Positions 1 to 34,847 of a stretch of DNA of 34,847 nt are shown here, in pieces. Under the pieces are notes generated by a model. It worked only from the letters and a program-made list of their open reading frames with translations. It had not been told where the DNA came from and did no database searches. Numbering within the stretch: position 1 is the stretch's first letter; the number at the start of each line of letters is the position of its first letter. The stretch comes from an uncultured Ignavibacteriota bacterium (lineage in GTDB: Bacteria; Bacteroidota; Ignavibacteria; UBA10030; UBA8401). The position numbers were made by a program, and so were the translations under genes. The stretch covers positions 1-34,847 of the forward strand of contig CAJBTU010000036.1 in assembly GCA_903958625.1 (NCBI GenBank), written 5' to 3'.

Positions 1-1642
1 CTGTCTTTAGAACATGGGTCCCTGCAGTAAGGTCATATTTCCCGAGACTTTGAGTTCCCCAGGACTGATACCCTCCTGTTGCCAAAACACTGACGACAGT
101 AAGGGGATTGTTATCGAAGCCGACTCCAATCGATCCTCCGGTATTGGGTGCTGCTAGTCGGGCAGCAATATTATATTTACCATCCTGCAGTACATTGATC
201 GTGAATGTCAAATATTCGCCCGACGCTGTCCACCCGACATTATATCCATTCGTGATCGCATCGGAACATTTTTCTATATCCACGCCGTCATTACGATATG
301 ACCAGCCGTTGTTCCATGCCGTGTAGGGATTATTTAAATTTTGATAATCATTATCCTTATACGCGCTGAGATTTTTTCCTATATCATAATTCACGGCGAA
401 GATCTTTCCCGGAACCACATTGCCGGCAAATGGTTTATTCGTTGTTTCAAACGGCTGCCGAATCATCGCATCAACAACGTCCGGACGAAACGTGCAATTT
501 TGTAATTTCAAGCCTTCCGCCATCCCCATCAATCCTTTCATCGCTGCGGCAACGGTCGGCTTTGCTGCTTGGCCGTTCCAATAATTCAGAAGCGCTGTGT
601 ACTCCGTTGTATGCGGAACGGAAAATGGTCCGGCAATAGCATCAAATTTTTTTAGTGTCCACCACGACCAGCCGATCTTGTTTATTTCCATTAATGAGAT
701 GCAGTCGGTGAACCATGTGTTGGAATTCTCGCCGGACTCACCAAGCCATAATGGTCTATTTGTGCTTGTCCGGAGCGAGAGAAGATAATTGATCGATCCT
801 ACATCCGTTGCATTCCAATATTTGTGGAAGCTGTACACCATATTATTGTCCCACGGTGGAGTAAGACCATTGAAGTCCGTTGCGTACCAATTTCCTTCAA
901 CAAAAATTATATGGGTCGTATCTACCTGACGAATTGCACTCGTAATTGAAAGATAAAGTGACCGCAACGGCTCATTTACAGTGCCAAGATTCCATGCCGG
1001 TTCGTTAAGAATGTCATAACCGCCGATCCATGGTTCCTTTGCGTACCGTTCAGCAAGTTTTTTCCACAATGCAATGGTAAGGGTTTTGTTCGATTCAAGG
1101 TCCCACAGCGACGGAAGGGCGGGATTATAATCGCTGATATTATTTGCGCTTTGCCCGCCGGGCGCAGCGTGAAGATCAAGGATGAGATATATTTTATTGT
1201 CGCCGCACCATCGCAGGAGGCTGTCCATGACAACAAAGCCGGACTCCAGCCACACGTTAGGCTGACTTTGCGTGACAAAGAATTGAAAATGCATCGGCAT
1301 ACGAACGGAATTAAATCCCAATTGTGCAAGCCGTTCGATATCTTTTCTCGTAACAAAATTCGCCCTGAACGCCGTAAAAAACGTGTCTACATTCTGCGGA
1401 CCAACGACTTCGACGATCTTGCTTCGGATCTCCCACGCCGCATTGGCGAAACCCGACATCCCGAACATGTATCCTTCGGGAACATGCCACCCGCCGAGAC
1501 CCATTCCACGCAAGATCACTTCTTCGTTCTTATCGTTAACGATCTTAGTGCCGGACACTTTCAGAAATCCATCGGCAAAAAGAGATGATGAATTCAACAA
1601 TAATAGTAATAAAGCAAGAGTGTAACGATGAGTATTATTCAT
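1..1642 (-). CDS. Secreted GH5 glycoside hydrolase with CBM6-like module (3' end cut by window edge)
   Basis: The frame opens with ATG at 1642 and runs without a stop to base 1, so about 547 residues are visible and the C-terminus is missing. Residues 1-22 form a signal peptide (Leu-rich core, ending SSLFA). Residues 25-375 read as a GH5 (clan GH-A) barrel: an LRGMGLGGW start, HAAPGGQ near residue 155, the acid/base Glu214 in DILNEPAW, and the nucleophile Glu302 in LWLGESGEN. From about residue 405 a CBM6-like beta-sandwich begins (NDGVDIE, then VGWTASGEYLTFT). It is a paralogue of the GH5 at 11752-12972, with very similar motifs and spacing, but has the extra module. Its ATG overlaps the stop of the upstream gene by four bases (ATGA), so the two are probably translationally coupled. 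A T9SS sorting domain is likely beyond the edge but cannot be seen. The exact beta-glucan substrate is unknown. Confidence 0.88.
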   Translation of the reverse strand, partial: MNNTHRYTLALLLLLLNSSSLFADGFLKVSGTKIVNDKNEEVILRGMGLGGWHVPEGYMFGMSGFANAAWEIRSKIVEVVGPQNVDTFFTAFRANFVTRKDIERLAQLGFNSVRMPMHFQFFVTQSQPNVWLESGFVVMDSLLRWCGDNKIYLILDLHAAPGGQSANNISDYNPALPSLWDLESNKTLTIALWKKLAERYAKEPWIGGYDILNEPAWNLGTVNEPLRSLYLSITSAIRQVDTTHIIFVEGNWYATDFNGLTPPWDNNMVYSFHKYWNATDVGSINYLLSLRTSTNRPLWLGESGENSNTWFTDCISLMEINKIGWSWWTLKKFDAIAGPFSVPHTTEYTALLNYWNGQAAKPTVAAAMKGLMGMAEGLKLQNCTFRPDVVDAMIRQPFETTNKPFAGNVVPGKIFAVNYDIGKNLSAYKDNDYQNLNNPYTAWNNGWSYRNDGVDIEKCSDAITNGYNVGWTASGEYLTFTINVLQDGKYNIAARLAAPNTGGSIGVGFDNNPLTVVSVLATGGYQSWGTQSLGKYDLTAGTHVLKT

Positions 1643-4581
1643 TTGAGTATGATCATTTTCCGCTGTGCGGTGAGTGTTCCCGCACGCATGTGATAGAAAT
1701 AGAGACCGCTTGATAACGGGAATTCTCCGGTAGAAAAATAATAGCGATGGAATCCTGCACCCTGTTCATTATCGATGAGCGAAGCGACCTTTCTTCCAAG
1801 CGCGTCGAACAAATCAAGAGAGACATGACACTGTTCCATTAATTCATATTCAATAACGGTGGAAGGGTTGAACGGATTCGGATAATTCTGAAAAAGCGCA
1901 AACGTTCCCGGATGCTGCGGCGATTCCTTCCCCACCGACACGATGCCGGCACCGAATGCTTCGATGCCGTACCATAGCGTATGGGATGAGAACTGATCGA
2001 GCAATACCGGAAATGTATTCGGCGATGACGGACGAATGGTTTGCGTTGCGTTCGGATTTCCGGATGCATCCAATGCATACACTCTAATAGAGTCCGCCTG
2101 AATGCGCAGTGAGCATTGCACTTTCAACGGCTGCATTTGCGTGGGCATCTGTCCCCATTTGTCGCGCAGTGTCCGTGTTCCGTCCCACAGCATGTTCGTA
2201 TTCTGAAGACGCGAGGAAAGCGTGATGAGCGAACGACGGGAGCGTCCCAACGAATCATCCGTCAGCGACAGCCAAGTGAGAGTGCCGAATCCGTCGGCTG
2301 TTGCAACGGTAAGCACTCCAGCCGATACATTCGGGAATTGATCCAACAGACCGGTGATCCCGATAAATTTCGGGGAGACCGATGTGAACAGTCCATTCGT
2401 GTTCCACACAATTTCTTTTGTGTCGCTTGTAAACGGATTCACCGGCGGTGAAGGGAGCGCGGAAAAATTGGTCGTCTGTTCTGCGGAGTATGATTCCGTC
2501 CGTATACCGTGCTGTAATGCCAGAGTTTTTGTGAAGAATGTAAGACCCTGCCAGTTCCCGCCGTCGATCAGCGGAAGGGACTTCAGCGTGTCGGCAGTGT
2601 ACCGAAGAGAAAGTAATTGCTTGTATCGCGATATCAATCCATACCTGTAAGCAAACGCGCAGGAGGGCATGAGCGACATCATTGCCGAATTGCGTGAAAT
2701 ATTGAAATAGCCGTTCTGTTTATCGGATTCCCAGTCATCAGATGAGCCGTTATAATCGAAGAACATCAACCCATCAACATCGTGGAACGATGCGTACGAC
2801 GAAAGGAACAGCACCCCTTCCGTCTGATAGCGATTCGGAAATGCATGATTATATTCGCTGATGGTATAAGGCTTATTGACCATGCCGACACCAGCCATCA
2901 GATCGGGGATCGTGCCGCCGGATGTCGACGTAACCATCGGCGTATTGTTGATAAGCCAATCCGTTGAAGACCATGGAATAGTCGGAAAGGATGGATGGTC
3001 CCAATACGAATGATTGTCAACGTAATCCAGCGTTGACTGCACGGAAAGATCTGCCGCCCCCACATTCCAGTTCGTGCCAACGATGGGGACCCGTACGCCG
3101 AGAGAATCCTTTAAATACGAACTCATCATTGCAAAATAATCTGATTCGATCGTGAAGTAGAATGCAGAAATATCTTTCACCCGCCGCTGAGAAAAAGCGT
3201 TGCAGTCGCTGAATTCAAGCCGTTTGATATTCCGCAATTCAACGGATTCGCCCGGAAGCAATCCTTGCGTGCTCGGTTGCTTCATGGAAATATCGTCGAA
3301 CCAATATGTTCCCGTATGTCCGCCGATCACGAACGAAAGACGGACATCGTTCAGCATTGTTTCCGATGCACGGATCGTAAAACTGAATTGCTTCCATTGC
3401 GGTGTGAGCTGCACGGTAATACCGCCGTACCACGTGTACGGACTTGATTCTTTTGACATGAAGACCGGTATCGACCGGATGCTGTCCGACCGCGCAGCAA
3501 ATGTAATAACATAGACGGAATCCTTTCGGACCGTCAAGCCGGTTTGCTTGAACTGCAGATGCCAGTCGGTCCCATCCGTTTGAGAGACCGTAACTTTGGC
3601 GGAAAAATTTCCCTTGTACGGATTCGTTACATCGTTCGACATCGATGCCTGAACAGCAGATCCGTTCTTTTCCATCGTCCAATTTGCAGAGACCGCAGCG
3701 TTCTCAAATCCCCCTTCCCGAATCTGGTCGGATGACGAGCGGTCGACCATGCCGTTATTCCACGCCGCACTTAATACGGTTGTGGAGAAATATTTTGCGG
3801 CGACGTATGCATTCCACAAACTATCGAGCATGACCGTATGACGGTATGATAATTGTCCGCCCAGCGATTTCATCCGGAGCGCGCCGTCTCTCCAGGACCG
3901 GTACAGCGAATTCTCATTGGTAATTTCCACCATTGCCATTACCGGATCGTTCGGCAGTGATTTCCCGGTGTAGGGATTTACATGTGTGAGCAATTGCTTT
4001 GCATATTCCTTGTGCAGCGCAATGTGCCGGGGATCGAAGTAGTTCACGATCTTGCTGAATTCCGGAAGTGAATCGTAAACCGGAATACCGTCAAACGCGT
4101 TGAATGTTCTGCTGACATGAAGATTCATATTGACATAGATACCGTTCTTCTTCATCTCGGCGATCATATTCTCCAAACGGTCGAGCGTAAGAGGATTCAG
4201 GTGCCGCGTATCCTTCCCAACTTCGAACAGGCTTTGACTGTCCCACGGATTATCCAAATGATGGAACCGCACAAGGTTGAAGCCCATTTTCCGCAGCCGT
4301 CCGGCGATGAACCATGCCTTTGATTTTGTCGGGAATGCCCCTGCCGCAACAAAATTCGTTCCGAAGAAACGAATAGGCTTACCTTGAACAGAAAAATGTC
4401 CATTCGCATCCGTTACGACATAATCCTGATTGCCGATAGACATTACGGGGAATTGAGGAAGGAACAGGCCGGACGAAGTATCCTGCGGCGGAAGATAAAT
4501 ATTGAATCCGCTGCCGAATGACTGTGCGGTCGTTTGCCGGGAGAACACGATAAGAATAATTAACAGTGAGAATTTTTTCAT
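1639..4581 (-). CDS. T9SS-exported clan GH-A glycoside hydrolase with carbohydrate-binding module inserted in the barrel
   Basis: A 980-residue secreted protein. Residues 1-20 are a signal peptide. A cellulase-like (clan GH-A) TIM barrel follows, with RFFGTNF at 71, a likely acid/base Glu223 in VEITNENS and a likely nucleophile Glu576 in YTISEYNHA. Residues 286-436 form a CBM4/9-like beta-sandwich (GGFENAAVSANWTMEKNG start, TYWFDDISMKQ end). It lies between these two catalytic residues, so it is nested in the barrel and not appended. The barrel resumes with GTNWN near 503. A beta-sandwich-like region covers about 720-880. A T9SS sorting domain with NYPNPFNPS starts at 899 and ends KMIILK. I cannot assign a CAZy family number. 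It shares four-base ATGA overlaps with both neighbours and so belongs to one translational unit with the CotH-like gene and the GH5. Its likely role is surface attack on a beta-linked polysaccharide. Confidence 0.85.
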   Translation of the reverse strand: MKKFSLLIILIVFSRQTTAQSFGSGFNIYLPPQDTSSGLFLPQFPVMSIGNQDYVVTDANGHFSVQGKPIRFFGTNFVAAGAFPTKSKAWFIAGRLRKMGFNLVRFHHLDNPWDSQSLFEVGKDTRHLNPLTLDRLENMIAEMKKNGIYVNMNLHVSRTFNAFDGIPVYDSLPEFSKIVNYFDPRHIALHKEYAKQLLTHVNPYTGKSLPNDPVMAMVEITNENSLYRSWRDGALRMKSLGGQLSYRHTVMLDSLWNAYVAAKYFSTTVLSAAWNNGMVDRSSSDQIREGGFENAAVSANWTMEKNGSAVQASMSNDVTNPYKGNFSAKVTVSQTDGTDWHLQFKQTGLTVRKDSVYVITFAARSDSIRSIPVFMSKESSPYTWYGGITVQLTPQWKQFSFTIRASETMLNDVRLSFVIGGHTGTYWFDDISMKQPSTQGLLPGESVELRNIKRLEFSDCNAFSQRRVKDISAFYFTIESDYFAMMSSYLKDSLGVRVPIVGTNWNVGAADLSVQSTLDYVDNHSYWDHPSFPTIPWSSTDWLINNTPMVTSTSGGTIPDLMAGVGMVNKPYTISEYNHAFPNRYQTEGVLFLSSYASFHDVDGLMFFDYNGSSDDWESDKQNGYFNISRNSAMMSLMPSCAFAYRYGLISRYKQLLSLRYTADTLKSLPLIDGGNWQGLTFFTKTLALQHGIRTESYSAEQTTNFSALPSPPVNPFTSDTKEIVWNTNGLFTSVSPKFIGITGLLDQFPNVSAGVLTVATADGFGTLTWLSLTDDSLGRSRRSLITLSSRLQNTNMLWDGTRTLRDKWGQMPTQMQPLKVQCSLRIQADSIRVYALDASGNPNATQTIRPSSPNTFPVLLDQFSSHTLWYGIEAFGAGIVSVGKESPQHPGTFALFQNYPNPFNPSTVIEYELMEQCHVSLDLFDALGRKVASLIDNEQGAGFHRYYFSTGEFPLSSGLYFYHMRAGTLTAQRKMIILK

Positions 4582-6254
4582 TTCAAAACGACCATTGCAC
4601 GGCTTTGTGTATGCGATCCGGATGAAACCGAATAGAAGTACATTCCGCTTGATAAATTGTACGCAGAGGAAGAAAGTGTAACGGCATAGGTACCGCTATG
4701 CTGTTCTTCGTTCACCAGCACGGCGACTTCCCTCCCAAGCGCATCATAAAGTTTCAGTGTGACAATATTTTTTTCCGGAATACTGTATTGAATGCAGGTT
4801 GTTGGATTGAACGGATTGGGAAAATTCTGCGACACAGTAAATTCCACCGGTGCGGCCGCCTGCTTCGTCACTATGCCCAAAGATGTTCCGGTCAATTCTT
4901 TATCGATCCAGTTGATGCGCTCTTTGATCCAATTTTCCATATACGCTATTTCATTTGCATACGTGCCGCCGATGTACGGATTCGGCCAGACATAGACGTT
5001 CAGGATGGGCCACTTCACAAAATTCCGCTGCTGTGATTCCGATAAATGAACGACCAGCGAATCGACTATGGAATTGATCCTGCTCAGCGATAATTTGTCC
5101 TTCCGCAGTGCTATCCAGCGTGAAGTTACCCTGCTCATAAAATTTTTATCCTGCAGAATCCGTTTCCACCAGAATGGCGTTTGGAACTCATCTGTCGCCA
5201 TAAATGAAGCATTCGACGTTAAATAGGTCAATTGCCATCCTTCAATAATTGCCCCGTTGTAATAATCGCTGTTGCCGAAGCCGTGATTGAAATCCCACAC
5301 CGGACCAAGAAAGAGTTTCGTGTTCTTCGAATCTTTGTCCTTATATAAATAAAAGCTGAGCCGGAATCCGTCAACATTCTTCGTCAATTCGTTCATTATA
5401 AAATAATCGACAGCCGAACTCACATCAAGGATCGTTGAATAACCGGTAACAGTATCATCGTACGCCGGCATCATCATATTTGCTTCAAAGTTCAGGACAT
5501 AATTCCTGATATAAGATTTTTGCGCGGCGGTAATATCCTCCAGCTTCGGGTAATGGTATTGATACAATATTTTCTGCCATGCACCGGTATATGGAGCAAA
5601 GGTGGAATACCATCCCTGGGTATCGCTTCCTTCAATTTTATCGATCTTGAAGATATAGCCTCCCGTAAGATCGTCTCCGGAGACTCCGGTGGAATCCAGT
5701 TTCGAGATATTCACCCGATTCTTGTCCCGTTTTACTTTCTCAAACAGCGCATACACCCCCAGATATTCTCCGTTGATCACCAGCTCAAAATATTTTGTCC
5801 GGCTGGCATACCGGCCGACGGAATTTGTCAGGGTATACGTGATAACATCGCGCATCAGCGTTTTGTCGTTGTATTGTGCGGAAAGGATCCAGTCACTTTC
5901 CGACGGCATACCGAGAAGGGAAACGCTGAGATCGTTTCCCGTCTCATCGCGCGTTTCAACGCCATACTGTTTTTTTGGAAACATCTGAGAGGAAGAACCT
6001 CTGATCTCGATCCCGATCTTTCCGTTATAATGATTAATCGAGTCGGTAACGTTATTACGGACCCCATCCCCTTTGTAAATGATCCCCATATCCGCGGTGA
6101 TCTTCGGCTCGTCCACGATCGTCTGACCGTGCGTGTTGATAATGACAATCGGCAGATTGGACGAGGTAAATGTTTGCGCAGACAGGAACGCTATATTACA
6201 AAGGGAGAACAGGAACGCAAACAGTATGCACGAATTCCTTAATTGAGGTTTCAT
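4578..6254 (-). CDS. CotH-family kinase-like protein with T9SS sorting domain
   Basis: A 558-residue secreted protein. The signal peptide is residues 1-26 (ends FLSAQ). The CotH-like region spans about 33-455: GIEIRGSSSQMFPKKQY at 81, NGEYLGVYALFEKV at 161, GGYIFKID at 198, and GPVWDFNHGFGN around 317-328, where Asp321 matches the conserved metal-binding WDF motif of CotH kinases. A T9SS domain starts with QNFPNPFNPT at 476 and ends AMVVLK. CotH proteins are atypical protein kinases known from Bacillus spore coats. Homologues fused to secretion or dockerin modules occur in polysaccharide degraders, where their job is unclear. AAAGGA at 6265-6270 lies 10 bases before the ATG. The long 282-base gap upstream suggests this gene may start its own transcript, which would include the two downstream glycosidases through ATGA overlaps. 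Confidence 0.87.
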   Translation of the reverse strand: MKPQLRNSCILFAFLFSLCNIAFLSAQTFTSSNLPIVIINTHGQTIVDEPKITADMGIIYKGDGVRNNVTDSINHYNGKIGIEIRGSSSQMFPKKQYGVETRDETGNDLSVSLLGMPSESDWILSAQYNDKTLMRDVITYTLTNSVGRYASRTKYFELVINGEYLGVYALFEKVKRDKNRVNISKLDSTGVSGDDLTGGYIFKIDKIEGSDTQGWYSTFAPYTGAWQKILYQYHYPKLEDITAAQKSYIRNYVLNFEANMMMPAYDDTVTGYSTILDVSSAVDYFIMNELTKNVDGFRLSFYLYKDKDSKNTKLFLGPVWDFNHGFGNSDYYNGAIIEGWQLTYLTSNASFMATDEFQTPFWWKRILQDKNFMSRVTSRWIALRKDKLSLSRINSIVDSLVVHLSESQQRNFVKWPILNVYVWPNPYIGGTYANEIAYMENWIKERINWIDKELTGTSLGIVTKQAAAPVEFTVSQNFPNPFNPTTCIQYSIPEKNIVTLKLYDALGREVAVLVNEEQHSGTYAVTLSSSAYNLSSGMYFYSVSSGSHTQSRAMVVLK

Positions 6255-6536
6255 ATGAATTGTATCCTTTCATAGAAACTAGTGCAATTCATAAAAAGTA
6301 ACCTTGTAACTAATGTTACGCAGAACAAGAAAAATGGTCATGGTGAGCAAGGCACAGATTACATTTGTTCAGTCATCCTTCGGCGTATCCTTTCCCCACG
6401 GGATTCCTTCGGAACAAAGGGCGAAGGATTTGCTCAGGATGGCCATCTTTTCTATGCCGCGCCGAACCATTTTACCAAAAAATTCATTTATGCGTAACAT
6501 CAGCTTGTAAGTATTATTCACACGTCGCTCAGTGTA
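6255..6536 (-). other. 282-base intergenic region with a repeat-like inverted segment and probable promoter for the CotH-like gene
   Basis: This is the longest gap in the window. No credible gene is seen. The centre (6372-6442) is an inverted-repeat segment listed separately. The 3' portion, nearest the CotH-like gene, holds a clear Shine-Dalgarno (AAAGGA). I could not find a convincing match to the Bacteroidota -33/-7 promoter pattern. A promoter here is inferred from gap length only. Confidence 0.45.
6372..6442. repeat. Interspersed-repeat-like inverted segment (REP/MITE remnant)
   Basis: CATCCT at 6374-6379 pairs with AGGATG at 6436-6441. Inside these, CCTTCG at 6377-6382 pairs with CGAAGG at 6422-6427. 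A third TCCTTCGGAA segment around 6405-6414 can pair with either arm. Nested CATCC...GAAGGAT units of this kind resemble small interspersed repeats that I recall from many bacterial genomes. No second copy was noticed in this window, so the repeat status is inferred from the form only. Confidence 0.4.
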
Positions 6537-9416
6537 CTATTTCATTACAACAAGTTTTTTCGTTGATGTAAACGTCCCGGCATGTATCGTATAAAAATAG
6601 ATGCCGGACGGTATATCCGCCGCATTAAACTGCACTGTATGTTCACCGGCAGAGAACTGTTCATTCATCAGCACGGCAATTTCTTTGCCGAGGACATCAT
6701 AGATCTTCAAAACCACAAACCGGGACGACGGAAGAGAAAACCGGATTGTCGTCGAGGGATTGAAGGGGTTCGGATAATTTTGCGACAATGTATATGTTGT
6801 CACATTCGTTTCTTTTGTTTCAACACCGGTGATCTTTTCGATCGAAAAAAGCGGACTCGACGAAACGATCGTTGTGTCGATAGCAGAACTGACCCGGACG
6901 ACGTATGATGAATCGGTCGTTATCCCCGTTACGGGAATTTTCCAAATATACCTTCCGGTATTCTCGGTGCTGTCTTTGATCTTCAGAACAAGTAAACCAT
7001 TTTTATATAACCGGACGTTTACTCGCTCCTCAAAATTATTCTCATACTTCAGCACATAGGAGCTGTTCGTCAAAAGTTTAAGTCCTGCCGTCGGATAGAG
7101 AACGGAGAGATACACGTTCGATGTTGTGAATGTCTGGATTTGTGACCATCCGCTCTTCCCGATCTCATTTACCGCTTTTGCACGCCAGTAATATTTTGTC
7201 TTCGCTTCATATCCGCTCCAAATTTTATACGATGCCATCAGTAGTGAATCATTATAGACCATTGTGGTAAATAATGAATCTTTGGCAATCTGCAGATGAG
7301 AACCCGTTATATGGCCGTCGGCACTCCACCGGATCAATACCTGTTTTGTTTGATTCGCAAGAGCATTTTGAAGCGGCGAAACCGGTATCGGCAGAGCCGG
7401 TGCCGTAACCTGAAACGGAATGCCGAGAATAAATTCGCCGAATTTCGTTGTTGTAACTGTAATCGATCCCTTCGCCGCATCGTAGACCGATGTCTGCGGG
7501 AAAAACATCCCCGTTCCTTCAAATTCTCTTGCGTAGACGATAACTTTGTCCAAATACGGATTTTGAAGCAGCACTGTACTGTCAAACGTGATATCGGCGG
7601 TAAACGATGGTATTCCCGTCTGCAGCACGACGAACCGGACAGGATATGTCATGGGAGCACGGTCGGGAAATTCCATTTTCAACGGGGAATACTTGAATCG
7701 TTTCACGGTAATAGAATTATACCCGAATGTTGCATCCGTCAGTTTCACTTTAACGCCGGTGCGGTTGGTGTCCCCTTTGTTGAAAGAGTACTCGTTGCCG
7801 GGCAGCACTTCGGCTATCGTAACATTTCCCGCAGGGACAATATGAGCATTCCACAAAAATTTCTGCGCGCGATAACTCGGCATCTTATCCAGTGAAGTCA
7901 TTTCGAACAGCACCTCACCCGTTGGACTCAACTCCGTAATCATGGTGCTTCCAACACCAGTCAAACTTGCGGATCCCCAGCCGATAACCGTGTTGCCGTT
8001 TGCAAGCCGCTGAACCGACCCGCGCTGCGGAGCATAGACATCCGGCGTATGACGGTACTGCCAAACCATTGTCGCTGTTTTGTTGACCTGATCGATCTTG
8101 TATTCTACGGCGCGCGAAAATACCTGCGGGTGAAGATTTCCGTTATCGAACAACATGAAATTCCCGTTCGGCAATCTTTTGAACGAATGCTGGAACGTGT
8201 AATAGTTCGCTTTGTTCGCTTCGTTCTCGCCGATGAACGTGAACTGATTGTATCTCCCTCCCATTCGCCACATGAATTCTCCGGTGATCCGGTTGATCTT
8301 TACGACCTCGCATGTGTTGCGGAAACTGACAAGGAAATTTCCGTCGGTATCAAGGTCATAGGCATTCACGTGAATGTAATCAAACGCTGCTGCTGTAGAG
8401 ACCATGTATGTTTCCGTGATCGCAACGTGGTCCCAGCTTCTCCATTGGAACACGACATTTTTCTGCAGATCCAATTCCTGAATGATGGAACCTACTACGA
8501 TCGCATTGGCGTTTCCCCCCGTTATGATCTTGCTCAGATCGAAATACTGAATGTCATACGCATGAAGAAGAACGTGACCGTTCGGCAGCATCATAAATTC
8601 GTGCGTATCGGCATCATATCCGTTGCCGGCCCTGAAACTGTCGATGACGGCGAACGATGAATCCATAATGCGATGCACGCACCGGCTCCCGCCGGCATAT
8701 CCCCAATCGCTGAAGGGATCGGCATACGATAGCATTCCGTTGGGCTGCACTTTCAAATCGTACACATGTCCTGCTTTACGAATGTATTTGACCACTTTCC
8801 CCGCATTATCGACCAAAAATAAAAAATGTCCAACACCGGCAATGTCATCCGAGGTTGTAAGAAAATAATATCCCGGGGCAGGATTGGTGACAGTATCAAC
8901 TTTGAATTTTGGAAAATCGGACGGAAGTGAATCGACCGATACTGATGCCGGAAAAACCTGTTCGCTCTTCTTGGCAAAAGTTGCCTTGGGAACAACTTCC
9001 CCTTCCTCCGTTACAGCAAAGGTGCGGGACAATGGTTCGGCTTGAGCAGTGACCGTAAACGAAAATGTTTTCGCTTCCAACTTCTTCCCGGATGCGGTTG
9101 TTACATTGCCGAAGAAATCAACCGTTACTATTTCGGACGGATTAAAAGGATATTTCGGGAGGAACAGCATTGTCTGTTGATCGTCGGAAAGGGTAAACGA
9201 GCCCGAATGAACTCCACTTGCAGAACCGGAAACGCGGATATCGCCGGCACCGACAGAGCTCAGTTCAATAATTTCGGAGCTCCGCAAAATGATATTTGTT
9301 TCACGGGAATTGAACTGCGAATTGGGGACCGGAGAGAGATACGTTATTGATTGCGCCCGGATTTCACCGGAACAAAGTATAATGGTAATAAGAAACAATA
9401 TTTGTAATGATTTCAT
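6537..9416 (-). CDS. T9SS-exported arylsulfotransferase (ASST)-family propeller protein, long form
   Basis: A 959-residue protein. The signal peptide is residues 1-22. Residues 25-122 form an SbsA-like Ig domain, about 175-545 the arylsulfotransferase-type beta-propeller, about 680-770 a fibronectin-III-like domain, 770-860 another Ig-like strand set, and 879-959 a T9SS domain (NYPNPFNPST). Repeated 'LPNGN' blade motifs are visible. His272, His349 (in DYIHVNAYD), Arg366 (in FLVSFRN) and His410 (in FQHSF) follow the His-His-Arg-His order of bacterial AssT enzymes, which transfer sulfate between phenols through a sulfo-histidine. The protein may be active, or the propeller may serve for binding. 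It lies 15 bases after the paralogue at 9432-11597 in the same operon. AAAGAAAG lies just before the ATG. The link to glycan breakdown is by position only. Confidence 0.83.
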   Translation of the reverse strand: MKSLQILFLITIILCSGEIRAQSITYLSPVPNSQFNSRETNIILRSSEIIELSSVGAGDIRVSGSASGVHSGSFTLSDDQQTMLFLPKYPFNPSEIVTVDFFGNVTTASGKKLEAKTFSFTVTAQAEPLSRTFAVTEEGEVVPKATFAKKSEQVFPASVSVDSLPSDFPKFKVDTVTNPAPGYYFLTTSDDIAGVGHFLFLVDNAGKVVKYIRKAGHVYDLKVQPNGMLSYADPFSDWGYAGGSRCVHRIMDSSFAVIDSFRAGNGYDADTHEFMMLPNGHVLLHAYDIQYFDLSKIITGGNANAIVVGSIIQELDLQKNVVFQWRSWDHVAITETYMVSTAAAFDYIHVNAYDLDTDGNFLVSFRNTCEVVKINRITGEFMWRMGGRYNQFTFIGENEANKANYYTFQHSFKRLPNGNFMLFDNGNLHPQVFSRAVEYKIDQVNKTATMVWQYRHTPDVYAPQRGSVQRLANGNTVIGWGSASLTGVGSTMITELSPTGEVLFEMTSLDKMPSYRAQKFLWNAHIVPAGNVTIAEVLPGNEYSFNKGDTNRTGVKVKLTDATFGYNSITVKRFKYSPLKMEFPDRAPMTYPVRFVVLQTGIPSFTADITFDSTVLLQNPYLDKVIVYAREFEGTGMFFPQTSVYDAAKGSITVTTTKFGEFILGIPFQVTAPALPIPVSPLQNALANQTKQVLIRWSADGHITGSHLQIAKDSLFTTMVYNDSLLMASYKIWSGYEAKTKYYWRAKAVNEIGKSGWSQIQTFTTSNVYLSVLYPTAGLKLLTNSSYVLKYENNFEERVNVRLYKNGLLVLKIKDSTENTGRYIWKIPVTGITTDSSYVVRVSSAIDTTIVSSSPLFSIEKITGVETKETNVTTYTLSQNYPNPFNPSTTIRFSLPSSRFVVLKIYDVLGKEIAVLMNEQFSAGEHTVQFNAADIPSGIYFYTIHAGTFTSTKKLVVMK

Positions 9417-9431
9417 GAAAACTTTCTTTAA

Positions 9432-11597
9432 TTATTTGAGTACTACCATTCGTTTGGTTGAGACAAACGTTCCGGCTGTGAGTGTATAAAAATAGATACC
9501 GCTTGGTACCTGTTGTGAAAAAATTGAAAATGGCACTCGATATGTACCGGCAGTCTGATATTGATCGACAAGAGAAGCGATCTCTCTTCCAAGCACATCG
9601 TATATCCGTAATGAAACGTGAAGATTCGAACCAATAGAATAGATAATGACCGACTCCGGATTGAACGGATTGGGAAAATTCTGCTGTAGTGAAAATCCGT
9701 CCGGCACACGTGTCTGGGTAGACCCAACACCTACGGCAACCAGCTGTTTCACCGAAACATTATCGATCGTAACATCAATATCGGATAGACCGCAGTTTAA
9801 AACGACACGGGCGTTATAATCCGTAGCATCCTGCATTGTAAAATCAAAAGAAAAATGTTTCAGCAACGTTGTTAACGCAGTCGTACTTGTTTTACTATAA
9901 TTAGTATTCGGCGAGGCAATCTTTTCAATCTTCGGTTCGATGGTACGGCTGCCCGCCGCATAGGCATCGAACTCAAGCCGGTATTTCAGTCCATTGATCA
10001 GCGGAATGCCTTCCTGTTTCAGTTGAACGTGCCACATCTGAGTTCCTCCGTTACCGATCTGCGCCAAAAATTCTCCCGCACCCGTCACAAACGGCGTTCC
10101 TGTTGCCGGCGAAGTGATAATATATTTCCATTGCTGCGTTCCGTTAGAGAAACCGCCATTTAAAACAAGACTTTCTCCGGGAGCAAAGAATTTGATGAGT
10201 GCATTTTCTTCGTTCGAAAAAGGACTTTCAATCCCCGCATTGTCTTTTGACGTAACGCGGAAATAGTAGCGTTTGCCGTTCATAAATCCCGTAAGATCAA
10301 CGGCACCCAGCGATGTCGTATCGATCAAACGGACCGGATTTGGTAGGGTATCGGCGTAGATCTGGAACGTATGTTTTAGCGCTTGATCAAATTTGTTGAT
10401 CAGCAGTGTGATCTTGTCTGTTCCTGCTTCAAGAATCAACACAGGAGCTTTTGCCTTCCCTTGCCATGGAAAACGGAACACCCTGTAACTGTGGGCATAA
10501 CTGACGAATCCCAATTCCATCGCTTTTGTGCCGGCTGGGGTTACTTCGGTCAGTTTCGGCAAAGAACCATCGGCCCAATCGATCAGCGTATTACCATTCG
10601 GCAGACGCTGAACGTTTCCCATCCACCACGTGTAGCGATCCGGAGTGTGGCGGTACTGCCAGACCAGCGTTGCTGTTTTTAATGTGGTGTCGAGTTTATA
10701 TTCTACGGCACGGGAGATTGCCGGCGAATGGAAATTCCCGTTGTCCATCATTGTATAATTGCCGTTTGGCAGCGCGCGAATATCATGCTGATATGAAGAA
10801 CCGTTGAACGGATCGTTCACATAGGTGAATTGATTGTTCTTTCCTCCAAGACGCCACATGGTTTTTCCCGTTTTACGGTTGATCTTCATGATCTCCGAAA
10901 GATGCCGGAACGAAACAACAATGTTACTGTCATTATCAACCGAAATGGCATTCGTGTGAATATAGTCGATCGTCTGCGCCGTAAGATTCTCATGCACGGC
11001 ATCGGTGATGTTCAGATTGTCCCAACATTTCCATTCGAACACAACCTTTCCGCTCGGATCGATCTCCTGAATGTTGTTTCCGATCACTGTTGCATTAGTT
11101 TTTCCGCCGCTCACCAGTTTGCTCATGTCAATAGTTTTATTTTCGAGCGCGATCAGCAGAACATTCCCGTTAGGAAGAATTTGCAGTTCATGTTCATCGG
11201 TTCCGTATCCGTTCTTCGCGGTGATCTCGCGTGTCACCGTATACGATGAATCCATCTCGTAGAAACGGTAATACGGATCGGCAAGCCGGTAGGAGAGCAA
11301 ACCGTTCGCCTGCAGTTTAAAGTCGCGGGCGTACGCAGGCATCTTCCGGTAAAAAATCGGTGATCCGTTATTATCAAGGATGGCAATGTACGGTGTTCCG
11401 CCCCAGTTGTTGATGAAGATATATCCCGTATCGGGATTGTTCTTCACCGTAATGCTTACGTGCGGATAATCTGACGGAACAGAAACACCATTGGGAAAAA
11501 CAAACGAAGATGTTGACGGTTTTATAGTGATCGATTGTGCATTAAGGATCGAACACGGTATTGTGACTAAGAGTATTAACAGCAGTAATTTTTTCAT
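9432..11597 (-). CDS. T9SS-exported arylsulfotransferase (ASST)-family propeller protein, short form with FnIII and CBM-like modules
   Basis: A 721-residue paralogue of the next gene downstream. The signal peptide is residues 1-21 (ends LNAQ). The propeller covers about 45-380 with 'LPNGN' blade repeats. His136, His214 (DYIHTNA), Arg231 (VVSFRH) and His271 (YQHD) keep the order and near-equal spacing seen in the long form and expected for AssT-type catalysis. A FnIII-like domain follows (about 385-470), then a CBM4/9-like sandwich (about 476-618, starting LVLNGGFSNGTQQW and ending VTIDNVSVKQ), then a T9SS domain (NFPNPFNPES at 640, ending MVVLK). It lacks the N-terminal Ig domain of the long form. 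The Shine-Dalgarno is weak. A 154-base gap separates it from the GH5 upstream, so it may have its own promoter. Its substrate is unknown. Confidence 0.83.
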   Translation of the reverse strand: MKKLLLLILLVTIPCSILNAQSITIKPSTSSFVFPNGVSVPSDYPHVSITVKNNPDTGYIFINNWGGTPYIAILDNNGSPIFYRKMPAYARDFKLQANGLLSYRLADPYYRFYEMDSSYTVTREITAKNGYGTDEHELQILPNGNVLLIALENKTIDMSKLVSGGKTNATVIGNNIQEIDPSGKVVFEWKCWDNLNITDAVHENLTAQTIDYIHTNAISVDNDSNIVVSFRHLSEIMKINRKTGKTMWRLGGKNNQFTYVNDPFNGSSYQHDIRALPNGNYTMMDNGNFHSPAISRAVEYKLDTTLKTATLVWQYRHTPDRYTWWMGNVQRLPNGNTLIDWADGSLPKLTEVTPAGTKAMELGFVSYAHSYRVFRFPWQGKAKAPVLILEAGTDKITLLINKFDQALKHTFQIYADTLPNPVRLIDTTSLGAVDLTGFMNGKRYYFRVTSKDNAGIESPFSNEENALIKFFAPGESLVLNGGFSNGTQQWKYIITSPATGTPFVTGAGEFLAQIGNGGTQMWHVQLKQEGIPLINGLKYRLEFDAYAAGSRTIEPKIEKIASPNTNYSKTSTTALTTLLKHFSFDFTMQDATDYNARVVLNCGLSDIDVTIDNVSVKQLVAVGVGSTQTRVPDGFSLQQNFPNPFNPESVIIYSIGSNLHVSLRIYDVLGREIASLVDQYQTAGTYRVPFSIFSQQVPSGIYFYTLTAGTFVSTKRMVVLK

Positions 11598-11751
11598 TAA
11601 ATTTTTCAGTCATCAGTCTATGCATTGTTGCGGTGTATATCGTATAATTTCAGCCATTCTTCTACAAACCGCTGTGCGCTTTGTTTGAGCTGTTCTGTTT
11701 TTTTGTCTGCCAACCCTATATATCTATTTCGTCCGGAACTTTCTGCTTCAT
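11598..11751 (-). other. 154-base gap between GH5 and ASST-like gene; cryptic protein-like open frame
   Basis: No recognised element. On the minus strand one frame is open across most of the gap and ends in TAG at 11618-11620. From a possible TTG at 11713 it would encode 31 residues, rich in Lys, Gln and Glu, with an amphipathic-helix look (core QSAQRFVEEWLKLYDI). There is no ATG and no convincing ribosome site. It could be a decayed gene end, a small peptide, or chance. A promoter for the ASST-like pair could also lie here. Confidence 0.3.
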
Positions 11752-12972
11752 CTATTGCTTTTTCAGCCCCAGTGCATTCATATATCCATCATTCACAGTG
11801 CACCGGCCAAACTTGCAGTTTTCCAGATAATCGGCAAATGCTTTTTGGATCACTTCCCTGGACGGTTTTGCATCACGGATATCTTTATACGTTATTCTTG
11901 GCTTGTTCGCATACGTTATGACCGAATCCCATTCCGCCGTTCTTTTTATTGAGACCATATTGCTTGCTGCATCCATTTTTTTATAGGGCCAGAAACACCA
12001 GCCGAAATTATTCTTCTCGTTCAATCTGCGCCACGAGTCGATCCACTGGTCGGTATTCTCGCCGGATTCGCCCATCCAGATCGGCACGTTATACCTCTTC
12101 ATAAAATCGGCATATTCCTGTACCATCGGCTGTGTTGTATCGCACCAGTATTTGTGGTACGTATAGACCGTTTTTTTATCGAACGGTGGGCCGAATATCT
12201 TGAAGTTTCCGTTCCATTGCGCACCGCCAAGAAAGACAATATGATTTGTATCAACCGCACGAACTGCGGCAACAATCCGTTTGTACAACGGTTCAAGTTT
12301 TTGGTTAAAGTGCGACGAATCAAAATAGGTGGCGATCGGTTCGTTCAGAAAATCATATCCAATCACGATTGGTTCGCGCGCATATCGCTGTGCGATCTCT
12401 TTCCAAAGGTCAACGGTAAGCTGCTGCGCTTCGGCACTCTCAAATAGGTACGGATAGCCGAAGCTGTCATCAATATTATCGCCGGTTTGTCCGCCGGGAG
12501 CGCAATGCATATCCAGCACAACATAGAGGTTCTCTTCTTTGCACCATTTGATCACCCGGTCCAGCATTTCAAACCCTGGTCCGGCAAATCTCGTATCGTG
12601 ATCTTCCGACACAAATAAACGATAGTTGAACGGAACGCGGACGGAGTTCAATCCGCTCTTTTTAATGAACGCGATATCCTCTTTGGTAATGTAATTGTCG
12701 CGGTACTGTTTCCAGAATTTTTTCGTATCTTCCGGTCCCAGCAACTGGTTAAAAGCTTCATTGATTCGCTGCGGAGAATTCGTGTTGGTGAATTTGAACA
12801 TATATCCTTCCGGCACCAGCCAGTTACCAAGATTGATACCGCGTAACATGATCGGTTTTCCGTCCGGGGTGACTATGCTGCTGCCACGCGTTGAAACAAA
12901 CGAAGTTTGCTGGGCAAAAGAAACCGATGTGACAATAAGAAAAAGAGCGATGCTGAAGAAAGAAGTTTTCAT
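11752..12972 (-). CDS. Secreted GH5 beta-glucanase/glucosidase (single domain)
   Basis: A 406-residue protein with a signal peptide (residues 1-20, ends SVSFAQ) and a complete GH5 barrel: LRGINLGNWLVPEGY at 43, SVRVPFNY at 110, DMHCAPGGQ at 154, acid/base Glu211 in DFLNEP, HKYW at 273, and nucleophile Glu302 in IWMGESGEN. No sorting domain or lipobox is present, so it is probably periplasmic. That contrasts with its longer paralogue at 1-1642. GH5 enzymes with this LGNWLVPEGY pattern include exo-acting beta-1,3- and beta-1,6-glucanases. Substrate assignment is inference. Its ATG shares one base with the stop of the GH16 gene upstream (TAATG), which implies coupled translation and a joint role in beta-glucan digestion. 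Confidence 0.9.
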   Translation of the reverse strand: MKTSFFSIALFLIVTSVSFAQQTSFVSTRGSSIVTPDGKPIMLRGINLGNWLVPEGYMFKFTNTNSPQRINEAFNQLLGPEDTKKFWKQYRDNYITKEDIAFIKKSGLNSVRVPFNYRLFVSEDHDTRFAGPGFEMLDRVIKWCKEENLYVVLDMHCAPGGQTGDNIDDSFGYPYLFESAEAQQLTVDLWKEIAQRYAREPIVIGYDFLNEPIATYFDSSHFNQKLEPLYKRIVAAVRAVDTNHIVFLGGAQWNGNFKIFGPPFDKKTVYTYHKYWCDTTQPMVQEYADFMKRYNVPIWMGESGENTDQWIDSWRRLNEKNNFGWCFWPYKKMDAASNMVSIKRTAEWDSVITYANKPRITYKDIRDAKPSREVIQKAFADYLENCKFGRCTVNDGYMNALGLKKQ

Positions 12973-13805
12973 TAGTTTGCCTTTTTATACACTCTCACAT
13001 AATCAACATACATCCGCTGCGGAAATGTTGTGAACGCGTCCGGACTTCCGGGCCAATTTCCTCCTACGGCCACATTCAGAAGCATGTGGAACCGCCGGTC
13101 GAACGGCGACATCATATACGTCATATAATATTGAATACCATCAACATACCATGTGAAGCTGGTCGAATCCCAGACAACGGAGAACGTATGATAGCTGCCG
13201 GCAAACGTGCCTTGAGACAAAGAATACGATCCCCCTTTTTGTAAATGATGCTGAACGTCGGAACCGTAATGGATCGTTCCGTACACTTTGCTTGTTTCGT
13301 GTCCGAGCAGTTCCATGATGTCAATCTCACCGCTGGTCGGCCATCCGCCGTATTCCCAATCCGAAGGAAGCATCCAGATGGCGGGCCAGATTCCCTGACC
13401 GTAAGGAAGTTTTGCGCGGATATCAAATCGTCCGTACAGCCAGTCCCCTTTGAACAGGGTCCTCATGCGTGCGGATGTGTACGATTTTCCGGAATACGTT
13501 TCTTTGTTGGCTTGAATAACAAGCTTACCGCTGTCGATAAATGAATTTTCGGGACGTGACGTATAATACTGAAGTTCATTGTTCCCTCCGCCGTTCCCAT
13601 TCACTTCATATCCCCATTTTTTCAGATCAACCGCAGTACCGCTGAATTCGTCGTTCCACACCAGCGTCCAACCGGGCACGACAGGAACAGAGTCCTGCAC
13701 AACTACCGGATCAACAATTTTTGACTGTTCGCCAGTTTTACATCCGGCAGTCTGGAATCCAAAGACAAGGATAAATGCGGCTGAGATAACGGCAATGATT
13801 TTCAT
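12972..13805 (-). CDS. GH16 beta-glucanase lipoprotein (laminarinase-type active site)
   Basis: I prefer the ATG at 13805 because the lipoprotein signal (MKIIAVISAAF, then TAGC) starts there and GAAGAAA precedes it. An ATG at 13823 would add six residues. Mature Cys is residue 22 from the chosen start. The GH16 jelly roll fills the rest: LVWNDEFSGTAVDLKKW, NELQYYTSR, GRFDIRAKLP, and the catalytic GEIDIMELLG with nucleophile Glu160 and acid/base Glu165, ending in MYVDYVRVYKK. The extra Met between Asp and the second Glu is the beta-bulge form typical of laminarinases and related GH16 groups, not of lichenases. It is probably anchored in the outer membrane facing the periplasm or surface. A hairpin lies just upstream, between this gene and the sugar transporter. 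Confidence 0.93.
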   Translation of the reverse strand: MKIIAVISAAFILVFGFQTAGCKTGEQSKIVDPVVVQDSVPVVPGWTLVWNDEFSGTAVDLKKWGYEVNGNGGGNNELQYYTSRPENSFIDSGKLVIQANKETYSGKSYTSARMRTLFKGDWLYGRFDIRAKLPYGQGIWPAIWMLPSDWEYGGWPTSGEIDIMELLGHETSKVYGTIHYGSDVQHHLQKGGSYSLSQGTFAGSYHTFSVVWDSTSFTWYVDGIQYYMTYMMSPFDRRFHMLLNVAVGGNWPGSPDAFTTFPQRMYVDYVRVYKKAN

Positions 13806-13849
13806 AAAATTTTCTTCGTACATTTATTGTGCACCGAGATTGTTGTTTG

Positions 13850-13879
13850 AAAGAGGATGGATGTCATTCCATCCTCTTT
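13850..13879 (-). terminator. 12-bp perfect hairpin after the MFS gene (terminator or attenuator)
   Basis: AAAGAGGATGGA (13850-13861) and TCCATCCTCTTT (13868-13879) are exact reverse complements with a six-base loop. With one bulge at 13880 the stem extends by four more pairs. It begins about 20 bases after the transporter stop and ends about 45 bases before the next start, leaving little room for a new promoter. The run after the stem on the minus strand (CAAACAACAA) is not U-rich, so partial termination or mRNA 3'-end protection is as likely as full termination. Confidence 0.6.
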
Positions 13880-13899
13880 TCAAAACATTGATGCGGCGA

Positions 13900-15183
13900 T
13901 TACGCGTGGCGTGAACCGATGAATCCGTAAAACACGATATAGAGGTAACAGATTGCGGGAAGAATGAATGCTGTATGAATACCGATCGCATCTGCCATTG
14001 CACCCTGAGCAAGCGGAATAATTGCCCCGCCGACAATCGCCATGATTAATACGCTTGAACCCTGACTTGTTAATTTGCCGAGTCCGTCAATTCCCAAAGT
14101 AAAGATCGTCGGGAACATGATCGAGTTGAACAACCCGACGGACAGGATCGTCCACATTGCTACATGACCCGTAGTAAACACTGTCGTAAAGACCAATGCA
14201 CAGGAAACCAATGCAAATATACCAAGTAATTTGCCCGCATTCACTTTTTGCAGCAGTGCCGAACCGACAAATCTGCCGATCATCGCACCGCCCCAGTAAT
14301 ACGATACAAATCCGGCAGCGGCAGCTTCTTTTAATCCGGCGATATCGGGTTGTCCCAAGAAATTCACAAGGAAACTGCCGATGGAAACCTCTGCGCCGAC
14401 ATACACAAAGATACCGACAGCACCAAGAACAAGATGACGGTGTTTTAGCGCATCGGTCAATTTCCCGGCCTTAGCATGATGATCTTCCACGGAAGCAATA
14501 ACGGGAAGTTTAAACTTTGCCATCGCAAAAGCCAGGATCACAAGCGAGATGCCCAGAGCGACATACGGAATCTGAACCGATGATGCTTCCAGAAGTTTGT
14601 ACGCCTGCAGTTTTTCCGGAGGAAGAGCGCGCATATCCTCCAGGCTCAGCATGGTGGTTGTTAAGATGAACAATCCGCCGAAGTACGGCGCAATGGTTGT
14701 GCCGAGCGAATTGAACGCCTGCGTCAAATTCAAACGGCTCGATGCCGTGTCGGATCTTCCAAGCACGGCCACGTATGGATTTGCCGCAACCTGAAGAAGC
14801 GTGATTCCCGATGCCAGAACGAACAATGCCGCGAGAAAGAGCGGATAGGAGGTAAAACTTGCCGCCGGATAGAAAAGGAATGTTCCGGCACCTGCTGTGA
14901 GAAGTCCGATGACGATTCCTTTATGATAGCCGAAAATATTGATGATCTTGCCTGAAGGGATCGACATGAGAAAATAGGCGGTAAAGAATGTGAACTGGAC
15001 GAGCATCACCTGAGTATAATTGAGATCGAAGACTGCCTTCAAGTGCGGAACTAGTATATCGTTCAAGCATGTGAGGAATCCCCACATAAAAAAGAGCATG
15101 GTCACAACGGCAAGAGGAACTTTGTAGTTGCCCCCTTGTGACGGATCGATGTGTGTCTGTGTTGTTGTTGGTATGAATGCCAT
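13900..15183 (-). CDS. MFS sugar permease, FucP/GluP (glucose/galactose) family
   Basis: A 427-residue integral inner-membrane protein with about twelve hydrophobic segments. The first runs from residue 24 (VVTMLFFMWGFLTCLNDILVPHLK), and this 'FFMWGF..CLND' stretch is a hallmark of the FucP/GluP branch of the major facilitator superfamily. 'LLQVAANPYVAVLG' near residue 130 is another. These proteins are proton or sodium symporters for fucose, glucose, galactose or related sugars. Here glucose released from beta-glucans by the neighbouring GH3, GH16 and GH5 enzymes is the natural guess. AAAGGA is placed six bases before the ATG. It lies 65 bases after the GH16 lipoprotein gene and is followed by the 13850-13879 hairpin. 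Confidence 0.92.
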   Translation of the reverse strand: MAFIPTTTQTHIDPSQGGNYKVPLAVVTMLFFMWGFLTCLNDILVPHLKAVFDLNYTQVMLVQFTFFTAYFLMSIPSGKIINIFGYHKGIVIGLLTAGAGTFLFYPAASFTSYPLFLAALFVLASGITLLQVAANPYVAVLGRSDTASSRLNLTQAFNSLGTTIAPYFGGLFILTTTMLSLEDMRALPPEKLQAYKLLEASSVQIPYVALGISLVILAFAMAKFKLPVIASVEDHHAKAGKLTDALKHRHLVLGAVGIFVYVGAEVSIGSFLVNFLGQPDIAGLKEAAAAGFVSYYWGGAMIGRFVGSALLQKVNAGKLLGIFALVSCALVFTTVFTTGHVAMWTILSVGLFNSIMFPTIFTLGIDGLGKLTSQGSSVLIMAIVGGAIIPLAQGAMADAIGIHTAFILPAICYLYIVFYGFIGSRHA

Positions 15184-15248
15184 AGGATTCCTTTATTGAG
15201 ATGATTACGCGTTGTGCTTTCAGTGTTGTTGATTTTTTAAATTTTTCT

Positions 15249-16319
15249 TCATCCGGTTTTTTTATATACTCTTACCCAGTCCACATATACCGAACACGGG
15301 AAAATTGCTTCAGGAACGATCGCCCCGCCGTATGTTTTGTTGTCGTTCCCTCCAACGCCCGCACTGAGAATTGCAAAGAAGGAATGTTCGAACGGATGCC
15401 ATTCGGCAAAATGATTGGAATACTCTGACAATAGTCTTCTCTTTCCGTTTATTGTCCTAACCCCGTCCTCATCTTGTCCGTCACCTATACCGCCGTCAAA
15501 CGCATCTCCGTCGGTGAAATAATGCACATGGTACGTAGTACCGTCAACAGCAAATTCAATTCTATTGCTGAACCATTCTATTCCATAAATATGAAACGCG
15601 CTGCTCCCTGCTGTCGTATCGCCTGCCTTCGGCGGATATCCTCCATAGGAGGGGGAAGAAAGCGGGACATCGTGCGTACCGTACGAATAATAAGCGCCTT
15701 TGTGACCGTGGTTCCAATCGGCATATTCATTGTTGAGCCATGACCATGCGTAATGCACGCTCCCTAAATTATGATACGGGATGGAACCGACGTATTCCAT
15801 AATATCGATCTCACCCCCCTGCGGCCACATAATGTAGTTTTGATCAGCCGGTTTCTCTGCCGGCATCATCCAGAACGCAAATCCTTGCCCTTTATACAGC
15901 ACATCGCTTGCCTTCACCCGTGCTTCAATCCTGTTTCCTTCTCCCCACGAACCTTTCCCGCTGGTCGTGATCCTTCCGCTGGTATAATCACGGTCGATGT
16001 ATCGTTCTTTCCGAGTGATGATCGCCAGGCATCCTCCTTCGGCGGACTGTACGCCCTGAACGATGGTGACATTCTCTTTCCTATTGGTTGCCCGGTCAAG
16101 CTGACCTGTACCGAAATCACCGTTGACACCCGTTCCCGTTTCGTAGTTCCATTTTGAAAGATCGAGCGCAGTACCGTCGAATTCATCGTTCCAGACAAGC
16201 GTATAGTTCTCATAGGTAGCCGGCACCGTTGTTTTCACCGCCGGTTCCTCGACGGGATTTTTACATCCCGTCAAAAAAAATATGATCGCCGTGAGGAATA
16301 TGATCGCAGCACATTTCAC
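15249..16319 (-). CDS. GH16 beta-glucanase lipoprotein, GTG start (laminarinase-type active site)
   Basis: A 356-residue protein. The start codon is GTG, chosen because it heads a clean lipoprotein signal (MKCAAIIFLTAIIFFLTGC, Cys19). No in-frame ATG suits. The GH16 fold shows LVWNDEFDGTALDLSKW at 41, EARVKASDV at 132, and QGGEIDIMEYVGS at 167 with nucleophile Glu170 and acid/base Glu175, ending YVDWVRVYKK. An acidic insert (DGGIGDGQDEDG near 275-286) sits in a late loop and may bind a metal ion or extend the substrate cleft. It shares the beta-bulge active site of the GH16 at 12972-13805, but the two differ widely in the cleft loops, so they may prefer different linkages or chain lengths. 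It starts 10 bases after the GH3 stop, probably translated by readthrough of the same ribosomes. Confidence 0.92.
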   Translation of the reverse strand: MKCAAIIFLTAIIFFLTGCKNPVEEPAVKTTVPATYENYTLVWNDEFDGTALDLSKWNYETGTGVNGDFGTGQLDRATNRKENVTIVQGVQSAEGGCLAIITRKERYIDRDYTSGRITTSGKGSWGEGNRIEARVKASDVLYKGQGFAFWMMPAEKPADQNYIMWPQGGEIDIMEYVGSIPYHNLGSVHYAWSWLNNEYADWNHGHKGAYYSYGTHDVPLSSPSYGGYPPKAGDTTAGSSAFHIYGIEWFSNRIEFAVDGTTYHVHYFTDGDAFDGGIGDGQDEDGVRTINGKRRLLSEYSNHFAEWHPFEHSFFAILSAGVGGNDNKTYGGAIVPEAIFPCSVYVDWVRVYKKTG

Positions 16320-16329
16320 TATACTGTGC

Positions 16330-18141
16330 TTATTGAACTTTTTCTTTGTATGTCAATCCGTATCCTAACGGAAAGAGCGGATCATATTCTTTATCGCCGA
16401 CATTGATCGGCACCTGCTGCATCGTCTTCGGCCATGAATGCGGAAGTTTTCCCGAAAAATTATAATCCCCGAACAGCACATCGGCAACACCCTGACCCTC
16501 TGTTCCCGGCAGCCATGCAGCGACAAATGCGTTCGATTTTTCCAACGATGAATTGATGATCATCGGACGGCCGGAGAGCAGGATGACAACAACAGGAATT
16601 CCCTTTGCCTTCATGTTGCCAATTGCATCAAGGTCCGATTTTGACAAGCCGAGGTCATCCCTGTCACCCATCATTTCGGCGTACGGTTGTTCACCAACAA
16701 CAAGGATACCGATATCGCTGCTGTCGGCACCGCTGCCGTCTATTGAGTATGAGATCTTTGTTTCTTTGGAAACGGTGTTCTTTATTGCCTGAAGGATGGA
16801 CGTTCCACCCGAAGTAACATTTCCGCTGCTCCCCTGCCAACCGATCGTCCAGCCGCCGCACTGCATGCCGATACTGTCGGCACCTTTTCCTGCAACATGA
16901 AACTTCTTTGCATTCTTCGATAACGGTAAAACTGCGTTGTCATTCTTCAGAAGCACAAGAGATTGACGAACCGCTTCACGCGCTACTTCACGATGTTCTT
17001 TTGATCCGACCTGCGCCAATAGCTCCTTGTTCGCATAAAGATTTCCGGCAAGGTTCATGGAAAGTTTCACGGAGAGAATGCGTTTTACCGCATCGTCGAT
17101 CCTGCTCATCGGAACCTTTTTCTTTTTTACGAGATCTTTCAGCAAGGTAATGAAGTCGATATAATTATTCCTCTGGCCATGTCCGTTGGGGATCATTGCC
17201 ATATCCAATCCCGCATTGACTGACTTTTCGATGGCCGACCGGTAATTCGTATCAAGCTGATCGATCGCCGCCCAATCCGACACCAGAAATCCTTCGAACT
17301 TCAATTCTTTTTTCAACACATCGGTCAGCAGGTATTTATTACCATGCATTTTCACACCATTCCAGCTGCTGTACGAGGGCATCATGGATCGCGCACCTGC
17401 TTTGATCCCTTCAACATATCCCGGCAGATGGACGGTACGCAGCGTTGCTTCATCGACCTCGGTATTTCCCTGATCTTTCCCGTTCGTAGTTCCGCCGTCT
17501 CCCAGAAAATGTTTTACGCACGCCAATGCGGAAGCCGGATTACTCAGATCCGATCCCTGCATTCCTTTGACAAATGCTGCGCCCAATACTTTGACAATTT
17601 CCGGGTCTTCGCCGAAGCTTTCGTATGTTCGTCCCCACCGTTCGTTCCGTGAAACTGCAACACACGGCGCAAAATCCCACTGAACTCCCGTCCCTCTCAT
17701 TTCGGCCGCCGTCACCGCAGCGATCTTTTCGACGATCTGCGGATTCCGGGTGGCACCGAGAGCGATGTTATGCGGAAAGATCACGGCACCATCAACGTTA
17801 TTGTGGCCATGCACGGCATCAACGCCAAAGATCAGCGGAACCTTCAGCCGCGTCATCTGTGAAAACCGCTGAAGCGTATCATACGTCGCCGCCCATCCCT
17901 TGGGTGTGATATCAGAAATTTCTGAACTGCCGCCCCACAGGACGGAACCGAGAGAATATTTTATTATATCGTCGTAGTGATTGGTGATTGCAGTATAGTC
18001 AACCTGCGTCATTTGACCGATCTTTTCTTCCAGGGTCATTTTCTTCAACAGTGCTTGCACCTGCGCATCAATACTATTTGTTTTTGGCTGAGATAGTGCG
18101 AGCGTGAGGAAGCAGACGAAAAAAGCGAGGACGAGCTTCAT
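16330..18141 (-). CDS. GH3 beta-glucosidase / exo-beta-glucanase
   Basis: A 603-residue secreted protein. Signal peptide: residues 1-17. The N-terminal barrel carries IGQMTQVD at 41, [12 protein letters not shown] at 105, [14 protein letters not shown] at 167, KHFLGDGGT at 210 and the nucleophile Asp289 in [10 protein letters not shown]. The C-terminal alpha/beta sandwich (about 385-600) carries [13 protein letters not shown] and [11 protein letters not shown] at 493, where the acid/base Glu is expected. The two-domain size and these motifs resemble barley ExoI and bacterial ExoP-type enzymes, which remove glucose from 1,3-, 1,4- and mixed-linkage glucans. No sorting domain or lipobox is present, so it is probably periplasmic, acting on imported oligosaccharides. 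AAAGGA is seven bases before the ATG. It lies 47 bases after the permuted GH16 gene. Confidence 0.95.
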
Positions 18142-18188
18142 AGTGAAATCCTTTATGATAGATATGCGAGTGTAGTAATAATGAGTTT

Positions 18189-19988
18189 TTATTGTATTAA
18201 TAACATTTTCCTTGTTGAGATGCTGCTGCTGCCTTTAACAACATACAGGTATGCACCGGATGAAAGCGCGTTTCCGCGGTTATCTCTGGCATTCCACGTC
18301 AGCGAATGTGCGCCGCGCTGCTTCATGCCCAGATTTTTTTCGTTGACCAGTCTTCCCAGTGTATCAAAAAATTGAATTGAAATATTATCGTCGTTGGGTA
18401 TAGAAAACGGGATAACCGTTGAGCCGTTGAACGGATTCGGATAATTCTGCCCGATGTTCCAGCGTTCCGGCGTTGTTTCACTTTGTTCGTTAGCGCCAGT
18501 TGATAGCTGGATGATAGTGATGCCGTTGATCACCGCATTGTCGACCAGCGACATGAAGTGTATGTCGAGCATCCCCTCTTTCACTACGACATTCGGTATG
18601 ATCTTCTGATACTGAACACCTTTGCCCATTTTGGCAAAAAGATCAAGATTTTTTTCCACAACGTTCCCCTGAACGGCAATGTCGAATAAGCGCTTGCCTG
18701 CAGCCGTAAAATAGTTTTCCGACATCAGGAGTGTTACAAAATATGTTCCGCTGGGAACCCGTACCCGATACTCAGCAGATCCATTCAGTTCGGTCTTAAA
18801 TATCACCGGATCGGAAGAGCCGCTTGTTGTATTGGAATTTTGGAATTGCTGACCATCAAGATATCCATATTCAAGATTCGCATTCCACATTTGATCGGGC
18901 AGAAAGTCGTTATACGCCGGACCTCCGCAATTGATCTTCAGGGGAAACGTTAATCGTTTTGGTTTTGTAATCGTGACACTTTTTCCCGTCAGCGTATTGG
19001 CCGGAGAAAACCGGTCTTTAATATTCATCAATATTACGCTGGATAAAGTTGAAGTATCGTAGCCGGCAAGGGTCAAATGAACGGTTTTTTTATCGGAGTA
19101 AAGGTCAGCCTGTATGACCGTATTATTTTGGACCAGATAATTTGTGAGTTTTACGGCAGATACGCTGTCAACTTCTTCAAAGAAATTTATCACAACGCCA
19201 TCCGCTTCGGCGCGTGCCGACACAACATTCGGCGGAACGATATCCTGATAGCCAAGATTAGTATCCTTTGTGAGACAAAGAATCATCATACCGTCTTTGA
19301 ACACGATATTGTCCGGCACAAAGTCACATTGGTTGTCGCTCCATGTATGCGTTGCACGGTCCCATCGGGTTGCATCATACGCAGTAAATTCATCTTTCCA
19401 TTGAGAAGTGAAATTATTATCTGTTCCGCTTGTTCCTGTTCCCGGGGTGTACGACGAATAACTGACAAAGTCGTAGTATGCAAACGCCGGTAAAGAGTTT
19501 TCGCTCCATTGGCCCGACCAGTTTGGTGCGGTCTGGATCCAAATATTCATCATGATCTTTTGTGCATAGGTCAGTGTTTGTATGTGCGAGCCGGTCTGAC
19601 GGTACGATTCAACACCATCGATGAACCAGGCAACGTAGGTCGGGGTCCATTCGAACGCATATGTATGGAATTCTAAACTCGGGTTAAATGGTGTTTGCCG
19701 ACGTCCGACATGGTTCGTTGTTCCCGGGGTAATCGCATTATACTGGATGTCGTCGGCATAGCGTCCGAGCACTTCAATATCGATCTCGTTCCAGGGTGTG
19801 GTTGGAAAATTATCGTTATAAGTAAAGAACGAGGATAACATTCCTTCACGCTGTGCCGATTTCATTCGTACTTCAAAACGGCCGTACAAATAGGATGTCT
19901 TGGTGCGGTACTCTGCCCCTTTATAGATCTTTGCGTTTATCAGCGCGGGCAAAAAAAGGATAGCAATCAGTATAATTCGTTTTATCAT
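18189..19988 (-). CDS. Circularly permuted GH16 lichenase with Ig-like, malectin-like and T9SS domains
   Basis: A 599-residue protein. Signal peptide: residues 1-19. Residues 23-180 hold the part of GH16 that normally comes second: [19 protein letters not shown], then [10 protein letters not shown] (nucleophile Glu68, acid/base Glu72, lichenase type without the extra Met), then [19 protein letters not shown]. After a [10 protein letters not shown] linker, residues 195-243 hold the part that normally comes first: [14 protein letters not shown]...[16 protein letters not shown]. This order is that of the naturally permuted 1,3-1,4-beta-glucanase of Fibrobacter succinogenes, whose sequence I recall as closely similar, including the YTPG linker. 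An SbsA-like Ig domain (about 252-342), a malectin-like domain (about 346-493) and a T9SS domain (NYPNPFNGS at 515) follow. It overlaps the GH2 gene by ATGA. Likely activity: mixed-linkage glucan cleavage at the surface. Confidence 0.93.
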
Positions 19989-22303
19989 TTTAACACGGTC
20001 ATTTTTTTCGTTTCAACAAAAGATCCCGCCCTTAAAGTGTAAAAATACACTCCGCTCGGAAGCACTCTTCCGGACAATGTCGCAGAATGGACACCGGCAT
20101 CTTGTTGTGTGTTCACCAGTATTGCAATTTCTTTTCCAAGCAGATCAACTATTGTCAGCGTAACATAACTTTGCACCGGCATCTGGTAACTGATCACCGT
20201 CGTTGGATTAAAAGGATTAGGATAGTTTTGATTGAGTAAAAATGCTTCAGGAACTTTCCCGCCGGTTCTTTCCGCCGCAGCCGTGATGTTTTCGCTATTG
20301 TTCACGTATTTTTTGTACATACTTGTCAGATTCGTAAACACCGGCTTTGGACTGGATCGGTCCATTCTCAGCAGGCCCATACTCTGGTACCCGAGTGTCT
20401 GCTGATGTGTATACCAATCGAACGCACACCACCACGTTACACCCATCAGCGGTGCCGCGGTTCTGGCTTTCCCGTTTTGATCGATCGGTGCAAACAGCGA
20501 AAATGCCGCGAATGTTGAATCGAACGTCTTTACTTGTTCCTGCTGCGATGCGCCGTTCTCGCTCGACCAGTAGCCGTATTCCGTATCAATCACCGGTTTG
20601 TTCGGATTTGCCGTCACGGCATCTTCAATGAATTTTTTCGTTCCGGCAAACATGGTGCTGCCGTGGAATATCCCGAAATACATCGTCCATCCGCGAACAT
20701 CACATTCTTCCTGTGAAAGATCAGCCGGACCCGGCCTGTCCGCTGCGGCAGACTGGGTAATCAAACGGCCGTCAGGATAATCCTTGTTCAATTCCGTACG
20801 GACGGCACGGTTAAAAACCGCTCTACCCGTTACCTCTTTGCATTCATTCGACGTGCTCCACATGGCAATGGAGGGACGGTTATAATCGCGGAAGACCATT
20901 TCACGGAACATCTGGTGATGAATGTGCCGCAGATTATTCTGAATATCCCACGATGTGGCATCATCAAACCACCAAACCGGGATCTCTTCCATGATGACCA
21001 ATCCTAAACGGTCGGCAACAAGATAGGTATAGGGATGATTCGGATAATGTCCCGTGCGGAGATAATTTGCATTCATCGATTTGATGGTGCTCAGATCGGA
21101 AAAAATGATGTTTTTGGGAACGCTTCTTCCATAATTCGGATGGTCCTCATGCCGTGCGATACCGTGAAGGAAAGCTTGTTTTTCGTTCAGCAGAAATTTG
21201 CTCCCGACGGTTTTCACGGTCCGGATGCCGAATTGCGTTGAAAATTCATCAACGATAACACCATTAAGGGAAAGTGACACCTTGAGAATATAAAGATTTG
21301 GTTTTTGCGGTGACCAAAGTAAAGGATTAGAAATAGAGAAACTACGAAGAGCAATTCCGATGGAATCCAGTGGTATCGTATGAAAAGAGGTCAATACACC
21401 ACCGCTTGTAATTTCATCGCCGGTCAACTCTGCCGAAACTTCTTTCGTCAGCGAAATGGAATCCGTTTTTGCTTTATAGACACGGACGGTAACGCCAACA
21501 GTTGATTCGGATGGAAGTCTGTTGGAAATAGTAATTTTTGTTTGCACAAGTCCGTCGGTATTTATTGGAACAACATCTGCACGGATTACGGATACCGGAT
21601 TTGCAAAATCGATATACACATCGTGTATGATACCCGTATAATTGAACCAGTCGCAGGTATAAAACGGAACAATATCATTCCTCTTTCCCCACGGAAGATT
21701 GTCAACGCGCACGGCGATGACATTGACGGTATCTGTCCGTATAATCTTTGTGACATCAAAGGCAAAGGGCGTGTAGCCTCCTTCGTGATAACCAAGATAC
21801 TGTCCATTCACCCACACGTCACAAATATAATTGACAGAATAAAAATTCAGCGTTGCTTTCTTGCCTTTCAACGAATCGGCCACGCTGAACGTGCGCCGGT
21901 ACCAAACGCCATCCTGATAATATTCGGGCGTTTTTTCATTCGCATTCAATTTATTTTCGACACCCGGAAGAGTTCTGTATTCCCACTGGGAATCGTCAAA
22001 TCCGACTGCAAACCGGTTTGCCGCTTCGTTGGTGACAAGCGCCAGTCCGCTGCTTGCGCGGTTATACATTGAAATCGTATGATTGGCCGGAAAACGGAAT
22101 TTTTTCCAGAGACCGCCGAGAGAAATCGTCGGACGCAGTTGTTTTTCAAATGACGGAACAGGAATTCCATTTTGATACGGAACGGCTATACCCCCGACAC
22201 GCAGCATGAGCAGTGTGGAATCCAATGTAGGATATTGCGCGTAGGATGACACGCACACGGTCAGGATCAAAACGCTTATTAGTGATATACTCTGTCTGTT
22301 CAT
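19985..22303 (-). CDS. T9SS-exported GH2 glycoside hydrolase (beta-galactosidase/glucuronidase-like)
   Basis: I prefer the ATG at 22303 (772 residues), which heads the signal peptide and has AGGGAA upstream. A GTG at 22315 would add four residues but overlaps that ribosome site. The GH2 sugar-binding domain covers about 55-235 (DGVWYRRTF; VWVNGQYLGYHEGGYTPF), an Ig-like domain follows, and the barrel starts at about 365 (GIARHEDHP; NANYLRTGHYP). Acid/base Glu487 is in AMWSTSNEC and nucleophile Glu575 in PVIDTEYGYW. A T9SS domain (NYPNPFNPT) closes the protein. The usual 'GNE' is 'SNE' here. Specificity cannot be read from sequence: in a beta-glucan locus it may act on side chains or on beta-glucosidic links. 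It is tightly packed between the GH9 and permuted GH16 genes. Confidence 0.9.
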   Translation of the reverse strand: MNRQSISLISVLILTVCVSSYAQYPTLDSTLLMLRVGGIAVPYQNGIPVPSFEKQLRPTISLGGLWKKFRFPANHTISMYNRASSGLALVTNEAANRFAVGFDDSQWEYRTLPGVENKLNANEKTPEYYQDGVWYRRTFSVADSLKGKKATLNFYSVNYICDVWVNGQYLGYHEGGYTPFAFDVTKIIRTDTVNVIAVRVDNLPWGKRNDIVPFYTCDWFNYTGIIHDVYIDFANPVSVIRADVVPINTDGLVQTKITISNRLPSESTVGVTVRVYKAKTDSISLTKEVSAELTGDEITSGGVLTSFHTIPLDSIGIALRSFSISNPLLWSPQKPNLYILKVSLSLNGVIVDEFSTQFGIRTVKTVGSKFLLNEKQAFLHGIARHEDHPNYGRSVPKNIIFSDLSTIKSMNANYLRTGHYPNHPYTYLVADRLGLVIMEEIPVWWFDDATSWDIQNNLRHIHHQMFREMVFRDYNRPSIAMWSTSNECKEVTGRAVFNRAVRTELNKDYPDGRLITQSAAADRPGPADLSQEECDVRGWTMYFGIFHGSTMFAGTKKFIEDAVTANPNKPVIDTEYGYWSSENGASQQEQVKTFDSTFAAFSLFAPIDQNGKARTAAPLMGVTWWCAFDWYTHQQTLGYQSMGLLRMDRSSPKPVFTNLTSMYKKYVNNSENITAAAERTGGKVPEAFLLNQNYPNPFNPTTVISYQMPVQSYVTLTIVDLLGKEIAILVNTQQDAGVHSATLSGRVLPSGVYFYTLRAGSFVETKKMTVLK

Positions 22304-22319
22304 GGTCTGCAACACTTCC

Positions 22320-24317
22320 CTATTTTATCAACACCATTTTCCGTGATAGAATAAAATTTCCTGCGTGAACATTATAGATATATAATCCGCTTGTGAGATT
22401 TTTTGCTTCGAAATTGACGGAGTACGTGCCGGCTGATTGCGTCTCGTTGACAAGCGTCGAAACCTTTTTTCCCAATACATCATACACCGAGAGTGAAACG
22501 TGATCGTTCGTCGGCAATTGATAACTGATGGTTGTATTCGGATTAAACGGATTTGGATAATTCTGTCTCAGTTGAAAATCATTCGGCCCGTTTTTTTCGC
22601 GTGTGCCGATTCCGGTGCTCGATCCTTCTGAAGCAAAATATCCTGCAACGAAGACGAGCGGAGCATTCCAATTGATCGCAATTTCATTCGAAGCGTAACT
22701 TCCTTCTTCATCAACATAGATCAACGCGGGAGGCGCGGAGCCGGAAAATTTCGCCTGCAGCACGGGATCGCTTCTTCCCTGTTCAGGACCACCGGCCAGC
22801 AATCCGGGCACCGGTTCAACAACACCGTCGGAAGATGATGGACGGTGATGCGGATGCAATACGTGACGAGCACCGATGCCGGTAACAAATGAAATATTAT
22901 GTGCGTTGTTTCCAAGAATGTAATTGAGTTGAGCCAATGCTGCATTCAACGTTGAGGCATCTTTATTTTCACGCGAAGCAAGGATCAGCAAAATGGCTTT
23001 ATTCAATACGCCGGAATTGCTCCCCCAATAATATTCGTTCGTCGCCAGCGAAACAGAAAAACCGTCGGTACTGATTGAACTGACAAGCGTTGCCGCATAA
23101 TCCAGCAGCGATTGCCGAAGGGCAATTTTATTTAAAGTGCTTGCCGAAGCCTGCTGTGTGTAGAGATATGCAAGATGAGCCATCGTCCGCACATTCGGCC
23201 AACTCATCGGCTGCGAGATCAGTCCGCCGGTGGCATACCGGGTAGTGTAATACGAGTTGAATTCCGCTTCACCTGTTGTCGAAAAAAGTTCGGCTGCCGC
23301 CCACAATCGTTCGTCGGAATCATTGCCGTCGCCGTATTCACCGGTTGCCGTTCCGGTGGGATTCTTGAAACCGCCGGTTGGGACGATTGATGTATGCGAC
23401 TGTAAATATGCCCATGCACGGCGCGATACCGCAAGGCAGGAATCGGAGAATTTTTGATCGAACGGCCGGTACACACGGGCCGCGCGGGCAAAAACAGCCG
23501 CAAAATCCCCTGTTGCCGTAGAAGAGATCTGATAGATGTATCTCGTTCCGTTGTCTGCCGAAGGCATTACGAAACCTTCGAATTGTTCTCTTGTTACTTT
23601 GAAATAGACTCCGCCGCTCCAATGCTGCATCATCAACATCCATTTTAATTCATACCGGACTTCATCCAAAATATCCGGAACAGAGTTCCCGCTTTCCAAA
23701 ATTCCAAGATCATCTTGCGCGAAGCGTGTCGGGAATAGTTCGTAAGCCATCAATAATGTACCAACGGTAACGCCGGCATTAACAATGTACTTGCCGTAAT
23801 CTCCCGCATCATGCCATCCACCGCTGACAGTTCTATATCCTGTTGAATCTGAAGTGGAATGATATGTGCCGTCGTTTCCATGGCATCCTGCGCGTCCATA
23901 GATGCCGGCGAACAACGGACTTAATGATTGAGCACAGCGTTGAAAATAAAATCCCTTTAACGATGCATCGAAGACGGAATGAAACACCGTATCCGAAATG
24001 GAAAATTCATACGATTGTTCGGAAGGAGAAATGGAAATATAGTAAGTGCCGGATTTCTTTAAGGAAGAGAAGTCGCCTTTATATACCGTCAATCCCGTTG
24101 CAGGATCGTTTGTTCTGGCAAGTGTGATCTTTCCGGAGAATGAAACAGCGCTGCTGTTTTTATCGATTACCCGGAAACTGTCGGCCGGCGTAGTGGTGTA
24201 AAATATTTTCTGCGCACCCGGTAGATACCCCGCCTGATTTACCATGACGGACGGTAAGACGGGGACTATACAGATACACCAAAGCGCAATAAACGTTAAT
24301 AACCATCTTCGCAGCAT
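22320..24317 (-). CDS. GH9 cellulase/endoglucanase with N-terminal Ig-like domain and T9SS domain
   Basis: A 665-residue secreted protein. After a signal peptide (1-23), residues 24-112 form the CelD-type N-terminal Ig domain typical of one GH9 subgroup (VMVNQAGYLPGAQKIFY). The alpha-barrel catalytic domain runs about 113-560: SGGWHDAGDYGKYIVNAG at 165 with catalytic Asp170 and Asp173, GNNAHNISFVTGIG at 469, HPHHRPS at 488, and the acid Glu545 in SNEIAINWNAPLVF. The T9SS domain has [10 protein letters not shown] at 585 and ends KMVLIK. Family members cut cellulose or mixed-linkage glucans and glucan oligomers. It lies four bases after the PorV/PorQ-family gene, so it opens the enzyme block directly behind the uptake block. 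Confidence 0.95.
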   Translation of the reverse strand: MLRRWLLTFIALWCICIVPVLPSVMVNQAGYLPGAQKIFYTTTPADSFRVIDKNSSAVSFSGKITLARTNDPATGLTVYKGDFSSLKKSGTYYISISPSEQSYEFSISDTVFHSVFDASLKGFYFQRCAQSLSPLFAGIYGRAGCHGNDGTYHSTSDSTGYRTVSGGWHDAGDYGKYIVNAGVTVGTLLMAYELFPTRFAQDDLGILESGNSVPDILDEVRYELKWMLMMQHWSGGVYFKVTREQFEGFVMPSADNGTRYIYQISSTATGDFAAVFARAARVYRPFDQKFSDSCLAVSRRAWAYLQSHTSIVPTGGFKNPTGTATGEYGDGNDSDERLWAAAELFSTTGEAEFNSYYTTRYATGGLISQPMSWPNVRTMAHLAYLYTQQASASTLNKIALRQSLLDYAATLVSSISTDGFSVSLATNEYYWGSNSGVLNKAILLILASRENKDASTLNAALAQLNYILGNNAHNISFVTGIGARHVLHPHHRPSSSDGVVEPVPGLLAGGPEQGRSDPVLQAKFSGSAPPALIYVDEEGSYASNEIAINWNAPLVFVAGYFASEGSSTGIGTREKNGPNDFQLRQNYPNPFNPNTTISYQLPTNDHVSLSVYDVLGKKVSTLVNETQSAGTYSVNFEAKNLTSGLYIYNVHAGNFILSRKMVLIK

Positions 24318-24321
24318 ACAA

Positions 24322-25353
24322 TTAGAATAAAATACCTACCGAAAACTTTTGGACATTTTTTAACCGCGCATAGTCTTGATATGCATAATCAATCGCAAGT
24401 TGAGTGCTTCCGATAAGCGCCTGCTGAATTCCGAATCCCAGCGTGAACCGTTCTTCGGCATTCTGTAAGAAGAGCGACTTATATCCGCCGCGCAGGAAGA
24501 TAAAATCATTAAACGCATATTCGCCGCCGACATCCACGCTCTCATAATTATCACTCGGATGCGATGCATCCACGGCAAGCACCAACCGGTTTCCATCGAT
24601 CGAAAAAACATTGTAGGCGATACCGACTTTGAAATTCAACGGAAGCGTCCACTCATCCGTTCGTGCATCAGCAGGAATGTGTCCGTTGTTTCCCGAGGTA
24701 AAGGGGTCTGGATCGTAGAGCACGATCGTATTGTTCCCCAGCAGCCGCATTTTAGAACCGAAATTCGTGATAGACATGCCGAGCGTGATACCGTCGAACG
24801 GCGTCTGGTACTTCACACCGATATCTATCGCTATAGCCGATGCGCTCATCTTCCAGATCTTCTGATAGATAAACTTTGGATTGAATCCGATCGCAAATTT
24901 GTCCGTCAGTTTTAATGCATAGGTCACACCGATCGCCGCATCGGATACGCCGAACATTTCCCCCGTACCGGAAGGATTCTCAACGGTGGTAACACGCATT
25001 TCCGGTATGCTTGACGATGTCATGTTCAATCCCACAACGCCAAGGTTCCCAAGATTAATGGTTGCTCCGAGATAATTGTATTTTACGTCGGCAAGCCACT
25101 GAGTGTAGTCAAAGACGATCCTGTAACCGGAAAGGTCGGCTATCCCGGCCGGGTTCCAATACATGGCGCTTTGGTCGTCGGCAACGGCAACAAATGCCGT
25201 TCCCATTCCCAATGCACGCGCACCCTGGGCAATGGTGAGGAACGGAGCCGCAGTTGTGCCACGCTTTGAAACATCCGACACAAAATTTTGAGCAGGAAGC
25301 GCCGTAGCAAGAATGAACAGTATGCTGAACAGTGTTGTGATCTTCGATTTCAT
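24322..25353 (-). CDS. PorV/PorQ-family outer-membrane barrel protein
   Basis: A 343-residue protein. Signal peptide: residues 1-21 (ends ALPAQ). The mature start has ARALGMGTAFVAVADDQSAMYWNPAGIADL, the hallmark of the PorV/PorQ group (FadL-like barrels), followed by alternating beta-strands up to KFSVGILF with a terminal aromatic residue, as in outer-membrane barrels. PorV is the T9SS shuttle that carries cargo with C-terminal sorting domains to the surface attachment complex. A paralogue placed inside a locus with nine such cargo proteins may be dedicated to them, or may serve as a partner of the TonB receptor. It lies 18 bases after the 1030-aa gene and four before the GH9 gene. No other T9SS part is in the window. 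Confidence 0.85.
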   Translation of the reverse strand: MKSKITTLFSILFILATALPAQNFVSDVSKRGTTAAPFLTIAQGARALGMGTAFVAVADDQSAMYWNPAGIADLSGYRIVFDYTQWLADVKYNYLGATINLGNLGVVGLNMTSSSIPEMRVTTVENPSGTGEMFGVSDAAIGVTYALKLTDKFAIGFNPKFIYQKIWKMSASAIAIDIGVKYQTPFDGITLGMSITNFGSKMRLLGNNTIVLYDPDPFTSGNNGHIPADARTDEWTLPLNFKVGIAYNVFSIDGNRLVLAVDASHPSDNYESVDVGGEYAFNDFIFLRGGYKSLFLQNAEERFTLGFGIQQALIGSTQLAIDYAYQDYARLKNVQKFSVGILF

Positions 25354-25371
25354 AATGACTATCGTTTAAAG

Positions 25372-28300
25372 TTATTTGATAAGTGCAAATTTTCCGATAT
25401 AGGTTCCTACATTCGGCGCGTCAACGTGGAAAATGTACAGACCATACGCAACATCCGTTCCGTCCTCAGAAATAAGATTCCAGGAAAGCGATCCATTGGT
25501 GGCGGCGGATTCTTTCACCAGCGTCTTTACCAGCGAACCGGCAACGGTATAAATGCGGATCGTGCATTGCTGCGGAAGATTGACAAAATCAATCTTTCTG
25601 TCGCCGCGGCCCGATGCATAGGTATTCTTCGGTTCCCACGATGCATATCCGACATAAGGATTGGGAACAACACTGATACCGCTGAGCTGATCTTTTGCAA
25701 GGCCAACGTCGGTCCGTGACGCTTTTGTTTTTATGGAAAAATAATCTCCCGTAAAGAACGGTCTCTTCGTTTTGAAGATAAATTTATCTCCGGCTTTCGG
25801 CAGTGAGAGCGTATCAAGATAGAAATAGGAGATCTTCCAGGGGATCCAAAGATCGGCGTTGTTATTCGTAAATTCCAACACCTTAATAAAATCTCCTGAA
25901 CTTAATTTACTGTTTCCGTCATTATCCTGGATGATGAATTTATTCCGATGGCCGAACGTTGTATTGGTGATCGTGAAGTTGACCGGGATCGGAGGATAAA
26001 CGACCGGATCGAGATCTCCGTTCGAAGTATCGACCGTTGCGGCAAAATATTTAATTTCATAGTCGCTCGGCCATAATTTATTGAGAGAAGGAGCGGAACT
26101 ATCCGGGACTACCCAGACATACACCGACGGTTTACCGACCGTCCAGCCCATTGTATCAAGAACAATCTTCGTATCATTTTTAACGGCGATCGTCATGCCG
26201 TCAAACGGCGTGCTTGTTTTGTTTCCCGAAACGTCGGCGATCTTCACGTTTCGTATCACCGTATCTAGGGCGCTTCCGAGTTTCCTGATAACACTGACCG
26301 ATTTTGTTCCGTATTCGGGGAATTTTCCGCTTGAATCAAATTGGACCTTATATTCCGTTCCGGTCAATATCGTATTTGGATTGACGATCTGAATAGAGAT
26401 AGAACCGGTACCGATACCGTTACTGACACGGTCCAATGAACCTTCAATCTGCGGCGGAACATATCCTGCCGCTGCTGCACTCGGAACAACGACTGCGCAA
26501 TTGATGTCGACAAATTTCAGTTTACCGCTCACATCCTCGATCATGATCTTTGGTGACTCCGTCGGCTGCAAACCAGTTTTTCCATAGAACGGATCTCCCT
26601 GATCGTACGAAACCACGGCGTAATAATATTTCACTCCGTTCTTGACATCTTTATCGATATAGGAGTGCTGCAAACCGGAGTTATCACCCCGCCAGAAGTG
26701 TGCGCCGTTGATCCCGATGGGATCCGGACCGTTGATCGTATCGATCACGTCAAATTGCGCAATCGGTTTCCAGTATTTTGGCTGCCCCTTCGAATCGGTG
26801 ATCGTTTTCACATCCGTGAATTTCGATTCCTGGCTTCGTAGGACCATATATCCTTCAAAATCTTTTCTTCGTAAAAATCTGTCGTACGAATTTTCCGCAA
26901 TGTTATCCCAGTACAGAAACACTTGTTTATCTCCGGCAACGGCCGTCAAATGCGGCGTAAGCGGCGGAGCAGAAAAATTATAGTATGCATTATAAATTGC
27001 CTGAACGGTGGTCTTATTGAAAACAACCTGGTCAAGATCGTTACCCATAATCAGTGCCATCGAGAATCGTTCCCGAGCACCTTTGTTCAGCGGAAATGGT
27101 CCTGAAGAGAAGACGATGCTGATATTCGAATTCACAATACCGGTATCAACAAATCCTCCGGTCATTTTTCTCCAGACAACTTCATTGTTCTTCGGCCATA
27201 CACCGTTCGGCCCCTTGTCGGCCAGCGGTGTCAGCGATACGGCCGTCAAACCGATCTGGTCCGATTCATCCTTATCGGTCTCATCAAAATTCGGCTCGCC
27301 ATGCGTCGGTAATCCGTCGCCTTCGCCGGCATCAGAACCAAAGTATTGGGGATCGAACGGACCGACACCGTCTGCACCAAGATCGTCGTTCAGCGGTTCA
27401 CCCTTATCCCATTTACCGTTCTTATTTACATCCTCATATCCAACCCAGTTATGGTTGTTATCAATACCATCGTCGCGTTTTTCATCGATCAAACCGTCTT
27501 CATCGTCATCGATATGGTTTTCCGAATTTCCCGGACTTTCCAAATATGCATATCCGTAATAACCGGTATTCCAGTTCCCATATTTTGGTTCCCCTTTCCC
27601 GACGTGATCCCATGCATAGCAAAGGTCAAGAACCGTGCTGAAATTTGCATCATCATTTCCGCTGGATGGACCGCCAACACCGGGATCGGAATAGAAACCG
27701 AAACACGCACTGTCATATTTGGTATCAGATAAATTGACGATGTCGTAATGCCAGAATATGACATCTTCCGCGAGAACGTGAGACCATTGAAAGCCGCGAA
27801 CTTCTACACGTAAGCCAAGTCCGCCACGCGTTGAGTCCGATGCCAATGGATAATAATTGTACGGAGGACGTTTATATTTTCCATCCTTCGAATCGTCCAT
27901 AACAAAGAATGTTTCAAAATCGGCATTGTTCACACCTCGGCCGAAATATCCATACCAATATCCGTTCCAATCCGGTGTTTTCCCGAGCGCAGAGGGCCAT
28001 ACTGTCGGGAATGACATGGAATCCCTGTTAATGGCCGGTGTTCTCGCAACATTTTTATTCATGTTCATGTATCCGGGAACCGGTTCAAATCCCCAGATCA
28101 ATCCGTCCACCGGGTCCTTCGGCATTTCTTCGCGATACGATGTCTCCAGCGGATGTATGATCTGATTGTTTCCGGGAGCTCTTACCTGTGCTCCAACAAG
28201 AACGCAAACGCCGTCAAGATATTGATGACCGGATTGAGCGGGCCATTCTAGCGACGGCGAATAGGGCCATTGTCCGACTTCACCATTGTTGTAATACAAT

Positions 28301-28464
28301 GTCCGGACGTTATTCCCATCCATAATTCCTTCACGCCGGTTCACATACGCACCATGGGCATCGTCACGATAGCCTTGAATTTGCGGACTCACCTGACCAA
28401 ACAACGGAACAAATGAAACACAGACCATGGATAAAATAGATATTGCGGAAAATTTAAACTTCAT
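25372..28464 (-). CDS. Large secreted protein with Asp-rich (calcium-binding-like) module and FlgD/T9SS-like C-terminus
   Basis: A 1030-residue protein of unknown function. Signal peptide: residues 1-23. Residues 30-310 are aromatic-rich and beta-like (WNGYWYGYFGRG). Residues 317-400 are dense in Asp, Asn and Gly (HIDDDEDGLIDE, EDVNKNGKWDKGEP, DDLGADGVGPFDP) and resemble dockerin/thrombospondin-3-type calcium loops. A FnIII-like domain lies at about 503-640. The C-terminus has VVPNPYVGYASWEP, then a FlgD-like Ig domain (IRIYTVAGSLVKTL, ending FALIK), probably a divergent T9SS sorting domain. GAGGAG at 28471-28476 gives the strongest ribosome site in the window. The gene sits between the TonB receptor (22 bases) and the PorV-like gene (18 bases). 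It could be the receptor's surface partner in place of SusD, but no sequence feature proves that. Confidence 0.75.
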   Translation of the reverse strand: MKFKFSAISILSMVCVSFVPLFGQVSPQIQGYRDDAHGAYVNRREGIMDGNNVRTLYYNNGEVGQWPYSPSLEWPAQSGHQYLDGVCVLVGAQVRAPGNNQIIHPLETSYREEMPKDPVDGLIWGFEPVPGYMNMNKNVARTPAINRDSMSFPTVWPSALGKTPDWNGYWYGYFGRGVNNADFETFFVMDDSKDGKYKRPPYNYYPLASDSTRGGLGLRVEVRGFQWSHVLAEDVIFWHYDIVNLSDTKYDSACFGFYSDPGVGGPSSGNDDANFSTVLDLCYAWDHVGKGEPKYGNWNTGYYGYAYLESPGNSENHIDDDEDGLIDEKRDDGIDNNHNWVGYEDVNKNGKWDKGEPLNDDLGADGVGPFDPQYFGSDAGEGDGLPTHGEPNFDETDKDESDQIGLTAVSLTPLADKGPNGVWPKNNEVVWRKMTGGFVDTGIVNSNISIVFSSGPFPLNKGARERFSMALIMGNDLDQVVFNKTTVQAIYNAYYNFSAPPLTPHLTAVAGDKQVFLYWDNIAENSYDRFLRRKDFEGYMVLRSQESKFTDVKTITDSKGQPKYWKPIAQFDVIDTINGPDPIGINGAHFWRGDNSGLQHSYIDKDVKNGVKYYYAVVSYDQGDPFYGKTGLQPTESPKIMIEDVSGKLKFVDINCAVVVPSAAAAGYVPPQIEGSLDRVSNGIGTGSISIQIVNPNTILTGTEYKVQFDSSGKFPEYGTKSVSVIRKLGSALDTVIRNVKIADVSGNKTSTPFDGMTIAVKNDTKIVLDTMGWTVGKPSVYVWVVPDSSAPSLNKLWPSDYEIKYFAATVDTSNGDLDPVVYPPIPVNFTITNTTFGHRNKFIIQDNDGNSKLSSGDFIKVLEFTNNNADLWIPWKISYFYLDTLSLPKAGDKFIFKTKRPFFTGDYFSIKTKASRTDVGLAKDQLSGISVVPNPYVGYASWEPKNTYASGRGDRKIDFVNLPQQCTIRIYTVAGSLVKTLVKESAATNGSLSWNLISEDGTDVAYGLYIFHVDAPNVGTYIGKFALIK

Positions 28465-28470
28465 TGTACG

Positions 28471-28476
28471 CTCCTC
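28471..28476 (-). promoter_or_regulatory. Strong Shine-Dalgarno of the 1030-aa protein gene
   Basis: GAGGAG on the minus strand, six bases before the ATG at 28464. It is the best ribosome site seen here. Most neighbours have AAAGGA-type sites or none. It suggests high translation of the 1030-aa protein relative to the receptor gene upstream. Confidence 0.6.
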
Positions 28477-28486
28477 AACGTATTGA

Positions 28487-31261
28487 CTAAAATCCTAGAT
28501 TTAAACCGAACCGCACCTGGCGCGGATTCGAAAAGCTTCCCGGGTTATTTTGATACTCGGCAATCGTATTCACCCCAACGATCTTTTGCGCATTTTGCGA
28601 CGTTGTCAGATCGATATTCGCTCTACCGCTCCATGCATCAACATTGATCTCGTTTTTCACATCAAGAAGATTATAGATCAGCATGAAGACCGAAATATTC
28701 ATTGATGCAATATTGAAATTCTTTTCGGCGCGCATATCAAGATTGTACGTTGTCGGTTTGATCGCTCCATTCTCGAACCGGACCAATGAGGCGCGGGTAT
28801 CTTCCGTATAGGGGAAGCCTGTTCCATATTGGAAGATAAGTCCGGCAGTCCAGTTCCCCATTTCACCGACCGTCAAATTCAGGTTCAGTGTAGAACGCTG
28901 ATCCCAGCTCAATGGCACCAGTTGTTTATTCGTTTCAACCGGCGGAACCGTTTGGTTATTATAGAAGACCGAAAGCGGATCGGAAGCATCGCCTTCGGCG
29001 ATCTGGTAGGTGTAATCGGCACGCAGACTGAAATAATCTGCAAACCGCCGGTCGAAGGATAGAATGAGACCACGGATACTGCCGTAATCACGATTGATAA
29101 AGCGTGCGTATTTCACACCCTGCGTCGTATTGATGATCTCCATGCCGAGAAGATTACGAATATCTCGGTAATACACGGTGAAATCCACTCCGATGTTCTC
29201 AAAAAGCGCCTGCTGAAGTCCGAGTTCATAGGTTGTCGTACGCTGTGCATCCAAATCCGGATTTCCCATCTGCGCTGATGCCGTTGACGTATTACCGCTC
29301 TTCACGAGAAAATCCGAATTGTTATAGAGGTTTTCAAATGTCGGTATCTGGAAAAAATGTCCGTACGAGAAGTGAATAATTCCCTGATCCGTGATGGGGA
29401 ACGAAACGCCCAAACGCGGACTTACTTGAATTTTTGCCGTTGCCCATTTTAAGGGAGTTAATTTTCGAATTGCCTCCGTTGTCGCTTTCTCGGGCGGATT
29501 CGTTTGATCGACAAGATATTTGGCGTTCGGATCGAAGTAATCTGCACGCACACCGGCGTTGATGATCATATTCCCGTATTCCATTTTGTCCTGAACATAC
29601 GCCGATGCTTCACGGGGGCGCTTGTCGTACATCTGGTTGCCTACCGAACCAAGTTCGGGATAGAACAATGTTGTGATGGATATACCGGCACTATCCCTAT
29701 CTTCTGTTGTAATGCCCATTCCATGATTGAATATTTGATGCATCCGTCCTTCAATACCAATGCCGATCTTATGTTCTTTCGACAGTTGTGAAGTAATAGC
29801 CCACTGACCGATGATAGATTGACTGTTTGCCTCATATCGGCCGCTGTTCATACCGCCGCTGCGGAACGTATAGTTGGTCACAGCACCACCTTGCGTCGGG
29901 CTCACATAGCGCGGATCGTTCGGATTCTCAAAAACATATCCATGCTGACGGAAATTATTCACCGAAAATTTCAGGGTCTGGAACGTACTCTGCGACGGCA
30001 CATAACTGATCTGGAATGTATTGATCGTGTTGCGGGAATAATGACTCATGATCCCGTCCGGCGTTAGCCGATAATTGTGGTCATAATATTTATTGAAATT
30101 GTCTTCCCAGAAATACCCATAGGTGAACTTGAGGTCGGAAAAGCCGTAGGTCAATTTTCCGTTCAACGAATATTTGCGGGAAGGATTCATGGAAACATAC
30201 GAACCGTCTCCGGTCATAATCATTTCATACAGATTCCCTGATCCATCGGTAACGTAACTTGGATTTGTGAAGACTGTTCCCGGATCTACCCTTACCTGAA
30301 GTCCGTCCGGTGTCCGTACCGGCAGGATATTGTCGCCAATATTGAATACCCGTTTACCGAACAAAAAGCCCTGATCATTGATATATCTGCCGGTAAAGAA
30401 AAAAGTCAGCCGGTCATCGATCTGCGTCGGTCCGCTGAGGCTTAACTGAAGGTTTTTCGAACGCGTAACGTTGAACTTGTCAAGATTCAGATAGAGATCG
30501 GTATGTTTTGTATAATAATCCCCGAAGTACGAGGAGAATGATCCTGAATAGTTGCTGCTACCGTCCTGCGTTACAATATTGACAACGCCGGACATTGCCT
30601 GACCATATTCTGCATTAAATGTACCGCTGATCACTTCCATCTCACGGATGGAAGAGTTTTCGGGAGTAAAACCTGCGTTTCCGTTTGCAGGATTGTTGAT
30701 CGGCATACCATCAATGAGGTATGCCACTTCGCCGGAGCGTCCGCCGCGAAAATGCCCACCAACAACACCAGCCTGAAGGTTGATGATTTGGTTGATATTT
30801 TCCACCGGCATTACTTTGATCTCTTCTGATGAGACCGTAACCGAAGAAGAAGTGAGATCCCGTTGAACAAGCGACCGTTCCGCCTGAACGATAACTTCCT
30901 GTCCGATAATTTCCGTCGAAGAAAGTTTGACGTTCACTTGCGTCGTCAGGTCGATCTTTACAATAATATTTTTTACCACGGTATTTTGATAACCAATGAT
31001 GCTGACAACAAGGTTATACGTGCCGGGTGATATGTTCGTGATATAATAGTCCCCTTGAAAATCGGAGGCCGCACCCATTTTGGTACCCTGGATCATGAGT
31101 GTTGCACCAACAAGTGCTTCACCGGTTTTTTCATCAGTGACTTTGCCTGAGATCTTTCCTGTTTGACCGGCGCTCAACGGCAGAACAAATACCAGCAGCG
31201 CACAGCATGTCATGAAGAATTTTTTCAGGGATGGGGTGGATAACAAGAGAGAAGAGTTCAT
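28487..31261 (-). CDS. TonB-dependent outer-membrane receptor with carboxypeptidase-regulatory-like N-domain
   Basis: A 924-residue protein. Signal peptide: about 1-32 (core FMTCCALLVFVLPLSAG). Residues 34-115 form the CarboxypepD-reg-like beta-sandwich (GKISGKVTDEKTGEALVGATL) typical of SusC-like and other Bacteroidota receptors. Residues about 135-235 form the plug (VMPVENINQIINLQAGVV; YLIDGMPINNP; REMEVISGTFNAEYGQAMSGVVNIVT). The 22-strand-type barrel follows to a terminal Phe (RFGLNLGF). It would use TonB/ExbBD energy to import oligosaccharides. No SusD-like lipoprotein is next to it. Instead it is followed by the 1030-aa secreted protein and a PorV-like barrel. It starts 27 bases after a strong hairpin that separates it from the 907-aa gene. 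Confidence 0.95.
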   Translation of the reverse strand: MNSSLLLSTPSLKKFFMTCCALLVFVLPLSAGQTGKISGKVTDEKTGEALVGATLMIQGTKMGAASDFQGDYYITNISPGTYNLVVSIIGYQNTVVKNIIVKIDLTTQVNVKLSSTEIIGQEVIVQAERSLVQRDLTSSSVTVSSEEIKVMPVENINQIINLQAGVVGGHFRGGRSGEVAYLIDGMPINNPANGNAGFTPENSSIREMEVISGTFNAEYGQAMSGVVNIVTQDGSSNYSGSFSSYFGDYYTKHTDLYLNLDKFNVTRSKNLQLSLSGPTQIDDRLTFFFTGRYINDQGFLFGKRVFNIGDNILPVRTPDGLQVRVDPGTVFTNPSYVTDGSGNLYEMIMTGDGSYVSMNPSRKYSLNGKLTYGFSDLKFTYGYFWEDNFNKYYDHNYRLTPDGIMSHYSRNTINTFQISYVPSQSTFQTLKFSVNNFRQHGYVFENPNDPRYVSPTQGGAVTNYTFRSGGMNSGRYEANSQSIIGQWAITSQLSKEHKIGIGIEGRMHQIFNHGMGITTEDRDSAGISITTLFYPELGSVGNQMYDKRPREASAYVQDKMEYGNMIINAGVRADYFDPNAKYLVDQTNPPEKATTEAIRKLTPLKWATAKIQVSPRLGVSFPITDQGIIHFSYGHFFQIPTFENLYNNSDFLVKSGNTSTASAQMGNPDLDAQRTTTYELGLQQALFENIGVDFTVYYRDIRNLLGMEIINTTQGVKYARFINRDYGSIRGLILSFDRRFADYFSLRADYTYQIAEGDASDPLSVFYNNQTVPPVETNKQLVPLSWDQRSTLNLNLTVGEMGNWTAGLIFQYGTGFPYTEDTRASLVRFENGAIKPTTYNLDMRAEKNFNIASMNISVFMLIYNLLDVKNEINVDAWSGRANIDLTTSQNAQKIVGVNTIAEYQNNPGSFSNPRQVRFGLNLGF

Positions 31262-31288
31262 ACGAATATCTTATTTTATGAATAACAA

Positions 31289-31312
31289 CAGGGGGGCTTT
31301 TCGGCCCCCCTG
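31289..31312 (-). terminator. Perfect 9-bp G/C hairpin between the 907-aa gene and the TonB receptor
   Basis: CAGGGGGGC (31289-31297) and GCCCCCCTG (31304-31312) are exact reverse complements with a six-base loop. On the minus strand it starts 13 bases after the stop of the 907-aa gene and is followed by TTGTTATTC, a moderately T-rich run. It has the form of an intrinsic terminator. Because the receptor ATG follows after 27 bases, without room for a full promoter, I read it as an attenuator or 3'-end stabiliser that makes the 907-aa mRNA more abundant than the downstream genes. Confidence 0.75.
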
Positions 31313-31325
31313 CGTTGATGAAAAA

Positions 31326-34049
31326 TTACTTTAAGAACATCATCTTTTTAACTGAAGTGAATGATCCAGCTTCAATTTTATATATATACATACCGCTTGC
31401 CAAACGTGTTCCGTTCAGCTGAACAGTATGGTTTCCAACATCTTCAACTCCATTGACCAATTTCATTACTTCACGGCCAAGAACGTCGAACACCGTCAAC
31501 GTAACATGTCCTGATTGAGCAAGACGATAGTTGATGGTGGTTGTCGGGTTGAACGGATTCGGATAATTCTGCAACAATGCATACGTGTTCGGAACGCCAG
31601 CATCTTGTTTTACGCCGGTGACCCATTTGTTGCCGATCCATGTGTGCGTCCAGCGATACATATGTTCCCATGAATTGTCATCGTTCATCGTCGAATAGCA
31701 AAGGATGCAATCACGGTCTGCTGCAAGTCCATCACGATCATTGATCGAGAAGTCGATGGGAATGCGCATGCCTTCTTTAGGAACAAAAACGCTGTCTCCG
31801 GGAACAATTTCTTTGAAGAGAGCAAACGGGATCATTGCTTCAACAATGTATCCGGAGCTTAATGTTTTCTTCTTCCAGGAATAGTTTGCGCCGGTGTACA
31901 TTACAACTTTGGCACCATTGTCCAGGAAAATTCTGTTCGAGTTGAAACGCAGATGGTAATCCGGCGTTTTTCCGTTAGCGTAACCGCTATGCTTCTTCCC
32001 TCTCCAATCATACAGACCGATGAAGAGATCCGGTGAATCCTGCATATACGAAGTTCCCGCGGTATCAATGGAAACGGTATCGTCAACAACATCGAATGCG
32101 ACATAGAGATTTTTGCTGTCGATCGCAAGATATGCTTTTACGGAAAGATCGAGACTATCTTTCAATTTTCCGTTGGGAGCAATATGCGCTGTTGGCGTTG
32201 TGCGGAACGAATTCAAGACGATCGGAGCTATGGTTGTCCATTCTCCAAGTGCACCGTCTGCTTTAAATGTTGCCGGAGGTGCTGTTGCGATCGTCGGAAC
32301 ACCTTTTGCCTTATTGGTGATCGGACCAACAACATTCGTCGTCTTGTTGGTATTGCCCGCTGCATCTGTTGCAGCAACGCCGTAATAATACGATACGTTT
32401 TGATCTGTGCCGGGTGCAATCAGCACATGGGTTGCAAATTGCGTGCCGAGCGGCAGACCGAATGGCGGCAGATTTTCAACTGTTGCATCTGCTTCACCGT
32501 CCGTGAATGTCTTTTCACTCATGTACACGTTATATTTTGAACTTGGTTCATTCGGTACGTCTGTCCATGTAATCAAATTGGCAAATGCACCCGGTGTACC
32601 AAGAATTCCCGTCACTGCTGCCGGAGGTGTTTTATCTGTGCTTCTGAATCCGGAAGGAATGATCGTGCTCAACAGAACTTTTCCTGAATGGACAAGATCT
32701 GCAGCATTTGGTTGACCAGCATCTTTGCTTGCGGAAAATTCGAGTTTGATCTGCTTGATCTTATCGAAATTCATCGTGCCGTCGGAACCGTTCACGGCAT
32801 AGAATCCGTCATACGGTTTCGCAGCAAATTCTCCCCAACTGCCGGATAATCCAACAAGAGGCATAGATATCATCTGCCATCCAAGTGTTTTTCCTATCGA
32901 ATCAAGTCTCACGTCTGCGCGTGTGAACCATTCGTCGCCGCCGGCTGTCGCATCGGCCTGCACGCCTTCACGGAGTACAAAACGCAATGACATGACATTT
33001 TCAACTTTACCGGAAGACGATACGAGCGGGTCAACAACTTTCAACCACATGTTGATGTGCGTATTGCCCGAAAGATCCTGAACGATGGAACCGGCAGGCA
33101 AATTGTACACCATGTTTGCGTAACCGCCCCAGCCTTCCGAAATGTTGACTTTATACGCAACGCTTAACGCGGACGGGGAAACAAGTGTATCAACTGTTTC
33201 TTTCCCCAATGTGATACCGCCATTAGCGCCCCAGAAACCGATCCCTTTATTAAAGATTGTTGTGTCTTTCACGTAGTCATTGAACATATAGATCGGACTG
33301 TAGGCATAATCCAGCAATTGCATTTTATCCCATACAATTTCGCCGCTGGAGACAGAATCCATTCCTGCCGGAAGTGCACCGGATGTCCATTCAATGGTAT
33401 AACCAATGATTTTCTCCATATTCAATTTGCCATCGTTTTGTGTTCCGCTCCAACCCGGAAGGTAAAATCCAAGGTCGTTCTGCGGAGCTCCTGCTCCCAT
33501 ATCTTTGATCGGAATGAGCAATTGTTTCCAGCCCGGATCCTGATCAAACACTTTATCTGTCTGGAAATACCAATCCTCAACCTGTTCAGATCCGCCGCTC
33601 CAATAGAGAGAGCCAGGACCCGCATCGTGCAGTTTCAAACGCATTTGAACTGTACCTGCGCCGCTGGTCGATTTTTTTAAATTATTGAACCAGATGCTGA
33701 TGTATTTCGCCGTACCAACGTTCATATATGTGCTGTCTCTATAGACGGCACGATATTTTTTCGCGAAGTACGATGAATCTTTTGCACGGGGTCTTTTAAA
33801 TTCAAAACCGTCGTTGCCGCCGTAGCTTTCGGAGGCGTGCAATTTCCATGATGTCTTATATGCTTTTGCGCCATGCACAGCATACGCTGTATCATATTGG
33901 AGCAAATACCACTTCTTCGCACTGGAATTCTTTGTAATAGTCATCATTGAATCTTTCGTAGAAGATTCAAAACTATTGAAGACCCATTGCGCGGAAAGCG
34001 GTAAAGCAAGAACCATGGAAGTTACGAGAAGTAGAAAAATCTTCTTCAT
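31326..34049 (-). CDS. T9SS-exported modular carbohydrate-binding-like protein (two tandem beta-sandwiches, FnIII, CBM9-like)
   Basis: A 907-residue protein without a visible catalytic domain. Signal peptide: residues 1-21 (LPLSAQ). Residues about 24-247 and 252-465 are two related beta-sandwich modules. Both contain a 'MxLRxxLR/KLHD'-like strand, a 'GW..(L/M)...P(I/L)' strand, and a 'G.(L/M)N(M/F)(E/D)KI..' strand, suggesting a tandem duplication of a CBM-like fold. A FnIII-like domain (about 473-580) and a CBM9-like domain (about 590-805, LGEWTTIAPI; NLYVAFDVVDDTV; DSPDLFIGLYD) follow, then a T9SS domain (NYPNPFNPTT at 828, ending KMMFLK). AGGAAG lies seven bases before the ATG. As first gene of the uptake block, before a strong hairpin, it may be an abundant surface glycan-binding protein, comparable in role to SusE/SusF. 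That role is inference. Confidence 0.8.
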   Translation of the reverse strand: MKKIFLLLVTSMVLALPLSAQWVFNSFESSTKDSMMTITKNSSAKKWYLLQYDTAYAVHGAKAYKTSWKLHASESYGGNDGFEFKRPRAKDSSYFAKKYRAVYRDSTYMNVGTAKYISIWFNNLKKSTSGAGTVQMRLKLHDAGPGSLYWSGGSEQVEDWYFQTDKVFDQDPGWKQLLIPIKDMGAGAPQNDLGFYLPGWSGTQNDGKLNMEKIIGYTIEWTSGALPAGMDSVSSGEIVWDKMQLLDYAYSPIYMFNDYVKDTTIFNKGIGFWGANGGITLGKETVDTLVSPSALSVAYKVNISEGWGGYANMVYNLPAGSIVQDLSGNTHINMWLKVVDPLVSSSGKVENVMSLRFVLREGVQADATAGGDEWFTRADVRLDSIGKTLGWQMISMPLVGLSGSWGEFAAKPYDGFYAVNGSDGTMNFDKIKQIKLEFSASKDAGQPNAADLVHSGKVLLSTIIPSGFRSTDKTPPAAVTGILGTPGAFANLITWTDVPNEPSSKYNVYMSEKTFTDGEADATVENLPPFGLPLGTQFATHVLIAPGTDQNVSYYYGVAATDAAGNTNKTTNVVGPITNKAKGVPTIATAPPATFKADGALGEWTTIAPIVLNSFRTTPTAHIAPNGKLKDSLDLSVKAYLAIDSKNLYVAFDVVDDTVSIDTAGTSYMQDSPDLFIGLYDWRGKKHSGYANGKTPDYHLRFNSNRIFLDNGAKVVMYTGANYSWKKKTLSSGYIVEAMIPFALFKEIVPGDSVFVPKEGMRIPIDFSINDRDGLAADRDCILCYSTMNDDNSWEHMYRWTHTWIGNKWVTGVKQDAGVPNTYALLQNYPNPFNPTTTINYRLAQSGHVTLTVFDVLGREVMKLVNGVEDVGNHTVQLNGTRLASGMYIYKIEAGSFTSVKKMMFLK

Positions 34050-34070
34050 ATATTTTCTTCCTATCTTATT

Positions 34071-34097
34071 GTGGATTGATTTGTGGATTAGTGGATT
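34071..34097. repeat. Three GTGGATT direct repeats upstream of the 907-aa gene
   Basis: GTGGATT occurs at 34071-34077, 34083-34089 and 34091-34097, 22 to 48 bases before the 907-aa ATG and in the only gap before the uptake block. A perfect 8-base palindrome (TTGTACAA, 34101-34108) lies next to them. Clustered short repeats in a leader suggest an operator or an mRNA-leader element. Spacing is uneven (12 and 8), so helical phasing is not strict and chance remains possible. Confidence 0.4.
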
Positions 34098-34118
34098 GAA
34101 TTGTACAACATTACAGCA

Positions 34119-34847
34119 CTATACTGTTACTGAACTTTTTACATTACTCCATTCTACAAAAAAGGAGCCGATAACGGAACTAATGACTGAAAATATGAAA
34201 ATTCCCGTTGCCGCGCCATATGGGGTTGCCAGCCAGGGTGAAAGGATCTCCGGTTCGCCGTATGTCAGAAACGCAATAATGGCTCCAGCAAGCATCCCCC
34301 CGAGAACACCCGATGTGATCCCGGCCTGATATTTTTTTTTCCGCATGAGATATACCGCAAACGCACCGGCCATGGATGCGGCCAAACAAGCAAGATACTG
34401 CACATACACCTGGAGCGTCACAGCACCAAAGAATTGTGCAAAGGGAATACAAAGAATTGCCAGGAGAGCGGAAAGCACAATCACCAGCCGGGCAATGAGG
34501 ACCTTTTTTTCATCAATATTCTGCTGAACATTGCCATGGAAATACTGCGCGGTAACAATCGCTGCAACGGTATGAAACGAATATGAAAAAGCAGAAACCA
34601 TCACTGAAACAATTCCCAGCACAAAGAAAAACATTAAAAATTCATTGTTGGCAATCACCGAAACTGAAGCAGAGTCATTCAGTAATGCTGTCCCTCCGCT
34701 GCTCTGAGCCGGTAAAACAACGAGCGCGATCACGATCAAAGGAAACGAAGCGACCATGGCCGTACCAGGATTCCGCTGTTCGCTTTGTTTCCCCTGAAAG
34801 TGAAACGCGCCGTTATCAATCCACCACATCCACCATGTGATGACCGA
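34119..34847 (-). CDS. Sodium/solute symporter family permease, C-terminal part (5' end beyond window)
   Basis: The frame is open to the last base, so the N-terminus is outside the window and the Met at 34829 is internal. The visible 243 residues hold about six hydrophobic helices, among them the segments around ASFPLIVIALVVLPA, FLMFFFVLGIVSVMVSAFSYSF, LVIVLSALLAILCIPFAQFFG and FIFSVISSVIGSFFVEW. The WWMWWIDNGAF start resembles the WW-rich stretch of SSS-family (sodium:solute symporter) proteins that comes before a long hydrophobic segment. Transported solute is unknown; a sugar would suit the locus. The gap to the next gene is 69 bases, so it may belong to the same transcript or end a preceding one. 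Family assignment is moderate because the region is divergent. Confidence 0.62.
   Translation of the reverse strand, partial: SVITWWMWWIDNGAFHFQGKQSEQRNPGTAMVASFPLIVIALVVLPAQSSGGTALLNDSASVSVIANNEFLMFFFVLGIVSVMVSAFSYSFHTVAAIVTAQYFHGNVQQNIDEKKVLIARLVIVLSALLAILCIPFAQFFGAVTLQVYVQYLACLAASMAGAFAVYLMRKKKYQAGITSGVLGGMLAGAIIAFLTYGEPEILSPWLATPYGAATGIFIFSVISSVIGSFFVEWSNVKSSVTV

Follow-up and report, generated by a model that had tools for sequence, protein, structure and literature searches.

A circularly permuted GH16 lichenase-type enzyme from an uncultured Ignavibacteriota bacterium and its relatives in several phyla

Here, we describe a gene from an uncultured Ignavibacteriota bacterium. The product of this gene is very probably a GH16_21-type lichenase that has been circularly permuted in nature; it is homologous to the enzyme of Fibrobacter succinogenes, a member of a different phylum, and most likely derives from the same permutation. 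The gene, a single open frame of 599 codons with its ATG at position 19988 and its stop at 18189, occupies 18189-19988 on the reverse strand of the window, by which we mean the whole stretch of 34,847 nucleotides that was analysed. What is new is that the permuted enzyme is not a rumen oddity but a large family spread over several phyla, with a standard layout and a locus of its own.

To our knowledge, a single lichenase with a solved structure, that of a rumen bacterium, has so far exemplified circular permutation in nature. Its permutation has reportedly been known since the 1mve structure, and Tsai et al. (2003) are said to have described the F. succinogenes 1,3-1,4-beta-D-glucanase as a 'natural circularly permuted jellyroll protein'. 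The family described here comprises dozens of proteins, and its phyla also contain canonical-order relatives, in some cases with both forms on one contig. Such matched natural pairs allow one to ask how permutation bears on folding, export and the fusion of domains. It also supplies a set of uncharacterised putative glucanases whose cleft differs from that of the Fibrobacter enzyme. The text of the GH16 subfamily paper (PMC6827312) mentions neither permutation nor Fibrobacter, subscription literature lying outside our scope.

Permuted order and predicted fold

The protein is composed of a signal peptide, the permuted GH16 domain, an Ig-like domain, a malectin domain and a type IX secretion system (T9SS) sorting domain, all of which are encoded on the reverse strand. 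The signal peptide (residues 1-19; 19932-19988), its cleavage site placed by eye from the sequence, coincides with an N-terminal helix at residues 2-17 of the whole-protein model, and the GH16 domain begins immediately past it. Segment A (residues 20-180; 19449-19931), the catalytic part of the jelly roll that lies behind segment B in ordinary GH16 proteins, carries the catalytic EIDIE motif (residues 68-72, with E68, D70 and E72, identified by alignment; 19773-19787) and the FEWTP...WFIDG strands (residues 113-125). A linker of 10 residues (181-190; 19419-19448) then joins the old C-terminus to the old N-terminus and leads into segment B (residues 191-247; 19248-19418), the strands that open ordinary GH16 proteins and here follow the catalytic part, with the motif beginning WKDEF..D..RWD at residues 197-237. 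Beyond this lie an all-beta, Ig-like domain recognised from the model and conserved in the permutant family (residues 253-343; 18960-19232), the malectin domain found by the Pfam profile PF11721 (residues 346-490; 18519-18953) and the C-terminal sorting domain with its NYPNPFN motif (residues 516-595; 18204-18443).

The GH16 profile PF00722 matches at 102.4 bits against a cut-off of 22, and the malectin and T9SS domains proposed in the earlier note are real in that both pass their curated cut-offs (PF11721, 79.7 bits against 23; for the tail, PF18962, 29.8 against 27, and TIGR04183, 39.2 against 23). No Pfam family matches the Ig region (about 253-343), even with the E-value relaxed to 10; the whole-protein model (pLDDT 91) places an all-beta domain at about 255-341, followed by the malectin region and the sorting domain. 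A Foldseek comparison of this model with a viral library returned nothing but meaningless multi-domain matches.

The order of the two segments is evident from the motif positions given above, and it is borne out by two comparisons of sequence. In a phmmer search of the PDB, the best match is the F. succinogenes enzyme (3axd/1mve, also 1zm1; 173.5 bits, E 6e-50), with which residues 17-252 are colinear in one stretch that passes through the linker into the WKDEF segment, at 85 of 229 identical residues (37%), linker included. This match is not due to chance, and the end-to-end alignment together with the matching linker upholds the homology to the Fibrobacter permutant that had been proposed. 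Canonical lichenases align with the protein in its native order over residues ~22-179 alone. When the segments are rejoined as B+A, their scores rise (3i4i from 122 to 138.5 bits, 3wvj from 116 to 133, 1byh from 112 to 128) and each match becomes one near-full-length stretch (6-214, 12-213 and 10-215, respectively), while the Fibrobacter chains break into two pieces against the rejoined order. The catalytic segment thus stands ahead of the usual start and the switch falls at the linker, as the earlier note had read it; its observation that the two other GH16 proteins of the window have the ordinary order also holds, as both carry WNDEF at their N-terminus.

A structural comparison with the Fibrobacter enzyme and with ordinary lichenases led to the same order. 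An AlphaFold2 model of the permuted domain, built from 64 aligned sequences (mean pLDDT 96.7, pTM 0.92), was compared with the PDB using Foldseek, where nine Fibrobacter chains ranked on top (TM 0.92-0.94). Those of 1mve and 1zm1 superpose in chain order over 234-239 columns at a TM of 0.94 (1zm1_B with an rmsd of 1.5 over 234 columns), and segment B is therefore predicted to complete the jelly roll, within the limits of a model. Next in the ranking are 1cpm and 1cpn, engineered permutants of a Bacillus lichenase, over 224 columns; the chain-order alignment of 1cpm implies that a lichenase opened in the laboratory at almost this loop still folds. Such permutants (1cpm, 1cpn, 1axk, 1ajk and 1ajo) are man-made, whereas the permutation of the 599-residue enzyme is natural and widespread. 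The canonical GH16_21 lichenases (Bacillus 3o5s, 1gbg and 2ayh; 3wvj; the mouse-gut 3i4i) share the fold, the catalytic motif, the Phe at the -1 subsite and the Trp at the +1 subsite but have the opposite segment order; they rank after the engineered permutants, at a TM of ~0.6, and match segment A only, over 152-158 columns, because a sequential alignment ends where the order switches. In the model, residues 191-247 complete the fold, including the stretch 195-243 whose failure to close the jelly roll would have spoken against a permutation, and segments A and B together form one closed, predicted jelly roll with all catalytic residues.

Segment B could instead begin a second, truncated GH16 copy, or the order could reflect an error of metagenome assembly; this alternative has a negligible probability. 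Duplicated copies do occur in the family, since one Fibrobacterota locus (L174, described below) contains a tandem repeat of the permuted domain. The open frame here, however, holds no second GH16 copy and no second A segment, the model packs well as one domain, and the same order recurs in a 94% identical protein from another genome of the genus and in 80 further relatives from several phyla.

Distribution of the family and origin of the permutation

Relatives were sought in 84,980 species genomes with a two-sequence query alignment, and the best 80 of 504 relative-encoding stretches were read; the Fibrobacter row in this alignment and in the trees carries one extra alanine, which should change neither. 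By their record names, they come from Ignavibacteria/Ignavibacteriales, Bacteroidetes, candidate division KSB1, Neomarinimicrobiota, Caldithrix/Calditrichia, Fibrobacter and Cytophaga, with a few labelled otherwise. Segment order was called in all loci read with two HMMs built from segments A and B, which gave 187 A-B, 49 B-A and 17 undecided parses, some genes having been retrieved more than once; under the same two HMMs, the parse is A-B for permutants and B-A for the ordinary GH16 proteins that these genomes encode. Among the relatives kept, all 81 non-redundant proteins with both segments have the order A-B. Closer to the source, a permuted copy is present in 16 of 60 near relatives of the source genome, itself included.

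The full A-B-Ig-malectin-T9SS layout, labelled in relatives with HMMs made from the 599-residue protein, is found in 50 of the 81, in Ignavibacteria, KSB1, Marinimicrobia and Calditrichota, and is therefore a family trait rather than a peculiarity of this gene. The 'new C-terminal layout' of the earlier note is accordingly new in comparison with F. succinogenes but not unique, and no other layout is as common in the family. The relatives from Fibrobacter and Cytophaga have no malectin domain and, with the exception of a weak match in L066, no Ig domain, and the Fibrobacter relatives read here also lack the T9SS tail. Separately, three permuted lichenases (L157, L160 and L163) represent a further layout, with ~270 extra residues ahead of the catalytic domain and matches to neither Ig nor malectin.

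The closest canonical-order relatives found come from the same phyla and have the order B-A, with no malectin or Ig segment in those scanned. Three of them (L168:12479-13483, L231 and L232) are 43-48% identical to each other or to the 599-residue protein, and two more (L216 and L217) are 51-53% identical to the canonical protein of L168. In three genomes both forms lie on one contig, 8 kb apart in one (G353:C420, L168) and 29 kb apart in the others (G589:C8 and G590:C5, L216 and L217).

Whether the permutation arose once was addressed with trees in which the segments were rejoined in canonical order, so that the order itself was invisible to the tree. In a quick tree, which includes long canonical rows, all 69 permutants fall on one side of a branch with an SH-aLRT of 87. 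In a careful tree of 75 rows, from which most of those rows were removed, two order changes are required, and exactly one change suffices in 35% of bootstrap trees; a single permutant clade is nevertheless not rejected there (AU p=0.33). An arrangement in which the canonical FCB lichenases form a group with all permutants except those of Fibrobacter is rejected, being 67 log units worse (AU p=0.0005). The linker motif TPGxG, present in the TPGQGEGGSD linker of F. succinogenes, occurs in 40 of 69 non-redundant permutants, and 14 more have a YTP-like linker.

These results bear on the alternative that the permutation here is independent of that in Fibrobacter and struck the same loop because few loops of a jelly roll tolerate new ends. 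Engineered Bacillus lichenase permutants at the same and at other loops fold (1cpm, 1ajk, 1ajo), and the careful tree does place some permutants among canonical ones. Against this stand the identical junction and TPGxG motif, the single permutant clade of the quick tree and the rejection of the tree that separates the Fibrobacter permutants from the rest, and we regard an independent origin as quite improbable. Together, the AU tests and the common linker make one permutation event the better reading, and a single origin is thus favoured, though not proven, by the sequences. Of the earlier proposal of one event within the FCB group, carried by descent or transfer, the common origin therefore stands as the preferred reading, with the low frequency of single-change bootstrap trees as its weak point; transfer may also occur, since L166, whose genome belongs to the same phylum as Cytophaga, groups among Fibrobacterota.

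A broader picture, which we hold to be evenly poised between right and wrong, is that the permuted form may be the main lichenase of several FCB phyla. It would have originated a single time from a canonical lichenase, which some genomes still carry alongside it, and most lineages would have fixed it together with the Ig-like, malectin and T9SS domains; the well-studied Fibrobacter enzyme would be a derived branch that lacks these domains and has an altered cleft. If this is true, the genomes in which both forms coexist offer a direct test of the reason for a natural permutation.

A junction scar was also considered, in which a tandem duplication would have left the C-terminal 'GYxG' as a second copy of the N-terminal 'YKGAE', and was discarded as its match is not above chance when compared with other registers. 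Ancestral intermediates of the form B-A-B or A-B-A were not found among the loci read, with the exception of L174 (947-2451; Fibrobacterota genome G372). Here, the permuted domain forms a tandem repeat of 751 bp, 95.9% identical and 756 bp apart; a single frame reads A-B-A and is broken close to where the second A ends. The high identity of the copies points to a domain that was permuted first and duplicated recently, and not to an ancestor; the duplication is of the kind that permutation-by-duplication models require.

Active site and likely substrate

By homology, E68 is the nucleophile and E72 the acid/base, with D70 between them, and the E, D and E of the EXDXE motif are kept in all non-redundant permutants aligned. 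All of the Fibrobacter residues E11, F40, Y42, W54, E56, D58, E60, Q70, N72, W105, W141 and W148 are conserved in the alignment with the 599-residue protein, including the lichenase residues F55, Y57, W66 and W157 beside the catalytic triad of E68, D70 and E72. GH16_21 is characterised by a Phe platform at the -1 subsite and a strictly conserved Trp at the +1 subsite, and its licheninase activity by cleavage confined to the beta-1,4 bonds of mixed-linkage glucan (PMC6827312). In the alignment, these two residues correspond to F55 (Fibrobacter F40) and W157 (Fibrobacter W148). Among the residues named in the description of the subfamily, Y57, W66 and W157 match, and the site of Tyr-24 falls at H214-T215-W216, in an uncertain register.

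Two positions set the protein apart from the Fibrobacter enzyme, W203 being replaced by H214 and R137 by M146. The non-Fibrobacter permutants have His at the first position in 51 of 56 cases and Met at the second in 54 of 56. Read by eye, the W203 site is ASHTF or GTHTF in canonical FCB relatives, and the R137 site is KIMMNLW in canonical lichenases. As the same His and Met are found in canonical relatives, it is the Fibrobacter W203 and R137 that look derived, and the H214 and M146 states may be ancestral.

The changed cleft does raise the alternative of a permuted GH16 enzyme that is not a lichenase, with beta-1,3-glucanase, cellulase-like or transglycosylase activity in its place. The lack of conservation of W203 and R137 would fit such an activity, and no characterised relative was found outside Fibrobacterota. 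The GH16_21 residues are otherwise retained, however, the two substitutions recur in canonical enzymes as described above, and the best NCBIfam family is the BglS beta-glucanase at 160.8 bits, below the full-length cut-off of 300 as expected where only part of the model can align. We therefore consider another activity unlikely. The protein is likely to be a surface-exported endo-1,3-1,4-beta-glucanase of a conserved beta-glucan locus, with mixed-linkage glucan as its presumed substrate.

A conserved locus and a putative export route

The start of the gene overlaps by four bases the end of an upstream GH2 gene (19985-22315), beyond which are a GH9 gene, a PorV-like outer-membrane protein (24322-25353, reverse strand), a protein of 1030 residues (25372-28464) and a TonB-dependent receptor. 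Downstream are a GH3 beta-glucosidase-type enzyme as the next gene (16330-18141), the two GH16 genes of ordinary order (15249-16319 and the laminarinase-like 12972-13823, all three on the reverse strand), an MFS transporter and a GH5 gene. Three genes of the genome exceed the Pfam cut-off for GH16, and the window contains them all.

Neighbourhoods were counted for the 61 relatives whose sequence spans 9 kb or more. Homologues beside the permutants are most often the PorV-like protein (37 of 61) and the 1030-residue protein (36, across phyla), followed by GH5 (25), GH3 (22), the laminarinase-like GH16 (21) and the TonB receptor (12). Many Ignavibacteria keep the order receptor, 1030-residue protein, PorV-like protein, permuted lichenase and GH3, and in KSB1 and Marinimicrobia the 1030-residue and PorV-like genes are retained in the same order; the loci of Fibrobacter and Cytophaga have none of these neighbours. 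The recurring neighbours and their kept order indicate a beta-glucan utilisation locus. The 1030-residue protein, which lies between the receptor and the PorV-like gene and has no Pfam match above cut-off, is possibly a surface glycan-binding partner of this type of locus, and the PorV-like protein may be a dedicated partner for its cargo and not the housekeeping PorV of the T9SS.

The T9SS component SprA is present in the same genome (198.9 bits). We outline a putative route in which the protein would cross the inner membrane by means of its signal peptide and the outer membrane through the type IX system, after which it would be retained at the cell surface or released. The malectin domain, as a putative binding module, would hold the glucan while the catalytic domain cuts beta-1,4 bonds adjoining the beta-1,3 kinks of mixed-linkage beta-glucan by a retaining mechanism, using E68 as nucleophile and E72 as acid/base. 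The products would then pass to the neighbouring GH3, GH5, GH9 and GH16 enzymes, with uptake through either the MFS transporter or the TonB-dependent receptor.

By similarity to the tail of the 599-residue protein, the source genome encodes ~150 T9SS-like C-terminal domains, which amounts to heavy use of type IX secretion. Two adjacent T9SS-tailed proteins in the window (6537-9416 and 9432-11597) match arylsulfotransferase (ASST) Pfam families, an unexpected presence beside a glucan locus.
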